Below, one piece after another: positions 1 through 64,000 of a DNA stretch of 64,000 nt; within the stretch, counting starts at the first letter, position 1, and every line of letters begins with the position of its first letter. Both the position numbers and the translations under genes were made by a program. The stretch covers positions 1,612,001-1,676,000 of the forward strand of contig NC_017455.1 of assembly GCF_000165465.1 (NCBI RefSeq), in the 5' to 3' direction. The notes beneath the pieces were generated by a model. That model searched no databases. It was not told the origin of the DNA and saw nothing but the letters and a program-made list of their open reading frames with translations. The DNA comes from Halanaerobium praevalens DSM 2228 (lineage in GTDB: Bacteria > Bacillota > Halanaerobiia > Halanaerobiales > Halanaerobiaceae).

Positions 1-1468
1 TATCAACAGCTCTAAAAGATTTTAAAATTGGTGAGTCTTTAGCTAAAATCTCTGCTATAATTTGATATGCTTGTTGTTGTTTAGCAGAATCACTAGTTAT
101 TTTTAAATAATTAATTAAATTATTAAGTCTTTTATTTTTATAATTAAAATAGTTATTTGAAGAAGTTGAATAAAAATTATCAAATATAAATTCAAATTGA
201 TTTTGATAAGTATAACTCATTAAAATTAACTGATTTTCAAAATTATTATTTTTAAGACTTTTTAAATATTCAAGCCAATCATATTTTTTGAAAATAAAAT
301 CAATTTCTTTTTTTTCGAAATTTTGCTTTAAAAAAAGTGCAATTGCTCGACTTTGTTCACTATTATTAATATTTAAAAGAGCTAATGTATTTTTTTGAAT
401 ATGATTATCAATTAAATCAATTGGATTATTTTTAAAATTTGAATTATTTAATAACTCATTTTCAGACTGAAACGAATTAATAATTGAATTATTATCTAGT
501 TTAAATTTATTTTGCTTAAAAAATCTCTTTAATTTTTTTAGCTCAGTTCTATTGTTTTGTTCATCAGCAACTAATGCTAAAAAATAATAAAAATCTTTCT
601 TTTTTTGTTTTAACTGATAATTATTAAAATAATTTTTATGATCTTGATAATATTTAAGCTCTTTTGTATTTAATTGATATAAATCAAATTTATTATAATC
701 GTTTTTAAAATCCAAATTGGCAAAATTAAATTCAATTTGATTTACAGAGTTCAATTTTTTATTTAAATTGTTTTTTTGCCAATGCTCTTTATTTTTTTCT
801 AATAAAAGTCTATCTTTTAAAAAATTTTTAACCCTAAATCTACCTGTCCCAATTGGTTTTAAATCAAATTTATTTTCTGAGGCAGCTTGAACTGCTATAA
901 TTGCCATTGGTTTTTTAGCTAAATTATAAATAAAAGGATAATAAGATTCCTTTAACTCAATTCTTAATTGATATTCATCTATAACTTTAATACCCGAAAT
1001 ATTATTATCTGTCCCCTCTCTATAATTCTTATAGCCTTTAACTCTTTTTAACAAATCTGCATAAGGTGACTTGTTTTTTGGAGCAGCTAAATATTCAAAA
1101 TAATTTTTCCAAGCTTGTGCCTTAACCTTTCTCTCAGGCTGTGGAACCTCTATTCCTTTTTTTTCATATGCTTGAAAATAGATATCTTCTTTTAAAATAA
1201 AATCAAATACAGAAGCAGAATTATTTACTTCCCAACTTTTAGCCAAAAAGGGAACTATTTTTCCTTCTTGATCATATTTAACTAAATTCTCAAAAAGGTG
1301 ATTAATAATCATTAACTCACTTTCAGTTGAACCATAAATAGGATTTAAAGTAAAAGGCCTTTGCTTAATTTTTATTTTTAAATTATTTGTAGAATCAGCT
1401 GCCTTAAGATTAGGTACTAATAAAATAATAACTAAAAATGTTAAGAAAAAAATCTTTTTAAAATTCAT
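1..1468 (-). CDS. Extracellular solute-binding protein family 5, C-terminus outside window
   Basis: The frame opens with ATG at 1468 behind GGGGGAT and stays open to the window edge, giving 489 residues without a stop. Residues 1-23 form a signal peptide (basic MNFKK, hydrophobic core, cleavage after LKA) with no lipobox cysteine, so the product is probably a soluble periplasmic protein. After it comes a family 5 (peptide/nickel) binding-protein pattern: a PFTLNPIYG start, NHLFENLVKYD, and a GTGRFRVKNF segment where the family usually has GTGPY. The second half is rich in Asn, Lys and Phe and I cannot match it to the family by eye. A terminator separates it from the transporter operon upstream, so it needs its own promoter or read-through. 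The ligand is unknown. Confidence 0.75.
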   Translation of the reverse strand, partial: MNFKKIFFLTFLVIILLVPNLKAADSTNNLKIKIKQRPFTLNPIYGSTESELMIINHLFENLVKYDQEGKIVPFLAKSWEVNNSASVFDFILKEDIYFQAYEKKGIEVPQPERKVKAQAWKNYFEYLAAPKNKSPYADLLKRVKGYKNYREGTDNNISGIKVIDEYQLRIELKESYYPFIYNLAKKPMAIIAVQAASENKFDLKPIGTGRFRVKNFLKDRLLLEKNKEHWQKNNLNKKLNSVNQIEFNFANLDFKNDYNKFDLYQLNTKELKYYQDHKNYFNNYQLKQKKKDFYYFLALVADEQNNRTELKKLKRFFKQNKFKLDNNSIINSFQSENELLNNSNFKNNPIDLIDNHIQKNTLALLNINNSEQSRAIALFLKQNFEKKEIDFIFKKYDWLEYLKSLKNNNFENQLILMSYTYQNQFEFIFDNFYSTSSNNYFNYKNKRLNNLINYLKITSDSAKQQQAYQIIAEILAKDSPILKSFRAVD

Positions 1469-1514
1469 TTTTATCCCCCAACTAAATTAAATATTCTTGA
1501 TATTAATATTATTC

Positions 1515-1564
1515 TTTAAAAATAATAAAATCCCTGCCTTAATTAAATTTAATTAAGACAGGGA
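1515..1564 (-). terminator. Intrinsic terminator of the oligopeptide ABC operon
   Basis: Inverted repeat at 1531-1564: TCCCTG and CAGGGA arms extended by AT pairs. Read on the minus strand it is followed by a T-rich run (1515-1530). It lies 20 bp downstream of the last ATPase gene. Confidence 0.8.
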
Positions 1565-1584
1565 AAGAGATATAAGCTATTTAA

Positions 1585-2562
1585 TTATTCTTGTTCTAAT
1601 AAATGGCAGGCCGCAAAATGACCATCTCCATATTCTTTAAATTCAGGTTCTTTAACAGAACATAAATCAAAAGCTTTAGGACAACGAGGATGAAATCTAC
1701 AACCAGAAGGTGGATCTACTGGTGAAGGAACATCTCCTTTTAAAATAATTCTATCCTTTTTCTTTTTAGGATCTGCTTCTGGAATAGCAGATAATAATGA
1801 TTGAGTATATGGATGCATTGGATTTTGGAATAATTCTTCTTTTGAAGTTAATTCCACTATTTTACCTAAGTACATTACAGCTACTCGATCACTAATATGC
1901 TTCACTACACTTAAATCATGAGCGATAAAAAGATAAGTTAGCCCATATTCTTTTTGTAAATCCTGAAGTAAATTTACTACCTGAGCCTGAACCGATACAT
2001 CAAGTGCAGATACTGGTTCATCAGCAATAATTAATTTAGGATCAACTGCCAAAGCTCTAGCGACTCCGATTCTTTGTCTTTGACCACCACTAAATTCATG
2101 TGGATAACGGTGCATATATTCTGCACCTAAACCAACATTTTCTAAAATTTGCTTAACCCTTTGATTTCTTTCTTTTTTGTTTTTAGCTAATTTATGAATA
2201 TCTAAAGGTTCACCAACAATGTCAGCAACTGTCATTCTTGGATTAAGTGAGGCATAAGGATCCTGAAAAATAATTTGCATATCACGTCTAATCGCACGCA
2301 TTGATTTTTTATCTAGATCCATAACATTTTTACCTTCAAAAACAACTTCTCCAGCAGTTGCTTCTAAAAGTCTTAAAATTGTACGACCAGTAGTTGATTT
2401 ACCACAACCAGATTCTCCAACAAGACCGAGGGTTTCTCCTTCTTTAACTGCAAAGGAAATATCATCAACAGCTTTTACATGAGCAACTGTTTTCTTAAAT
2501 ATTCCTGCTTTAACTGGAAAATACTTTTTTAAATTTTTAACTTCTAATAAATTCTCAGCCAT
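1585..2562 (-). CDS. dppF: Oligopeptide/dipeptide ABC transporter ATP-binding protein (OppF/DppF)
   Basis: Cytoplasmic ATPase of a peptide importer, 325 residues, the usual length. Walker [10 protein letters not shown] is near residue 50, the Q-loop is in [12 protein letters not shown], the ABC signature is [15 protein letters not shown], and Walker B ends [12 protein letters not shown], followed by the switch histidine in FIAHDLSVV. The C-terminal extension carries the oligopeptide-family cysteine cluster (GCRFHPRCP...C...C), which in OppF/DppF relatives can hold an Fe-S cluster. Its ATG shares one base with the stop of the preceding dppD (TAATG), which implies translational coupling. It is the last gene of the operon, before the terminator at 1515-1564. 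The substrate (di- or oligopeptide) cannot be told from sequence. Confidence 0.92.
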
Positions 2563-3593
2563 TATTCTAAAACACCCCGATCCTCATAAATTCTTTCTCC
2601 TCTTTTTTTAACTTCTTCTAAATCTTCATAACGCCAACAACGAACTTTATGTCCTTCTGCTGCATTTTCTAAAGGTGGTTCTTCATTGTAACATTTACCT
2701 TCAGCTAAAGGACAGCGAGTATTAAACTTACATCCTTCTGGAAAATTCAAAGGAGAAGGTACACTACCAGGAATCGCTTCTAAACGATCTACATCTTTAT
2801 CTAATTTTGGGATTGAATTCATTAACCCCCAAGTATAAGGGTGTTTAGGATCTGCAAATAAAGTATCTACATCTGTATATTCTACTACTTTACCAGCATA
2901 CATTACTGCTACTCTATCTGAAACCTCAGCAATTACTCCTAAGTCATGAGTAATCATCATAATTGACATTCCATAACTTTTTTTAAGCGAATTCATTAAT
3001 TCCAAAATTTGAGCCTGAATTGTTACATCAAGAGCTGTTGTAGGTTCATCTGCAATCAATAATTGAGGATCACAACTTAAAGCCATTGCAATCATAACTC
3101 TTTGTCTCATACCACCAGATAATTGATGAGGATATTCATCTACTCTCTGTTCAGGGAGTGGAATACCTACTTTTTGCAGCATATCGATAGCCTGTTTTTT
3201 TGCTTCTTTTCTATTTACCTTTTTATGCAGCATAATCGCTTCCATAATTTGATCTCCAACTGTATAAACAGGATTTAAAGAAGTCATTGGTTCCTGAAAA
3301 ATCATAGAAATATCATTACCACGAATTTGCCGCATTTCTTTTTCACTAATTTTAGTTAAATCTTTACCTTTAAATTTTATTTCTCCACCTGCAATTTCTC
3401 CAGGAGGGGATTCAACTAATCTCATTATTGATAAAGAAGTAACACTTTTACCACATCCTGACTCACCTACTATACCTAAAGTTTCACCAGGATAAATTTC
3501 ATAATCTACTCCGTCGACAGCTTTAACTACTCCTTCTTCTGTATAAAAATAAGTTTTTAAGTTATTTACTTCTACTAAAGCTTCTTTACTCAA
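2562..3593 (-). CDS. dppD: Oligopeptide/dipeptide ABC transporter ATP-binding protein (OppD/DppD)
   Basis: Partner ATPase of the same importer. Walker A is GESGCGKSV, the signature [15 protein letters not shown], Walker [13 protein letters not shown], and the H-loop MITHDLGVI. The C-terminal oligopeptide-transport extension has the cysteine pattern [15 protein letters not shown]...C. I place the start at TTG 3593 because AGGTGA lies 5 nt ahead of it; the in-frame GTG at 3602 overlaps that ribosome-binding site. Order in the transcript is A-B-C-D-F, as in classical opp/dpp operons. Confidence 0.92.
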
Positions 3594-3635
3594 CAAATTC
3601 ACCTACCTTATTAAAGTCTAATTAAATTAACAATA

Positions 3636-4511
3636 CTAATTAAGTTTAGGATCTAAAATGTCACGGAAAGCATCTCCGATTAAATTCCATGATAAACAGA
3701 ACAATGTAATTGCTATCCCTGGAATAATCAAAGTATACCAATAGTATAAAGGATTACCTTCTACTCCTAAAATCCAATTACGAGCAAAAGAAATCATTTG
3801 TCCCCAATCTGCATAACCTTCTGGAGCTCCTACTCCTAAAAAACTAAGAGTAGATGCCGTAATAACCATTGATCCCATTCTCATTGAGGCCTGAATTACA
3901 ACTGGGAAAATTGTATTCAAAATGATATGCCTAAAGATAATTCTAAAATCATTTGCTCCTAAAGCAAGAGCTGCCTGAACAAACTCATCTTCTTTAACTG
4001 ATAAGACTTGAGACCTCATTAGACGAGCAGTACTCATCCAACTAAAGGTTATTAAGGCTAACATTACATTATCTATTCCCTGACCTAAAATTGTCACTAA
4101 AACTATAGTTGCAATTATAAAAGGAATTGACATAAATATATCAGTAATTCTCATTAATATTTCATCAATCCAGCCACCATAATAAGCTGCTACTGTACCA
4201 AGTAAAATACCAACTGAAGTACTAATTCCAACTACAATTAATCCAATCCTAAAAGCAGTTCTTGTTCCCCAAACAATTCCATAAAATATATCATATTGGC
4301 CTTCAGTTGTTCCAAAAATATGTTCTTCACTTGGAGGCTGTGGTTCTGTTGACCAGCCTGCTCTTGGAATTAAATAAGGTTCATCTGCATCACGAGGTGG
4401 TGCAATCCAAGGTGCAAAAACTGCAATCACTATAAAAAATAAGATTATTAAAATACCAAACAAAGATATTTTATTTTGTAATAAACGTTTAATAACTTCT
4501 TGCCATTCCAC
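3636..4511 (-). CDS. dppC: Peptide ABC transporter permease (OppC/DppC)
   Basis: Inner-membrane permease, about 291 residues, with the OppC N-terminal transmembrane segment (SLFGILIILFFIVIAVFAP) and five further helices. The EAA loop that contacts the ATPases is visible as AALALGANDFRIIFRHIILN. I prefer the GTG start at 4511: GGAGTGA, which overlaps the dppB stop codon, sits 7 nt upstream, so translation would be coupled. A longer in-frame TTG start at 4544 has no ribosome-binding site. The long periplasmic loop after helix 1 is typical of OppC. Confidence 0.9.
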   Translation of the reverse strand: MEWQEVIKRLLQNKISLFGILIILFFIVIAVFAPWIAPPRDADEPYLIPRAGWSTEPQPPSEEHIFGTTEGQYDIFYGIVWGTRTAFRIGLIVVGISTSVGILLGTVAAYYGGWIDEILMRITDIFMSIPFIIATIVLVTILGQGIDNVMLALITFSWMSTARLMRSQVLSVKEDEFVQAALALGANDFRIIFRHIILNTIFPVVIQASMRMGSMVITASTLSFLGVGAPEGYADWGQMISFARNWILGVEGNPLYYWYTLIIPGIAITLFCLSWNLIGDAFRDILDPKLN

Positions 4512-4518
4512 TACATGA

Positions 4519-5553
4519 TCACTCCAATCTAATTCTAGGGTCAATTATTGCATAAGAAACATCGACAAATAAATTAATCAAAATCAAGAGAAAACCAAAA
4601 TATAAAGCTCCTCCTAAAACACCTGGATAATCAAGCTGTTGAGCAGAATTAGCCATAAATTGACCTAGGCCTCTTATGTTAAAAATACTTTCAACAATAA
4701 CTAGACCTCCTGCTAAACCTAATATCATCTGACCAGCAACTGTAACAACCGGAATTAAAGCATTTCGAACAGCATGTTTATAGACTACAATGTTGTCTGC
4801 AAGCCCTTTAGCTCTAGCAGTCCGGATATAATCTTTTTTTAATGTTTCTAACATATTAGAACGAGTGATTCTTAATATAAAAGCCCACCATAAAATTGAA
4901 ATTGTCATTACTGGAGCTATCATATGTCTAATTGCATCTAAAACAATAGCAAAATCAAAATTTAAAATTCCATCTAAAATATACATGCCAGTATAATTAA
5001 TAAATTCTGCCGAACTAACTATTTCAGTAGCCCAATTAGATAATCTTCCTGGAGGCAGCCAACCTAAAACTCCATAGAAAATCATTAAAACTAATAAACC
5101 AAAAACAAAAGAGGGAAAAGACCATCCAACTACTGCAAAAATTCTAATTATATGATCTATGGCCTTGTTATGATGAACCGCCGATAAAACCCCTAAAATA
5201 ACACCACCAAAAATAACAGGTATTAAAGATAGTAAAGCTAATTCTATAGTAGCTGGGAATCTATCAGAAATTGCTTTGGTTACAGGTGCTCCTGCAGATT
5301 CTGACCAACCAAAATCACCTTTGACAACTCCACCAATCCAACGTCCATATTGTTCATACCAGGGATCATCAAGGCCATATTTGGCTATTAATTGATCAAC
5401 ATCCTCTACTCCTTTTAATTGAGCTGGATCAGTAATATAAGTACTTAACCTTTGATAAGGACCTAACATCATAATCATTGAAAAAATCAATAAACTTACC
5501 CCAAAGAGGATTATCGGAAGTATTAATAAACGTCTTGCAATATAAGCTATCAT
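4519..5553 (-). CDS. dppB: Peptide ABC transporter permease (OppB/DppB)
   Basis: Inner-membrane permease of 344 residues with about six transmembrane helices. It starts with the family pattern IARRLLILPIILFGVSLLIF and carries the EAA-type loop TARAKGLADNIVVYKHAVRNALIPVVT. A conserved RGLGQFM segment lies near the C-terminus. ATG at 5553 is preceded by GGATGGATATAGAGG. The first 100 residues hold the extended periplasmic region found in OppB relatives. It follows the solute-binding gene across a 105-bp gap containing a strong hairpin. Confidence 0.92.
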   Translation of the reverse strand: MIAYIARRLLILPIILFGVSLLIFSMIMMLGPYQRLSTYITDPAQLKGVEDVDQLIAKYGLDDPWYEQYGRWIGGVVKGDFGWSESAGAPVTKAISDRFPATIELALLSLIPVIFGGVILGVLSAVHHNKAIDHIIRIFAVVGWSFPSFVFGLLVLMIFYGVLGWLPPGRLSNWATEIVSSAEFINYTGMYILDGILNFDFAIVLDAIRHMIAPVMTISILWWAFILRITRSNMLETLKKDYIRTARAKGLADNIVVYKHAVRNALIPVVTVAGQMILGLAGGLVIVESIFNIRGLGQFMANSAQQLDYPGVLGGALYFGFLLILINLFVDVSYAIIDPRIRLE

Positions 5554-5594
5554 CCTCTATATCCATCCTTTCCAACTTTTTTATTATATATACA

Positions 5595-5632
5595 ATAAAT
5601 GGCTGAGGAAAAAATATTCCTCAGCCATTTAT
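5595..5632 (-). terminator. Perfect 16-bp hairpin between solute-binding protein and permease genes
   Basis: Arms at 5595-5610 and 5617-5632 pair perfectly (ATAAATGGCTGAGGAA and its complement) around a 6-nt loop. On the minus strand no uninterrupted T run follows. It is therefore more likely a partial terminator or an mRNA-stabilising 3' end that lets the upstream binding-protein gene be expressed above the membrane genes. Confidence 0.7.
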
Positions 5633-5658
5633 CGAAATATTTTTTCTAAATATTTATT

Positions 5659-7470
5659 TTATTTATCTAATGAATAAAAATACTGTCCTGGATCTCTAAT
5701 TGGATCATAATACCAACCTTTTATCCAATCTCTCATAACAACCTGAGCTGTTGGTTGATAGAGATAAAAATCAGTTGCATTTTCATGAGCTATTTTCTGA
5801 ATTTCTTTATAAATCTCAGCTCTTGCTTCTGGATCAGTTAAGGAAATTGCTTCAGCAATTAAAGGATCAATATTTTCTTCAGCAAATTCTTTATAAGATT
5901 CACCTTTAAATCCACCATAAGTTCCTGTGCTGCTCACAAAAGGTATGACAAAGTTATGAGGATCAGCATAATCTGCTCCCCAAGCTATAAACCCTAAAGT
6001 AAACTTATGAGCAATTATTTTATCAAGGTAAGATGCCCACTGTACACCACGTACATTAACTTTAAATTTAGGATTAATACTCTCAACATAATATTTAATC
6101 ATATCAGTAGCACTTTTACGAACATTATTTCCTGTATTATAAAGAATTGTTATTTCAAATCCTTTTTCCCATAATTCTCCATCAAAAGCCTTTTTGAAAT
6201 GTTCTTCAGCTTTATCTAAATCAAAGTCATAAGTTGGAGAATCATCACTATAACCTAATAATGGCTTAGGAATTGGCCCATGTCCCTGCTGACCATCACC
6301 ATCTAAAACTTCATTAAGAAAAGCATCATAATTCATAGAATATAAAAATCCTTTTCTAACATTAATATCATTAAAGAAATCAGAAGGAACTCCTTTTCCA
6401 TCTAATTTACCACTATGAACATCAGGATTACCTTCAGTAGCTATACTATAATTCATTAAACCAGCACCCATATAGATATTTGGTAAACCAGTAATTACTT
6501 CTACCCCATCCATATTTTCAACCTGGTTCATATACTGCTTATCTACATAAACTAAATCAGCATCTCCACGCTCTAACATTAGTTTGCGAGTTGACCATTC
6601 ATCAATCATTTTAATAATTACTTTTTTGATTGAAGCTGGTTCTCTCCAGTAATCATTATGTCTATTTAATATTATTTCTTCTCCATTAACCCATTTAACA
6701 AATTCATAAGGTCCTGTACCATTCATTTTGTTAAATAGTGGATCGTCTTGTTTAGAAGGATTAGTATATTGAGCAATAGTTTCTGCTTTACCATCCCATC
6801 CTCCTTGCTCAATTGTCCATTCTTTATCTAAAATAGAAGCAACCCCATTATTTTGCACAATAATACTTAAAAATGGAGGAAATGCCTTTGGTAAATGAAA
6901 AACAACACTATTACCATCTATTTCGATTGATTTTTCTAAATATGCATAAACTTCAGCAGATTCTGCAGCAGTTAAATCTTTAGCTGCTTTTTCTTCTCCT
7001 AAAACTTCTTCAATCACAGCTGCCAAAGAACTTTTTTGTACTAAAGGTGAATAAATCATTGTAGCTGGTCCACCATCACGATCTTGAATTAGAGATCTTA
7101 AAAAACTATATTTAACATCTTCTGGAGTTAATTTATTTCCATTATGAAATACTACATCTTCTCTGATTGGAAATTCATAAACTGTACCATTTTCTCTAAT
7201 TAAACCATTTTCTACAGTTGGAACTTCTGTTGCTAATTGAGGTAAAAATTTAGTTGTATCACCTTTATCAAACTTAATTAAATTTTCATAAACATTATTT
7301 ACAATCTCTGCACTTGCGGAATCATATTGGAAATGAGGATCAAGACTATCAATAGTTCCCATATTAACTTCTACAAATGTATCAGGATTCTTAACTTCCT
7401 GAGCACCTACCACTGAAATCACTGAGAAAACTAAAACTAAACTTAATAAAATTATTAATTTTTTTTGCAT
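5659..7470 (-). CDS. dppA: Oligopeptide-binding periplasmic protein (SBP family 5)
   Basis: Captures peptides for the downstream permease and ATPases. 603 residues. The signal peptide ends near VVGAQ and has no lipobox cysteine. The family 5 hallmarks are in order: LDPHFQYDSASAEIVNNVYENL, IREDVVFHNGNKLTPEDVKYSF, NGTGPYEFVKW, NRHNDYW and DPHNFVIPFVSS. The ATG at 7470 follows GGAGGG. A sigma-A promoter lies about 180 bp upstream (7651-7679). A soluble rather than lipid-anchored binding protein fits a cell with an outer membrane. The ligand could also be an oligosaccharide or nickel, because the family is broad. Confidence 0.9.
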   Translation of the reverse strand: MQKKLIILLSLVLVFSVISVVGAQEVKNPDTFVEVNMGTIDSLDPHFQYDSASAEIVNNVYENLIKFDKGDTTKFLPQLATEVPTVENGLIRENGTVYEFPIREDVVFHNGNKLTPEDVKYSFLRSLIQDRDGGPATMIYSPLVQKSSLAAVIEEVLGEEKAAKDLTAAESAEVYAYLEKSIEIDGNSVVFHLPKAFPPFLSIIVQNNGVASILDKEWTIEQGGWDGKAETIAQYTNPSKQDDPLFNKMNGTGPYEFVKWVNGEEIILNRHNDYWREPASIKKVIIKMIDEWSTRKLMLERGDADLVYVDKQYMNQVENMDGVEVITGLPNIYMGAGLMNYSIATEGNPDVHSGKLDGKGVPSDFFNDINVRKGFLYSMNYDAFLNEVLDGDGQQGHGPIPKPLLGYSDDSPTYDFDLDKAEEHFKKAFDGELWEKGFEITILYNTGNNVRKSATDMIKYYVESINPKFKVNVRGVQWASYLDKIIAHKFTLGFIAWGADYADPHNFVIPFVSSTGTYGGFKGESYKEFAEENIDPLIAEAISLTDPEARAEIYKEIQKIAHENATDFYLYQPTAQVVMRDWIKGWYYDPIRDPGQYFYSLDK

Positions 7471-7650
7471 ACTCGAATTTCCCTCCTAATAATTAATTTA
7501 ATTAACAAATTAACATAAAAAAATAATCCTAAGCCATAGTTTTAACAATTTTTTTAATTTTGCTAATAATCGCCCCCTTTAAGCTAAATATCAACTCAAT
7601 AAGAAAAAAATGCTAATACAGTTATATTATTTTAAATTTACCTATCTTAA

Positions 7651-7679
7651 ATTATATAATTAATTTACAAAAAAATCAA
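7651..7679 (-). promoter_or_regulatory. Sigma-A promoter of the peptide transporter operon
   Basis: TTGATT (7674-7679), 17-bp spacer, TATAAT (7651-7656) on the minus strand, about 180 bp upstream of the solute-binding gene. The rest of 7471-7650 is an AT-rich leader with no structure I could assign. Confidence 0.7.
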
Positions 7680-7697
7680 GTTGTATCCAATTATATC

Positions 7698-8252
7698 TTA
7701 ATTTCTTTGGTAATAATTCCTAGTTGAAATAACTCTTCTGACAAAATTATCTGTTTCAGAAAATGGTAATTTTAACTCTAAATCAGCCTGCCAGCCTTGA
7801 TTAGTCCATTGTCTAACATTATCTTCACCAGCATTATAAGCTGCAATAGCTTTTATTAAGTTTTTGTCAAATTTTTGATATAGATAAGCAAAATACCAAC
7901 TTCCAAATTTAATATTTGTTTCTGGATTTGTTAAATCTTCTAATTTGAAATCTTCATAATTAAGTTCTTCTGCTATCCAAAAGGCAGTAGTTGGCATCAA
8001 TTGCATTAAACCTATAGCTCCTTTATGTGACTTAATATTTTTATTAAATCTACTTTCTACATAAATTAAAGCTGTTAATAATTCTTTATCTAAAGAAAAT
8101 TGCTCAGCATATTTGTCAATTTCTTTTTGATATCTTATTGTAGAAAAATTTCTCCTAACTGTCCATAAATCAAGATTGTTAAAAAATAAAAATCCTAAAA
8201 AAACAGTTAGAAGAAATACTATAATTAGTTTATTTAAATTCTTTCTCAACAA
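7698..8252 (-). CDS. Lytic transglycosylase, SLT family 1, membrane-anchored
   Basis: Cleaves the glycan strands of peptidoglycan. 184 residues, a compact single-domain enzyme. One transmembrane anchor lies at about residues 9-25, then the SLT domain with the catalytic glutamate in ALIYVESRFN, followed by GAIGLMQLMPTTA and AIAAYNAGEDNVRQW, all standard family 1 motifs. The TTG start at 8252 has AGGAGG 10 nt upstream. The gene follows coaE-mgsA by 19 bp. In clostridial genomes a small lytic transglycosylase commonly closes the polA-coaE cluster, which agrees with this placement. Confidence 0.9.
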   Translation of the reverse strand: MLRKNLNKLIIVFLLTVFLGFLFFNNLDLWTVRRNFSTIRYQKEIDKYAEQFSLDKELLTALIYVESRFNKNIKSHKGAIGLMQLMPTTAFWIAEELNYEDFKLEDLTNPETNIKFGSWYFAYLYQKFDKNLIKAIAAYNAGEDNVRQWTNQGWQADLELKLPFSETDNFVRRVISTRNYYQRN

Positions 8253-8271
8253 ATTATTTTATCCTCCTAGT

Positions 8272-9252
8272 TTAAGTCTTATTTTTTTCGGCTAAAGAAT
8301 GGATAATCATTTCTGCAGTTGCTAGATTTGTGGCAAGAGGGATTTGATGAACATCACATAATCTCAGTAATGCACTAACATCAGGCTCATGTGGTTGAGC
8401 AGTTAAAGGATCTCTTAAAAATATCACTCCATCTAAACGTCCCTTTGCTATTTCAGCACCAATCATCTGATCTCCACCAATTGGACCAGAAGCCATCCTT
8501 TCAATTTCTAAGCCAGTTTCTTCAATTAAGCGTTGACCTGTTGTCCCAGTCGCTATCAACCTCATTTTTTTTAAGACTTCTTTATGCTTTTGGGCAAATT
8601 TTATCATATCTTCCTTTTTTTCATCATGAGCAACTAAAGCTATTCTAATCAATTTAGAATCCACTCCTTTTAAAATTTTATTCCAATTAGAGTCTAATTT
8701 AGATTTTAAAGACTTAATACTCGAATTATTTTCAATTATTATATCGGCTTTTGGCTTTTTTTCTTCTAAACTCATTTGAGATTTTATTCTTTTTAATGCC
8801 TCTTTTTGATTAAGTCCATTTCTCTTTTTCAATCTTTTAATTTGCTCTTTTTGGGAACTAGAAATTAGCCAAACTTGATCACAAAAATAATCTAAACCAG
8901 TTTCAAATAAAAGTGGAGCCATAAAAATAACTAGTTCATCATTAGCTAAATATTGATGAGCTTTTTCCTTCATTTTATAAATAATTAAAGGATGTAATAA
9001 TGATTCCAATTTTTTTCTTTTAGCTGAATCAGAAAATATTATTTGACCTAACTTTTCTCTATCAAGCTCTTTTTTTTCTGTTAATACTTTTTCACCAAAT
9101 TCATCTACAATCAACTGCCAACCTTTTTTACCTCTTTGACTAAGTTGATGTGAAATTTGATCTGCATCAATAATTTTAGCTCCCTTTTTTTCTAAATATA
9201 AAGCAGCAGTTGATTTACCAGTCGCAATTCCACCAGTTAAACCTATAATCAT
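8272..9252 (-). CDS. coaE-mgsA: Dephospho-CoA kinase fused to methylglyoxal synthase
   Basis: Two complete enzymes in one 326-residue frame. Residues 1 to about 195 are dephospho-CoA kinase, the last step of CoA synthesis: P-loop [12 protein letters not shown], then [17 protein letters not shown] and [10 protein letters not shown]. Residues about 202-326 match methylglyoxal synthase, which turns dihydroxyacetone phosphate into methylglyoxal: [36 protein letters not shown], and [19 protein letters not shown]. The catalytic Asp in GGDQ and the His/Asp of PHEPD are kept. There is no stop or frameshift between the halves. The ATG at 9252 follows AGGTGG; the in-frame GTG at 9261 overlaps that site. 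It lies 16 bp after mutM, in an otherwise standard polA-mutM-coaE-slt operon. Confidence 0.93.
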
Positions 9253-9268
9253 TTTATCCACCTACCTT

Positions 9269-10099
9269 TTATTTTTGACACTGAGGACAAAAATATGTTG
9301 AACGACCACTAATTTTAATTTTTTTAATTTTAGTTCCACATTGATAACATTTTTTTTCTTCTCTTTGATGTACTCTTAATTCTTCTTGAAAAGAACCTTT
9401 TTCACCAAAGGCATTAACATAATCACTAAAACTTGTACCTCCATAAATTATACCTTTTTGTAAAATTTCGCGCATATTATAATAAATAGCCTCTTTCTCA
9501 GATTCACTCAATTGATCTGCAGTTCTATCTGGAAGAATTGCAGCCCGAAAAAGAATTTCATCTGCATAAATATTTCCAATTCCTGCAATAAATTTTTGAT
9601 TTAAAAGTAAAGATTTCATCAAAGCTCTTCTATTTTTAAATAATTCCTTAAAATCTTCTAAAGATAAATTATCGCTTAAAGGTTCTGGCCCTAAAGTTGC
9701 CAAACCTCCAGCCTGTTCTGGCTGATCTCTATCAATTAAGTAAACTCTCCCAAACTTTCTAATATTATTAAAGCGAATTTCTTGGCCATCATCAAGACTA
9801 AAAATAACATGAGTGTGTTTATCTCTAAAATCTTTAACTTCTTTGACTAAAAGCTTTCCTGTCATTCTTAAGTGAATCACCAAATTTTTATAATTATTGA
9901 GCTCAATAATTATATACTTACCTCTTCTTTTAACTTTTTCAATCTTTGCTCCAAGTAAATCTTTTTTAAAGGCTTTAATATTATTTTTAGGGTAAGCAAT
10001 CATATTTTTTTCTCTAATTTCTACTTCTGTCACTTTTTTATTGCGAATTAAAGGGCCTAAACCCTTAACTACAGTTTCTACTTCTGGTAATTCAGGCAT
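9269..10099 (-). CDS. mutM: Formamidopyrimidine-DNA glycosylase (MutM/Fpg)
   Basis: Base-excision repair enzyme that removes 8-oxoguanine and other oxidised purines. The start must be ATG 10099, because the catalytic residue is the N-terminal proline after Met removal: the protein begins MPELPEVETVVKGL. A longer upstream extension in frame is not real. 276 residues, the normal length. A C-terminal zinc finger is seen in CYQCGTKI...YFCPQC, and the helix-two-turn-helix region includes FIAGIGNIYADEIL. The first 8 bp overlap the end of polA, and GAGGTG inside polA serves as the ribosome-binding site. Confidence 0.95.
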   Translation of the reverse strand: MPELPEVETVVKGLGPLIRNKKVTEVEIREKNMIAYPKNNIKAFKKDLLGAKIEKVKRRGKYIIIELNNYKNLVIHLRMTGKLLVKEVKDFRDKHTHVIFSLDDGQEIRFNNIRKFGRVYLIDRDQPEQAGGLATLGPEPLSDNLSLEDFKELFKNRRALMKSLLLNQKFIAGIGNIYADEILFRAAILPDRTADQLSESEKEAIYYNMREILQKGIIYGGTSFSDYVNAFGEKGSFQEELRVHQREEKKCYQCGTKIKKIKISGRSTYFCPQCQK

Positions 10100-12734
10100 T
10101 TTTATGCACCTCATAATCTTCTTTATCTCGCCAATTTTCTCCAATTTGTAAATCAACTATTAATGGTACATCTAATTTAGTTGTATTTTCCATTTTTTCT
10201 TTAATTAATTCTGCGGCTTCATCTAAATCATTTCTATTAACTTCAAATACTAATTCATCATGAACTTGTAATAAAATATTCAAATCTAGTTCAGATTTCT
10301 TTAAACAGCTATAAACATCTAACATAGATTTTTTCATAATATCAGCAGCAGTTCCTTGAACTGGAGTATTAATTGCTGTTCTTTCAGCAAAAGAACGGCG
10401 ATGATAATTACTACTATTTATTTCAGGAATATAACGTCTTCTACCAAACATTGTCTCTGCATAACCTAATTTTTTAACTTTTTCTATTGTTTGTTCCATA
10501 TATTTTTTCACTCCAGAAAAACGCTCAAAATATTTATCAATATAAGTTTGAGCCTCTTCAACTGGAATATCTAAGTCTTGACTTAAACCATAGGCACTCA
10601 TCCCATAAGCTATACCAAAGTTAATAACTTTAGCATGACGACGCAAATCAGGTGTAACTGCTTCTGCTTTAACTTCAAAAACTTCAGCTGCTGTTTCAGT
10701 ATGAATATCAGCTTCATTATTAAAGGCTTCTTTTAATTTTTGATCTCCACTTAAGTGAGCAAAAACTCGTAGTTCTATTTGAGAATAATCTACAGCTAAT
10801 AAAATCATATCTGAACGAGAAGGGATAAAGGCTTTTCGAATTTCACGTCCCTCTTCAGTTCTAATCGGTATATTTTGCAAATTAGGTTCAGTACTACTTA
10901 AGCGACCAGTTGCTGTTACCATTTGATTAAAAGAAGTATGAATTTTAGCAGTTTCATCATTAATCAATGGTGGTAATGAGTCAATATAAGTTGATTTTAA
11001 CTTAGCTAGTTCTCTGTATTCTGAAATCAAAGGAATAATTTCATGTTTTCCTTCTAATTTTTCTAAAACACTAGCATTAGTTGAATAACCAGTTTTGGTT
11101 CTCTTAATAACTGGTAATCCCAGTTTTTCAAATAAAATTTCTCCTAACTGTTTAGGAGAGTTAAGGTTAAACTCTTCTCCTGCTAATTTGTGTGCTTTGT
11201 CTGTAATTATAGCTAATCTTTTACCTAATTTTTCTGATAAATTAGCAAGCCAGTCTTTATCAACTTTAACACCATTTAACTCCATTTGAGCTAAAACTTT
11301 AATTAAAGGAAGTTCAATCTCTTGATACAAATTAAGCAAATTATTCTCTTTTAGCTTAGTAATTAATTTTGTTTCTAATTCAAATAGTTTAGAAGTTTTA
11401 ACAGCTAATTTCTGTTCTGTTTCTAGTTCTGTAAAAGATAAACTTAATTCGTGACTTAAAACTTCTTCTAATTCTGGTAAAGAAGAAGATGGCTGTAATA
11501 AATAAAAAGCAAGTAAAGGCTCAAAACTAATTCCAGCAACTTTAACTTCATTTTTTAATAAAGATAAAAAAGCCAGTTTAGCATCTGGCATTAATTTTTT
11601 CACTTTTTTAGATTCAAGAATAAATTTAATTTCTGCAGCTATTTTGGCTTCTGGATGATAGATATACATTTTAGTTTCATTTTTAAAATAAAATAATATT
11701 TTATCTATTTTACCAGAAATAGCTTTACTACCTGTTTCTAATTTTAAAGCTACTGCTAATTCAGTTTTTGTCAGAGCTTTTTCTTTAAAATCACTTAAAT
11801 TATCCTGATTTAAAAGTTCAAATTCTAAATTTTCTAAACTTAATTCTTCTTTGAAATCAAAACGATCTAGTAAAGAAGTAAAGCCTAAATTTTTAAATTG
11901 TTCAGCTACTTTCTGGTCATCATAAAGATCTAAACGACATTTTTCAAAATCAATTTCTATCGGCACATCTCTTTTTATTTTTCCTAGTCTATAACTTAAT
12001 CTTGCCTGTTCAGTGTATTTATATAAATTTTCTTTCCGTTTTTTACCTGAAACTTGATCAATATTAGCTAGAATTTCTTCCATTGTTCCAAATTCTTTTA
12101 ATAATTTTAAAGCAGTTTTTTTCCCAATCCCAGGTACTCCTGGTATATTATCAGAGCTATCTCCCATTAAGCCTTTACGATCAATTAATTTTTCTGGAGT
12201 TAACTCATATTTTTCCATTACCTTTTCTTCATCAAACTTGATTAAATTGGAAATGCCCTTTTTAGTATATAAGATATTTACATTTTCTGAAACTAACTGT
12301 AAAGCATCTCTATCTCCAGTAACAATATAAACTTTATATCCTTTTTTCTCTGCTTGTTTAGAAAGAGTACCCAAAAGATCATCAGCCTCATATCCTACTT
12401 TAGAAACCATTGGAATTTCAAGTTTTTTAATAGTTTCTTGCAATAAATTAATTTGAGGTACTAGTTCTTCTGGCATCTTTTTCCGATTACCCTTATATTC
12501 GGGATATTCTTGATGTCTAAAAGTGGGCTCTTTTTTATCAAAAGTAATAATCATTCGATCTGGTTGCCACTCATCTGTAAGTGAAAAAAGCATTCTTACA
12601 AAACCAAAAACAGCATTTGTATACTCTCCTTGATCATTTGTTAATAAAGGTAAAGCATAAAATGCCCGATGAGTTAAACTATGTCCATCTAATAAAAAAA
12701 GTGTTTTTTGCTCCTTGTTTTCGCTATTTGACAA
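10092..12734 (-). CDS. polA: DNA polymerase I
   Basis: 880 residues. The N-terminal 5'-nuclease domain (to about 290) has LLDGHSLTHRAFYAL, the EADDLLGTL and TGDRDALQL acidic motifs, and the GIGKKTALKLL helix-hairpin-helix. The C-terminal polymerase domain has motif A DYSQIELRVFAHLSGD, motif B RRHAKVINFGIAYG and motif C QVHDELVFEV. The middle 3'-5' exonuclease domain looks inactive: the DxE motif is replaced by LKLET (only Glu kept), and the second metal-binding Asp motif is not recognisable, as in Bacillus and Thermus enzymes. TTG start at 12734 with AGGAG 10 nt upstream. It lies 41 bp after the histidine kinase gene and may be co-transcribed with it. Confidence 0.96.
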   Translation of the reverse strand: MSNSENKEQKTLFLLDGHSLTHRAFYALPLLTNDQGEYTNAVFGFVRMLFSLTDEWQPDRMIITFDKKEPTFRHQEYPEYKGNRKKMPEELVPQINLLQETIKKLEIPMVSKVGYEADDLLGTLSKQAEKKGYKVYIVTGDRDALQLVSENVNILYTKKGISNLIKFDEEKVMEKYELTPEKLIDRKGLMGDSSDNIPGVPGIGKKTALKLLKEFGTMEEILANIDQVSGKKRKENLYKYTEQARLSYRLGKIKRDVPIEIDFEKCRLDLYDDQKVAEQFKNLGFTSLLDRFDFKEELSLENLEFELLNQDNLSDFKEKALTKTELAVALKLETGSKAISGKIDKILFYFKNETKMYIYHPEAKIAAEIKFILESKKVKKLMPDAKLAFLSLLKNEVKVAGISFEPLLAFYLLQPSSSLPELEEVLSHELSLSFTELETEQKLAVKTSKLFELETKLITKLKENNLLNLYQEIELPLIKVLAQMELNGVKVDKDWLANLSEKLGKRLAIITDKAHKLAGEEFNLNSPKQLGEILFEKLGLPVIKRTKTGYSTNASVLEKLEGKHEIIPLISEYRELAKLKSTYIDSLPPLINDETAKIHTSFNQMVTATGRLSSTEPNLQNIPIRTEEGREIRKAFIPSRSDMILLAVDYSQIELRVFAHLSGDQKLKEAFNNEADIHTETAAEVFEVKAEAVTPDLRRHAKVINFGIAYGMSAYGLSQDLDIPVEEAQTYIDKYFERFSGVKKYMEQTIEKVKKLGYAETMFGRRRYIPEINSSNYHRRSFAERTAINTPVQGTAADIMKKSMLDVYSCLKKSELDLNILLQVHDELVFEVNRNDLDEAAELIKEKMENTTKLDVPLIVDLQIGENWRDKEDYEVHKNA

Positions 12735-12775
12735 AAAAATCAGCTCCTATTTTAAACTTATCTGTTAAATGTTTT

Positions 12776-14173
12776 TTAATTGTAATCTTTCTTTTCTGCT
12801 AAGGGAAGAACAACAATAAACTTTGTTCCTTTACCTTCTATACTTTCTACATCAATATTACCATTATAACTATCAATAATCTGTTTAGCAATCGCTAAAC
12901 CTAAACCAGAACCTTTATTTTCTTTTCTCGTCCGAGATTTATCAGCCTGATAAAAGCGATCAAAGACATTTGGCAAATCTGTTTGCGCAATACCTGGGCC
13001 ATCATCTTCAACTGAAAAATAAAAGTTGTGAGCATCTATTTTATCTATCTCTATTGCAATTTTACCCTGTTGAGAACTAAATTTTACTGCATTGTCTAAA
13101 AAAATTCTTAATAATTGTTTAAATAAACTTTGATCTCCATAAAAATAAATATCAGCTTGTGCTTTAACTTCGATATTCGTATTTTTTTTCATTAATTCAA
13201 ACTCTTTAACTATTTCAAGCACAAAATCATTGATCTTAAACAATTCTTCATCTTTTTTTAATTCACTATCATCACCACGAGCCAAGAGTAATAGATTTTC
13301 CATTAAATGTTTCATATTAGCAGTTTCTTTTTTTATAGCCTCAATAGCTTCATCTCGAACATCTTCTTTTTCTTTACCCCAACGATCAAGTAAATCAACA
13401 TAACCTTTAATAACAGAAATAGGTGTTCTTAATTCATGTGAAGCATCTGAAACAAACTGTTTTTGTCTTTTAAAAGATTTTTCTAGTCGATTTAACATAG
13501 AATTAAAAGTCAAAGCTAATTTTTTCAATTCATCATCTGTCCCCCGAACTTCTAATCTTCGACCTAAATCACTAGAACTTATTTCTTGTGCTGTTTCAGT
13601 TACTTTATTAATGGGAGATAACATTTTTTTAGTTGTAAAATATCCCAAAAAGACAGAAGTTAAAGCTCCAATCCCAGCAGCAATAGTTAAAACTATTATT
13701 AAAAAATCAAGAAAGTTTTTTTCAAAAGTTATATCTCTAACAACTTGCAGATAACCTCTTGAAAAGACAAAGTTATTCATTGGAATTGTTTTAACTGCTA
13801 AAATTTTATTATCTGAACGAAACTCTTCAATTTTAGCACTAATTGGAATATCCATGTTTTCTAAATACTTAGATTGAGCATTTAATTGCCCATCTTTATT
13901 TAAAACTCTAAAAAATATATTTTCTTCACTACGACTAATCTGTTGCAAAATATCTTTATTAAAAAAATTAGCTGGATCTCCTACACCTGAAAATTGAGAA
14001 AGTACTAATTCGGTAGTATTATTAATACTTCTTTTAATATTATCATCAATAAAATTAGATAAGAAAAAATAAATAGATAAATTAACTAAAAAAATTAACA
14101 TCATAAACATAAAAGCATAAAGAATTGTTATTTTCCAAGAAATTTTACTTTTTTTATGCACAAAATCAAACAT
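12776..14173 (-). CDS. Two-component sensor histidine kinase (HAMP-HisKA-HATPase)
   Basis: Membrane sensor kinase of 465 residues. Transmembrane segment 1 is at about residues 14-36, a periplasmic domain of about 120 residues follows, transmembrane segment 2 at about 155-180, then a HAMP region. The H-box is SDASHELRTPISVIKGYV, with the phosphorylated His. The ATPase part has the N-box LLRIFLDNAVKFS, the G1 box VEDDGPGIA, and GSGLGLAIAKQI. The start overlaps the response regulator stop by 8 bp, so the pair is coupled. Immediately upstream in the same direction is htrA, reminiscent of CssRS-type envelope-stress systems; the signal is not known. Confidence 0.93.
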   Translation of the reverse strand: MFDFVHKKSKISWKITILYAFMFMMLIFLVNLSIYFFLSNFIDDNIKRSINNTTELVLSQFSGVGDPANFFNKDILQQISRSEENIFFRVLNKDGQLNAQSKYLENMDIPISAKIEEFRSDNKILAVKTIPMNNFVFSRGYLQVVRDITFEKNFLDFLIIVLTIAAGIGALTSVFLGYFTTKKMLSPINKVTETAQEISSSDLGRRLEVRGTDDELKKLALTFNSMLNRLEKSFKRQKQFVSDASHELRTPISVIKGYVDLLDRWGKEKEDVRDEAIEAIKKETANMKHLMENLLLLARGDDSELKKDEELFKINDFVLEIVKEFELMKKNTNIEVKAQADIYFYGDQSLFKQLLRIFLDNAVKFSSQQGKIAIEIDKIDAHNFYFSVEDDGPGIAQTDLPNVFDRFYQADKSRTRKENKGSGLGLAIAKQIIDSYNGNIDVESIEGKGTKFIVVLPLAEKKDYN

Positions 14174-14855
14174 TCTTATCTGACCTCAATACATAGCCAA
14201 CTCCTCTAACAGTATGTATTATTTTTTGAGAAAAAGGATCATCAATTTTACTACGCAAATAACGAATATAAACATCAACAATATTTGTCTCACCTGTATA
14301 ATCATAGCCCCAAACATTATTTAATAGTTTATCGCGACTAACTACTATTCCTTCATTCCTAATTAAATAAACCAAAAGATCATATTCTTTTTTAGTTAAT
14401 TCTATTTCTTCACCAGCTCTTTTTACTATATGGGCATCTAATTTAACTTCAACATCAGCCGTTTTTAATATATTTTCATTTTCCAAATTACCTTCATCTC
14501 TTCTTAAATGAGCTCGAATTCTCGCTAATAATTCTTCAATTTCAAAAGGCTTAGTTAAATAATCATCAGCTCCAATATCTAAACCTTTTACTTTATCTTC
14601 TAATTCAGATTTAGCAGTTAACATAATTATAGGAATATCAGAAAACTCTCTTATTTGACTACAAACTTCCATCCCATTTAATCCAGGTAACATAATATCT
14701 AATAATAATAAATCAAAACTTTTTTCTTTCAAAATATTTATTCCATCATAACCATTATCAAATTTTGTTACTTGATAACCTTCATGTTCAAGCTCTAATT
14801 CTATAAATCTTGCTATTTGAGAATCATCTTCTATCAGTAATATTTTTTTATCCAC
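14166..14855 (-). CDS. OmpR/PhoB-family response regulator
   Basis: 229 residues. The receiver domain has the acidic pair LIEDD, the phospho-acceptor Asp in LLLLDIMLPGLNG, the Thr in IIMLTAK and the Lys in YLTKPF. The C-terminal winged helix shows ELTKKEYDLLVYL and VDVYIRYLRSKID...IHTVRGVGYVL, the OmpR/PhoB signature. I choose GTG 14855, which has GGGGTGA 5 nt ahead; the in-frame GTG at 14864 overlaps that site. It lies between htrA and its partner kinase. Confidence 0.94.
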   Translation of the reverse strand: MDKKILLIEDDSQIARFIELELEHEGYQVTKFDNGYDGINILKEKSFDLLLLDIMLPGLNGMEVCSQIREFSDIPIIMLTAKSELEDKVKGLDIGADDYLTKPFEIEELLARIRAHLRRDEGNLENENILKTADVEVKLDAHIVKRAGEEIELTKKEYDLLVYLIRNEGIVVSRDKLLNNVWGYDYTGETNIVDVYIRYLRSKIDDPFSQKIIHTVRGVGYVLRSDKNV

Positions 14856-14899
14856 TTTATTCACCCCTCTTATTATATCAATAAATCAATTAAATTTAA

Positions 14900-14928
14900 A
14901 CAGTAAAACCGGGCTTTTTCAGCCCGGT
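14900..14928 (-). terminator. Intrinsic terminator after htrA
   Basis: Hairpin ACCGGGCT / AGCCCGGT (14908-14915, 14921-14928) with a 5-nt loop, followed on the minus strand by TTTTACTGTTT. It separates htrA from the two-component genes, which then need their own promoter or read-through. Confidence 0.8.
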
Positions 14929-14949
14929 AATTTAAATCTAAACTAAATT

Positions 14950-16095
14950 TTAAAGATCATTGGGTTTTTCACCTATTCGACCAACTAAAATTTTAGTGTT
15001 TCCATTTCTCAATATTTTAAACATAATTTTATCTCCAACTTCTTTTTCTGCTATCATTTGACTCAATTCAGAAGTTTTTTCAATATCTTGTTGGTCAATT
15101 TCTTTAATTATATCATAGCTTTTAAGTCCTGCCTTTTCAGCTGGACTATCTTGATAAACATCCATAACTACTACACCATTTCGATTATCTAAACCAAAAT
15201 AATCTTGTACATCTTTGCTAATCTCACTAAAAGCAATTCCAAGCCAGGGTCTTGTCACTTCACCAGTATTTTGCAATTCAGTAACTATATCTTTAATTTC
15301 ATTAACCGGAATAGCAAAACCAATTCCCTGTCCAGCTCTGGAAACAGCTGTATTAATTCCAATAACTTTTCCTTGATTATTTAATAAAGGGCCACCACTA
15401 TTACCAGGATTAATTGCTGCATCAAGTTGAATTAGATTTTGATAAGTTCTAAGCTGACGATCACTTGTTGGAATCTGAATTGGTCTTCCTAAAGCACTAA
15501 TTACACCAACTGTAACTGTGTGTTCGAACCCTAAAGGGTTTCCAATAGCTATTGCCCAGTCTCCTGGTCTTATTTTTTCAGAATCCCCCATTTTTAATGG
15601 AGTTAATTTTTCCTCTAGCTGAGAACTATCTATTTTTAAAATCGCTAAATCTAAACTAAAATCAGACCAAGCTACCTCTGCTTTTAAAGAATCTTCGATT
15701 CCATTAATTGCTACTTTAATTTCTTCAGCTCCATCAATTACATGCTGATTTGTAACTATATAACCCTCTTTAGAAACTATAAAGCCTGAACCAAAACCCT
15801 GCTGTTCTCTTGGTTTTTGTTCTGGGGCTTGAAAGCGATCACCAAAAAAGAACCTAAAATAAGGATCGTTAAACATTTCAGGTAATTGCTGTCTACCTGA
15901 TGTTTTAACAGTTGTAGTAACTTTAACAACTCCATTATCAACTTTTTCAGCAATATCAGCAAAATGATTATCTTGATAAATATTTGACTGAGTTTTTTCT
16001 GCTTGAGCAAAAACAGCTGGACTTAAAGAAATAATTGTAGAAATTATAATAAGAGATAATAATACCTTTTTGAATAAATTTTTGTTTCTTTTCAT
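14950..16095 (-). CDS. htrA: HtrA/DegP-type periplasmic serine protease
   Basis: Envelope protein quality control. 381 residues. The signal peptide or anchor at residues 1 to about 30 ends SPAVFAQ. The trypsin-like domain has the catalytic His in VTNQHVIDGAEE, Asp in DFSLDLAIL and Ser in NPGNSGGPLLN. One PDZ domain is at about 280-375 (GLDNRNGVVVMDVYQDSPAEKAGL). The start is ATG 16095 with AAGGATGG ahead; the ATG at 16107 lies inside that site. A single PDZ domain is the common arrangement in Firmicutes. The neighbouring two-component pair may control it, as CssRS controls htrA in Bacillus, but I see no matching operator. Confidence 0.94.
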   Translation of the reverse strand: MKRNKNLFKKVLLSLIIISTIISLSPAVFAQAEKTQSNIYQDNHFADIAEKVDNGVVKVTTTVKTSGRQQLPEMFNDPYFRFFFGDRFQAPEQKPREQQGFGSGFIVSKEGYIVTNQHVIDGAEEIKVAINGIEDSLKAEVAWSDFSLDLAILKIDSSQLEEKLTPLKMGDSEKIRPGDWAIAIGNPLGFEHTVTVGVISALGRPIQIPTSDRQLRTYQNLIQLDAAINPGNSGGPLLNNQGKVIGINTAVSRAGQGIGFAIPVNEIKDIVTELQNTGEVTRPWLGIAFSEISKDVQDYFGLDNRNGVVVMDVYQDSPAEKAGLKSYDIIKEIDQQDIEKTSELSQMIAEKEVGDKIMFKILRNGNTKILVGRIGEKPNDL

Positions 16096-16186
16096 TTTTA
16101 ACACCATCCTTTAATTTTTTACTAACAAGCAAATTTAAGTATAATTTTTTAAAAATACTCAAGAAAAAATTATGACTTAATAAAAT

Positions 16187-16259
16187 AATTTCTCTCTGCT
16201 TTTTAGCTTCTAAGTTTATTAAATTAAAACTTACAGTTATAATATAACAGAGAGAAATT
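16187..16259 (-). terminator. Long-loop inverted repeat between gpmA and htrA, possible terminator
   Basis: Perfect 12-bp arms AATTTCTCTCTG (16187-16198) and its complement (16248-16259), separated by 49 nt. On the minus strand the second arm is followed by ATTATTTTATT. It may terminate gpmA, but the long loop makes it weaker than usual; it may also be an operator pair for htrA. Confidence 0.45.
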
Positions 16260-16295
16260 AAATAATAATTAAGCAAAAATTAAATTTAGATTAAA

Positions 16296-17036
16296 TTATT
16301 TTTTAGCTTGATTTTTTACTTTGGCCATTTCTTTTTTTATTTCCTCTTGATCACCAAGATAATATTTAGCTTTTACTTCCATTGCTTGGTCAAATTCATA
16401 AACTAATGGTTTTCCTGTTGGAATATTAAGACTCGGAATATCTGAATCAGAAATTCCATCTAAATGTTTGACTAAAGCTCTTAAACTATTACCATGAGCA
16501 GCAACAATAATCTTTTTGCCTTTTTTCATCTGTGGTACAATTTCATTTTCCCAATAAGGCATTACTCTTTCGATTGTCATTTTTAAACTCTCAGCTCTAG
16601 GTAGCTGTTTTTCACTTAATTCAGCATATTTAGCTTCATTACCAGGATAACGCTGATCAGCTTGATCTAAAGCAGGTGGAGGTGTATCAAAACTACGCCG
16701 CCAAATATGAACCTGCTCTGCTCCTTCTTTTTTAGCAGTTTCTGCTTTATTCAGTCCTTGTAAAGCTCCATAATGTCTTTCATTTAACTTCCAAGATTTA
16801 TTAACTGGAATCCAATGCAAATCCATAATATCTAAAATTATATTTAAAGTTTTTGTGGCACGTTTTAAATAAGATGTATAAGCTAAATCAAAGCTAAAGC
16901 CCTCTTTTTTTAATAATTCTCCAGCTTCTTTTGCCTCTTGATAACCTTGTTTACTTAAATCTACATCTGTCCAACCTGTAAACTTATTAGCTAAATTCCA
17001 TTTACTTTCTCCATGGCGAACTAATACAATTTTCAT
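16296..17036 (-). CDS. gpmA: 2,3-bisphosphoglycerate-dependent phosphoglycerate mutase
   Basis: Glycolytic interconversion of 3- and 2-phosphoglycerate. 246 residues, the normal GpmA length. The phosphohistidine motif is [18 protein letters not shown]; the second histidine is in [17 protein letters not shown]; the active-site Glu and Arg lie in [16 protein letters not shown]. The ATG at 17036 follows AAGGGGTGG. It is flanked by a promoter-like sequence upstream and the inverted repeat at 16187-16259 downstream, so it is probably a single-gene unit. Confidence 0.95.
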
Positions 17037-17069
17037 TAAACCACCCCTTAAAATATTTTTTGATTTTAA

Positions 17070-17100
17070 ATTATAAAAATTTATTTAAAGTTAATCTCAA
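17070..17100 (-). promoter_or_regulatory. Possible promoter of gpmA
   Basis: TTGAGA (17095-17100) and TATAAT (17070-17075) on the minus strand with a long 19-bp spacer, 34 bp upstream of the gpmA start. The spacer is outside the optimum, so support is weak. Confidence 0.35.
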
Positions 17101-17171
17101 TTTAGACTTAACTTAAATTATTAATAATTATAATATTTTTTTAAAAATAAAGATATTAATTAATTTACAAA

Positions 17172-20100
17172 TCAAATATCCATAAATTCAGTTTCTAGCT
17201 GCCAATCTGAATCTAACTTTGCTGCTAAAATTTCTTTATAACTTTTTAACTGTTCTGGATCTCTATAACTACCACTTTTGTAATCTATAATTTTGACCAA
17301 TTTATTTTGACGATCAACAAGCAGACGGTCAATTCGATATTGTTTTTCACCTAAATTAGTTTTTGCTTTTAGTAAATATTCATTAAAAACTTCATATTTT
17401 TTAGAAAATATTTCTGGATGAGCTTCAATAAATTGATTACTTTTTTCAATAATTGCTGTAATTTTTGCTTCTCCTAATAAATTCCCATATTTACTTTTTA
17501 AAAGTTTGGCAGCAGATTTTTTTTCTTTTTTTTGATTATACTTGATATTTTCTAAATAATAATGAAGAGCCAGACCTTGAAGTTTATTTTCTGCAATTTT
17601 TAAACCACTAGCCTGTTTTTGAAAAAATTTATATTTTTGTTTTTCTATTGCTAAATTTCTTGCTAAAGGTACTGCCTTTTGTTTAAGATATTTATTTAAA
17701 TTGCTTAACTGATAACTTTCATTTTTGTTCAGATTTTTTAAAACTAAGGCTTGACCTTTAGTTTCAGTTTCTAAAAGTTCTAATAAATTATTAGCTTGAA
17801 CTGAATTTAACAGCATTTTTTCATAATAATCATAATTACTACCTGCCCACATTAATTCAGCTTTTGCCTTAATTTTCCTTGGAGCTTCAATATATAGATG
17901 AAGATCATTTTCAGCTCTAGTTAAAGCTACATAAAGATTATTTATTTCCTCCATCTCAGCTTTCTTTTCTGCCTTTGCTTTGAAATCATAATCAAGCCAG
18001 TCTAAAATTGAAAGATATTTATTCTGGATAAAAAGATAATTGTTTAGGTTTTGATAATTTTGATCAAAATCTAAATAAAAATTAATCCCAGTTCCAGAAT
18101 TAGCACCTCTTCGACCTGGATTCCAATAAAAATATTCCACAGGTAGTGAAAGGCCTTTGGCCTGATGAATAGTCATTAAACTGACAGCTTCTTTATTTTC
18201 AACTTTGGTTTGTTTTAATTCTTCACTCTCTTTATTTTCACTTAAATACTTGAGTAATTTTTTAAGCGAAGAAAAAGAATTTAAAATTTCAAAAAAACTA
18301 TAAATATTTTTCAATGCTAAACTATTATCAGCAGCTAAATTTACAATTTCAGTTTTTTGATAAAGATAATTTATTAGTTGCTCATAATCTAAATCAATTA
18401 CTCTTTTAATTTCAGTTAAGATCTTTTTTATTTCTAATTTTTCATTGAAAATTTCAGTTACTAAAGTTTGAGTAGAATTAAAATATTTATTTATTTCTTT
18501 TTGATTTTTGAGTATCCATTTAAAATTTGCATGACTTATTTTAATTAGGTCACTACGCAAAAACTTAAGTAAAGAATAAAAATCTCTATTAGCAGCAAAA
18601 TAAAGAAAAGCTGTTAAGGCTTTAGGTAATGGAGCATCTAAAAGTGAATTCCTATTTTCTAGAATATACGGAATCTCTGCATCTGCAAGACTATCAGCAA
18701 TCAAATCTAATTCTTTAGCAGTTCTAGCTAAAACACTAACCTGAGCAAAATCTTTTTGATATTTTTGCTTAATATCAGCTGCTATTTCTGAGGAGAGATC
18801 TGCTTTAATTTTATTATTTAATTCTTCAATTTGATTTTGTTTTTCTGGTGCTAAAGCAGCAAACTTTTTAGTTTTTGTATTATAATAAGCAGAGCTACCT
18901 CCATAAAGCACTTCTGTTAAACCTTTATTTCTAGAAACAGCTTTTACAGGCTGATAGTTCCAATCAACTTCTAATTTGGAAAAGAAATTGTTAATTAAAT
19001 TTATTATGTTTTGATCACTGCGATAACAGTGTTCAAGTCTTTCTGTTTTAGCTTCAATGATCTCAGCTAAAGAAGCAAAAAGTTTTTTCTCTCCTCCCCG
19101 CCAACCATAAATTGATTGTTTTTGATCACCAACTGCAATAAAAGTTTTAGCATTTTTAATTAAGGGCTGTAAAATTTTCCACTGCAAAATACTTGTATCT
19201 TGAAATTCATCAATAAATAATGCTTGATAATCTCCACCTAAAAGATCAAGTAAATAAGAAGTTGCTTCTCCATTTTTAATTAGATCAATTTCTTCATTTT
19301 TCAAATATTTGAAAGTATAATTACTAATATCTGAATGAGTAAATTGGCCACTTTTAAATTTCAACTTTTGATAAAGTTTTAAAACTAATTTAGCAAAGTT
19401 AATAATTTCTTTTTCAGCGGGTATGACTTCTTGGTTAAAAATTTCTACAGCCAATTTTTTCCTAAAAAGATTATATTCAAATTCTAATTTTTCTTTTAAG
19501 GCTTTAGTTTTTTTTGCTCGAAGCTTATTCCCACTCCAATAACTTTCATTTAGCAAATAATCCTTTTTTTGATAAATAAATTCTTTTTTAGCCTTTTTAG
19601 TTTGCAAATCTGGATACTGTTCATAAAAAGGGCGAGCTGCTTTAACAAAATATGAAGCAGAAAATTCATCACCTTTTAACTCAGCTACTTCTTTTAAAGT
19701 TTGATAACTATTTTCAAATAATTCTACTATTTCAGCCTCAGGTAATTTTTCCTTAGTTTCTGATTCTAAAAGCATGAATTTCCAGGCATTATTAACTATT
19801 TCCTGGATAAACTCTAAATATGGATCTAAATTACGAGCTGTATTTGCTTCTAAAAAACTCTCTAATTTTTGATAATATTTTTGTTTATTTAAAATTTTTT
19901 TTAAAAGTTCTTCTATTATTTTTTCATTTTGTTTTTGATCTATAATTTGATAATTATAAATTTCTAAAAAGGGAGCAATCCCTCTGCTAAATATCTGATT
20001 AATAAATGCATCTATAGTATAAATTTTTATATCTTCATCATTTAAGATCATTTTTTTATAAATTTTTTCTAGCTGTTCAACCTCAACTTTAAGTTCAGGC

Positions 20101-20327
20101 TGAATTTCTGCTAAAGCAGCAATAATATCTTCTTTTTCAGGACTTCCAAGAATTAAGGCTCTTAGATGCTTAAGTATTCTATTTTTAATTTCAGCAGTTG
20201 CTTTTTTAGTAAAAGTCATTACAATTATTTCTGAAAAATCTATTCCTTTTAAAAGTGCAGCTAAATATTCTAATGATAATCTATATGTTTTACCAGTTCC
20301 TGCACTTGCTTTAATTACTTTTTTCAT
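17172..20327 (-). CDS. addA: AddA-like helicase-nuclease (UvrD/RecB superfamily)
   Basis: Helicase and nuclease subunit for double-strand-break end processing. About 1051 residues, shorter than the roughly 1200 of Bacillus AddA. The start is ATG 20327 (GAGGTT ahead), giving MKKVIKASAGTGKTYRLS with Walker A at once. Helicase motifs in order: IVMTFTKKATAEIKNRI, ALFIDEFQDTSILQWKIL, VGDQKQSIYGWRGG, LEHCYRSDQNI, VSLMTIHQAKGLSLP and LYVALTRAENDL. The C-terminal nuclease core is YRIDRLLVD...VKIIDYKSG (Asp, Asp and Lys present). It overlaps the addB-like gene by 17 bp, so the two are coupled. I call it AddA from this pairing; RecB-like family membership is certain. Confidence 0.88.
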   Translation of the reverse strand: MKKVIKASAGTGKTYRLSLEYLAALLKGIDFSEIIVMTFTKKATAEIKNRILKHLRALILGSPEKEDIIAALAEIQPELKVEVEQLEKIYKKMILNDEDIKIYTIDAFINQIFSRGIAPFLEIYNYQIIDQKQNEKIIEELLKKILNKQKYYQKLESFLEANTARNLDPYLEFIQEIVNNAWKFMLLESETKEKLPEAEIVELFENSYQTLKEVAELKGDEFSASYFVKAARPFYEQYPDLQTKKAKKEFIYQKKDYLLNESYWSGNKLRAKKTKALKEKLEFEYNLFRKKLAVEIFNQEVIPAEKEIINFAKLVLKLYQKLKFKSGQFTHSDISNYTFKYLKNEEIDLIKNGEATSYLLDLLGGDYQALFIDEFQDTSILQWKILQPLIKNAKTFIAVGDQKQSIYGWRGGEKKLFASLAEIIEAKTERLEHCYRSDQNIINLINNFFSKLEVDWNYQPVKAVSRNKGLTEVLYGGSSAYYNTKTKKFAALAPEKQNQIEELNNKIKADLSSEIAADIKQKYQKDFAQVSVLARTAKELDLIADSLADAEIPYILENRNSLLDAPLPKALTAFLYFAANRDFYSLLKFLRSDLIKISHANFKWILKNQKEINKYFNSTQTLVTEIFNEKLEIKKILTEIKRVIDLDYEQLINYLYQKTEIVNLAADNSLALKNIYSFFEILNSFSSLKKLLKYLSENKESEELKQTKVENKEAVSLMTIHQAKGLSLPVEYFYWNPGRRGANSGTGINFYLDFDQNYQNLNNYLFIQNKYLSILDWLDYDFKAKAEKKAEMEEINNLYVALTRAENDLHLYIEAPRKIKAKAELMWAGSNYDYYEKMLLNSVQANNLLELLETETKGQALVLKNLNKNESYQLSNLNKYLKQKAVPLARNLAIEKQKYKFFQKQASGLKIAENKLQGLALHYYLENIKYNQKKEKKSAAKLLKSKYGNLLGEAKITAIIEKSNQFIEAHPEIFSKKYEVFNEYLLKAKTNLGEKQYRIDRLLVDRQNKLVKIIDYKSGSYRDPEQLKSYKEILAAKLDSDWQLETEFMDI

Positions 20328-22911
20328 TCTCTTTAACCTCCAATCTACAAATAGCCTGATAAGGACAGCGCTGACAACGACTTTTATATAAGCGCTCATA
20401 CTCACCTGAATTAAACAACTCTAAACTAAGTTCTTCTAATTCAGCCCCCAGCTTAGCTTCTTTTTCTATTTTATGGTAAGAATGTTCAAAACTTTGTTCA
20501 AAAATATTATAAATTGCTTTTCTACTAGCTGGTGCAAGTTTTTTATTATAATTTTGTCTCAGCATTAGAGAATAAAAATCTAACTGTTTTTGATCACCAC
20601 TACCAGTTTTAAAGTCAATAATAAAATATTCACCTTTATTTAATAATAAAAGATCAATTCTTCCTGAAAGATAAAAATCAATTCCTCCAACTTCAAAATA
20701 TTTTTCTAACTCTCGGTTCCACTCTGGCCATTCAACTAAAATATTAGAAAAATCTTCTGGTAAATATTTTTCTAATAAATGAGCAAAACGAATAAAAGAA
20801 CTGTCAAGACTTTTAAAAATAATTTGATTATAATAATTTAAATAATCTTTATCAATTTTTAATTCATTTTTTTTGATAGCTTTTTTAATTATCTGCTGAC
20901 GTTCAGATTCTTTGATCTGACTTGGCATGATTTTAGTTTTTTTAGCATAAATCATTAAATCTCCAAATATTTGATGTGTTAAGATTCCTAAAGTCATTAA
21001 AGAAAGTGAAGGACTTATTTCTAAATTTGGAGCTAAATTCAATAAGTGTTCTAAATAAAAGCGGTGATAACAATCTTTTAAAGATTTATATTTATAATAG
21101 CTAAAGTTAAAAGAACTACCAAAATCTTCTTTTCTAACTACTAAATTATGCTGAAAATTAGATGAATTATTTACTTTTAAAAGTGGAGTTGAATCAAAAG
21201 TAAATAAATTATTTAAAATTTCTTTTTCAGTTATTGATTTTAATTTAGAATCTTTAATTTCTAAATTAGAATTTAAAAGTAATTCCTCTAAAATTACTGC
21301 TGGAGAAATATTTTCTGTTTCATTTTCAACAGTAAAAATTACTGCTTTTTGGGAATTTAAAACATGTCTTAAAAAATAATATTTTTTTAAAATTGATTGC
21401 TTATGCTTTAATTCTAAACCATTAGCCTGCAGCTGTTTTTCACTCAAAAAGAAAAGCCCATCTTGTTTAAGAGCAAAACTTGATTGAATACAATTATTTA
21501 ATAATAATTTTTTTCTTTTTTTCTGAGCCGCTCTGTCAGATTCCAAAAAGTCTATACTTTTTTCTGTTTGAACTCTTTTAAGAGTTTTATATTTTAGTTG
21601 ATTTAAAAGTAAAGAAAACAAACCAGCACCTAAATCTGAATAATAATCCTGCCAATTATCTACTATTTTCATTTCTTCAATACTCTTTAAGGCCAATAAA
21701 CTATCGTTAAATTTTTCTATTAATTCCTGGGCTTCATTTGACAACAGCTCTCCAGCAAAATCACTTAATGATTTAATGAAACTTTTGCTAGTTTTAATTT
21801 GTCGAAGCTGTTTTAAAAAATTTAATAATTTTTTAAAAGCAGGTAATTTATTTTCTATTATATCCTGGTCTAAATAATAATAATCTTCTCCAATTAATTT
21901 TTTCAATTCTAAAAGAGATTCTGCATCTAAATCAAGCCATTTTTTGAATAATTTTTGTCCAGCTAAAGCATAGAGTTCTGGCAGTTCAAGTAAAATTTGA
22001 GAACCACTTTTTCCTTTTTGGTAAAGCTGATAAAGACTTTCTAAAAAAACATAAAAATCACTTTCCCGATAACTTTTAGTTTTAGCAAAATTTAATTTTT
22101 GGCCTAAAATTGGAGCTGCCTCTATTTCAGAAGCAGGATCTATAATTTCTGTCTCTTTTTGGCTAAGATTTAACTCATTTAATAGAGCTGTTAAGCTTTT
22201 TAATTTAGAATTATTTTTTCTTATTTCTAAATTTTGCTGAGCAAGTTTAGGTAAAGAAATTTTTGTTAAAGATAAGTTTTGTTCATTAAAATCTCCTTTT
22301 AAAAGCTGAAGATGCAGTTCAACTTGGAAATTATAACTTAATTGCTGGATTATATCTTTAAAATAGGGAGTAAATTCGAGAACATTAAAAAAATTAATTT
22401 TTTGATAATCAGCTAAAAAATCAAAATTTAAAAGTCCATTTTCTCTTAAGGTGAGTTGATCTACATAGCCTAATTTATTTAATTTTTTTTGATAATTGAG
22501 CTTTATATTTTCTAATCTTTTTATTCTCTCTTTTTGCCAATCAGTTAATTGCTTAAATTCTTGAATCTGATAATTATTTAACAAATTAAAGTAAGCAAAA
22601 AATCGTTGAGTAAACTGATGGATATCTTGATAATTATCTAATTGTAGATCTTTTTTTTGCTCTGAAGTTAAAACAGAAAATAAAATTAATACTAATTTTT
22701 CTTCTTTAACTACTATCTGCTCACTGCTAAATAAACGTTTTTTAAATTCTTTAACTGTTAAAAATAAACTCTGTTTTGTCAGGGGAGCAGGTTGATAAAC
22801 TCTAACTGCTTCTTTTAAATCCTGATAATTTTTAAACAGATAAACTTCAGCTTGTTGACTAATAATTTCTTTAAATAAATCAACTTGATAATCATAATAT
22901 TTGAAATTCAA
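20311..22911 (-). CDS. addB: AddB-like PD-(D/E)XK nuclease subunit
   Basis: 866 residues against about 1160 for Bacillus AddB. The recognisable part is C-terminal: YKSLKDCYHRFYLEHLL supplies the first Fe-S cysteine, then the nuclease core SGRIDLLLLNKGEYFIIDFKTGS, then the last three cysteines in CQRCPYQAIC. This four-cysteine arrangement around the nuclease is the AddB Fe-S fold. The N-terminal half shows no Walker A motif, which Bacillus AddB still has, so it is unlikely to bind ATP. TTG start at 22911 behind GTGAGGATGAG. It lies 16 bp after the popT-like gene and overlaps addA by 17 bp. Confidence 0.8.
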   Translation of the reverse strand: MNFKYYDYQVDLFKEIISQQAEVYLFKNYQDLKEAVRVYQPAPLTKQSLFLTVKEFKKRLFSSEQIVVKEEKLVLILFSVLTSEQKKDLQLDNYQDIHQFTQRFFAYFNLLNNYQIQEFKQLTDWQKERIKRLENIKLNYQKKLNKLGYVDQLTLRENGLLNFDFLADYQKINFFNVLEFTPYFKDIIQQLSYNFQVELHLQLLKGDFNEQNLSLTKISLPKLAQQNLEIRKNNSKLKSLTALLNELNLSQKETEIIDPASEIEAAPILGQKLNFAKTKSYRESDFYVFLESLYQLYQKGKSGSQILLELPELYALAGQKLFKKWLDLDAESLLELKKLIGEDYYYLDQDIIENKLPAFKKLLNFLKQLRQIKTSKSFIKSLSDFAGELLSNEAQELIEKFNDSLLALKSIEEMKIVDNWQDYYSDLGAGLFSLLLNQLKYKTLKRVQTEKSIDFLESDRAAQKKRKKLLLNNCIQSSFALKQDGLFFLSEKQLQANGLELKHKQSILKKYYFLRHVLNSQKAVIFTVENETENISPAVILEELLLNSNLEIKDSKLKSITEKEILNNLFTFDSTPLLKVNNSSNFQHNLVVRKEDFGSSFNFSYYKYKSLKDCYHRFYLEHLLNLAPNLEISPSLSLMTLGILTHQIFGDLMIYAKKTKIMPSQIKESERQQIIKKAIKKNELKIDKDYLNYYNQIIFKSLDSSFIRFAHLLEKYLPEDFSNILVEWPEWNRELEKYFEVGGIDFYLSGRIDLLLLNKGEYFIIDFKTGSGDQKQLDFYSLMLRQNYNKKLAPASRKAIYNIFEQSFEHSYHKIEKEAKLGAELEELSLELFNSGEYERLYKSRCQRCPYQAICRLEVKENEKSN

Positions 22912-22927
22912 AATTACTCATCCTCAC

Positions 22928-23698
22928 TTAAGTATTTTTACCAATAATCTCTAAAATAATTATTAAAATCACTCCTGCTCCAAAAGCAAAAAAACCTCTA
23001 AAATCCAGTATAGCTGGAAAAACAGCTGCTGAAGATCCTAAAATCAAGCCAGTCAGAACTACCATGATTTTAGCCTGGTGTGCTTGCAGGAGATAAGAAA
23101 AAATCCAAGCAAAAACTAAAAGTCCTGCTCCCATTCCACAAGCAAAAACTAAAAGCGTAATGATTTCAAAATTATTCACTGCAGCCAGTACCTGCTGATA
23201 TACTCCCATCAAAATTAGAAGAGTTCCACCACTAATCCCTGGTAATATCATTGCAATACTGCCAAAAAAACCAGCAGCAAAAAAAAGTATTAAACCTTGT
23301 CTATTAACTAAATTAACTTGTGATTCACTAGAAAAAAAGAAAGCCAAGCCAAATGCTAAAAGTATAATAATTAATTTTGAAAAACTAAAACTACCTATTT
23401 TTTTATAAGTAGAATGAGCTGAGCTAAGGACTAAACCAAATAAAAAGTAGTTAACAATTAAAGGATTAGATCTATAAAGATCTGTAATTACAGCTGAGCC
23501 AATAAAAACTCCTAAACCAGCTCCTAGTCCAATAAAAATAAGTTTTTTAAATTTGATATTTTTAATTGCATTAATTAAAGTCTGATAAATATTTAAAACT
23601 AAAGCTATAGTTCCACCACTAACCCCTGGCAGAGTATTAGCTAATCCAATTGGTATTGATTTTAAAAATAAAGCTAAATATGTATTTTGATCTTGCAA
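22928..23698 (-). CDS. DUF368/PopT-family membrane protein (undecaprenyl-phosphate translocase candidate)
   Basis: 256 residues with about eight transmembrane helices. Two repeated glycine-rich signatures, LPGVSGGTIALVLNIYQTL near the N-terminus and LPGISGGTLLILMGVYQQVL in the middle, show an internal duplication typical of DUF368. Members of this family (PopT) have been shown to recycle undecaprenyl phosphate across the membrane for envelope synthesis; the role here is by homology. TTG start at 23698 with GAGAGGAAG ahead. It is the first gene of a likely popT-addB-addA transcript, an association with no obvious functional link. Confidence 0.85.
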   Translation of the reverse strand: MQDQNTYLALFLKSIPIGLANTLPGVSGGTIALVLNIYQTLINAIKNIKFKKLIFIGLGAGLGVFIGSAVITDLYRSNPLIVNYFLFGLVLSSAHSTYKKIGSFSFSKLIIILLAFGLAFFFSSESQVNLVNRQGLILFFAAGFFGSIAMILPGISGGTLLILMGVYQQVLAAVNNFEIITLLVFACGMGAGLLVFAWIFSYLLQAHQAKIMVVLTGLILGSSAAVFPAILDFRGFFAFGAGVILIIILEIIGKNT

Positions 23699-23769
23699 AT
23701 AAATCTTCCTCTCTTTATTGTTCTCTCTTTATATTAATATTCAAGATAAAACCTAGTTTTACCTGCTTA

Positions 23770-23820
23770 AAAAAGAAAAAAAGCTCAAGCACCAGCTTAA
23801 ACTAGAACTTGAACTTTTTT
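23770..23820 (-). terminator. Intrinsic terminator after gloA
   Basis: 13-nt arms (23777-23789 and 23808-23820) with one mismatch, 18-nt loop, flanked by A and T runs so that it could act on both strands. It separates gloA from popT. Confidence 0.7.
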
Positions 23821-23867
23821 AATTCAACAAATTAATATATCTAATTTTAATTATTACTTAAATTTGC

Positions 23868-24251
23868 TTACCTAGCAATTATTTCTGTTCGATAGCCATC
23901 AGGATCAGTAATAAAATAATAGCCGGATGAATTTTCACTTAAACTTTTTAAGTCTCCAACCTTATAACCTGCTTCTTTGTGGCGCTGATAAGATTTTTCT
24001 AAATCATCTACCTTAACTGCAATATGACTGTAGCCATTACCAATTGTGTATGGTTCTTCTCGATCATAATTATAAGTTAACTCCAGCTCAAAATCTTCAT
24101 TTTGATCAGTTAAATAGACTAAGGTGAATTCAGCTTCCGGAAAATCTTTGCGTCTACTTTCCTTTAAATTTAATGCATCTTGATAAAAATCGATTGATTT
24201 TTCTAAGTCCATAACTCGAATACAGGAATGAACAAAATCATAATTTTGCAT
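23868..24251 (-). CDS. gloA: Lactoylglutathione lyase (glyoxalase I)
   Basis: Single glyoxalase/VOC-fold protein of 127 residues, close to the usual GloA length. All four metal ligands of the bacterial Ni-type enzyme can be placed: His8 (DFVHSCIRV), the Glu in FELELTYN, the His in GYSHIAVKV, and the Glu in YRTEIIAR. It detoxifies methylglyoxal after conjugation to a thiol; the thiol cofactor in this organism is not known. ATG at 24251 with AAAGGAG ahead. It follows pyrE by 77 bp and has its own promoter (24297-24325). It may protect against methylglyoxal made by the CoaE-MgsA fusion enzyme. Confidence 0.92.
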   Translation of the reverse strand: MQNYDFVHSCIRVMDLEKSIDFYQDALNLKESRRKDFPEAEFTLVYLTDQNEDFELELTYNYDREEPYTIGNGYSHIAVKVDDLEKSYQRHKEAGYKVGDLKSLSENSSGYYFITDPDGYRTEIIAR

Positions 24252-24296
24252 ATATAATCACAACTCCTTTATCTTTTTATTTTAATTCTGATTATT

Positions 24297-24325
24297 ATTA
24301 TAAGGATTTATAGATCAAAATGCAA
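24297..24325 (-). promoter_or_regulatory. Sigma-A promoter of gloA
   Basis: TTGCAT (24320-24325), 17-bp spacer, TATAAT (24297-24302), minus strand, in the gap between pyrE and gloA. I see no terminator after pyrE, so gloA may also receive pyr-operon transcripts. Confidence 0.65.
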
Positions 24326-24328
24326 AAT

Positions 24329-24901
24329 TTATTTTTCTTTGCTTCCAGGACGAGTAATTGCAATTCCTTCTTTACATAATTTACACTTCCCAGGCTTATA
24401 TGATTTAATATCAACTGGTAGTAATGCTTTAAAATCATAGTTAAAATTAACCTGTCCATTACTGCGGTCAACTATTGAACTTAATCCAATGATTTCAACA
24501 TCAAGTTCTTCCAAAACTGACAGCACTTCTTTAACTGAACCACCAGTTGTAACTACATCCTCGACAACTAAAACTTTTTCACCTGCTTTCAGCTCAAAAC
24601 CACGTCTAATTTTCATTTCTCCATTTTTGCGTTCACTAAAAATAGAGCGAACTCCTAACTCTTCTGCTACAGCATAAGATAAGACTATTCCACCAAGAGC
24701 GGGTCCAATTACTACATCTATTTCTTTTTCTTGCCATTTTTTTGCAATTTCAGCAGCCAGTGTTGAGGCATGTTTAGGATGCTGTAAAACTTTAGCACAC
24801 TGCATATAAACATCAGCATGTCTACCTGAACTCAAAACAAAATGTCCTTCCTGAATTACATCTGTTTCAACTAAAAGTTCTCTTATTTCTTTTTTATTCA
24901 T
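24329..24901 (-). CDS. pyrE: Orotate phosphoribosyltransferase
   Basis: Makes orotidine 5'-phosphate from orotate and PRPP. 190 residues. The PRPP-binding motif is VLVVEDVVTTGGSVKEVL; the N-terminal FVLSSGRHADVYMQC and the ERKNGEMKIRRGFEL flexible loop are also typical. The tail has a CKLCKEG cysteine pair, seen in one PyrE subgroup. ATG at 24901 after AGGAGTG. It is the last pyrimidine gene of the operon, 38 bp after pyrD. Confidence 0.95.
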   Translation of the reverse strand: MNKKEIRELLVETDVIQEGHFVLSSGRHADVYMQCAKVLQHPKHASTLAAEIAKKWQEKEIDVVIGPALGGIVLSYAVAEELGVRSIFSERKNGEMKIRRGFELKAGEKVLVVEDVVTTGGSVKEVLSVLEELDVEIIGLSSIVDRSNGQVNFNYDFKALLPVDIKSYKPGKCKLCKEGIAITRPGSKEK

Positions 24902-24939
24902 TTAATTCACTCCTGTTTTTTAATTATTTTAGAATAAAA

Positions 24940-25905
24940 TTAATGAGCAGCACCAATAATTGTACTTAAATTTTTAATTTGATGTTTAATTAAATATTCC
25001 TTAATTTCAGCAATAATTCTCAGCCCTGCTGTAGGCTCTATCATATTAATTGTTCCAATCTCAACTGCAGCTGCTCCAGCTAGCATAAATTCAATAACAT
25101 CACGACCGCTGCTAACTCCACCTAAACCTAAAATTGGAATCGATAATTTTTTATATGATTGATAAACCATTTTAACCGCTACTGGTTTTACTGCTGGCCC
25201 AGAAAGTCCACCAAAGGTATTAGCCAGAACTGGTTTTTGTTGATCAATATCTATTTTCATGGCTGAGAGTGTATTAATCATTGCAACTGCATCTGCTCCT
25301 CCTTTTTCTGCTGCTAAAGCGGTTTCTGTAATATCAGTTATATTTGGAGTAAGTTTAACTATTATGTAACCTGAATAAATTTCTCTCACTTTTTTAGTTA
25401 TTTGATAAACTTTTTCTGGAGCTGTACCAAAAACCATACCTCCACCTTTGATATTAGGACAGGATAGATTAACTTCAATTCCAGCTAATTCTTTTCTTTT
25501 TTCTAGCTTACTAGCTAAAGTTAAAAAATCTGCTTGACTATAGCCTGAAATATTAGCTAAAATAGGCAGACTATAATTTTTAGTTTCAGGCAAGACTTTT
25601 TTAATAAAATTATCTATCCCTGGATTTTCCAAACCAATGGAATTAATTATTCCAGCAGCTGTTTCTGCAATTCTAGGACTTTGATTACCAGGCTGAGCCT
25701 CTACAGTAATTCCTTTGGTTGTAAAAGCTCCTAATTGATTGATATCATAAAAATCAGCTAATGCTTTGCCATTTCCACAAGTTCCAGAAGCAGTAATTAA
25801 AGGATTTTTTAAGATTAAATCTGCTTTAATTTGAGATTTTAATTTAATACTCATATTTAAGTCATTTTCTGATGTTTTTAACTTTTCACTATTTTTAGCA
25901 GCCAC
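24940..25905 (-). CDS. pyrD: Dihydroorotate dehydrogenase, catalytic subunit of class 1B
   Basis: Oxidises dihydroorotate to orotate with FMN and passes electrons to PyrK. About 321 residues. Key segments are NPLITASGTCGNG, IINSIGLENPGIDNF, the active-site cysteine in EVNLSCPNIKGGG, and the phosphate-binding GLGGVSSGRDVIEFMLAGA. A cysteine base plus an adjacent pyrK identify the NAD-linked class 1B enzyme. GTG start at 25905 with GGAGGT 9 nt upstream, overlapping the end of pyrK by 11 bp; an internal ATG at 25854 would remove 17 residues but has no clear ribosome-binding site. Confidence 0.95.
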   Translation of the reverse strand: MAAKNSEKLKTSENDLNMSIKLKSQIKADLILKNPLITASGTCGNGKALADFYDINQLGAFTTKGITVEAQPGNQSPRIAETAAGIINSIGLENPGIDNFIKKVLPETKNYSLPILANISGYSQADFLTLASKLEKRKELAGIEVNLSCPNIKGGGMVFGTAPEKVYQITKKVREIYSGYIIVKLTPNITDITETALAAEKGGADAVAMINTLSAMKIDIDQQKPVLANTFGGLSGPAVKPVAVKMVYQSYKKLSIPILGLGGVSSGRDVIEFMLAGAAAVEIGTINMIEPTAGLRIIAEIKEYLIKHQIKNLSTIIGAAH

Positions 25906-26671
25906 TAAGTACTACCTCCCCCATCGCAAAAACTGGCCCCTCAACACAGGCTCTTTTATTTTTATTTTCATCTAATTTTGTTTGACAGCTACAGGATAAA
26001 CAAACTCCAATCCCACAGCCCATTCTTTTTTCTACAGAAATTTCTCCTGCTATATTTTTTTCTAAACAATGTTTTTCCACAGCAGCCAATAGCTTTTCTG
26101 GACCACAACAGTAGACAAAATCTGGCTTTTTTTGCAGATTAGTTAACCATAAATCTAAAGCTGTTCCTTTGATATCTAATTTCTCTTCTACAGCTGCCAG
26201 CTGATATTCTAAACCCAAGTGCTTAAACTTAGATTCAAAAAATTTCAATTCTGCTTTAGAAGCTGTTCCCAAATAAACCTTTGGCTGACTAGCTTTTAAT
26301 TTTTTGGCAAGATAATATAAAGGGGCAATCCCCATCCCACCACCAATTAAATTAAGTTCCTTATCTTTTTGAGCTAAAGAAAAAGGGTTTCCCAAAGGCC
26401 CAATCAGATCAAGTTTATTGCCAACTTTAGTTCTGGCAAGAATTCGGGTTCCTTTGCCAACTACTCGATAAACAAATTCTAATCTTTTTTCTGTCGCCTC
26501 AAAATCAAATACACTAAGTGGTCTTCGCAAAAGTGGATCAAGACTTTCATTTTGACTAATTTTTAGATTAAAAAACTGACCCGGCTGAGGAACTTGCTTT
26601 AAATTATCAAATTTTAAAACAAGTTGAAAAATATTAGGACCTACTTCCTTATTTGCTATAACTCTAAACAT
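25895..26671 (-). CDS. pyrK: Dihydroorotate dehydrogenase electron transfer subunit
   Basis: FAD and [2Fe-2S] subunit that links PyrD to NAD+. 258 residues. The FAD site is DPLLRRPLSVFDF and the nucleotide site GGGMGIAPLYYLAKKL. The C-terminal cluster ligands follow the PyrK spacing: MGCGIGVCLSCSCQT and a later Cys in RACVEGPVF. ATG at 26671 follows AAAGGAGGAG. A 104-bp gap with a terminator-like hairpin separates it from pyrF. Confidence 0.95.
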   Translation of the reverse strand: MFRVIANKEVGPNIFQLVLKFDNLKQVPQPGQFFNLKISQNESLDPLLRRPLSVFDFEATEKRLEFVYRVVGKGTRILARTKVGNKLDLIGPLGNPFSLAQKDKELNLIGGGMGIAPLYYLAKKLKASQPKVYLGTASKAELKFFESKFKHLGLEYQLAAVEEKLDIKGTALDLWLTNLQKKPDFVYCCGPEKLLAAVEKHCLEKNIAGEISVEKRMGCGIGVCLSCSCQTKLDENKNKRACVEGPVFAMGEVVLSGC

Positions 26672-26739
26672 AGTCTCCTCCTTTGAAATAAGCTAAAGTA
26701 CCTTTATTTTTAGCTGCTTTGAAATAAACTTAATTAAAA

Positions 26740-26789
26740 ATTCTCTTAAAAATACCGAATACCAAGCATTAACTGCTATGTATTCGGTA
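26740..26789 (-). terminator. Terminator-like hairpin at the end of pyrF
   Basis: Perfect 10-bp arms TACCGAATAC (26753-26762) and complement (26780-26789), 17-nt loop; on the minus strand it is followed by TTTTTAAGAG. The first arm in the RNA overlaps the pyrF stop codon. It could reduce transcription of pyrK-pyrD-pyrE relative to the upstream genes. Confidence 0.5.
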
Positions 26790-27693
26790 AGTTGAGAACA
26801 TTATTTATTTCTTTTTTCATTTTTTGAGCAGCAGCTCTAGCAGCTTGAGCATAATTTTCTGGACCTAGGTCTGCATATTCTGCTTTTCTATAAGCAAAAT
26901 TGATTCCTCGAGATGAATTAACAACTGCTCCTCTACCATTTTTGTCAAAACCAGCTTTAATATCTGCTGCTCCTCCACCTTGGGCTCCAAAACCAGGAAT
27001 TAAGAAAAAGACTGAATCTAATTGGGCTCTAATTGCTTTTAACTCTTTTGGATAAGTTGCTCCAACAACTGCTGCCAAATTAGAATATCCACTTTCACCC
27101 AAATATTGACTTCCTAGTTCCTGTAGAAAATCCGCAACTGCCTGATAAACTGTTCGGCCGTCTGCTAATTTAAGATCCTGTAATTCACCAGCTGAAGAAT
27201 TAGAAGTTCTAAGTAAAGCAAATGCTCCCTTCTTTTCATTTTCCAAAAAAGGTAGAATACCATCACTGCCTAAATAAGGATTAATTGTAATTGCATCTGC
27301 AGCTATTTTTTCTCCTTCTAAATAAGATTCTGCATAGGCTTTAGCAGTTGACCCAATATCATTTCTTTTACCATCAAGTAAAATAAGCAGTCCTTTTTCT
27401 TTAGCATAGGCTATAGTCTGCCACAAACATTCCATTCCTGGAACTGCTAGTTTTTCATAGAAAGCCATTTGCGGTTTAACAACAGGAGTCAGGTCTGCAA
27501 CTGCATCAATTAAATTTTGGTTGAATTTTAAAACTGCAGCAGCAGCTTCTTTTCGATTTGCTTCTAAGTTATCTAAGATTTCTGGTCTTAAAATATTTTC
27601 AGGCATTAAATTTAAGTGCGGGTCAAGGCCAACACAAATTCTAGAATTTTTTTCTTCAATTTTATTATGTAATTGATCAATAAAATATTTCAT
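26776..27693 (-). CDS. pyrF: Orotidine 5'-phosphate decarboxylase, type 2
   Basis: Final step to UMP. About 305 residues, the longer type 2 subfamily (ordinary bacterial PyrF is about 235). The catalytic cluster is LLILLDGKRNDIGSTAKAYAESYL, with the Lys/Asp pair; ICVGLDPHLNLMP and FFLIPGFGAQGG are also typical of type 2. I set the start at ATG 27693, because GAGGAGG lies 5 nt upstream; upstream ATG codons at 27714 and 27711 precede that site. It overlaps the 3' end of pyrC by 17 bp. Confidence 0.94.
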   Translation of the reverse strand: MKYFIDQLHNKIEEKNSRICVGLDPHLNLMPENILRPEILDNLEANRKEAAAAVLKFNQNLIDAVADLTPVVKPQMAFYEKLAVPGMECLWQTIAYAKEKGLLILLDGKRNDIGSTAKAYAESYLEGEKIAADAITINPYLGSDGILPFLENEKKGAFALLRTSNSSAGELQDLKLADGRTVYQAVADFLQELGSQYLGESGYSNLAAVVGATYPKELKAIRAQLDSVFFLIPGFGAQGGGAADIKAGFDKNGRGAVVNSSRGINFAYRKAEYADLGPENYAQAARAAAQKMKKEINNVLNLPNT

Positions 27694-28975
27694 TTTTGCC
27701 TCCTCGGTCATCATAGACTAATTTTCCATTAACAAAAGTCATTTCATTTTTACCAATTAATTTTTGGCCAGCAAAAGGAGTGTTTTTACCCTTTGATTTG
27801 AATTTTTGTGGTTCAATTATCCATTCTCGATCTGGATTAAAAACTATAAAGTCTGCTCGTGCTCCTTGTTTAAGACCTTCTGCCTCAATCCCCATTATTT
27901 TGCCTGGAGTATAATAATACATCTTAAGTAAAGCATCCCAGTTAATCATTCCAGTTTGAATAAAATGATGATGTAAAAGTCCTAGTGCTGTTTCTAAGCC
28001 AGAAATACCAAAAGCTGCATAATCAAATTCTCCTAATTTGTCTTCATAAGTATGTGGAGCATGATCAGTTGCCAAAACATCTATTTCTCCTGCTTTTAAG
28101 GCTTCAACTAAAAGATCTTTGTCTTTTTTTGAGCGCAGTGGTGGATGAACCTTAGTCTTAGGATCATAATTTTCTACTGCTTTAGCTGTTAATAATAAGT
28201 GATGTGGTGTAACTTCAAAACTTACTTTTACTCCCCTAGCTTTGGCTGCTTTAACTAAGTTTAAACTTCCAGCTGTACTTAAATGGGCAATGTGAAGTGG
28301 ACAACCTGTCATTTCTGCCAAAATTATATCGCGAGCTACCATTATTTCTTCTGCTGCTGCTGGAATACCTTTTAAACCAAAGATTGTAGAATAATAACCT
28401 TCATCCATTACTCCATTTTTGCTTAAATTTTGATCTTCACAGTGGTCAATAATTGTTAAATCAAAGGCTGATGCATATTCCATTGCCCGCCTCATAATTT
28501 CAGAATTCATAACTGGATTGCCATCATCAGAAAGTGCCTTAACTCCTGCTTGGGCTAAGCTTCCAATCTCAGAGAGTTCTTTACCCTGGCTGGCTTTGGT
28601 TATACTCCCAATGGGATACACTCTAACTGCAGAATTTTGGGCCTTAAATTTAAGCTGCTCAATTACTGTTACTTTATCTGCAACAGGATTAGTATTTGGC
28701 ATAGCTGCTACTGCTGAAAATCCACCAGCTGCAGCTGCTTCAGTACCAGTTTTAATGGTCTCTTTAGCTTCATAACCAGGTTCTCTAAGATGAGTGTGGA
28801 TATCGATTAAGGCAGGAATAATAATTTTACCTGCAGCATCTATAACTTGATAATTATTATTTTTTATCCTCTTTTTGACTGCCAAAATTTGCTTAGATTC
28901 AATTAAAATATCATTTTTTCCGGTTAATCCATTTTTAGAATCATAAATTGTAGCATTTTTAATTAAAGTTTTCAT
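27677..28975 (-). CDS. pyrC: Dihydroorotase
   Basis: Cyclises carbamoyl aspartate to dihydroorotate. 432 residues, class I (PyrC of Firmicutes). Zinc ligands: DIHTHLREPGYEAKE for the first two histidines, IDHCED and HIAHLSTAG for later ones, and the catalytic Asp in LATDHAPHTYEDK. The start is ATG 28975 with GGGAGGGAG ahead, overlapping pyrB by 17 bp; the in-frame extension up to 29032 reads back through pyrB and has no homology. Confidence 0.95.
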   Translation of the reverse strand: MKTLIKNATIYDSKNGLTGKNDILIESKQILAVKKRIKNNNYQVIDAAGKIIIPALIDIHTHLREPGYEAKETIKTGTEAAAAGGFSAVAAMPNTNPVADKVTVIEQLKFKAQNSAVRVYPIGSITKASQGKELSEIGSLAQAGVKALSDDGNPVMNSEIMRRAMEYASAFDLTIIDHCEDQNLSKNGVMDEGYYSTIFGLKGIPAAAEEIMVARDIILAEMTGCPLHIAHLSTAGSLNLVKAAKARGVKVSFEVTPHHLLLTAKAVENYDPKTKVHPPLRSKKDKDLLVEALKAGEIDVLATDHAPHTYEDKLGEFDYAAFGISGLETALGLLHHHFIQTGMINWDALLKMYYYTPGKIMGIEAEGLKQGARADFIVFNPDREWIIEPQKFKSKGKNTPFAGQKLIGKNEMTFVNGKLVYDDRGGKNEIFY

Positions 28976-29900
28976 TTTTGTTCTCCCTCCCTGCCAGTAA
29001 ATAAAGTAAAGCCATCCTAACTGCAACACCATTTTTCACCTGTTCTGTAATTACTGACTGTGAGCTATCTGCAACAGAACTTTCGATTTCAATTCCTCTA
29101 TTTATTGGCCCAGGATGCAAGATTATTGCTTTGTTACCTAGCTTTTTTAATCTTTTGGCATTGATCCCATAAATTTTTCTATATTCTCTTAATGAAGGAA
29201 AAAGTCCACTTGCTTGTCTTTCTAATTGAATTCTTAAGATATTAACTACATCTACATTTTCTAAAGCTTGATCTAAGTCTGTATAAACTTTAACTCCCAT
29301 TTTCTCTATTGCTGGTGGAATTAAAGTTTGGGGACCAGCAACTGCGACTTGAGCACCCAGTTTCTTTAAACCCCAGATATTTGAGCGAGCAACTCGACTG
29401 TGAGCGATATCTCCTATAATTAAAATTTTAAGTCCTGCTACTTGACCTAATTTTTCTTGAATACTGTAAATATCCAAAAGTGCCTGAGTTGGATGAGCAT
29501 GAGCACCGTCTCCTGCATTAATTACACTTGCTGCAATATTGTCTGCTAAAAATTTAGCTGCTCCTGGAGCACTATGTCTAACAACTACCAGGTCAGCTCC
29601 CATAACTTCCATAGTTTTAGCTGTATCGAGCAGGCTTTCACCTTTGACAATACTGCTATCAGATTTAGAAATGCTCATTACATTTGCTCCCAGAGTTTTT
29701 GCTGCTAAACTAAAAGAAGATTTAGTTCTAGTTGAAGGCTCATAAAATAAATTAATTACTGTTTTTCCCTTTAAAGTTGGAACTTCTTTAACTTTTTTAT
29801 TTAAAATATCTTTCATTGTGACTGCAGTCTTAAGTGTTTCATGAATCTCAGCTTTAGATAAATTATAAAGTCCTAAAAGATCTTTGCCTTTTAAACTCAT
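28959..29900 (-). CDS. pyrB: Aspartate carbamoyltransferase catalytic subunit
   Basis: Joins carbamoyl phosphate and aspartate. 313 residues. The carbamoyl phosphate site is FYEPSTRTKSSFSLAAKTLG, the aspartate region VINAGDGAHAHPTQALLDIYS, and HPGPINRGIEI lies near the end. There is no pyrI regulatory subunit gene in the cluster, as in other Firmicutes. ATG at 29900 follows AGAGGTGG. It lies 27 bp after pyrP. Confidence 0.96.
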   Translation of the reverse strand: MSLKGKDLLGLYNLSKAEIHETLKTAVTMKDILNKKVKEVPTLKGKTVINLFYEPSTRTKSSFSLAAKTLGANVMSISKSDSSIVKGESLLDTAKTMEVMGADLVVVRHSAPGAAKFLADNIAASVINAGDGAHAHPTQALLDIYSIQEKLGQVAGLKILIIGDIAHSRVARSNIWGLKKLGAQVAVAGPQTLIPPAIEKMGVKVYTDLDQALENVDVVNILRIQLERQASGLFPSLREYRKIYGINAKRLKKLGNKAIILHPGPINRGIEIESSVADSSQSVITEQVKNGVAVRMALLYLLAGRENKNENFN

Positions 29901-29927
29901 TTATTCACCACCTCTGACTTAGAAATT

Positions 29928-31238
29928 TTAATTTGCTTTATAACTTAATTCTGACTTTAGATTTAATTCTTTTTCCACTTCTAATTCATTTTCTACTGCT
30001 TCTATTTCTTTTTCCATTTCAGGTAAAATAAGGTTCATTACTATACCTACAATTGCAGCCAGTCCCATTCCCCCAAATTCTAGACCAGCAAATTTTAAAG
30101 TTAGATTTGAAATTCCTACTACCAGAGTAATTGAAACTATAACTAAATTTCTATTTTTAGAAAGGTCAACCTCATTTTCAACTAAAGTTCTTAGTCCGAT
30201 TGAAGCTATCATACCAAAGAGTAAGAAAACTATTCCTCCCATTACTGCTGTCGGGATAGTCTGAATGAGGACTCCTACTTTCTGAACAAAAGAACTTAAA
30301 ATTACTATCACAGCTGTTAGCTGAATAATCATTGGATTATAGACTTTAGTTAAGGCTAAAACTCCTACATTTTCTCCATAAGTTGTATTAGGAGGTCCTC
30401 CAAAAAGACCAGCAATTAAAGTAGCTATTCCATCACCTAAAAGTGTTCTGTGGAGACCAGGTTCTTCGATAAAATCTTTTTTAACAGTCGAACCAATAGC
30501 AACAACATCTCCCAAATGCTCAACCATTGTTACTAATGCAATCGGGGCCACAAGTGAAATTGCTTTTAAGTTACCACTGACTGTAGGCAGGGCAAACTTT
30601 GGCAGGGCAAACCAGGAAGCTTCCATTACTGGAGCAAAATTTACTAGACCTAAAGCAGCTGCAAAAGCATAACCACCTAAAATTCCAAGCAAAATTGGGA
30701 TAACCTTAATAATTCCTTTAGCAAAAACACTGACTCCAACTGCTATTGCTAGAGTAACAAAAGCGACTAATAAATGTTCTGAAGCCATATCTTTAGCTGT
30801 TGGGGCCAGTCCTAATCCAATTGTAATAATTACTGGGCCAACTACTACCGGTGGCAAGAGCTTACGGAAAAATTTTGTGCCGAGTACTCTAATTACTAAA
30901 GACATCAGAGCATAAACAAGACCAACTGTCATAATTCCAAGCATAGCTCCATCTCTACCAAATTGATTTTGAGCTGCTATGATTGGAGCAATAAAGGCAA
31001 AAGATGAACCAAGGTAAGCTGGAACTTTACCACCTGTTATTAAGTGAAAAATTAAAGTTCCAAGTCCAGATGTAAAAAGTGCTACTGCAGGATTTAACCC
31101 TGTTAAAGCAGGTACTAATACTGTTGAGCCAAACATAGCAAACATATGCTGTAATGCTAAAATAAATAAGCGATGTCTTGTAATTCCATCTTCTTTAAGC
31201 TGATCTAAGTTTTCTTTACTTTGTTCTAAAATTTTCAT
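29928..31238 (-). CDS. pyrP: Uracil permease (UraA/PyrP, NCS2 family)
   Basis: Membrane importer of uracil for salvage, 436 residues with about 12-14 transmembrane helices. NCS2 hallmarks: QHMFAMFGSTVLVPALTGL at the N-terminus, the half-helix GSSFAFIAPI, the motif VTMVEHLGDVVAIG with the substrate-contacting Glu, and GGPPNTTYGENVGVLALTKV. ATG at 31238 follows CAGGAGGT. It sits directly downstream of a PyrR-type leader (31312-31439), the same position as in Bacillus subtilis (pyrR-leader-pyrP). Confidence 0.95.
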   Translation of the reverse strand: MKILEQSKENLDQLKEDGITRHRLFILALQHMFAMFGSTVLVPALTGLNPAVALFTSGLGTLIFHLITGGKVPAYLGSSFAFIAPIIAAQNQFGRDGAMLGIMTVGLVYALMSLVIRVLGTKFFRKLLPPVVVGPVIITIGLGLAPTAKDMASEHLLVAFVTLAIAVGVSVFAKGIIKVIPILLGILGGYAFAAALGLVNFAPVMEASWFALPKFALPTVSGNLKAISLVAPIALVTMVEHLGDVVAIGSTVKKDFIEEPGLHRTLLGDGIATLIAGLFGGPPNTTYGENVGVLALTKVYNPMIIQLTAVIVILSSFVQKVGVLIQTIPTAVMGGIVFLLFGMIASIGLRTLVENEVDLSKNRNLVIVSITLVVGISNLTLKFAGLEFGGMGLAAIVGIVMNLILPEMEKEIEAVENELEVEKELNLKSELSYKAN

Positions 31239-31311
31239 TTTATACCTCCTGGGTGTTATAAAATTATTGAAAAACTTTTTAATTTATTCTGCCTAGATTA
31301 ATAATTTAAAC

Positions 31312-31439
31312 ATAAAAAAACTCCCTACCAGTTTAGACCTGATAAGGAGTTTAAGTTCTTTAAACATTTTTTGTCCTCTACAAACTCTGCAGAGTCAAAT
31401 TATGCTAAATTAATTCCTTACCGGTCTCTCTGGACCAAT
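31312..31439 (-). promoter_or_regulatory. PyrR-dependent attenuator leader between pyrR and pyrP
   Basis: A PyrR binding-loop element at 31420-31439 (TGGTCCAGAGAGACC core) is close to the ARUCCNGNGAGGYU consensus, with changes that keep the stem. The terminator is at 31318-31352, a 14-bp stem with two G-U pairs that form only in the minus-strand RNA, then seven T. GGTAAGGA next to the binding loop can pair with TCCTTATC in the terminator arm (one G-U), giving the competing antiterminator. The palindrome ACTCTGCAGAGT (31384-31395) lies between. Confidence 0.88.
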
Positions 31440-31469
31440 TTAAAGGATCATCTATTAAATTATTTTATT

Positions 31470-32024
31470 TTAGCTTTTTTCTAGTAATAAAACTACATCT
31501 TTTTGATCAGTTTCTACAAAATTAACATCTACAACCTCTGTTTTAGAAGTTGGTAAGTTTTTACCTACAAAATCTGCTCTAATTGGTAATTCACGGTGAC
31601 CTCTGTCAATCATGATTGCTAATTGAATTTGTAGAGGTCTTCCTAAATCTATTAAAGCATCTAAAGCTGCTCTGATAGTTCTACCAGTATAAAGTACATC
31701 ATCAACTAAAACAACTTTTTTTCCAGTTATATCAAAGGGAATCTCAGTTTGATGAACAATTGGCTTTTTTGCTACTGTAGAAAGATCATCTCGATAAAGA
31801 GTAATATCTAAAATTCCAGTTGCTACTTCTACACCTTCAATTTCCTTAATTTTAGCAGCTAATCTTTCTGCTAAAGGAATACCTCTAGTTCTAATTCCAA
31901 TTAAAACTAAGTTTTCAGTTCCCTTATTTTTTTCTAAAATCTCATGGGCAATTCTAGTAATTGCTCTGTTCATTCCACTTGCATCAATTAATTCTTTTTT
32001 TAATTTCATTTTTGCTTCTTCCAA
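31470..32024 (-). CDS. pyrR: PyrR, pyrimidine operon attenuator / uracil phosphoribosyltransferase
   Basis: RNA-binding regulator that with UMP binds pyr leaders and favours termination; it can also have UPRTase activity. 184 residues. The PRPP loop is [36 protein letters not shown] and [24 protein letters not shown] are characteristic of PyrR. The start is TTG 32024: GGAGGT is 6 nt ahead of it, while the next ATG (32009) is 21 nt away. A weak TTG start may hold down levels of the regulator. It is preceded by its own leader and promoter. Confidence 0.96.
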
Positions 32025-32056
32025 AAAATTACCTCCTTCAATAAATTCTTTCAGGG

Positions 32057-32132
32057 CAAAAAAATAACCTTCTTACGGCATAGTAAGAAGGTTGCTAAAT
32101 TTATATTTTCCCTTACTAGCCTCTCTGGACTA
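32057..32132 (-). promoter_or_regulatory. PyrR-dependent attenuator leader upstream of pyrR
   Basis: Binding loop at 32117-32132 reads AGTCCAGAGAGGCT on the minus strand, an exact match to ARUCCNGNGAGGYU. The terminator has a perfect 10-bp stem (32066-32075, 32084-32093) followed by TTATTTTTTT. TAGTAAG beside the binding loop is complementary to CTTACTA in the terminator arm (7 bp), so binding-loop stem, antiterminator and terminator are mutually exclusive, as in Bacillus pyr leaders. Confidence 0.93.
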
Positions 32133-32162
32133 ATTTAAAGATTTATTATTTGATTTGAAATA

Positions 32163-32191
32163 ATTTTATCAGAATATATAATTTAAGTCAA
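32163..32191 (-). promoter_or_regulatory. Sigma-A promoter of the pyrR-pyrE operon
   Basis: TTGACT (32186-32191), 17-bp spacer, TAAAAT (32163-32168) on the minus strand, just upstream of the PyrR binding loop. Confidence 0.82.
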
Positions 32192-32242
32192 GTACTTTTT
32201 TTGCTTTTTGGTACCTGGTTATAGTGAATTAAAGCACAAACT

Positions 32243-32284
32243 TAAGTTTAAAACCAGCTGCTATTATTTGCTCAAGCAGCTGGT
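32243..32284 (-). terminator. Terminator after carB
   Basis: Perfect 10-bp arms ACCAGCTGCT (32253-32262) and complement (32275-32284) with a 12-nt loop, 16 bp past the carB stop. The following run is only TTTAAACTT, so termination may be partial. It separates carAB from the pyrR operon. Confidence 0.65.
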
Positions 32285-32300
32285 AAAATTATTCTCTATT

Positions 32301-35300
32301 TTATTTTTGATAATCTTGTAAAGCTTTACACTCTATTTTTTCACCTTTTTCGATTTTCATTAAAACTTTAAGCAGGGCCTGAGTTGTATCCAAAGAAGTT
32401 AAACAGGGAATTCCCATCTCGACTGCTGCCCTTCTAATTTTAAAACCATCTCTTTCTGGTGTCTTACCTTTAGTTAAAGTATTAACCACAAGATCAATCT
32501 TATCATCTGCGATCAATTCTAAAGAATCGGGTTTTCCTTTACCTATCTTTTTAACTATATCTACCTTAAGTCCTTTGGTTTTAAGAGCAGCAGCTGTGCC
32601 TTCAGTCGCCACAATTTTAAAACCAAGTTGAGCAAACTCTTTTAAGTATTTTATTGCTTCATCTTTATCCTTATTGGCAATAGTAGCCAAAATAGTCCCT
32701 GAGCGAGGAATTTCTAAACCAGCTGCTATTAAACCTTTATATAATGCTTTTTCATAGCTTTCAGCTAGACCTAATACTTCTCCAGTTGATTTCATTTCTG
32801 GACCTAAATTGGTATCTACTTCTGTTAATTTTGAAAAAGAAAATACAGGTACTTTAACTGCTACATGATCTTTTTCAGTAACAAGTCCACTATTCCAGCC
32901 TAAATCTTTTAAGTTTTGTCCTAACAGAGCTTTAGTCGCCAAATCTACCATCGGAACTCCTGTCACTTTACTTAAATAAGGAATTGTCCTACTTGAACGT
33001 GGATTAACCTCAATCACAAAGATTTCTCCATTACTAACAACATATTGAATGTTGATAACTCCTTTAATCTTTAAAGCTCTTGCTATTTTCTCAGTATATT
33101 TTACAGCTTTTGCTTTTAACTCTTCTCCAAGGCGATGCGGAGGATAAACTGCTATACTGTCACCTGAATGAACTCCAGCTCTTTCCACATGTTCCATAAT
33201 GCCTGGTACAATAACTGTTTCTCCATCAGAAACTGCATCAATTTCAATTTCTGTTCCTGTTAAATATTTATCAACAAGTACTGGCCTATCAGGTGAAACT
33301 TTAACTGCATTTTTCATATAATCTGCTAATTCTTGCTCATTATAGACTACTTCCATTGCCCTACCTCCGAGGACATAAGAAGGCCTGACTAAAACTGGAT
33401 AAGCAATTTCAGCAGCTATTTTTTCTGCCTCATTTAAATTAGCAGCAACTTTACCAGCAGGAACAGGAATTTTTAGTTTATTTAAAAGACCAATAAAGCG
33501 ATCTCTATCTTCTGCTAAGTCAATTGAATCAACTGAAGTACCTAAAATATTAACTCCTGCTTCTGCCAGCGGTTCTGCTAAATTAACAGCTGTCTGGCCT
33601 CCAAACTGACAAATTACTCCTTCTGGTTTCTCATTTTCAATAATCTGCATTAAATCTTCTTTAGTTAGAGGCTCAAAATATAATCTATCTGCAGTATCAA
33701 AATCTGTACTAACAGTTTCTGGATTATTATTAACTATAATTGACTCATAACCTGCTTGATTTAAAGTCCAGGCCGAGTGGACACTACAATAATCAAATTC
33801 TATTCCCTGACCAATTCTAATTGGGCCTGAACCAATGACCATTATTTTTTTCTTAGCTGTCGGCTCTGCTTCATTAATCTTCTCATAAGAAGAATAATAA
33901 TAAGGGGTTTCTGCTTCAAATTCTGCTGCACAGGTATCTACCATTTTAAAAACTGGATTTAACTGCATCTTTTTTCTAAATTTTTCTATTTCTATTTCTG
34001 TTTTTTGAGTTAAAAGAGCGATTTCTGAATCAGAAAAACCTTTTTCTTTAGCACTAAGTAAAAGTTCTTTATTTTCTTCTAAATTATCTGCAGCCTTAAC
34101 TAAGCAATTTTCTAAGTCTATGATATTTTTTATTTTATATAAAAAGAAAGTACTGATCTTAGTAATCTGATGAACCTTATCAACTGTCCAACCACGTCGC
34201 AGTGCTTCTGCAATTATAAATAATCGATTGTCATCTGCTGTAAATAGAGCAGCTTCAACTTCTTTATCTTTTAGTTTTCTAAATTCTTCTAAATAAAATC
34301 CATAACGTCCTATCTCTAAAGAGCGGACTGCTTTCAGCATTGAAGCTTCTAAATTTCTGGCAATAGCCATTACTTCTCCTGTAGCCTTCATCTGAGTTCC
34401 CAAGTCACGATCAGCATAGTCAAATTTATCAAAGGGCCAGCGCGGAATCTTAAAAACTACATAATCTAAAGCCGGCTCAAAGCAAGCAGTAGTTTTGCCT
34501 GTGATTTCATTTGTAATCTCATCTAAACTATAGCCTAAGGCGATTCGGGCTGAAACTTTAGCAATTGGATAACCTGTTGCTTTAGAAGCCAAAGCACTAG
34601 AACGGCTGACTCGAGGATTTACTTCAATAATATAATATTGAAAACTTTCTGGGTCTAGAGCATACTGAACATTACATCCTCCTTCAATTCCTAAAGCTCT
34701 AATTATTTTTAAAGCTGAACTTCTAAACATCTGATATTCTTTATCTGTCAGAGTTTGGCTGGGAGCAACCACAATACTATCACCTGTATGTACCCCAACT
34801 GGGTCAAAGTTTTCCATATTACAAACAACTATACAATTGTTATTTGCATCTCTCATAACTTCATATTCTATTTCTTTCCAGCCCTTAATACTTCTTTCAA
34901 TTAAAACCTGGCCAATTAAGCTGTGTTTAAAACCACGAGCTGTAATTTCCTTTAATTCTTCTAAATTATTAGCAACTCCACCTCCAGTGCCTCCCATAGT
35001 ATAAGCCGGCCGCACAATAACTGGATAACCAATATCTGCTGCTATTGCTGCTGCTTCTTCAATATTTTCGGCAGTTTTACTTGCTAAAATTGGTTCTCCA
35101 ATTTCATTCATTAATTCTTTAAAAGTATTTCTATCTTCTGCTCGCTTAATTGTTTCAATTGGAGTTCCCAAAAGTTCTATATTTAACTCTTTTAAAATAT
35201 TAGTCTTTGCTAAATCAATTGCTAAATTTAAAGCAATTTGACCTCCTAAAGTAGGGATTATTCCATCTGGATTTTCTTGTTTTAGAATCTCAATTATACT

Positions 35301-35516
35301 TGCTACTGTTAGCGGCTCAATATAAACTCGATCCGCCATGTTTTCATCTGTCATTATGGTAGCTGGATTACTATTAACTAAAACAACTTCTAAGCCTTCC
35401 TCTTTTAAAGCTCGACAAGCTTGACTACCTGAATAATCAAATTCTGCTGCCTGTCCAATCACAATTGGTCCTGATCCAATAACCATCACTTTTTTAATGT
35501 CTTTTCTTTTAGGCAT
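32301..35516 (-). CDS. carB: Carbamoyl-phosphate synthase large subunit
   Basis: Makes carbamoyl phosphate from bicarbonate, ATP and ammonia delivered by CarA. 1071 residues, full length, with the internal duplication of two ATP-grasp halves: [21 protein letters not shown] opens the first and [21 protein letters not shown] the second, each followed by [11 protein letters not shown] or [11 protein letters not shown]. The C-terminal MGS-like allosteric domain starts near residue 935 ([20 protein letters not shown]). ATG at 35516 with AAAGGAGG. It is 76 bp after carA. Confidence 0.97.
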
Positions 35517-35592
35517 CTTTGCCTCCTTTAAATTTTGACAACTGCTGTTTAATAATTTTTGCTTGAAAAAATAATTTTACAATTTGATATCC

Positions 35593-36663
35593 TTAAAACA
35601 TAGCTATAAATTGATCAAATAGATAATGAGAATCTTCTGGGCCAGGAGCAGCTTCTGGATGATACTGGACTGAAAAAGCAGGATATTTTTGATGCTTAAA
35701 TCCTTCAACTGTCTGATCATTAACATTGAGGTGAGTTAATTCTAAATCCAGATCTGTTAGTGAGTCTGCTTTAATTGCATAACCATGATTTTGAGAAGTA
35801 ATATAAACGCGGTTTGTAACTAAATCTTTGACAGGATGATTAGCACCATGGTGGCCAAACTTTAGTTTATAAGTTTCAGCTCCACAAGCAAGGCCTAAAA
35901 GTTGATGGCCTAAACAAATTCCAAAGATTGGAATTTTACCTAAAAGTTCAGCAATTGTGTTAATTAAATAATCTAAAGCTGCTGGATCACCTGGCCCATT
36001 TGATAACATTAAACCATCAGCTTCAAAATTAATTATTTCTTGGGCTGAGGTACTGGCGGGTACTATGATTACTTCACAATTTCTTTTGACCAATGAATTT
36101 TTTATATTTGTTTTGGCACCACAATCTAATAATACAACTCTATATTTATTTCCTAAACCATAAGTTTTAACTTCTTTACTGCTAACTAATGCCACTAAAT
36201 CCCGCCCTGAAAGACCTGGAACAGCTTGTGCTTGCTTAATTAATTTTTGCCTGCTTAAATTTTCAGTAGTTATAATTCCAGTCATCGTTCCCTGACTTCT
36301 TAATATTTTAGTTAAAGCCCGTGTATCTATACCACTAATTGCTGTTATTCCATTTTCTTTTAAATATTGATCAAATTTCTTTTTTAAACGCCAACTTTCA
36401 GGCTCTTCAGCAAATTCCTTGACTATAAAACCATTAACATGAGCTTTAGCTGATTCAAAATCATCAGCATTTATGCCATAATTTCCAATCAGTGGATAAG
36501 TCATACAAACCATTTCTCCTTTATAAGAAGGATCTGTAAGAATTTCCTGATAACCTGTCATACTAGTATTAAATACAATTTCGCCTGAGCTTTCTTTTTC
36601 AGCACCAAAAATTTCTCCTTTGAAAAGACTACCATCTTCTAAAATAAGTTTTGCTTTTTTCAT
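35593..36663 (-). CDS. carA: Carbamoyl-phosphate synthase small (glutaminase) subunit
   Basis: Class I glutamine amidotransferase subunit. 356 residues. The N-terminal CarA domain has GEIVFNTSMTGYQEILTDPSY; the glutaminase nucleophile cysteine lies in IPIFGICLGHQLLGLACG, with the His and Glu in SVQYHPEAAPGPED. ATG at 36663 follows GTGGAGGTAG. It begins a carAB unit with its own promoter and PyrR-type leader. Confidence 0.97.
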   Translation of the reverse strand: MKKAKLILEDGSLFKGEIFGAEKESSGEIVFNTSMTGYQEILTDPSYKGEMVCMTYPLIGNYGINADDFESAKAHVNGFIVKEFAEEPESWRLKKKFDQYLKENGITAISGIDTRALTKILRSQGTMTGIITTENLSRQKLIKQAQAVPGLSGRDLVALVSSKEVKTYGLGNKYRVVLLDCGAKTNIKNSLVKRNCEVIIVPASTSAQEIINFEADGLMLSNGPGDPAALDYLINTIAELLGKIPIFGICLGHQLLGLACGAETYKLKFGHHGANHPVKDLVTNRVYITSQNHGYAIKADSLTDLDLELTHLNVNDQTVEGFKHQKYPAFSVQYHPEAAPGPEDSHYLFDQFIAMF

Positions 36664-36694
36664 ATAATTATAACTACCTCCACTTTTTTTTGCA

Positions 36695-36814
36695 TAAAAA
36701 AAACCTTCATACCAGAAAGAATGGTTTGAAGGTTAAAGCTGACATAGTTAGCCAAAAAATTAAAAAATATAATTTTTGGCTTATATCTTGACCTTTGCCA
36801 GCCTCTCTGGACTG
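36695..36814 (-). promoter_or_regulatory. PyrR-dependent attenuator leader upstream of carA
   Basis: Binding loop at 36798-36814 reads CAGTCCAGAGAGGCTGG on the minus strand and matches ARUCCNGNGAGGYU exactly. The terminator lies at 36702-36734 (AACCTTCA arms, inner ACCA pairs), followed by eight T. An extra AGCCAAAAA hairpin (36750-36781) lies between, and AAGGT next to the binding loop can pair with ACCTT of the terminator arm, a shorter antiterminator than in the other two leaders. Confidence 0.88.
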
Positions 36815-36866
36815 ATTTAAAAGGATCTGTCATTATTTAATTTTAATAATTCTATTATCGTGATTT

Positions 36867-36895
36867 AGTTTAACATTATTTTTTTTTGCTGTCAA
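36867..36895 (-). promoter_or_regulatory. Sigma-A promoter of carAB
   Basis: Consensus TTGACA (36890-36895), 17-bp spacer, TAAACT (36867-36872), minus strand, 52 bp upstream of the PyrR binding loop. Confidence 0.8.
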
Positions 36896-36957
36896 CTATT
36901 ATTTTCAAATTAAAAAAGTAATTTTGAGCATAATTAAATTTAAAAACTTTAAACTAA

Positions 36958-37884
36958 TTAAAATAGTTCTCTAAAAGTACTAATCTTTATCTTATTTTTT
37001 AAAGCATACTTTATAATTTTTTCAATTCGTTTTAAATCAAAATTTTTATTGTGGGGATGTGAATAGAGAATTAAAAGAGCATTTTTTTCTTTTACCTCTT
37101 TTAAAAGTTTAAAAATATCTTTTTCATTAATTAAATTAGTTTCTAAAACAGCAGCCTTTAATTGATATTTAGAAAATGGCTTATAATTAATAAATGCTTT
37201 TGGAAACTTTTCTCCATGGCGATAACCAGATCTTGCAGCTTTATAATTCTTCCTTACTAATGCTAAAGGGTGGGAATAATAACCATTATAAGGAAAAACA
37301 AAAGTATCTATAATTAGGCCCATTTTCTCTAAATCTCTCTTCGATTCTAATATTTCTGCTTGTAAAGCTGAATCAGCTAATCTAATTAGAGTATTTTCTT
37401 TTGCATAGTTATTTTTTAGTGGAGCTTTAAGCTGGATAAATTTCTTTCCAGACTTTTTTATTTTAATTTTTTCTTTTACCCAAGTTTGAGTATTATAAAT
37501 TACATACTCATAACTGTTTTCTATTAGAAAAGGATTTTTCACTTTAATTTTTTTAGTATTTTTTTTAGCATTTTTTGTTAAAGAATTTAAAATTAAAGCA
37601 GTATGCTTTTTACCATGATTGGCTATTTCCCAACCTTGAGCTTGTAAAAAAAGTAGTTCCTTTTTTTTAAGCCAATGTTTTTGCCCAATATAATCCGAAT
37701 TTACTGCTACTACTGCTGGAATATTATATTTAGCATGGATTGGAAATGAAAGTTCAAAATCTTCTTGAAAACCATCATCATAAACAAAAATAATTGCTGG
37801 TAAATCATCTTTAGCTAAAACACTTGGACTTAATATTATTATTAAAAATAAAATTATAATTATTAACTTTAATTTATTAAACAC
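36958..37884 (-). CDS. Polysaccharide deacetylase (NodB homology) family protein
   Basis: Probable exported carbohydrate esterase family 4 protein of 308 residues. The signal peptide or anchor at residues 5-24 ends SPSVLA. NodB motif 1 is IIFVYDDGFQEDFE (usual TFDDG) and motif 2 is WEIANHGKKHTAL, with the metal-binding His-x3-His. The later part has FVFPYNGYYSHPLAL and LLILYSHPHN. GTG start at 37884 overlaps the antiporter gene by 8 bp. The substrate (peptidoglycan, capsule or other glycan) cannot be named. An insertion of about 50 Lys-rich residues separates motif 2 from the later motifs. Confidence 0.82.
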   Translation of the reverse strand: MFNKLKLIIIILFLIIILSPSVLAKDDLPAIIFVYDDGFQEDFELSFPIHAKYNIPAVVAVNSDYIGQKHWLKKKELLFLQAQGWEIANHGKKHTALILNSLTKNAKKNTKKIKVKNPFLIENSYEYVIYNTQTWVKEKIKIKKSGKKFIQLKAPLKNNYAKENTLIRLADSALQAEILESKRDLEKMGLIIDTFVFPYNGYYSHPLALVRKNYKAARSGYRHGEKFPKAFINYKPFSKYQLKAAVLETNLINEKDIFKLLKEVKEKNALLILYSHPHNKNFDLKRIEKIIKYALKNKIKISTFRELF

Positions 37885-39058
37885 TACTCAACCAACTCTT
37901 TCCTGCCTTATTAATGGCTATTGCTCCTAAAGGTGCTGTGATTATAATGGATAACACTGCTAAAGCTAAAATCAATTCTCCTTCAGCAACTCCAGCTGCT
38001 AAAGGTACAGCTCCAATGGCAGCCTGAACAGTTGCTTTAGGGGTATAGGCTAAAATGCAAAATAATTTTTCTTTTAAATTAAGATTACTTCCCCAAAGCG
38101 AAATATAAACACCAACTGATCGAGCAATCAGGCCAATACTAATAATTAAAATTCCCATCAAACCAGAATGTAAAGCAAGTTTAATATTTACTGCAGCTCC
38201 AATTAAAACAAATAACATTAATTCTGCAAAAACCCAAATTTTATTAAACTTCACAGCTAAGCGTTCTCCTAAAACTGGATATTTTTCTCTAATTACAAAT
38301 CCTATAACCATGATACCTAGTAAAGTTGCTATTGGTAAAATATCTTCTAATAGGCTTTCTAAAGAATGCATTAAAATTCCAAAACTCAAAATTACTAATA
38401 CTTTTTTGGTATCTCTTATATTATATTTTCGAAAAAAATAAATTAAAATCAAAGCAATTAGCATTCCCAAAATAACTCCCATTAAAATAGCAAGCGGAAT
38501 ATTTAAAATTTGCTTTAAAATACTAATTTGTTGCCCACCATAAAGACTCAAAAAAGTGGAAAATATAGTTATAGCAACAACATCATCAATAGAGGCACCA
38601 GCTAAAATTAAAGTGGGAATCCCTTTTTTTGTGCCTTTATTTTGTTCAATTAAATTTAACATTTGCGGCACAACAACTGCTGGTGATACTGCAGCGATAA
38701 TAAAAGCTAAAATTCCTGCTTCTATAAATTCAAACTTTAATAAAACAATTGCTGCCAAAATTATAGCTGCACCTTCCATTAAACCTGGAATAAAACTAAG
38801 TTTAACTGCAGGAAATCCAACTTTCTTTAGAGTTTCTTTTTCAATTCCTAAACCTGCTCGAATTAAAATAACTATTAAAGCAATCATTCTCAAATCAGAA
38901 GAAATATTTAAAATATCTTGGGTAATTAGATCAAATCCGTAAGGACCTATAATCATTCCAATTACAAGCATACCTAATAAAGCAGGTAATTTTAATTTAT
39001 CAAAAAATCTACCAAATAATAAAGCAAATAAAATAATTAAAGCTAAACTTAATGCCAA
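37877..39058 (-). CDS. Cation/proton antiporter, CPA2 family
   Basis: Membrane protein of about 393 residues with about 12 transmembrane helices (Na_H_Exchanger family). LKLPALLGMLVIGMIIGPYG is the usual first-repeat motif, AAVSPAVVVPQM the unwound helix, and GASIDDVVAITIFSTF has the Asp-Asp pair typical of electrogenic exchangers. No C-terminal TrkA domain is present. I place the start at TTG 39058, 8 nt after GAGGAG; the frame further upstream has no ribosome-binding site. In a salt-adapted cell it could export Na+; the ion is not shown by sequence. Confidence 0.87.
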   Translation of the reverse strand: MALSLALIILFALLFGRFFDKLKLPALLGMLVIGMIIGPYGFDLITQDILNISSDLRMIALIVILIRAGLGIEKETLKKVGFPAVKLSFIPGLMEGAAIILAAIVLLKFEFIEAGILAFIIAAVSPAVVVPQMLNLIEQNKGTKKGIPTLILAGASIDDVVAITIFSTFLSLYGGQQISILKQILNIPLAILMGVILGMLIALILIYFFRKYNIRDTKKVLVILSFGILMHSLESLLEDILPIATLLGIMVIGFVIREKYPVLGERLAVKFNKIWVFAELMLFVLIGAAVNIKLALHSGLMGILIISIGLIARSVGVYISLWGSNLNLKEKLFCILAYTPKATVQAAIGAVPLAAGVAEGELILALAVLSIIITAPLGAIAINKAGKSWLSSV

Positions 39059-39113
39059 TTTAACTTCTCCTCTTGTGAAAAAAATATTTTGTACCTGGTA
39101 CCAATACAATAAT

Positions 39114-39165
39114 AACAAAAAAACTCCTACCTAAATAGTTAAAACTAATCCTAAATAGATAGGAG
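39114..39165 (-). terminator. Terminator after the class V aminotransferase gene
   Basis: Imperfect stem CTCCTATCTATTTAG with a partner that ends GTAGGAG (39124-39165), followed on the minus strand by seven T. A second small inverted repeat with GGGGA/TCCCC lies just upstream (39195-39212). Confidence 0.72.
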
Positions 39166-39212
39166 CCATCAAATGTTATTTAAACAGTAAGCAATGGGGA
39201 GCTCCATCCCCT

Positions 39213-40349
39213 TTAATTTAGTTGATTAACAAATATTTTATGTAATTCAACATTTAATTCAAAACCTAATTCTCTTAAACTATGATCAAAAGCTTTAAGA
39301 GTTCTGTATAACTTAGCATCATAACAGTTTTCTCCCATATGACCAATCCTAATTAATCGATCTTCAAATTCTCCTAAAGAAGAAGCAATCATTACATTAT
39401 AGCTTTCTGTCATTAATTGATTTAACTCTTGGTAACTAATACCTTTAGGAATTTCAATTGAAGTTACTGTATCAGAGTGTCCATTTTTAGCATATAAATT
39501 AAGATTTGACCTTTTAATAGTTTTTCGGACCGCTTCTGCTATTTTTTTATGTCTTGCATAAATTGTCTGATCAGCAATCCATTTATCTAAAGCAGCATCT
39601 AATGCATAAATATCACTTATTGCTTGAGTATAAGGAAAATATTTTTCTTCATACCAATTTTGCCAGAGCTGTAGATTTGTATAGTATCCTCTGACAGGAG
39701 TTTCTCGATCATTAACAGCTTCCCAAGCTTTATCACTGACACTTAAAAAAGTTAAACCTGGAGGTACTGAAAGACATTTTTGAGAACCACCTAAAATAAT
39801 ATCTATTCCCCATTTATCGACTTCAATTGGAACTCCACCAATTGCAGAAACAGAATCTACAACTGATAAAATATTATATTTATTTAATAAATTAGTGATT
39901 TCTTTAGCATCATTAATTACACCTGTAGAGGTTTCACAATGCACAAAAGTAGCAAATTTAAAATCATTTTCTGCAGCTAACTTTTTTTCTAATTTATTTA
40001 TATTTATTTTTTCATCATAAGGAAAATCCCATTTTACAACATTTGCTCCATAAAGGTCAGCAAAATCTGCAAATCCTCTTCCAAAAATACCGTTATCTAA
40101 AACTAAAACTTTATCTTCTGGTTCGATTAAAGAAGCACAAGCAGATTCTAAGCCTAAAATTCCCTCCCCACTCATAATAATCACATCATTTTTTGTCTTT
40201 AATACCTTTTGCAATTTAGAACTAACTCCTAGGTAAAATTCAAAAAATTCAGGATCGAGATCAGGGTTGGTAATTTTGCGACTCATGGCCCTTCTTACCT
40301 CTTCGCTAACTTCAGTTGGACCAGGTGTCATTATTAATAAATCACTCAC
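39213..40349 (-). CDS. Class V aminotransferase (alanine-glyoxylate / serine-pyruvate type)
   Basis: PLP enzyme of about 378 residues, fold type I. The start motif LLIMTPGPTEVSEEV is typical of alanine-glyoxylate aminotransferase and PucG relatives. MSGEGILGLESA contacts PLP, the Asp is in VDSVSAIGGVPIEVDKWGID, and the Schiff-base lysine is in GGSQKCLSVPPGL. I choose GTG 40349, 5 nt after GGGAGTGAT; longer starts at 40358 and 40364 overlap that site. It has its own promoter and terminator. Possible roles are glycine/serine or purine-derived ureidoglycine metabolism; sequence alone does not decide. Confidence 0.86.
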   Translation of the reverse strand: MSDLLIMTPGPTEVSEEVRRAMSRKITNPDLDPEFFEFYLGVSSKLQKVLKTKNDVIIMSGEGILGLESACASLIEPEDKVLVLDNGIFGRGFADFADLYGANVVKWDFPYDEKININKLEKKLAAENDFKFATFVHCETSTGVINDAKEITNLLNKYNILSVVDSVSAIGGVPIEVDKWGIDIILGGSQKCLSVPPGLTFLSVSDKAWEAVNDRETPVRGYYTNLQLWQNWYEEKYFPYTQAISDIYALDAALDKWIADQTIYARHKKIAEAVRKTIKRSNLNLYAKNGHSDTVTSIEIPKGISYQELNQLMTESYNVMIASSLGEFEDRLIRIGHMGENCYDAKLYRTLKAFDHSLRELGFELNVELHKIFVNQLN

Positions 40350-40385
40350 AAAAATCACTCCCAAAATTTATGGTCTACTATAGAT

Positions 40386-40413
40386 TTTATAACTTTTAAT
40401 AGGAGATTGTCAA
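40386..40413 (-). promoter_or_regulatory. Sigma-A promoter of the class V aminotransferase gene
   Basis: TTGACA (40408-40413), 16-bp spacer, TATAAA (40386-40391), minus strand, 36 bp upstream of the GTG start. Confidence 0.7.
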
Positions 40414-40515
40414 GTTAAATTTTATAATTTTTAAGCTTTATTTTTTATTTAAAGAAAATTAGCCAAAAAAACACCTTCTCCGCACCTCTTAAAAGATAAG
40501 AGTAAAATTATATTT

Positions 40516-42309
40516 TTAATTTTTAACAACAGGTATTTCACGGTAATTTGACATTTCCTTTAATTCTTTTATATCAGGCGAGCCGTTTTTTTGGATTAAT
40601 TTACCACTTTTGTTAACTTTTAAAAATATATTTGATCTAGGTTGATCAATAAATAATAAATCATTAGGGGCATTAATTTTTATATTACCTTCTGTATGCT
40701 TAATATAAATACCTTGACCAATATAAAATTCAGTTATATTTAAAGCACTACCAACTTCTTTTAAATATATCCATTCACGAGCAAAGTATTTACCACCTTT
40801 AATAAATCCTTTACCTTTAATATTTATTATATTCTGCCCTGAATGAATTACCGAATTATAAGCCCCTTGTTCCATAATAATTACATTACCAGAAGCAGTT
40901 ATTTCTGAATTTTGAATATAATTTGCTAAAACATCAGATCGGTTTAGACTTTCTTGGGAATAGATAACATCTTCTAATTCTTCTGTTAATTGTTCAAAAA
41001 GTTCTGTATTTTTAATTCTAAGTATTTTTTTATAACCTTTAAATTCTAAATAGAGTTTTTTTAAAGTAGAAGCTGCTTTCCATTCAAAATTAAATTCTTG
41101 CATTTCTTCTGCTAATTCTGTAACTAAAGGAGGAATACTTTGAAATTTACCTGTTAAAAGCAACCTTAATATTTGACCAAAATCTAAGTTGCGAGATAAA
41201 ATCCCCATTCTTTGTTGAGCTATTTCTAAAATTTGTTCGACTGATTTAAGCAAATTTTCTAGCAAATTATATAATTTTTTTATTTTAATTAATAATATTT
41301 GAGGAACAAAAAGACCTGCTATAATTTCACTCTGAATCACCTTTTTTTTAACTAATACATCTCCATCTACAGAAGCTTTGCAGCCTGTAATACTTTTTTT
41401 TACCTGCAAACTATTACCAACCCGCACATCAAAATAATCGAAAATTCCTCCATTTATAATTAGGTCCCCTTCAAATTTAATATTACCGGTTTTTTTGTTA
41501 ACATTACCATTAATAACATATTGGGGAATAATTGAAACTTCAAAATCATCTTTTTTCTTTTCCAATTTAGGTCTGCCAGCCTTCAATGCTACAGCTTTTA
41601 AACCATTCTCTATCAATTTGATACCTTCTTTTGCTACCAACTTATAATCTTTAACTGGAGGTGCTTTAATCCTTTGTTTAAAAACATTTATTCCATCTTT
41701 AGGAAAAATTGCAGGTATTTTTTCTACTACTACTTCTCCTACTAAAAAAGAAGTTATATAATTAAAATCTTGAGCTAAAACACCTTTTTCTTTTTCAATA
41801 GATTTAATCACTGCATCTTTTCCCTCTTTTATATCTTGGCCTTCTGCAATTAAATAACTCCCACTTTTATTTTCTGCTATTATTTGATCAATAACTTCAG
41901 TTTTAATTCCAAATCTAACCTTGTTTTTTAATAAAAAAGCTGATATTTCTGTCTTTTCTAACTTTGGGCATTCTTTTGTCTTTTTTTCTACTTCAATAAT
42001 TACTAAATTAGAAGGAGGCTGATCTTTAATTTTAAGTTCATATTCTGCTTCTATTTCCACTTCTAAATAAGCTTGAATGGCATTATTTGTGAATTTCAAA
42101 TTCAAGTTTTTTTTAGCTAATTGATCATTTTTTTTTATTTCAATTTTACTATCACTAAAAACTATGCTTTCTCCTGTTATTTTTTCTTCGTCTAAATAAA
42201 CTTCAACTTCATCGCCAGCTTTAATTCTAGCAAAACGACCATCTCCTTCTGGATCAGTTACAATAACTTTACAATTTTTAATTTCTACAGTGCCGTCAAT
42301 ATTTTCCAT
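40516..42309 (-). CDS. FapA family protein (DUF342)
   Basis: 597 residues. The N-terminal region carries a DUF342-type beta domain. The central part has KDGINVFKQRIKAPPVKDY, a variant of the family's GxxVxGxxIP turn, then repeated short beta segments (GNVNKKTGNIKFEGDLIING, LQVKKSITGCKASVDGDVLVKK) consistent with a right-handed beta-helix. A coiled-coil insertion (KIKKLYNLLENLLKSVEQI...) lies at about 340-460, then the beta repeats resume. FapA proteins are linked to flagellar assembly or to polar polymers; no flagellar gene is nearby. ATG at 42309 behind AGAGGTG. A 28-bp palindrome precedes the ribosome-binding site. Confidence 0.82.
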   Translation of the reverse strand: MENIDGTVEIKNCKVIVTDPEGDGRFARIKAGDEVEVYLDEEKITGESIVFSDSKIEIKKNDQLAKKNLNLKFTNNAIQAYLEVEIEAEYELKIKDQPPSNLVIIEVEKKTKECPKLEKTEISAFLLKNKVRFGIKTEVIDQIIAENKSGSYLIAEGQDIKEGKDAVIKSIEKEKGVLAQDFNYITSFLVGEVVVEKIPAIFPKDGINVFKQRIKAPPVKDYKLVAKEGIKLIENGLKAVALKAGRPKLEKKKDDFEVSIIPQYVINGNVNKKTGNIKFEGDLIINGGIFDYFDVRVGNSLQVKKSITGCKASVDGDVLVKKKVIQSEIIAGLFVPQILLIKIKKLYNLLENLLKSVEQILEIAQQRMGILSRNLDFGQILRLLLTGKFQSIPPLVTELAEEMQEFNFEWKAASTLKKLYLEFKGYKKILRIKNTELFEQLTEELEDVIYSQESLNRSDVLANYIQNSEITASGNVIIMEQGAYNSVIHSGQNIINIKGKGFIKGGKYFAREWIYLKEVGSALNITEFYIGQGIYIKHTEGNIKINAPNDLLFIDQPRSNIFLKVNKSGKLIQKNGSPDIKELKEMSNYREIPVVKN

Positions 42310-42323
42310 ATTTACACCTCTTT

Positions 42324-42351
42324 TTAATTTATAATTTAAATTATAAATTAA
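42324..42351. repeat. 28-bp perfect AT palindrome upstream of the FapA gene
   Basis: TTAATTTATAATTT followed at once by its reverse complement, with no spacer. It consists only of A and T and lies directly upstream of the ribosome-binding site, so it would form a hairpin in the 5' end of the mRNA or serve as a protein site. The rest of 42352-42544 is AT-rich with nothing I recognise. Confidence 0.6.
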
Positions 42352-42544
42352 GAAATTAAGTTAAAATAACTTTAATTAATTTATATAAAGGTAATCAGCT
42401 GTATTTAATATTATTCTATAATAGTAATAATTACCCTTTATTTTTAGTAATATTCTGATATTATTTTTTTTGAAAAAAATTAACTTCTTAGCTTCTTCAA
42501 TAAACAAAAAAGTTTAATTATTTCAATCTATATTTAAGCTTTTA

Positions 42545-42620
42545 TGGAGCCGGTGACAGGAGTTGAACCTGCAGCCTATGGTTTACGATACCAGGGCTCT
42601 ACCAATTGAGCTACACCGGC
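42545..42620 (-). tRNA. tRNA-Thr (anticodon CGT)
   Basis: 76 nt including an encoded CCA. The acceptor stem GCCGGTG pairs with CACCGGC, discriminator T. D arm GCTC/GAGC, anticodon loop ATCGTAA giving CGT after T33, five-base variable loop, T arm GCAGG TTCAACT CCTGT. The first anticodon-stem pair is C-T, a mismatch. It begins 8 bp after the degV stop codon, so it probably shares the degV transcript (promoter at 43520-43548). Confidence 0.93.
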
Positions 42621-42628
42621 TTTAAACT

Positions 42629-43465
42629 CTAAAAGGCTAATACTATGCCTCCTTCATTAGCATACACTGTACTTATTCCAGCTGTTTCTACAATTATTAT
42701 ATCTCTAAAATTATACTTTTTAGCTGCCTCTTTTTTAATATATTCTGCTTTTTCTAGAGCATTACAATGAGCAATTCCAAGAATTTTATCTTCTAAATTT
42801 TCTCCCTTTTCTCCAACTTTTTCAATTAATTTTCTAATTGCTCTTTTACTTCCTCTGGCTTTATCTGCAAGAGTTATTGTTCCTTCTGGAGTTCCAGCTA
42901 AAACTGGTTTGATATTAAAAAAAGAAGCAATTTTACCTTTTAGTTTGCCCATTCTACCCGCTTTAATTAAATTATCTAGAGAATCAAGTACAAATAAAGT
43001 ATTCATTTCTTTAATATATTTGTTAGCTTTTTTTATAATTTCTTTTCTTTCCAAACCAGCTTCAATTAATTCACCTAATTTATAAGCAATCATAGTTTCT
43101 CCAACAGATGCACTAAATGAATTAAAAACTTTAACAAATTTATCTTCAGCTTCTTCTACTAGCAGCTCTTTAGCTAAAACTGCATTTTGATAGGAAGCAC
43201 TTAATTCTTTAGAAAGAGTAATTACAAATGAATTTTCATGCTGACGATATAAATCTAAAAAAGGGCCAGGGCCAGGACTTGCTGTTTTAGGAGCCTGATC
43301 ACTATTTTTCATAGTTTTTAAAAGTTTTTCTCTATCTAAATTTTGATTATCTACAAAATGTTCATCTTCTATATCAATAGAAAGTGGCGCTGTTGAAATA
43401 TTAAATCTTTCTTTAATTTCTTTAGTTAAATCACAACAACTATCAACTATTATTTTAAACTCCAT
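42629..43465 (-). CDS. DegV family fatty-acid-binding protein
   Basis: 278 residues, the normal DegV length. Family features: KIIVDSCCDLTKEI at the N-terminus, KTASPGPGPFLDLYRQ and FVITLSKELSASYQNAVLA for the lipid headgroup region, and SLDNLIKAGRMGKLKGKIASFFNIKPVL. DegV/FakB proteins bind fatty acids for phosphorylation by FakA; no fakA gene is in this window. ATG at 43465 follows ATGGAGGTAT. A tRNA-Thr gene follows closely in the same direction. Confidence 0.92.
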   Translation of the reverse strand: MEFKIIVDSCCDLTKEIKERFNISTAPLSIDIEDEHFVDNQNLDREKLLKTMKNSDQAPKTASPGPGPFLDLYRQHENSFVITLSKELSASYQNAVLAKELLVEEAEDKFVKVFNSFSASVGETMIAYKLGELIEAGLERKEIIKKANKYIKEMNTLFVLDSLDNLIKAGRMGKLKGKIASFFNIKPVLAGTPEGTITLADKARGSKRAIRKLIEKVGEKGENLEDKILGIAHCNALEKAEYIKKEAAKKYNFRDIIIVETAGISTVYANEGGIVLAF

Positions 43466-43519
43466 TCTGATACCTCCATAATATTATATTTTTACTATTT
43501 AATTCTACTCTACTTTACA

Positions 43520-43548
43520 ATTTTATCTTTAATCATAATAAAAAGCAA
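43520..43548 (-). promoter_or_regulatory. Sigma-A promoter of degV (and probably tRNA-Thr)
   Basis: TTGCTT (43543-43548), 17-bp spacer, TAAAAT (43520-43525), minus strand, 55 bp upstream of the degV start. Confidence 0.6.
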
Positions 43549-43568
43549 TAAAAATTCTATAATTTGAT

Positions 43569-43602
43569 AAAGAAAAGCCCTGACTATATATATAGTCAGG
43601 GC
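43569..43602 (-). terminator. Terminator after the cold-shock gene
   Basis: Perfect palindrome GCCCTGACTA TATATA and complement (43577-43602), followed on the minus strand by TTTTCTTT. It separates the csp gene from degV. Confidence 0.88.
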
Positions 43603-43625
43603 AAATTTACATAATTAAGTTTTAA

Positions 43626-43829
43626 TTATATAACTTCAACATTCTCTGCCTGAGGTCCACGATCTCCCTCAACAATTTCAAATTCAACTTCTTGACCTTC
43701 TTCTAAAGTTTTAAATCCTTCCTGCTGCAGAGCAGAGAAATGTACGAATACATCGTCGCCATCTTCTCTTTCAATAAAGCCATAACCTTTTTTCTCATCA
43801 AACCATTTAACATTTCCTGTGTAAACCAT
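43626..43829 (-). CDS. csp: Cold-shock protein (CspA/CspB family)
   Basis: RNA chaperone of 67 residues, one cold-shock domain. RNP1 is [10 protein letters not shown] and RNP2 is [19 protein letters not shown] at the start and PQAENVEVI at the end are typical. ATG at 43829 follows TAGGAGGAAG. A consensus promoter and a hairpin-containing leader of about 60 nt precede it; structured leaders commonly control csp translation by temperature. Confidence 0.96.
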
Positions 43830-43858
43830 ATTAATATCTTCCTCCTAAAATTTAACCC

Positions 43859-43886
43859 GAGTATGTGTAGCTAGTTTAGAATACTC
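43859..43886 (-). promoter_or_regulatory. Hairpin in the cold-shock gene 5' leader
   Basis: GAGTAT (43859-43864) and ATACTC (43881-43886) can pair in the leader RNA just upstream of the ribosome-binding site. It may be a temperature-responsive element; I see no standard cold-box sequence. Confidence 0.4.
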
Positions 43887-43895
43887 AGTAATTTA

Positions 43896-43924
43896 AATAT
43901 ATCATTATAATTCTTATTTGTCAA
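43896..43924 (-). promoter_or_regulatory. Sigma-A promoter of the cold-shock gene
   Basis: Consensus TTGACA (43919-43924), 17-bp spacer, TATATT (43896-43901), minus strand, giving a leader of roughly 60 nt. Confidence 0.82.
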
Positions 43925-43974
43925 ATTTTTCTGACTCAATTATAAAACTCTGACTTTTAGCAAATAAATTAATA

Positions 43975-43983
43975 TGCTATAAT
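43975..43983 (+). promoter_or_regulatory. Extended -10 promoter of the orphan antiporter-subunit gene
   Basis: TGCTATAAT, an extended -10 element, on the plus strand 19 bp upstream of the ATG. The -35 position (TTTTAG) is poor. The transcription start would fall at about 43990, so the leader is very short. Confidence 0.5.
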
Positions 43984-44002
43984 TAAATAAGGAGGAATTT
44001 TA

Positions 44003-45265
44003 ATGCACAAATTTATGCTGAATAACTTTATATTTAATAATATAACAATTTTATTTTTGACTACAGCAGTTTTAATTACTATCTTAACTTTAATATCTGC
44101 CTGGAAAAAAATCAAAAATTATAAAAGTTTATTTGTAGTAAATTTTATTTTTTTTCTAATTAGTTTCGGAATTGTTGTTAGTACCAAAAATTGGTTTATT
44201 TTTATGATCGGCTGGGAAATTATTAGTTTAACTACTGCTCTAATTTTAATCTGGGATAGTAAAGATCTTGCCTGGGAGTATTTTGTAATTCAGTTTGTTG
44301 GAGGCAGTTTTTTAATTCTAACAATTTTAGTTGCCTATACAAATGGTTATCATACTTTAGGTCCAATAAATGAGCTCTGGCTGCAGTTAATGTTTATAGT
44401 AGGAGTTGGGGTTAAAAGTGCAATTATTGGTTTTCATATCTGGCTCCCATATATTTATAAAAGAGCATCTGCAAGTTTTTGTTCAATTTCATCTGCTTTA
44501 GTGGCTAAATTAGGCTATGTTATACTTTTAAAAATTATAACTAACGGCAATAGAGCTTTACTTTATTTAGGAATAATAATGATTTTTTATGGTGGTATTA
44601 AGGCTTTAGCAAATAAAAATTATAAATTAATTTTAAGTTACAGTTCTATAAGTCAATTTGGTTTTATTTGTTTAGCAATTGGAAGTGGTAATCAATATGG
44701 TTATTATGGAGCAGTCTTACATATAATTGCTCATGCATTTGCTAAATCAACCTTATTTAACACTGCTCAAAATTGGATTTTAAAGTTCAAATCAAATTCC
44801 ATTTTTGATTTTTCAGCTTCTCTAAAGGAACTAAATATAAATACTATAAGTACTATTATTGCTTTTTTATCTTTGATGGCCTTTCCTCTTTTTATCGGTT
44901 ATAATAGTAAATATTTAATTAAATACTCTTTAAATTCAATTCCAATATTTAAATTTTTATTACATTTAGGAAGTATTTTAACTGTTACCTATGTTTTTAA
45001 AGTATTATCTATTATATTTCTAGCAGATTATAAGGAAAAATCTATTGAAAAAAAAGTTGAACTGAATTATCAATTAAGTTCTTTAGAAAATATAGCTGTT
45101 TTGATACCAAGCATTATTCTATTTGTTTTGGCAATCAAACCAGATTTGTATTTAGATTATTATTTTAAAGTTAATTATTTATCAGCCTTTATAACTACTT
45201 CGATTTATATTTTAATTGCCTATTTAATTAAAATTCCTTTAATTTCTAGAATAAAAAATCAATAA
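44003..45265 (+). CDS. Orphan Complex-I antiporter-like membrane subunit (NuoN/MrpD family)
   Basis: 420 residues with about 13 transmembrane helices, proton-conducting membrane transporter family. Proton-path residues of NuoL/M/N and MrpA/D are kept: Glu in FMIGWEIISLTTALIL, Lys in VGVKSAIIGFHIWLPYIYK, Lys in SISSALVAKLGYVILLK, and His/Lys in HIIAHAFAKSTLF. No nuo, mrp, mbh or ech gene lies within the window. ATG at 44003 with AAGGAGGA ahead. It is a single-gene plus-strand unit in mostly minus-strand surroundings, ended by the palindrome at 45294-45325. It could join a complex encoded elsewhere or act alone. Confidence 0.8.
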   Translation: MHKFMLNNFIFNNITILFLTTAVLITILTLISAWKKIKNYKSLFVVNFIFFLISFGIVVSTKNWFIFMIGWEIISLTTALILIWDSKDLAWEYFVIQFVGGSFLILTILVAYTNGYHTLGPINELWLQLMFIVGVGVKSAIIGFHIWLPYIYKRASASFCSISSALVAKLGYVILLKIITNGNRALLYLGIIMIFYGGIKALANKNYKLILSYSSISQFGFICLAIGSGNQYGYYGAVLHIIAHAFAKSTLFNTAQNWILKFKSNSIFDFSASLKELNINTISTIIAFLSLMAFPLFIGYNSKYLIKYSLNSIPIFKFLLHLGSILTVTYVFKVLSIIFLADYKEKSIEKKVELNYQLSSLENIAVLIPSIILFVLAIKPDLYLDYYFKVNYLSAFITTSIYILIAYLIKIPLISRIKNQ

Positions 45266-45293
45266 TATATTTATAAATAAAATACAAATTTAA

Positions 45294-45325
45294 AAGACTC
45301 CAAATAAATATTTATTTGGAGTCTT
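45294..45325. terminator. Bidirectional terminator between convergent genes
   Basis: 32-bp perfect palindrome with arms AAGACTCCAAATAAAT. It serves the plus-strand antiporter-like gene and the minus-strand 5'-nucleotidase gene, with T-rich flanks on each side. Confidence 0.88.
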
Positions 45326-45337
45326 AATTTAGTAATT

Positions 45338-46837
45338 TTATTCTATTATAATTCTAGACTCTATTTCAGGAGCTAAGGGAGAATTTTCTTCAATATATTC
45401 AATTAAAATTTCTTCTAAACCACCAGCTTCACTTAAAATTGGTGCTTCAGCAAACATCTCATAGCCATCTCCACCAGCTTTCATAAAATCATTAGTGGCA
45501 ACAGTATAGATCTTATTTGGATCTAATTTTTCTCCACCAACCCAAACTTTTTGAATTCTATTTCCTGATGCAGCATCTCCGTCAAAACTAAATTTAACTC
45601 CGGAAACCTGAGGGAAAAGACCTTCAGTTGCAGGGTATTCAGAAATTCCATGCTCTAAAGCAGCTTTCAGATCAGCACCACTAACTTTTGTTAACATAGC
45701 AGTATTACCAAAAGGTAAAACAGTGATAACATCACCTTGTGTTACTTCTCCTTTAGGTATAGAAGCACGAATTCCACCACCATTAGTTAAAGCTACATCA
45801 GCTTCAAATTTGTGTCTTAAAGCATCAGCTATTAAATTACCTAAATTAGTTTCTCTTGTTCTAACATCCTCTCTTGCTCCATCTAAATTAACATTAGTTT
45901 TTCCAACAACTTGAGAGGTAATTATCTTATTAGCATTATTTACTCTATTTACAAATTCTGAAATAATATAATCTTTTTTAACATTCTTAGTATCTGCTTT
46001 AGAAATTAAATTGGCCTTAATATCTAAAAGCTTACCATTTTTTATGACTAAATCTACATAACCTAAATTTTTAGTATGTTCTCCAGCCATAACAATCATT
46101 GTATTATTAATTTTTAAACCATTTTCTAAAATAGTATGGCTGTGACCATCAACTATTAAGTCAATTCCTTTTACATTTTTAGCTAGATTTGAACTATTAT
46201 CAATCCCTAAATGAGATAAGCCTACTATTATATCTACTTTATTTTCTAATTCTTTTACTGTTTTTTTAGCTACAGTAATTGGATCTTCAAAGCTCAAACC
46301 TTCAACATTTTTAGGATGAGTTTTATAAACAGTTTCGGGTGTTACTAAACCAAAAATACCTACTTTAAAGCCATTATATTCTTTTATGATATAATCTTTA
46401 GTATAAGGAATTTCTTTGCCATCTTCTCTAACTAAATTAGCAGCTAAAAAAGGAAAATTATTTATTTTAGCTAATTCTGAAACTCTTTTTTGATCATAAT
46501 TAAAGTCATGATTTCCTAAAACTAAAGCATCAAGTTTCATTAAATTTAAAATATGACTAATCGATTCACCTTGATTAATATTAGCAATGGTTTGACCATG
46601 GAAAGTATCTCCAGCATCTAAAAACATTACATTTTCTTTTTCTTTTCTTGCTTCCTTGATTAAAGTCGCTATTTTAGCATATCCCATACTACCTGAATAA
46701 CTGTCCTCTTCAACTCTAGCATGAGCATCATTAAGATGATAAATTCTAAGCTCTGTTGTTTCAGCTAAAGTGTTAATCGGAAAACTAATAATTAAAGCTA
46801 AGACGAAAAGACCTATTACAATTTTTTTTGAATTCAT
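45338..46837 (-). CDS. 5'-nucleotidase / metallophosphatase family protein (UshA-like)
   Basis: Secreted nucleotidase of 499 residues. The signal peptide ends NTLAETT without a lipobox cysteine. The metallophosphatase domain has LRIYHLNDAHARVEE (usual NDxHG/H), MFLDAGDTFHGQT, LVLGNHDFNYD, VGLSHLGID and IVDGHSHTILE. The C-terminal 5'-nucleotidase domain starts near 310, with ETNLGNLIADALR, VALTNGGGIRASIPKGEVT and TNDFMKAGGDGY. ATG 46837 lies 7 nt after GGGGGT; the ATG at 46852 overlaps that site. A 14-bp inverted repeat (46915-46928) lies upstream. Its role is probably nucleotide or phosphate scavenging in the periplasm. Confidence 0.93.
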   Translation of the reverse strand: MNSKKIVIGLFVLALIISFPINTLAETTELRIYHLNDAHARVEEDSYSGSMGYAKIATLIKEARKEKENVMFLDAGDTFHGQTIANINQGESISHILNLMKLDALVLGNHDFNYDQKRVSELAKINNFPFLAANLVREDGKEIPYTKDYIIKEYNGFKVGIFGLVTPETVYKTHPKNVEGLSFEDPITVAKKTVKELENKVDIIVGLSHLGIDNSSNLAKNVKGIDLIVDGHSHTILENGLKINNTMIVMAGEHTKNLGYVDLVIKNGKLLDIKANLISKADTKNVKKDYIISEFVNRVNNANKIITSQVVGKTNVNLDGAREDVRTRETNLGNLIADALRHKFEADVALTNGGGIRASIPKGEVTQGDVITVLPFGNTAMLTKVSGADLKAALEHGISEYPATEGLFPQVSGVKFSFDGDAASGNRIQKVWVGGEKLDPNKIYTVATNDFMKAGGDGYEMFAEAPILSEAGGLEEILIEYIEENSPLAPEIESRIIIE

Positions 46838-46914
46838 TAATTTTACCCCCATTGTTAGTAATTAATTAAATATTAAATTTAAAAACTTAAACTTTTCACC
46901 TCCTTTTAAAATTT

Positions 46915-46928
46915 GTCAGAAGTCTGAC
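46915..46928. promoter_or_regulatory. Inverted repeat GTCAGA-AG-TCTGAC upstream of the 5'-nucleotidase gene
   Basis: 14-bp element GTCAGAAGTCTGAC, identical to the one at 49384-49397. On the minus strand it follows a TATATA-rich -10-like region and precedes GGAGGTG, so it is placed like an operator near the transcription start. The regulator is unknown. Confidence 0.5.
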
Positions 46929-47004
46929 GACTCTTTATATATATATATTATCTAAAAATTTAAAAAACCCTTTTTTTATTTTAAATATTAACAAAATTAA
47001 TCAC

Positions 47005-47040
47005 AACAAAAAAAGGAGTAAAATACTACTACTCCTTTTT
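47005..47040 (-). terminator. Terminator after the chemoreceptor gene
   Basis: 11-bp arms AAAAAGGAGTA (47010-47020) and complement (47030-47040) with a 9-nt loop, ending in a T run on the minus strand. Confidence 0.85.
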
Positions 47041-47067
47041 TATAATTTTTATTTAAAACTAAAGCTC

Positions 47068-49038
47068 TTATAATTTAAATTTAGAAATAGATTCTGCTAA
47101 TTGCTCTGCCATTACAGCTAATTCATCCGCAGCAGTGATTATTTCATCTGTAGCTGCATTTTGTTCCTGACTTGAAGCTGCAACTTCTTCTGAGTTAGCA
47201 GCTGCTGTTTCACTAGCAGAAGCAATCTCATTAATTGCTCGCTCAACATCATTACTATTAGCTGCCATTTCTTCTGCTTTATTATTAATATTAGTAATTA
47301 TTCTGCTTAAAACTTCAGCAGTATTTTCAATTTCTTTAAACGCATCTCCACTTTCTTCAATCGAACTTACACTTGAATCTACTACTTCTCCTGTTTGGCC
47401 AATATTATCAACAGATGCTTCTACATCTTTTTGAATACCTTCTATTAGTTCAGTTATTTCATCAGTAGCTTGATTTGATTCTTCTGCTAATTCTCTAATT
47501 TCATCTGCTACCACTGAAAAACCTCTTCCTGCTTCACCAGCTCTAGCTGCTTCAATTGCTGCATTTAAAGCAAGTAAATTAGTTTGTGAAGAAATATCTT
47601 TAATTAAGTTTACAATCTCTCCAATTCGTTGAGAAGATTCTGCTAAGGAATGAACTGCTTTTTCTACTTGTTCAGAATTACTTTTTAATTTATTAATTTC
47701 AGTTGAAGATTTATCTATAGCTTGATTCCCTTTTTCAATATTTTCCATTACATTAACAGATTGTCTGTCCATTGCTTCAGAAGAATTATTAACCATATCT
47801 ATTTGAGAACTTAATTGATCCATAGTAGCTGAAGTTTCTTCAACTTGAGCAGACTGTTCTTCAGTATTAGAGGCTACTTCCTGAATTGCTTTGCTAACAT
47901 CTTCTGCACTCTGGCCAACTTGATTACCACTAGCTGATAATTCTTCACTTGAGGCTGCAACTTTATCCGAAATATTTTTGACATTTAAAATCATTGATTT
48001 CAAATTATTAATCATCTCAGCAAAAGAATTTGTAAGTTCTCCAACTTCATCTCTGCGCTTAAGATATTTTTCTTCAATATTTAAAGTGAAATCACCAGCT
48101 GCTATTTTTCTTGCAGTTTGAGTTACATAATTTAAAGGATTTGCTATATAGCTAGCAATTATAGTTGTAACTATAATGCCAAAAATCAAAGCTATTAAAG
48201 CAATAATCAAACTCATATTTTTTAGCTTAGATAACTGAGACATAACTTTCGATCTATCTGCAGTCATAGCAACTGACCAGCCATTAATTGGTACAGCAGA
48301 ATAAGCCATTATTTTATCCTGTTTAGTTAATTGATAATCAATAACTCCACTTTCGCCAGCAGCCATTTTATTACTAATTTCTTTTAGATCAGTATTTATT
48401 TGTGACAAATTAGTATTTGATATATATTTATTTTCAGGATGAGCAATAGTATTTCTATTTTGATTAATAATCCAACCATAGCCTGAGCCATTAATATTCA
48501 TTTCATTAACCAAATCCTGTAAATATTGAGTTGAAACAGTTCCAATTAAAAGCCCAACTTGCTCCCCAAAATCGACAATAGGTACAGCTATAGAAATTAC
48601 ATTATCCTCGGTTATTTTACTTGCTCTAACATTAGAATATGTAATCTTACCACTTTTCATTGCTTCTTTAAAATATTTGCGATCTGCAAGGTCCAGATTT
48701 CCTCCCCCAACTACATTTGCTCTTCCATCTGGTCTAGCAACAATAATATTTTCTAGTTCGGAATGTTCAGACTCTTTTAAAAATCTTTCTTGACTGCTCC
48801 ACATCATTGTTTTAACATTATTTGATCCAGCTAAGTTTGTTAAAAATATTTCCATCCCATTTAACCATTCATTGATAGTAGCTGCATTTTGTCTAGAACT
48901 TTCTTGAGCACTTGACATTATTGTGCCTTCTAAAATATTTGAAGACTGATAATATAAAGTAAAAGCAGTAGTTGCTACTATAATTAAAATTAAAACTGAT
49001 ATTGCTATTAACATTCTTCCTTTAATAGAATTTAGCAT
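47068..49038 (-). CDS. Methyl-accepting chemotaxis protein with Cache sensor domain
   Basis: 656 residues. Transmembrane segment 1 at about 9-30, an extracytoplasmic dCache-type ligand domain at about 35-270 ([29 protein letters not shown] and [16 protein letters not shown] motifs), transmembrane segment 2 at about 275-297, HAMP at about 298-350, then a long signalling coiled coil with the conserved tip [42 protein letters not shown]-type hairpin (positions about 480-525). No C-terminal methyltransferase-docking pentapeptide is seen. ATG at 49038 after AAGGTAGGG. The promoter is at 49115-49143. The ligand is unknown. Confidence 0.95.
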
Positions 49039-49114
49039 TTAAAATCCCTACCTTTTTTAAAATTTTTAAAATAGTATAATAAAATTTCTCTTTAATCTTT
49101 ATAACAATAAATTA

Positions 49115-49143
49115 ATTGTACTAAAGTTGATTAAATAATTCAA
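49115..49143 (-). promoter_or_regulatory. Sigma-A promoter of the chemoreceptor gene
   Basis: TTGAAT (49138-49143), 17-bp spacer, TACAAT (49115-49120), minus strand. It is back to back with the tRNA-Leu promoter. Confidence 0.62.
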
Positions 49144-49175
49144 GTTAACTTCAAGTATTTAAAACTTTATTTTCC

Positions 49176-49204
49176 TTGCTTTTTAATTTTTAATATGTTA
49201 AAAT
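49176..49204 (+). promoter_or_regulatory. Sigma-A promoter of tRNA-Leu
   Basis: TTGCTT (49176-49181), 17-bp spacer, TAAAAT (49199-49204), 13 bp before the mature 5' end. Confidence 0.72.
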
Positions 49205-49217
49205 ATAAAATGTTGAC

Positions 49218-49304
49218 GCCGAAGTGGTGGAATTGGCAGACGCGACGGATTCAAAATCCGTTGTCCTCACGGACGTGTGGGTTCGAGTCCCACCTTCGGC
49301 ACCA
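49218..49304 (+). tRNA. tRNA-Leu (anticodon CAA)
   Basis: 87 nt with encoded CCA and discriminator A. Acceptor GCCGAAG pairs with CTTCGGC. Anticodon arm GGATT CAAAATCC gives CAA. A long class II variable arm (TGTCCTCACGGACG) and T loop GTTCGAGTCCC confirm leucine. Own promoter upstream and terminator at 49323-49347. Confidence 0.97.
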
Positions 49305-49322
49305 TTTGAAATATTTAATTTA

Positions 49323-49347
49323 AATCTCCTTCTGGGAGATTTTTTTA
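49323..49347 (+). terminator. Terminator after tRNA-Leu
   Basis: ATCTCC / GGAGAT stem (49324-49329, 49335-49340) with a short loop, followed by seven T. Confidence 0.82.
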
Positions 49348-49383
49348 GTTTAAGCAGGATAAATTTATTTATATCTAAAAAAG

Positions 49384-49397
49384 GTCAGAAGTCTGAC
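49384..49397. promoter_or_regulatory. Inverted repeat GTCAGA-AG-TCTGAC upstream of the flavoprotein gene
   Basis: Second exact copy of the 14-bp element found at 46915-46928. A TATAAT box at 49414-49419 lies 16 bp downstream, so the repeat would cover its -35 region, an operator-like position. Confidence 0.5.
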
Positions 49398-49483
49398 AAT
49401 TGACTCTATTAAATATAATTAAACAAAACTTTTTAATATCCTGCCTCAAAATAAATTTAATTTTAAAAAAGGAAGTGATTTTC

Positions 49484-50713
49484 ATGAAGGCTGAACTAAT
49501 AATTTGTGGGGCTGGACCTGCAGGCCTTTTCGCTGCAATTCAAGCTGCTAAAAATAATGATTTCAAAATATTAATTTTAGAAAAAAATCATAAAGCAGGC
49601 CAAAAGCTCTTAATTAGTGGTTCTGGTCAGTGTAATTTAACTCATGCTGGTGATATTTCTAATTTTTTTGATCATTATGGAGAAAATTATAATTTTTTAA
49701 TGGGCCCTTTATATACCTTTGATAACAAAAAATTAATGCATTTTTTCCAAAAAAGAGGTATCGAATTTAGAAAAGCTAGAAGTGGAAAAATATTTCCACA
49801 ATCAAATAAAGCTGCTGATATTTTAAATATTTTATTAGATGAATGTCAAAAACGAAAAATTAAAATTAAATATAATTCTCCTGTTAAAAAAGTAATTAAA
49901 AAAAATGGTCTTTTTGAAATTAAAACCAAAAATAAAACTTATAAAAGTAAATATTTTTTAATCGCAACTGGTGGTAAATCATTTCCGAATACAGGTTCTA
50001 CAGGTGATGGCTTTAAAATGGCCCAGGCTTTAGGTCACAAAATAGTTAAACCACAACCTGCTTTAGCTCCTGTAATTATTAAAAATTATAAATTTAAAAA
50101 ATTAAGTGGTATTTCTCTTAGAGATAAAGAAATTTCTCTTTGGAGAAAAGGTAATTTGCTAAAAACTTGGTCTGCTGATTTGATTTTAACTCATCGTGGA
50201 CTTTCAGGCCCTGGCATAATAAACTATTCGCGTTATCTTAAAAAAGGTGATCTAATAAAAATTAAGCTGCTTAAATATAACCAAGCAGAATTAGAAAAAA
50301 ATTTATTAAAAAGAATTAAAAGAGAAGGTCGTCTAAATCTAGTTAATCTCTTAATTCAATATCCTTTAGCCCAAAGATTAATTCAAAAGATACTTGAATT
50401 AGCAAAAATTGATGGTAGTCAAAATGCTGCTCATCTTAGCAAAGAGCAAAGAAAAGAAATTATTCAATTATTTTCTAGCCTTGAATTTGAAATTGATAGC
50501 TTAGCTAATTATCATCAGTCAATGGTAACTAAAGGTGGGATTGAACTAAGTCAAATTAATCCCCAAATTATGGAATCTAAAATAACTAAGAATCTTTTTG
50601 CTGCAGGTGAAGTATTAGATATTGATGGTGACACTGGTGGCTATAATCTGCAAGCAGCCTTTGCAACTGCATATTTAGCTGGTTCTGAATTAGCAAAAAG
50701 ACTATCAATTTAA
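49484..50713 (+). CDS. NAD(P)/FAD-dependent oxidoreductase, BaiN/RdsA (HI0933) family
   Basis: Flavoprotein of 409 residues. The dinucleotide-binding motif ELIICGAGPAGLFAAIQAA is at the N-terminus, GQKLLISGSGQCNLTHA follows, then YFLIATGGKSFPNTGSTGDG and the C-terminal LFAAGEVLDIDGDTGGYNLQAAFATAY, all HI0933 hallmarks. ATG 49484 follows GGAAGTG; the frame extends upstream to 49400, but that part has no ribosome-binding site and covers the promoter. The reaction is unknown; some members act on bile acids or flavin-linked reductions. It converges on the HD-GYP gene with only 2 bp between the stops and no terminator that I can see. Confidence 0.88.
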   Translation: MKAELIICGAGPAGLFAAIQAAKNNDFKILILEKNHKAGQKLLISGSGQCNLTHAGDISNFFDHYGENYNFLMGPLYTFDNKKLMHFFQKRGIEFRKARSGKIFPQSNKAADILNILLDECQKRKIKIKYNSPVKKVIKKNGLFEIKTKNKTYKSKYFLIATGGKSFPNTGSTGDGFKMAQALGHKIVKPQPALAPVIIKNYKFKKLSGISLRDKEISLWRKGNLLKTWSADLILTHRGLSGPGIINYSRYLKKGDLIKIKLLKYNQAELEKNLLKRIKREGRLNLVNLLIQYPLAQRLIQKILELAKIDGSQNAAHLSKEQRKEIIQLFSSLEFEIDSLANYHQSMVTKGGIELSQINPQIMESKITKNLFAAGEVLDIDGDTGGYNLQAAFATAYLAGSELAKRLSI

Positions 50714-50715
50714 TT

Positions 50716-52977
50716 TTATTTTTTCAAAAAGTTTAATAAGGCTTCCGCTACTTTAGGTGAGAATTGAGTACCTTTATTAATCTTAATTTCTTTAATTGCC
50801 TTTTGATAACTAAGAGAATCTCTATAAGTTCTTTTAGAACGCATAGCATCCCAGGCATCTGCAACACATAGTATTTGAGAAACTAATGGGATTTCATTTT
50901 TAGATAAGCCAGTTGGATAACCATTGCCATCCCAACGCTCATGGTGATATAATACATATTTTGCTATTTTTTTTAAACTATGTGAGCTTTTTAATACATT
51001 ACTACCTAAAACTGGGTGTTCCTTAATTACATCATATTCATAATCAGTTAATTTTCCTTCTTTATTTAAGATTTCAAGTGGAATTAACATTTTTCCAATA
51101 TCATGAACCATCCCTGCCCAATATACAGAATCAATCTTAGAATCTTTTAAATTCATTTCTTTAGCAATTTCTACAGCTAAATTAGCTACATTTTCTGAAT
51201 GTCCTCTAGTATATAAATCATACATTTCTAGCATTTTGATAGCTGAAGAAATTATTTCTTTGGTAAAATCTTTTTGTAATAAATTATATTCTTTTAATTT
51301 ATAAAAAGATGAAATAATATTATAAAATGCTTTAAATAATCTTTTTGAATTAGAACTAAAATTTTCATTACTTGTCTGAGCAATATCTAAGCTAATACCA
51401 GCTTTTTTTAATCCATTTATTTCAAGATCTAAATACATAATTTCTTTGATCTTATTTAAAGAATTAGCCTCTAATTTATAAAAATCATTTTTTTCCATAT
51501 ACTTAATATTTCTACTTTTAAGCTCACTTGAATCTACAATTTCTATAATTGAATTATAATTATAAAAAGCTTCATTTTTAATTTCTCTTTGTTTTAATTT
51601 AGTAAGATTATAACCAATACAATCAACAAAGTTAATATATTGATCACCAAAAGTATAAATACTGCCATAATCGGCTTCTGGTATTATTTCTATTGCCTTT
51701 TGTAAAATTTCACTTAAAAACTCTTCTTCACTTATTTCATTTAAATTATCAATTTCATCAAGTAAGGAAACCATTTGTTCAAATCTTTTATTTAAATCTT
51801 CTAATTCTGTAAATGAACTTTCCAACTCCTCATTCATTGCCATAATTTCTTCATTATAAGCTTGCAACTGTTGATTACTAGCTGATAATTCTTCTTTATT
51901 TTCTTGAAGTTGTAATTCATATTTTTTCTTTTCAGTAATATCAAAAACAAAACTTTCAATAATAAAATCATCTGTTTCTTCATTTTCTATAATTTGTGAA
52001 TTCATCATTAACCATAAATTTTTCTTATTTTTATTTTTACATTTAAATTCAAAATTTCTGATCATAAAATCATTTTTTATCTGAGTTAAAAATTCTTCCC
52101 TTCTTTTAAAATCATCATAAAAATCAAAAGCTGAAGCATAATTATTATAAACAGCTTTTATTTGATTAAAACCAGCTATTTCAGCCATTTTTTGATTAAG
52201 TTGTATAATTTCTCCCCCAGCTGTTGTTTTTACTATCCCAATTGGAGCATTATGGTATAAGCGGTTATATTTTTTGTTAGTTTCATTAATAGTTTTTTTA
52301 TACAACATATTCCTTTTTTGATATTTACTAATATTATTCAGCCAGCTCTTAATTTCATATTCTTCAACTTTATTTCTTCGATAACCTTCAGGATCTATAT
52401 AATAAGGATTATCATTGAGCCTTCCTTCCCAAACAATATAGTCATGTAATTCTAGAGCTGCTTTAATAACTTCCTGGTCAAATTTATTAATATTATATCT
52501 ACAAAGGGCACTAACTGGATATTTTTTAAAAACTCTATCATGTAATTTCCATTCATAACTAATTATTTCTTCTTTACCACCTGCAAAATCGATTACTCCT
52601 TTTAACTCCCCTGTAATACTTAAACCCTGATAACCCTCTTTTTTTGCTTTTTTAACTTCTTGAATAATTAATTTAATCATCTTATCAGAATTAAATTGAG
52701 CTGGATTACCATAGCTATCTTCTTTGGTTAAAAATAATAGCTGTTGGGCTTCAACATATTGTTGATAATTATTAAGTTCTTTTTTTAATACTTTTTTTAC
52801 TTTTTGATGAATTTCTTGACTATCAATATATAAACATTTTTCAGCTTTTATTAAACTACTTTTAATAAAAGCAGCAGTAGAATTAATCATCTCAGCTTCT
52901 TTAGTATAAAATAAAACTGTATGATCTCCTAATTTAATTTTATCCAAGTTTATAATATTTACTGGAAAATTATTCAT
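50716..52977 (-). CDS. MEDS-PAS-HD-GYP signalling protein (putative c-di-GMP phosphodiesterase)
   Basis: 753 residues, cytoplasmic, no transmembrane segment. Residues 1 to about 190 resemble the MEDS (DcmR sensory) domain: GDHTVLFYTKEAEMINSTAAFI, KCLYIDSQE, GLSITGELKG, VSALCRYNINKF. A PAS domain with PAC spans about 235-355 (YHNAPIGIVKTTAGGEI), a coiled coil about 355-405, a GAF-like region about 410-560, then HD-GYP from about 575: GHSENVANLAVEIA, AGMVHDIGKMLIP, LYHHERWDGNGYPTGL and DAWDAMRSKRTYR. Metal-binding His and Asp residues are present, so it is probably active. ATG at 52977 after AGAGGTG. Confidence 0.88.
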   Translation of the reverse strand: MNNFPVNIINLDKIKLGDHTVLFYTKEAEMINSTAAFIKSSLIKAEKCLYIDSQEIHQKVKKVLKKELNNYQQYVEAQQLLFLTKEDSYGNPAQFNSDKMIKLIIQEVKKAKKEGYQGLSITGELKGVIDFAGGKEEIISYEWKLHDRVFKKYPVSALCRYNINKFDQEVIKAALELHDYIVWEGRLNDNPYYIDPEGYRRNKVEEYEIKSWLNNISKYQKRNMLYKKTINETNKKYNRLYHNAPIGIVKTTAGGEIIQLNQKMAEIAGFNQIKAVYNNYASAFDFYDDFKRREEFLTQIKNDFMIRNFEFKCKNKNKKNLWLMMNSQIIENEETDDFIIESFVFDITEKKKYELQLQENKEELSASNQQLQAYNEEIMAMNEELESSFTELEDLNKRFEQMVSLLDEIDNLNEISEEEFLSEILQKAIEIIPEADYGSIYTFGDQYINFVDCIGYNLTKLKQREIKNEAFYNYNSIIEIVDSSELKSRNIKYMEKNDFYKLEANSLNKIKEIMYLDLEINGLKKAGISLDIAQTSNENFSSNSKRLFKAFYNIISSFYKLKEYNLLQKDFTKEIISSAIKMLEMYDLYTRGHSENVANLAVEIAKEMNLKDSKIDSVYWAGMVHDIGKMLIPLEILNKEGKLTDYEYDVIKEHPVLGSNVLKSSHSLKKIAKYVLYHHERWDGNGYPTGLSKNEIPLVSQILCVADAWDAMRSKRTYRDSLSYQKAIKEIKINKGTQFSPKVAEALLNFLKK

Positions 52978-53040
52978 TTTTTCACCTCTTTTATTAGCTA
53001 TTAATATTTATAATTATTAAAAATAAATTTATAACTAAAA

Positions 53041-53062
53041 ATTAATATTTATAAATATTAAT
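53041..53062. repeat. 22-bp perfect AT palindrome upstream of the HD-GYP gene
   Basis: ATTAATATTTA and its reverse complement without spacer, 64 bp upstream of the start. It resembles the palindrome before the FapA gene in being pure AT and leader-located. Confidence 0.4.
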
Positions 53063-53106
53063 CACTATAACCATATTTCTCTTTTTAACTTTAAAATCCT
53101 GCAAAT

Positions 53107-53139
53107 ATAAAAGCGGCTATCTAGTTTAACTAGATAGCC
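53107..53139 (-). terminator. Terminator after the baeRF gene
   Basis: Perfect 10-bp arms GGCTATCTAG (53115-53124) and complement (53130-53139), 5-nt loop, then GCTTTTATATTT on the minus strand. Confidence 0.82.
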
Positions 53140-53147
53140 TTTATTAT

Positions 53148-54290
53148 TTATTGATATCTATAAATTGCAATTATATCTTCATTTTCAGGCATTTTTTCTT
53201 TTTTAAGTGAATAAACTTGACCACCATTTTTAAGAGTTTCTAAAACAGCAAAATTATAAAGATCATAATCTTTTTTATTATTTAAAACTTTAATTTCATT
53301 TTTAGCTTGAATAAAAACACCTTTTTTTTCAGCTCTTTTATTTAACATTAGAGTCTCTATTTTACTATAAGGAGCAGATTTAACAATTTTTTCTAAATCA
53401 TTAGCAGTTTTATTTTTAGGCTTTAATTCTAAATATTTTGTTTTAAGTTCTTGTAGATAATGATTAAATTTACTTTCAACTAAGTGCCAACTCTTTTCTC
53501 TTAGTTCTTTTTTAGACATTTGTTTTGCATTACCACTTAAATTTTTTTCTAAAAGTTTAGCATAGTTATTTATTTCTTTATAAAGTGAAAAAACATTATC
53601 ACTAGCTGCAACTATTAAATACTGATCACTATTTTTTAATTTTAAATTTATAACCTTATCTATTTCTTTGAGATAACGAATCAAATCTTGATTATCATCA
53701 TCTGAGGCTCCTCCTTGACCATGAAAAACAGTTTTACCACCAGCAGTATTAATAGACTGCTGCTTTTCTGCTGCCCCATTATCAATATTTAAAAAAGCTT
53801 CCATACTTGCAGGAGAATTTTGAAGTTCTATTGCTTGAATATCAGTTTTACTCAGCTCATATAATTGATTATAATTTGGACTTAAAGCTAAAAGATAATA
53901 TCTATTTTGTTTTTGCAAATCTGAAATTAATTGTTTTAAATTAAAATTAGAGTTAACGTCAATTTGATCAAAAGTATCAGAACTAAGTCTTAAATATTTA
54001 AACTTGTTTGCTGAAATAAAGACAGCTAATCCTTCTTTTTGTTTTTGCCAAAAATCAATATCTTTTGTTAAAGAAAAAGCTTTTTCTAAAAATTTATTTA
54101 TCTTCCTTTCTTTAAAGCCCCACTTAGATTCTAATTCAGCTTCAATTTCTTGAAGTAAATTTTTAAATCTAATTTCTAGTTTCTTAAATTCTCCTTGATG
54201 AACAGCTTGAGTCGACATATAAATTGAAACACAGGGACTAGATTGACCTTGAATAAGCTCCTTTAAGACATCTGACTTAATTTCTGTCAT
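53148..54290 (-). CDS. Bacterial archaeo-eukaryotic release factor-like (baeRF) protein
   Basis: 380 residues, soluble. The opening pattern LKELIQGQSSPCVSIYMST with KLEIRFKNLLQEIEAEL, the beta strand GLAVFISANKFKYLRL, YYLLALSPNYNQLYEL, and the glycine-rich loop VFHGQGGASDDDNQDLIRYL followed by YLIVAASDNVFSLY match what I know of baeRF proteins, which keep the eRF1-like domain thought to act on peptidyl-tRNA or ribosomes. The GQGG loop is in the place where a catalytic Gln loop is expected; that alignment is my inference. Function in bacteria is not established. ATG at 54290 behind AGGGGGG. It ends a probable three-gene unit with the P-type ATPase and the MocR-like gene. Confidence 0.68.
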   Translation of the reverse strand: MTEIKSDVLKELIQGQSSPCVSIYMSTQAVHQGEFKKLEIRFKNLLQEIEAELESKWGFKERKINKFLEKAFSLTKDIDFWQKQKEGLAVFISANKFKYLRLSSDTFDQIDVNSNFNLKQLISDLQKQNRYYLLALSPNYNQLYELSKTDIQAIELQNSPASMEAFLNIDNGAAEKQQSINTAGGKTVFHGQGGASDDDNQDLIRYLKEIDKVINLKLKNSDQYLIVAASDNVFSLYKEINNYAKLLEKNLSGNAKQMSKKELREKSWHLVESKFNHYLQELKTKYLELKPKNKTANDLEKIVKSAPYSKIETLMLNKRAEKKGVFIQAKNEIKVLNNKKDYDLYNFAVLETLKNGGQVYSLKKEKMPENEDIIAIYRYQ

Positions 54291-54349
54291 TTTTTTTCCC
54301 CCTATTAAGTTTAATTGTTCAGCTTAAAACAAACTCAAAGCTCTAAAAT

Positions 54350-55798
54350 TTAACTTAAATTCACAAATTCTTGGCAAATTTTTGTTAGAAAAAAAGCGGC
54401 TTGTTTAAGAAAAAATTGATTTAAGGAAGCTGTTGAAATGATAAGCTTATTACTTTTCTGATCAGTCATGAAATGTTTATAATCAGGAACTAAAATGGAA
54501 TTGTCCTTAGCAAACTTTTTGAATTTTTCCTGATTAATTTTAGTCTCTAATTTAATTTGAAAATAAAATGGTAAATTATTGTTTATAAAATCAATTTTTT
54601 TAAACTGGTTTTTAAGTTCACTTTGTAAAATTAAATTTCTATTCTTGAGTCTCTGTTTTAAAAATTTAATTCTCCTATTTAAATAATCATGTTCTAAATA
54701 ATAATCTAATAAATTATTAACTAAATTTTCTCCAGCGGTTAAATTTGTTTTTTTTATTATCTTTGCCAAATTATATTTTTTAAAAATTGAAAATGATTCT
54801 TCTGGCTTAGTCTCTAAATAAAAAATACCCATTTTTAAACCTGGAAAAACTCTATTTGTTAAAGCTTGAATTAAAATAATATTTTTTCTATATTTTGTTT
54901 TTAATATTTTTTTTATCTTCTTATTTTCTTGATACAATTCAAAATATTGCTGAATTACAATTTTAAAATCTAACTTTTGAGCAAGTTTTAATAAATTCTT
55001 TATTTGAACAAAATCCCAATCTAGAACACTTTCTGCCAATGATTCATCACTAATAAATAAATAATCAATAGGATTATTATTTAAAAAATTTATTATTTTT
55101 TTATAGTTAGAAGCAACTAAATTAATATTATCTTTTTTAGTTAAAAATAAATCTCCATTTTTAAAACTGTATCCACAAACTTCTTGATAAAGATCAAAAA
55201 AGAAAGAGTTGTTATTAGCCTGAAGAAATAATAAATTCTTATTGAAGTCAATTAATTTTTTTGCAATATCTTTTTTTTGGTTTTCTGAGCAATAATATAA
55301 TTGATTTGTTTCTATTGAATTATTTTTTTCTTTTAAAAACTGTAAATATTTATTTTTTTGATTAAATTTTTTGTTTTTAAAGATTTCTCCACCATATATT
55401 TTATAATATTTTTCAAAAATTGAATTCCAGCCATATTTAGCTAAAGTTTCAACTCCATTTTCTAGACCTCTGAAATCAAGGTCTTTTTTAGGAGCCAAAA
55501 ATTTTTTAGAACTTAATATTTTCAAACGCTGATCTTCTTTATTATTTGTTAAAGCTGGAGCAGGAGCAATATAACTCCCACTACCTTCTTTTTTATAAAT
55601 TAAATTTTCAGAAGCTAATAGATTATAGGCTTTAACAATAGTTTCATTATTAACTTTAAGGCGAGAAGCAAGTTTTCTAATTGATGGTAATTTAGTATCA
55701 GGTGTATAATTATTTGCCAATATTTCTTCTCTAATTGCTTCATAAATTTGAGTATATAGATTTTTTGTTTTATCTTTTTTTATTTCAATTTCAAACAT
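54350..55798 (-). CDS. MocR-like GntR regulator with degenerate aminotransferase domain
   Basis: 482 residues. A GntR winged helix is at residues 1-75 (NLYTQIYEAIREEIL, LPSIRKLASRLKVNNETIVKAYNLL, YKKEGSGSYIAP). The rest has the length and secondary-structure pattern of the MocR aminotransferase domain, but its PLP site is lost. Where MocR proteins have the Ser-Lys of the Schiff base before APGLRLG, this one has QALTNRVFPGLKMG, so Lys is Asn315. Where the EDDY aspartate should hold the pyridine nitrogen, it has IQQY (283-285). It therefore should not bind PLP as a Schiff base. ATG at 55798 with TGGAGGG. It lies 52 bp after the P-type ATPase gene. Confidence 0.82.
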   Translation of the reverse strand: MFEIEIKKDKTKNLYTQIYEAIREEILANNYTPDTKLPSIRKLASRLKVNNETIVKAYNLLASENLIYKKEGSGSYIAPAPALTNNKEDQRLKILSSKKFLAPKKDLDFRGLENGVETLAKYGWNSIFEKYYKIYGGEIFKNKKFNQKNKYLQFLKEKNNSIETNQLYYCSENQKKDIAKKLIDFNKNLLFLQANNNSFFFDLYQEVCGYSFKNGDLFLTKKDNINLVASNYKKIINFLNNNPIDYLFISDESLAESVLDWDFVQIKNLLKLAQKLDFKIVIQQYFELYQENKKIKKILKTKYRKNIILIQALTNRVFPGLKMGIFYLETKPEESFSIFKKYNLAKIIKKTNLTAGENLVNNLLDYYLEHDYLNRRIKFLKQRLKNRNLILQSELKNQFKKIDFINNNLPFYFQIKLETKINQEKFKKFAKDNSILVPDYKHFMTDQKSNKLIISTASLNQFFLKQAAFFLTKICQEFVNLS

Positions 55799-55850
55799 TT
55801 GCTTCCCTCCACTAAGTTAATTTTAAAAATTAAATTAGAAATTATTAAAC

Positions 55851-58595
55851 TTATGCGGTTTCATTTTTTCTTTTAAAGAACTTAATAACTTCATGGCCTA
55901 ATAGGAAAATAAAACCAGCTATAATGATTCTACCCCAGTCTGCTAAAGTAATACCGGCAAAGCCAAGGAATGAATTAATTGGTGAATAAATAACTATTAG
56001 AACCATCAAAATTGAAATTAATATTGAATAAATCATTTTGCTGTTACTAAAGAAATTTCTATTAAAAATGCTCTTGTATTCATAGCGTCTAGACATAATA
56101 TTAACCCACTGTGAAAAAGCAATTGTTAAAAATGAAATTGTAGTTCCTCTAGCATAAAGCTGAGTACCTGTTGTAACAGCTTCAGATTGAGCATTAATAA
56201 ATAGATAGAAGTTTGTAAAGGCCAGTCCACCCATTAAAAGGGCTAAAAACATAATTTCACTAAAACTGTGCTTATTAACTATATGATCCTCCTGTTTTCG
56301 AGGTGGTGACTTCATTAAATGCTCAGAAGCTGGATCAAAAGTCAGTGCTGTCAGTGGTAAAATTTCAGCTATCAAGTCAATTGATAAAATCTGAATAGCC
56401 AGAATTGGAATTGGAGTTCCAAGTATCGCTGCAGCTAAAAGTCCTAATAATACGATTGTTAATTCTGCCCCATTTGTAGTTAAAGAAGCAATTACAGTTT
56501 TCTTTAAATTATTATAAATATTTCTTCCTTCTTTAATTGCATAAACTAAAGTTGGAAAACTATCATCAAGTAATATTAATTCTGATGCTTCTTTAGAAAC
56601 ATCTGTTCCCATCTGCCCCATAGCTACCCCGATATGAGCACTTTTAAGAGCAGGAGCATCATTAACTCCATCACCTGTTACAGCTACAATTTTTTGCTGC
56701 TCTTTTAAATTCTTAACAATTCTCAATTTATTTTCTGGTGAAACACGTGAGAAAATAAGAGACTTATTTTCTTCCATTGTCTTTCGCAATTCAGATTCAC
56801 TCATTGCTTCTAAATCTTCACTAGTAAAGACAGGTACATCTTGGTCATCAATTGACAGGCTAATTTCTTTTCCAACAGCTTGAGCTGTAATTGCATGATC
56901 ACCAGTCATCATATAAGTATCAATTTGGGCCGCATGTGCTTCCTTAATAGACTCTTTAACTCCTTCTTTTGGAGGGTCAATCATCGCTACCAGACCAAGG
57001 AAAATAACATCTTTTTCTATTTCCTCTAAAACATAATCTGTTTCTTCATCTTCTAATTTACGATAAGCAATTGCTAAAACACGCAAGGCATCTTGAGAAT
57101 ATTTTTCATTTAATTTATTCAGTTTTTCTTTATCTTCTTTAGTGATTTCTACTACTTTACCATTTTTAAGAATATGTTTGGAAATAGAAAGTACACTTCC
57201 TAAGGCACCCTTCATCTTTAAATAATTCCCATCCTCAAATTCTCTGACTGAGCTCATTCTTTTACGGTCAGAATCAAAACCAAATTCATGCAATTCTGGG
57301 TTTTCCTCATCTTCTTTAGGCGAGCGAGTCCCCAGTTTTGTAGAAAGAGTAATTAAGGCTGCTTCAGTCGGATCTCCAATTGCATACCAGCCTGAATGAT
57401 CTGCATCTGGTTCATGAATCTCTGCATTTGAAGCCATAGTAGCTGCATCAAATATAATTTCCATTTCTGCAATCTCTGCTTCAGATAAAGGATCTCCATC
57501 TTCACCTAAAAGTTCACCATCAGGTTCATAACCAAGACCAGTAACCTGATATTCCTTGCCATCAAAATATACTTTTTTAACTGTCATTTCATTTTTAGTC
57601 AAAGTTCCAGTTTTATCTGTGCAAATAACATTTGTTGAACCTAAAGTTTCTGCAGAAGATAATTTTTTAACAACTGCATTTTTACCAGCCAGGCGATCAA
57701 CTCCCTGTGAAAGTGCAACTGTAACCTGCATCGGTAAAGCCTGAGGTACAACTGCTACTGCTATCCCCAGCGCATAAATTAAAGCAAAATCAAGTCCATA
57801 TCCCTGATAGATGCTGATTCCAAATAAAGCCAGAGCAATAACTACTGCAAAAACAGCAATTTTATTGGCAACAGACTGCAACTCAGACTGCAGTGGGGAT
57901 TTAGATTTATCTTCTGCTTGAGTCATAGAAGCAATTTTACCCATTTCTGTATCCATTCCTGTTCTAGCAACAACACCTTTGGCCGAACCTGAAGCTACAG
58001 TCGTTCCTAAATAAGCCATATTATCTCTGTCTGCTAAAGGTCTTTCCTCTGCTAGCTGATTTGACTCCTTTTCTTGGGGCATTGATTCACCTGTTAGAGA
58101 AACATCATTTGTCCTTAAATTAAATGATTCTATAATTCTCAAATCAGCTGGGATTTTATCTCCTTCTTCAAGACTTACAATATCTCCTACAACTAATTCT
58201 TGCTGTGCAATTTCTCCAATCTGATCATCTCTAATTACTTTAGAAGGAGAGTTAACTAATTTATTTAAAGAATCCATAATTTTTTCTGCTTTATATTCCT
58301 GTCTAAAACCAATTACAGAATTAAGCACTGCAATAATCATCATTATTGTTCCATCACGATAACTACCAATTATAAAGGACATTAGAGCAGCTATTAAAAG
58401 TAAAATCACCAACACATCTTTAAACTGAAGCAGAAAAATTTTAACTAAAGATTTTTGAGCTTTAGCTTGAAGCTTGTTTTCTCCATTCTTTTCAAGCCTC
58501 TTTTTTGCTTCAGTAGCAGTTAATCCCTTGCTAGATGTACCTAAAGCTTCTAAAACATCTTTTGCTTTTTGTCTATAAAACTCTTTCGCTGCCAT
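55851..58595 (-). CDS. P-type cation ATPase, P2 type, with atypical ion-site residues
   Basis: 914 residues, ten transmembrane helices, P2 (SERCA/PMR1-like) organisation. Actuator motif SLTGES, phosphorylation site ICTDKTGTLT (Asp327), TGDHAITA and VTGDGVNDAPAL in the P domain. Helix 4 reads AVVPQALPMQV, where Ca2+ pumps have PEGLP, so the ion-binding Glu is Gln285. Helix 6 reads SIDLIAEILPLTAL, with Asp and Glu at the positions of Asn and Asp in SERCA (NLVTDGLPATAL). The exported ion is therefore uncertain: Ca2+, Na+ or another. ATG at 58595 with AAGGGGTG. First gene of a likely ATPase-regulator-baeRF unit. Confidence 0.9.
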   Translation of the reverse strand: MAAKEFYRQKAKDVLEALGTSSKGLTATEAKKRLEKNGENKLQAKAQKSLVKIFLLQFKDVLVILLLIAALMSFIIGSYRDGTIMMIIAVLNSVIGFRQEYKAEKIMDSLNKLVNSPSKVIRDDQIGEIAQQELVVGDIVSLEEGDKIPADLRIIESFNLRTNDVSLTGESMPQEKESNQLAEERPLADRDNMAYLGTTVASGSAKGVVARTGMDTEMGKIASMTQAEDKSKSPLQSELQSVANKIAVFAVVIALALFGISIYQGYGLDFALIYALGIAVAVVPQALPMQVTVALSQGVDRLAGKNAVVKKLSSAETLGSTNVICTDKTGTLTKNEMTVKKVYFDGKEYQVTGLGYEPDGELLGEDGDPLSEAEIAEMEIIFDAATMASNAEIHEPDADHSGWYAIGDPTEAALITLSTKLGTRSPKEDEENPELHEFGFDSDRKRMSSVREFEDGNYLKMKGALGSVLSISKHILKNGKVVEITKEDKEKLNKLNEKYSQDALRVLAIAYRKLEDEETDYVLEEIEKDVIFLGLVAMIDPPKEGVKESIKEAHAAQIDTYMMTGDHAITAQAVGKEISLSIDDQDVPVFTSEDLEAMSESELRKTMEENKSLIFSRVSPENKLRIVKNLKEQQKIVAVTGDGVNDAPALKSAHIGVAMGQMGTDVSKEASELILLDDSFPTLVYAIKEGRNIYNNLKKTVIASLTTNGAELTIVLLGLLAAAILGTPIPILAIQILSIDLIAEILPLTALTFDPASEHLMKSPPRKQEDHIVNKHSFSEIMFLALLMGGLAFTNFYLFINAQSEAVTTGTQLYARGTTISFLTIAFSQWVNIMSRRYEYKSIFNRNFFSNSKMIYSILISILMVLIVIYSPINSFLGFAGITLADWGRIIIAGFIFLLGHEVIKFFKRKNETA

Positions 58596-58660
58596 TTAAT
58601 CACCCCTTATATATTTGATTAAATCTAATTATTTTCTTTAAAAATCAAGCTTTAAACAGC

Positions 58661-59182
58661 TTATTCAGCTAAAGCAGAAACTAATTCTCTACAATAAGCT
58701 GGAATATCTTTCACAACTCTTCCCCAAACAAGATTATTATCTCTAAAGGCAGCTTCATCTACCCAGCTTCCACCTGCATTAATAATATCATCTTTAATTC
58801 CTTCAGAACCAGTTGCTGGGCCACTTACAATTCCAGCAGAAATACCAACTAAACCCGCATGACAGATTAAACCAATTATTTTTCCTGCTTCATAATTTTT
58901 ACGAACCAATTCAACAATATCTTCATCTCTTCTTATCTTATCAGGAGTCCAACCACCTGGAACCAAAACTCCATCATATTCTTCTTCTAAAACCTCTGTT
59001 GCTGTAAAATCAGCTTTTTTAGTCAAACAACCGTGTTTACTGCTGTATTCTTTATTTTTTTCCATACCAACCACATCAATTTCAGCACCTTCTTCTTTCA
59101 TTCTCATATATACAACCCAGAACTCTAAATCTTCATATCCAGGACCAATTAACATTGCAATTTTTTTACCTTTTAATTTCAT
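58661..59182 (-). CDS. DJ-1/PfpI family protein
   Basis: 173 residues, single DJ-1 domain. The conserved Glu is in GPGYEDLEFWVVYMRM and the nucleophile Cys in GLICHAGLVGIS, followed directly by the family His. DGVLVPGGWTPDKIRRD is another family motif. Members include chaperones, proposed deglycases and glyoxalase III-type enzymes that act on methylglyoxal; sequence does not decide which. ATG at 59182 after GAGAGGTG. It lies 65 bp upstream of the ATPase gene, same strand. Confidence 0.9.
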   Translation of the reverse strand: MKLKGKKIAMLIGPGYEDLEFWVVYMRMKEEGAEIDVVGMEKNKEYSSKHGCLTKKADFTATEVLEEEYDGVLVPGGWTPDKIRRDEDIVELVRKNYEAGKIIGLICHAGLVGISAGIVSGPATGSEGIKDDIINAGGSWVDEAAFRDNNLVWGRVVKDIPAYCRELVSALAE

Positions 59183-59263
59183 TATTAATTCACCTCTCTA
59201 GATTATTTTAGTCTCTATTTATAATGATAACATTTTTAAAATAAATTTAAAGTTAAGACTTTA

Positions 59264-60646
59264 CTAATTTATTTTAAAATTCTCAACCTGAAAATATTTT
59301 TCTTTTTGTTTTTTATGTCCTGTTTCTTTAGCTAGGCGATAAATTTTGTGATTTAAAAACTTTTTATCTTCTTGTTCAAGTACATTTTTATCAAACCCAC
59401 CTAAAATATAATGACTAAATTTCCAAACTTGTTCTTTAACATCTTGAGGACTACCTTCTGCTATAATAACTAAAGCATCAATTATAGAACCAGCAACAGA
59501 AACATCTTGTTTTCCATAATGACTTAACTGATAAAATGTTTTATATAGAAGATCCCAAAAAGAAATATCTTCTAAAATAAAACAAAGCTCATCTTTATCA
59601 TTATAATAATAAGTATTTTCTAAATTTGCTACTGCAATTCTAGATAAAACCCAACCTAGTTGATTAATACAAAATATTGCTGTATTAGGATCATTAATCC
59701 CTGGAGAAATTGCTCTTAAGGCAACTTCAGTTAATTTTAATAAGCCAAACTCTATATCATCATTTTTGCTTCTCTCATTACTGATTACTAAATGATCACG
59801 AATATTATTTTTGATTTCTACTAATTTTTCATCCTTAAATTTGTCCATTTGTTCATCTAGCTGCCAGAATTTGAAAACAACTGTATTTTCAGTTATATAA
59901 TCACCTATCATTTTTTCAGCTCTTATAATTATGTCATATTGGTCTGCTAACTGGGTTAATTTTAAATCGTAAATAATCTGAATATAACCACTTTTTTTGG
60001 GATGTAATTCATAAAAATCTCGGTCTAGGCTTGCTTTCAAATCATCTGGAGGCTGATTACGAATTTGATCATTGCTATTATTTCTTTTTTCAAGTTTATC
60101 TACTATTTCAATTACATCTTCTTTCAGACTCTCAACTAAGAGGTTTACTTGTACAGAATTAGCTGCATGATGAATAAAATAAACAAAATAACCAAGACAT
60201 ACAATTGCTATAATTACTCCGATCATGGCAGAAAAAATAGTTGATTCACCTGATTTCAAAAGTCTATCATCAATAAATAATAAAGTTAAAATAGAATAAA
60301 TAAAACCAGCAATAAAAATACCTAAAACTTTTAAAGTTACTTTGTTTTTAAGAAAGTCCTGCATTGTCCTCGGAGAAAATTGAGAAGAATACATTGTCAA
60401 AACAACCATAATAGTTGAAAAAGATACTGTAATCATTGCAAATAAAGAACCTGCTATAGTTGATAAAATCGTCTTTGAAAGATCATAGGAAGTAAAGAAA
60501 AATGATGGTAGTACATTAATTAATAAACTACTATACTGGTACTCAAGATAAATAACTAAAATTGAGACTAGAGTAGCAATTAAGGCATAAAGTGAGGGAA
60601 TAAAATATATTTTATTTTCTATATTATGTAAAAATTTTAATTTCAA
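59264..60646 (-). CDS. DUF2254 family membrane protein
   Basis: 460 residues. Four transmembrane segments in the first 165 residues (about 17-38, 58-84, 105-125, 138-160), then a soluble C-terminal domain of about 290 residues. Family traits: AGSLFAMITVSFSTIMVVLTMYSSQFSPRTMQDFL and GLLKLTEVALRAISPGINDPNTA (both taken in part). Function unknown; the fold of the membrane part recalls small channel-like proteins, which is only an impression. TTG start at 60646, 4 nt after AGGAGTGA. Divergent from the aldo/keto reductase gene. Confidence 0.82.
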   Translation of the reverse strand: MKLKFLHNIENKIYFIPSLYALIATLVSILVIYLEYQYSSLLINVLPSFFFTSYDLSKTILSTIAGSLFAMITVSFSTIMVVLTMYSSQFSPRTMQDFLKNKVTLKVLGIFIAGFIYSILTLLFIDDRLLKSGESTIFSAMIGVIIAIVCLGYFVYFIHHAANSVQVNLLVESLKEDVIEIVDKLEKRNNSNDQIRNQPPDDLKASLDRDFYELHPKKSGYIQIIYDLKLTQLADQYDIIIRAEKMIGDYITENTVVFKFWQLDEQMDKFKDEKLVEIKNNIRDHLVISNERSKNDDIEFGLLKLTEVALRAISPGINDPNTAIFCINQLGWVLSRIAVANLENTYYYNDKDELCFILEDISFWDLLYKTFYQLSHYGKQDVSVAGSIIDALVIIAEGSPQDVKEQVWKFSHYILGGFDKNVLEQEDKKFLNHKIYRLAKETGHKKQKEKYFQVENFKIN

Positions 60647-60745
60647 ATTGTCACTCCTCTAACTAAAATTATCTGAAAAATTTAATTATTCATTATTAAT
60701 TAATTTCAAGATAATTAATTAATCTCCTTTATTTCTTAATTAAAG

Positions 60746-60774
60746 TTGATAATAATTACTAATTTATTTATAAT
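60746..60774 (+). promoter_or_regulatory. Sigma-A promoter of the aldo/keto reductase gene
   Basis: TTGATA (60746-60751), 17-bp spacer, TATAAT (60769-60774), 33 bp before the ATG. Confidence 0.78.
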
Positions 60775-60807
60775 AAAATTAGATAAAAATTAAAGGAGGC
60801 CAATAAA

Positions 60808-61626
60808 ATGCAATATGTTAAATTAAATTCAGGTGATCAGATGCCAATTGTTGGTTTAGGAACCTGGAAGCTTAAAGGAGAAGAATGTGTTAATTCTGTC
60901 CAAACAGCAATCAATATTGGTTATAATCATCTTGATACAGCTGATCTTTATGATAATCATCAGGCTGTTGGTAAGGGTATTAAAGCCAGCAAAGCACAGC
61001 GAAAGCAATTATTTATAACATCCAAAATAAAACCTGAAAATTTAAATTATCAAACTATCATAGAAGATACCAAAAGATTTTTAAATGAATTAAATATTGA
61101 ATATCTGGACCTTATTTTAATTCACTGGCCAAATAAAGAAATTCCTTTAAAAACTAGTCTTAAAGCTTTAAAAGAATTACAAACAGAAGGATTAGTTAAA
61201 AATATTGGAGTTAGTAATTTTACTATAAACCATCTTAAAGATGCCCTGGAACTTTATCCTGATTTAATAGCTGTTAATCAAGTAGAATTTCATCCTACGT
61301 TTTATCAAAAAGATCTATTAGAATTTTGTCGAAAAAATGGAATTATTTTAACTGCTTATAGTCCTCTAGCTAGAGGTGAAATCTTTGAAAATGAAATTTT
61401 GCAAAATCTTGCAGATAAATACAATAAGTCGGCTGCTCAACTTGCTCTCAAATGGTTAATTGATAAAAATATTGTTGCAATCCCCAAAGCAAGTTCTAAA
61501 GCACATTTAAAAGCTAATTTAAATCTTTTTGACTGGGAATTACCAGCTGAAGCCCGAGAAAAAATTGATAAATTAAATCAGAATAATCGCTTAATAGAAC
61601 CTAGTTTTGCAGAATTTGATTATTAA
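60808..61626 (+). CDS. Aldo/keto reductase
   Basis: NAD(P)H-dependent carbonyl reductase, 272 residues. The catalytic tetrad is visible: Asp and Tyr in NHLDTADLYDNHQAVG, Lys in LFITSKIKPENL, His in LDLILIHWPNKE. The cofactor-binding part has VKNIGVSNFTINHLKDAL, VNQVEFHPTFYQ and IPKASSKAHLKANLNLF. The sequence fits the AKR group with 2,5-diketogluconate and methylglyoxal reductases, but the substrate cannot be fixed. ATG at 60808 after AAGGAGG. Monocistronic, with its own promoter and terminator. Confidence 0.93.
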   Translation: MQYVKLNSGDQMPIVGLGTWKLKGEECVNSVQTAINIGYNHLDTADLYDNHQAVGKGIKASKAQRKQLFITSKIKPENLNYQTIIEDTKRFLNELNIEYLDLILIHWPNKEIPLKTSLKALKELQTEGLVKNIGVSNFTINHLKDALELYPDLIAVNQVEFHPTFYQKDLLEFCRKNGIILTAYSPLARGEIFENEILQNLADKYNKSAAQLALKWLIDKNIVAIPKASSKAHLKANLNLFDWELPAEAREKIDKLNQNNRLIEPSFAEFDY

Positions 61627-61632
61627 ATAAAA

Positions 61633-61670
61633 AAACGGGCTAAATACTTTTACAGAAATTTAGCCCGTTT
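61633..61670. terminator. Bidirectional terminator between AKR and CbiX genes
   Basis: Perfect 13-bp arms AAACGGGCTAAAT (61633-61645) and complement (61658-61670), with A and T runs on the outer sides, between convergent stops. Confidence 0.9.
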
Positions 61671-61673
61671 AAT

Positions 61674-62087
61674 TTATGAGATTATATTTTGAAAGATATA
61701 ATCTGTAAAATTATTATTTGCAGCTGGATGTTTTAAAATTTTATAATCAAGCTGCTGATAATTTTCCTCTAATTTTTTCATTCTACTTGGTATATCTTCT
61801 AAAACATGATAGCCTGCAAAAATAAAAAGTGGTAAAATCTCAAGCTTTTCATAACCTTTTTTTATTAATGCTTCAATAACTGACTCCAATTGTGGTTCAG
61901 CAAATTCTAAATGAGCTCCTTCTATTTTAGTATAAAACTCATTCAATTTGAAAGATCCCGATTCTAATTTTTCTTTATGTTTAGTATTTAGTTTATTTAA
62001 ATCATTAATAAAAGTTTTAAATTCCTCATTACTTGGTTTTCTTTTACTTCCATGACTAACTACAACTAAAACTTTTTTATTTTTCAT
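61674..62087 (-). CDS. CbiX/SirB family sirohydrochlorin chelatase
   Basis: Small single-domain chelatase of 137 residues. VLVVVSHGSKRKPSNEEF holds the first metal-binding His, and LPLFIFAGYHVLEDIPSRM the second, the CbiX/SirB pattern. It would insert cobalt or iron into sirohydrochlorin, for cobalamin or siroheme. Its ATG shares one base with the hemL stop (TAATG), so the two are coupled, consistent with a tetrapyrrole operon continuing outside the window. Confidence 0.87.
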   Translation of the reverse strand: MKNKKVLVVVSHGSKRKPSNEEFKTFINDLNKLNTKHKEKLESGSFKLNEFYTKIEGAHLEFAEPQLESVIEALIKKGYEKLEILPLFIFAGYHVLEDIPSRMKKLEENYQQLDYKILKHPAANNNFTDYIFQNIIS

Positions 62088-63385
62088 TATAATTCAGCCT
62101 TCAACTTATTTAGAGCCTTATAATTAGCAGTAATAGTTTTATCTAGATCTGAATCAGTTAAAGCAAGTGAAATGAAATTTGCCTCAAACTGAGATGGAGG
62201 CAAATAAATGCCCTGATTAATCATTTCTTTAAAGTAAGCTGCAAAAAGATCTAAATCACATTCTTTAACATCCTGATAATTTTGAACTTCTTTATCAGTA
62301 AAAAACAAGGTAAACATTGAACCAACTCGATTAAAGTAAGCTGGAAAATTAAGTTCTTCAATATTTTTTTTAATTCCTGCTTCTAATTTTTGTCCTTTCT
62401 TTTCTAATTCAAGATAAACATCTTCTTTTTTTAAGGCTTTTAAAGTAGTTAAACCAGCCTGCATAGCCATTGGATTACCAGAAAGAGTACCTGCTTGATA
62501 AACAGGACCTAAGGGTGCTACATAATCCATAATTTCTTTTTTACCTGCATATGCACCAACTGGCATTCCACCACCAATTATTTTACCAAAAGTACTTAAA
62601 TCAGGCTCAATAGCATAAAGTTCTTGAGCACCACCCCGGGACAAGCGGAATCCAGTCATTACTTCATCAAAAATTAAAAGACTGCCATTTTTATAAGTTA
62701 TTTCCCGTAGAAATTCTAAATAACCTCTTTGAGGAGCAATCACTCCCATATTACCAGTAACAGGCTCTAAAATAATTCCTGCAATTTCACTGCCATATTT
62801 ATTGAATATTTCTGCTACAGCCTTTTGATCATTATAAGGTGCCACAATAGTTTCACGTGCAGTATTTTCTGTAACACCAGGACTTCCTTTAATACCTAAA
62901 GTTGCAAGCCCAGAGCCAGCATCTACTAAAAGACTATCTCCATGTCCATGATAGCAACCTTCTAACTTAACAATTTTATCACGACCAGTATAACCTCGGG
63001 CCAGCCTAATTGCACTCATTGTAGCTTCAGTCCCCGAATTAACCATCCTAACTTTATCAACTGCAGGATAAAATTCTGTTATTAATTCTGCTATTTCTGT
63101 TTCTACCTCTGTTGGAGCTCCGAAACTTGTTCCTAATTGCAGCTGTTTTTCTAATTCTTCAATCACCTGAGGTGGATTATAGCCTAAGATCATTGGTCCC
63201 CAAGAATTAACATATTCTAGATATTGATTACCATCAATATCATAAAGATAAGCTCCTTCTCCTTTTTCAATAAAAATTGGATCCATCTCTACTGCCGAAA
63301 AAGCTCGGGCAGGACTATTTACTCCACCTGGAATAAATTTATTAGCTTTTTTAAATGCTGTAGTTGATTTTTTTCGCTTACTCAT
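62087..63385 (-). CDS. hemL: Glutamate-1-semialdehyde 2,1-aminomutase
   Basis: Makes 5-aminolevulinate in the C5 pathway. 432 residues, class III aminotransferase fold. [16 protein letters not shown] at the N-terminus, [49 protein letters not shown], and the PLP-lysine motif [16 protein letters not shown] are all standard. ATG at 63385 with AAGGAGGG. It precedes the CbiX gene, together indicating tetrapyrrole synthesis. Confidence 0.96.
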
Positions 63386-63436
63386 AATTGACCCTCCTTG
63401 ATTACTAAATTTAAACTACCAATCAAATCTTTAATC

Positions 63437-64000
63437 TTATTCTTCATTAACTTCCATTATCTTTTTTATCTCTTCTTTTAAAGTTCTAAATTTTTCTTTA
63501 CGATCTTTCTTTTCTACTGTAAAAGTTTTATTTGCGCTAATAGTTATTTTATTAAAAGGTAAAGGTATTTTTAGTTGATCCCATCTATTTTTTAAACTAA
63601 AGCTATACTTTATTTTAATCGTTAAGGGTAAAATTCTGCGTTTGGAAAAAAGAGGCATGATCATAGCGAAGTCTTTAATCTCATGCAAAGGACCTAAAGG
63701 GCCATCAACTGAAAGCACAAGATTAGCCTTATTATTTTGATTTATTTTTTTACGTAATTGAAAAATATAATTACCACCTGCAGCTAAATCTGGCAGCCTC
63801 ATTACATCATAACCAAAATGCTTACTAATCCTGCTAACTACACCACCTCTTTTATTTTGAGTAGTAACTATATTTAATTTTTTACCTTTTAAATAAGGAT
63901 AATAAGCATAACTATCACCATGCCAAATAAAAACAACAAATTTTTCGGGGTATTCATTTTCTAAAAATTTAAAATTACCCTTTTGCTCTACCTTACTTGT
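63437..64000 (-). CDS. DUF374 lysophospholipid acyltransferase-like protein, N-terminus outside window
   Basis: The frame is open to the right edge: 66 codons precede the internal Met at 63802, giving 187 visible residues, so 63802 is not the start. FVVFIWHGDSYAYYPYL has the WHG motif of DUF374, then VTTQNKRGGVVSRISKHFGY, and LVLSVDGPLGPLHEIKDFAM has the DGP-GP motif of this family. DUF374 proteins resemble Kdo/lipid A acyltransferases and occur mostly in bacteria with an outer membrane. This fits the diderm inference. It lies 51 bp upstream of hemL, same strand. Confidence 0.8.
   Translation of the reverse strand, partial: TSKVEQKGNFKFLENEYPEKFVVFIWHGDSYAYYPYLKGKKLNIVTTQNKRGGVVSRISKHFGYDVMRLPDLAAGGNYIFQLRKKINQNNKANLVLSVDGPLGPLHEIKDFAMIMPLFSKRRILPLTIKIKYSFSLKNRWDQLKIPLPFNKITISANKTFTVEKKDRKEKFRTLKEEIKKIMEVNEE

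Follow-up and report, generated by a model that had tools for sequence, protein, structure and literature searches.

A MocR-type regulator without a PLP site in the gene unit of a Balon-type ribosome hibernation factor in Halanaerobium praevalens

Halanaerobium praevalens GSL is a strictly anaerobic, non-sporulating halophile (PMC3156398). The window, a 64,000 nt stretch (positions 1612001-1676000) of its single-contig genome (2,309,262 bp), encodes a MocR-type transcriptional regulator that appears from alignment to have lost its PLP site. The explanation that we prefer, with a probability of roughly 0.55, is that the protein derives from MocR and acts locally, independently of PLP, as the regulator of a stress or hibernation unit. 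The likely control point lies upstream of the DUF2254 gene, and the relevant partner would be the baeRF/Balon gene more than the P-type ATPase gene. The features of the unit are collected in Table 1.

Table 1. Features of the regulator/baeRF unit (positions are those of the window).
Feature	Position	Strand	Basis or remark
Terminator-like hairpin, 11 pairs, directly 3' of baeRF	53115..53139	-	scored on the + strand too
baeRF family 7 / Balon-type ribosome hibernation factor, closing the unit	53148..54290	-	PF18849, 3.6e-50
MocR-type regulator without PLP site, 482 aa	54350..55798	-	Pfam, alignments, structure model
Regulator domain layout: GntR winged helix-turn-helix ~1-80; linker region ~80-144, poorly modelled; aminotransferase-fold domain to 482			residue numbers
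Asn315 codon (AAT), aligned with GabR Lys312 / PdxR SFSK lysine	54854..54856	-	ORF coordinates and alignments
Gln283 codon (CAG), aligned with GabR Asp279 (EDD motif)	54950..54952	-	ORF coordinates and alignments
P-type ATPase, Ca2+-ATPase-like (IIA)	55851..58595	-	profile and solved-structure matches
DJ-1/PfpI family protein	58661..59182	-	domain profiles
DUF2254 membrane protein opening the unit; called with a TTG start	59264..60646	-	PF10011, 5.5e-106
Conserved 29-bp footprint AAAGGAGATTAATTAATTATCTTGAAATT, sigma-H-like promoter and candidate operator	60702..60730	-	cross-genome alignment

Results

Loss of the PLP site

A preliminary description of this DNA had placed the regulator on the minus strand with an intact GntR helix-turn-helix. 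Strand and length of the reading frame were as described, and PF00392 is matched at residues 14-77 (E 5.5e-16). The remainder of the protein is less easily recognized, and the sequence gives no Pfam aminotransferase match. It had also been proposed that Asn315 replaces the Schiff base lysine and that IQQY replaces EDDY with loss of the aspartate. In a phmmer alignment with GabR (PDB 4n0b), query residue 305 falls on residue 302 of the chain and the alignment is free of gaps from there to residue 315, which sets Asn315 against Lys312. The stretch that holds this pair scores a weak 3.6 bits by itself, and the same pairing was repeated in two MAFFT alignments with canonical PdxR paralogs. IQQY aligned with EDD(Y/I), with Gln283 at the position of GabR Asp279. 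Both replacements were thus borne out.

The ortholog set comprised 11 full-length proteins, ten from Halanaerobium, including that of H. praevalens, and one from a sister genus (genome G013). At the lysine position these proteins carry N, S, S, E, N, E, E, A, N, D and R, where K stands in 28/28 PdxR sequences used. The NPTG asparagine, the phosphate-loop Ser-Gly, the PGLR arginine and the C-terminal arginine, all present in the PdxR set, are likewise lost in 11/11 orthologs. Because 27/28 PdxR sequences were chosen by a motif that includes the Lys, NPTG and the PGLR Arg, the comparison is circular at those columns but not at the others. The aspartate column holds Q, Y, V, L, F or I. Orthologs with the same loss, which the preliminary description had suggested looking for, therefore do occur, as the Schiff base lysine and the pyridine aspartate are gone in 11/11. 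A different lysine at the cofactor site was ruled out, because the lysine column is occupied by N, S, E, A, D or R. Among the columns that are invariant in PdxR, 20% of cells were kept over 67 sensor-domain columns and 85% over 13 helix-turn-helix columns. As judged by alignment, the loss is wider than first stated and takes in every canonical PLP-site residue examined. Loss of PLP chemistry in the regulator family is strongly supported by these comparisons.

Retention of the fold

An AlphaFold model was built from the 11 orthologs. Its mean pLDDT was 71.7, with residues 80-144 and parts of the domain poor. Using this predicted model, Foldseek returned GabR and PdxR as the top full-length matches (best E 2.8e-16, for GabR), and VIA gave Z values of about 20-21 against fold type I proteins, GabR and PdxR among them. 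Full-length structural matches had an rmsd of 17-19 A and the C-terminal domain by itself ~4 A, presumably because domain orientation differs. The predicted model indicates that the aminotransferase fold type I is kept. With residues other than Asp and Lys at the Asp279 and Lys312 positions in 11/11 orthologs, the regulator would be classed as MocR-derived and outside the PLP-dependent MocR regulators.

Origin and selection

The degenerate proteins form one clade in the tree (100/100) that joins the Halanaerobiaceae PdxR proteins, and PdxR of other families are separated by a 99/100 branch. The joining branch is long, which leaves the exact attachment uncertain; long-branch attraction would not specially favour this placement. 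The regulator family thus appears to have arisen by duplication of the local Halanaerobiaceae PdxR. A survey of 398 genomes of the phylum found no relatives outside Halanaerobiaceae above PdxR-level or helix-turn-helix-only matches. An alignment-based contig search returned nine Halanaerobium records and three weak helix-turn-helix-only matches, and the contig search with a single protein as the query gave no matches.

The regulator has a dN/dS of 0.03-0.07 in the helix-turn-helix and 0.14-0.27 in the sensor domain, and the corresponding values for PdxR pairs are 0.06-0.18 and 0.07-0.14. The orthologs share 81% identity across the helix-turn-helix and 48% across the sensor domain, against 69% and 72% for the PdxR proteins of those genomes. 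Purifying selection on the sensor domain implies some function, which may be no more than maintenance of the fold. A reading frame that is open in 11 genomes rules out a sequencing artefact as the source of the loss and, together with dN/dS, rules out a decaying pseudogene.

Separation from PdxR and its operator

With the PdxR profile NF052282 (cut-off 320) the regulator scored 111.8 bits, below the cut-off, and a paralog at G000:C1:175824 scored 343.7, above it. This canonical PdxR paralog (G000:C1:173803-179170) is divergent from pdxS. Between pdxS and pdxR, 9/9 genomes carry the block ATTGTAATGATACAAT and repeated AATACAA boxes, a predicted PdxR operator. Allowing one mismatch at most, ATTGTAATGATACAAT occurs at pdxS-pdxR in the nine genomes with PdxR and was not found in G005 or G011. 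The operator was not found in the regulator/baeRF unit, and its matches in the window do not go beyond chance. Use of the PdxR operator by the regulator was ruled out by its absence from the baeRF unit.

G005 and G011 have no detectable PdxR, yet they keep the degenerate regulator, indicating that the regulator does not need PdxR. An obligate heterodimer with PdxR is disfavoured by the same two genomes, in which neither PdxR nor its operator was detected. At residue 52, in the recognition helix, every degenerate protein has Glu where the Halanaerobiaceae PdxR set has Ala, and wing residue 71 is Glu versus Val in PdxR. Given these differences in recognition residues and operator, the regulator and PdxR seem to have separate DNA targets.

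Linkage to baeRF

The unit has the order DUF2254-(DJ-1-ATPase)-regulator-baeRF, followed by the terminator-like hairpin. baeRF is the next conserved gene downstream of the regulator in 12/12 genomes, counting G003, where the regulator is split between contigs, and G004, where a transposase-like (IS-type) gene lies between the two; adjacency inside one family is partly inherited, so these are not 12 independent events. DUF2254 or its remnant lies upstream of the regulator wherever the contig extends that far. The P-type ATPase is absent beside the regulator in G007, G010 and G013, and DJ-1 is variable too. Orthologs with the same neighbours had been anticipated, and this holds for baeRF and fails for the ATPase in three genomes. 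The proposal that the regulator controls the ATPase/baeRF unit is plausible, but the constant partner is baeRF and not the ATPase. Both regulator and baeRF are missing in G002 (75% complete) and G012 (96%), and baeRF occurs without an adjoining regulator in 12 genomes of other families.

The baeRF protein matched Psychrobacter Balon (8rd8_B) over its full length (E 1.1e-10, residues 8-379 to 4-369). Against NF052287 it scored 127.6 bits, under the cut-off of 330.

Several other features of the neighbourhood were observed. Transposase-like genes lie between regulator and baeRF in G004 and beside the DUF2254 remnant in G007 (L039:5471-6760; L046:9007-10188), suggesting ongoing disruption of the unit in certain strains. 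The fourth membrane segment of the P-type ATPase reads PQALP versus PEALS of the aligned Ca2+-ATPase, so that the usual ion-binding glutamate is Gln. Listeria lmo0841 was among the best solved-structure matches of this ATPase. Past the terminator, on the same strand, 50716-52977 encodes a 753-aa protein with PAS-like and HD-GYP-like parts by eye, a possible signalling protein.

A conserved element upstream of DUF2254

The preliminary description had placed the control site upstream of 58595, before the ATPase gene. Conservation there is confined to the stretch beside the start codon, and this region was rejected as the binding region. The conserved element is instead the footprint listed in Table 1, whose end lies 55 nt before the DUF2254 start in H. 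praevalens. Its consensus, AAAGGAkATTnnnnAATTnTsTTGAAwTT, was derived from 11 genomes. Modal identity is 90% over the 29 bp versus 57% in the 70 bp on each side, the first value being somewhat flattered because the block was self-aligned. Each of 11 genomes has one strong copy (0-2 mismatches), located upstream of the baeRF unit, and the other matches have three mismatches. The pattern was not found in G013, although regulator and baeRF are present there. DUF2254 genes of G012, G014 and G024, which lie outside the baeRF-unit context, have no footprint. In several genomes the regulator-baeRF gap contains an extended -10-like box and an AGTAnTGAGTA-type element. These were set aside as operator candidates because they are missing in H. 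praevalens, where the gap is 59 nt.

The sigma-H consensus is RNAGGAWWW-N11/12-RNNGAATWW. It is present in full in 2/10 upstream regions and in relaxed form in 4/10, versus 0.65% expected, and the remaining regions depart from it by AGGAGATT. Sigma-H promoters of C. difficile also include GAAAT in the GAAT position (PMC7438776). A sigma-H gene is present (333 bits, cut-off 294.8). Sigma-H control of baeRF is not a general rule, as the motif was found upstream of baeRF in 1/12 cases in other families. Genome-wide, the strict sigma-H-type motif occurs 30 times versus 7 in the reversed control, an enrichment of about fourfold, though the species is described as non-sporulating. More than half of the matches lie 35-240 nt before a start codon, and the genes that follow include, by eye, ferritin-like, MraZ-like, HU-like and universal-stress-like genes.

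A promoter alone would not be expected to have a conserved spacer, so the footprint is the strongest operator candidate. Its spacer speaks for the binding of a further protein, while the footprint could also be a promoter alone. If the sigma-H-like promoter is true, the transcript would start shortly after GTTGAAATT.

Discussion

A proposed PLP-independent local regulator and its alternatives

We propose that a PLP-sensing PdxR was duplicated within the Halanaerobiaceae lineage. One copy would have lost the whole PLP and substrate site while retaining its aminotransferase fold as a body that is folded and probably dimeric, with stronger constraint coming to act on its GntR winged helix-turn-helix. 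The changes to Glu52 and Glu71 and the lack of a PdxR operator point to a different DNA target, and the regulator would most likely bind at or near the sigma-H-like footprint upstream of DUF2254, as either repressor or activator. The outcome would be the expression level of a stress/stationary-phase set ending in the ribosome hibernation factor. The regulator would work without any ligand, though a ligand site may lie elsewhere in the protein; the main options for its signal, if there is one, are protein contact or simple auto-regulation. A broader claim would be that a MocR lineage gave up the PLP/amino-ligand principle and became a dedicated ribosome-hibernation regulator, with the former enzyme fold as dimer body or protein sensor in a sigma-H-type unit. 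We hold this only tentatively, as a possibility that falls short of being probable.

The preliminary description supposed that the protein senses something else, and a different small molecule might indeed be sensed in a remodelled aminotransferase pocket. Purifying selection on the sensor domain is consistent with such a ligand, as are some pocket-edge columns in which a new residue has become fixed (Tyr/Phe in place of the phosphate-loop Ser and Ile in place of the C-terminal Arg, 11/11 each). A shared ligand should, however, conserve its contacts, and most of the former pocket columns are hypervariable. Their modal frequency is 0.53, against 0.64 elsewhere in the domain, and a level as low as 0.53 is reached by 3.9% of random column sets. 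The former PLP site is thus an unlikely place for a new ligand shared by the orthologs. Non-covalent binding of PLP or an amino compound by an ordinary MocR protein with a worn site would agree with the kept fold, and structure entries exist of K270N and K270Q diaminopimelate aminotransferase, also fold type I, crystallised with ligands. In those mutants the Lys alone is altered, whereas the regulator has also lost the Asp, Asn, Ser-Gly and Arg positions, making a worn but working site very improbable.

The regulator could instead be partner-dependent, as had also been suggested, and respond to a bound protein, for example the product of baeRF/Balon or one of the membrane proteins that the unit encodes. 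The strict association with baeRF speaks for this, and so does conservation away from the old pocket, e.g. at residues 354-392. PdxR is an unlikely partner since it is absent in G005 and G011; dependence on another protein is kept as a rival, albeit a doubtful one. A local regulator that is independent of PLP remains our preferred explanation. Its fold and DNA-binding domain, kept across the genus without the PLP-site residues, provide a natural test of the non-PLP roles of an aminotransferase domain. Should this unit prove to be what it controls, the protein would be a candidate for a transcriptional regulator dedicated to a Balon-type hibernation factor, of which no report was found in the literature searched.

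Comparison with known systems

Like PdxR (e.g. Bacillus clausii PdxR; NF052282), the regulator has a GntR winged helix-turn-helix and a fold type I domain, and its helix-turn-helix stretch matches the PdxR model. Unlike PdxR, it is without all of the PLP-site residues, has Glu52 and Glu71 where PdxR has mainly Ala/Val and Val, and adjoins baeRF rather than pdxS with no PdxR operator. GabR of Bacillus subtilis is the best full-length fold match of the predicted model and has the same domain order. GabR relies on Lys312 and Asp279 to bind PLP and on Arg430 to bind GABA (PMC6677901), whereas the positions aligned to all three are altered in the regulator. In a survey of MocR proteins, Lys312 and Asp279 were conserved in all clusters, and the site was counted among the minimal requirements of a functional MocR fold (PMC6677901).

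Balon genes are reported as typical members of stress-response operons (PMC10901736, Nature 2024), with neighbours that include RaiA, Hsp20, OsmY, HdeD, RtcB and others. A dedicated MocR-type regulator was not found among them in the passages searched. As in these operons, the Balon-family gene described here lies within a putative stress operon.
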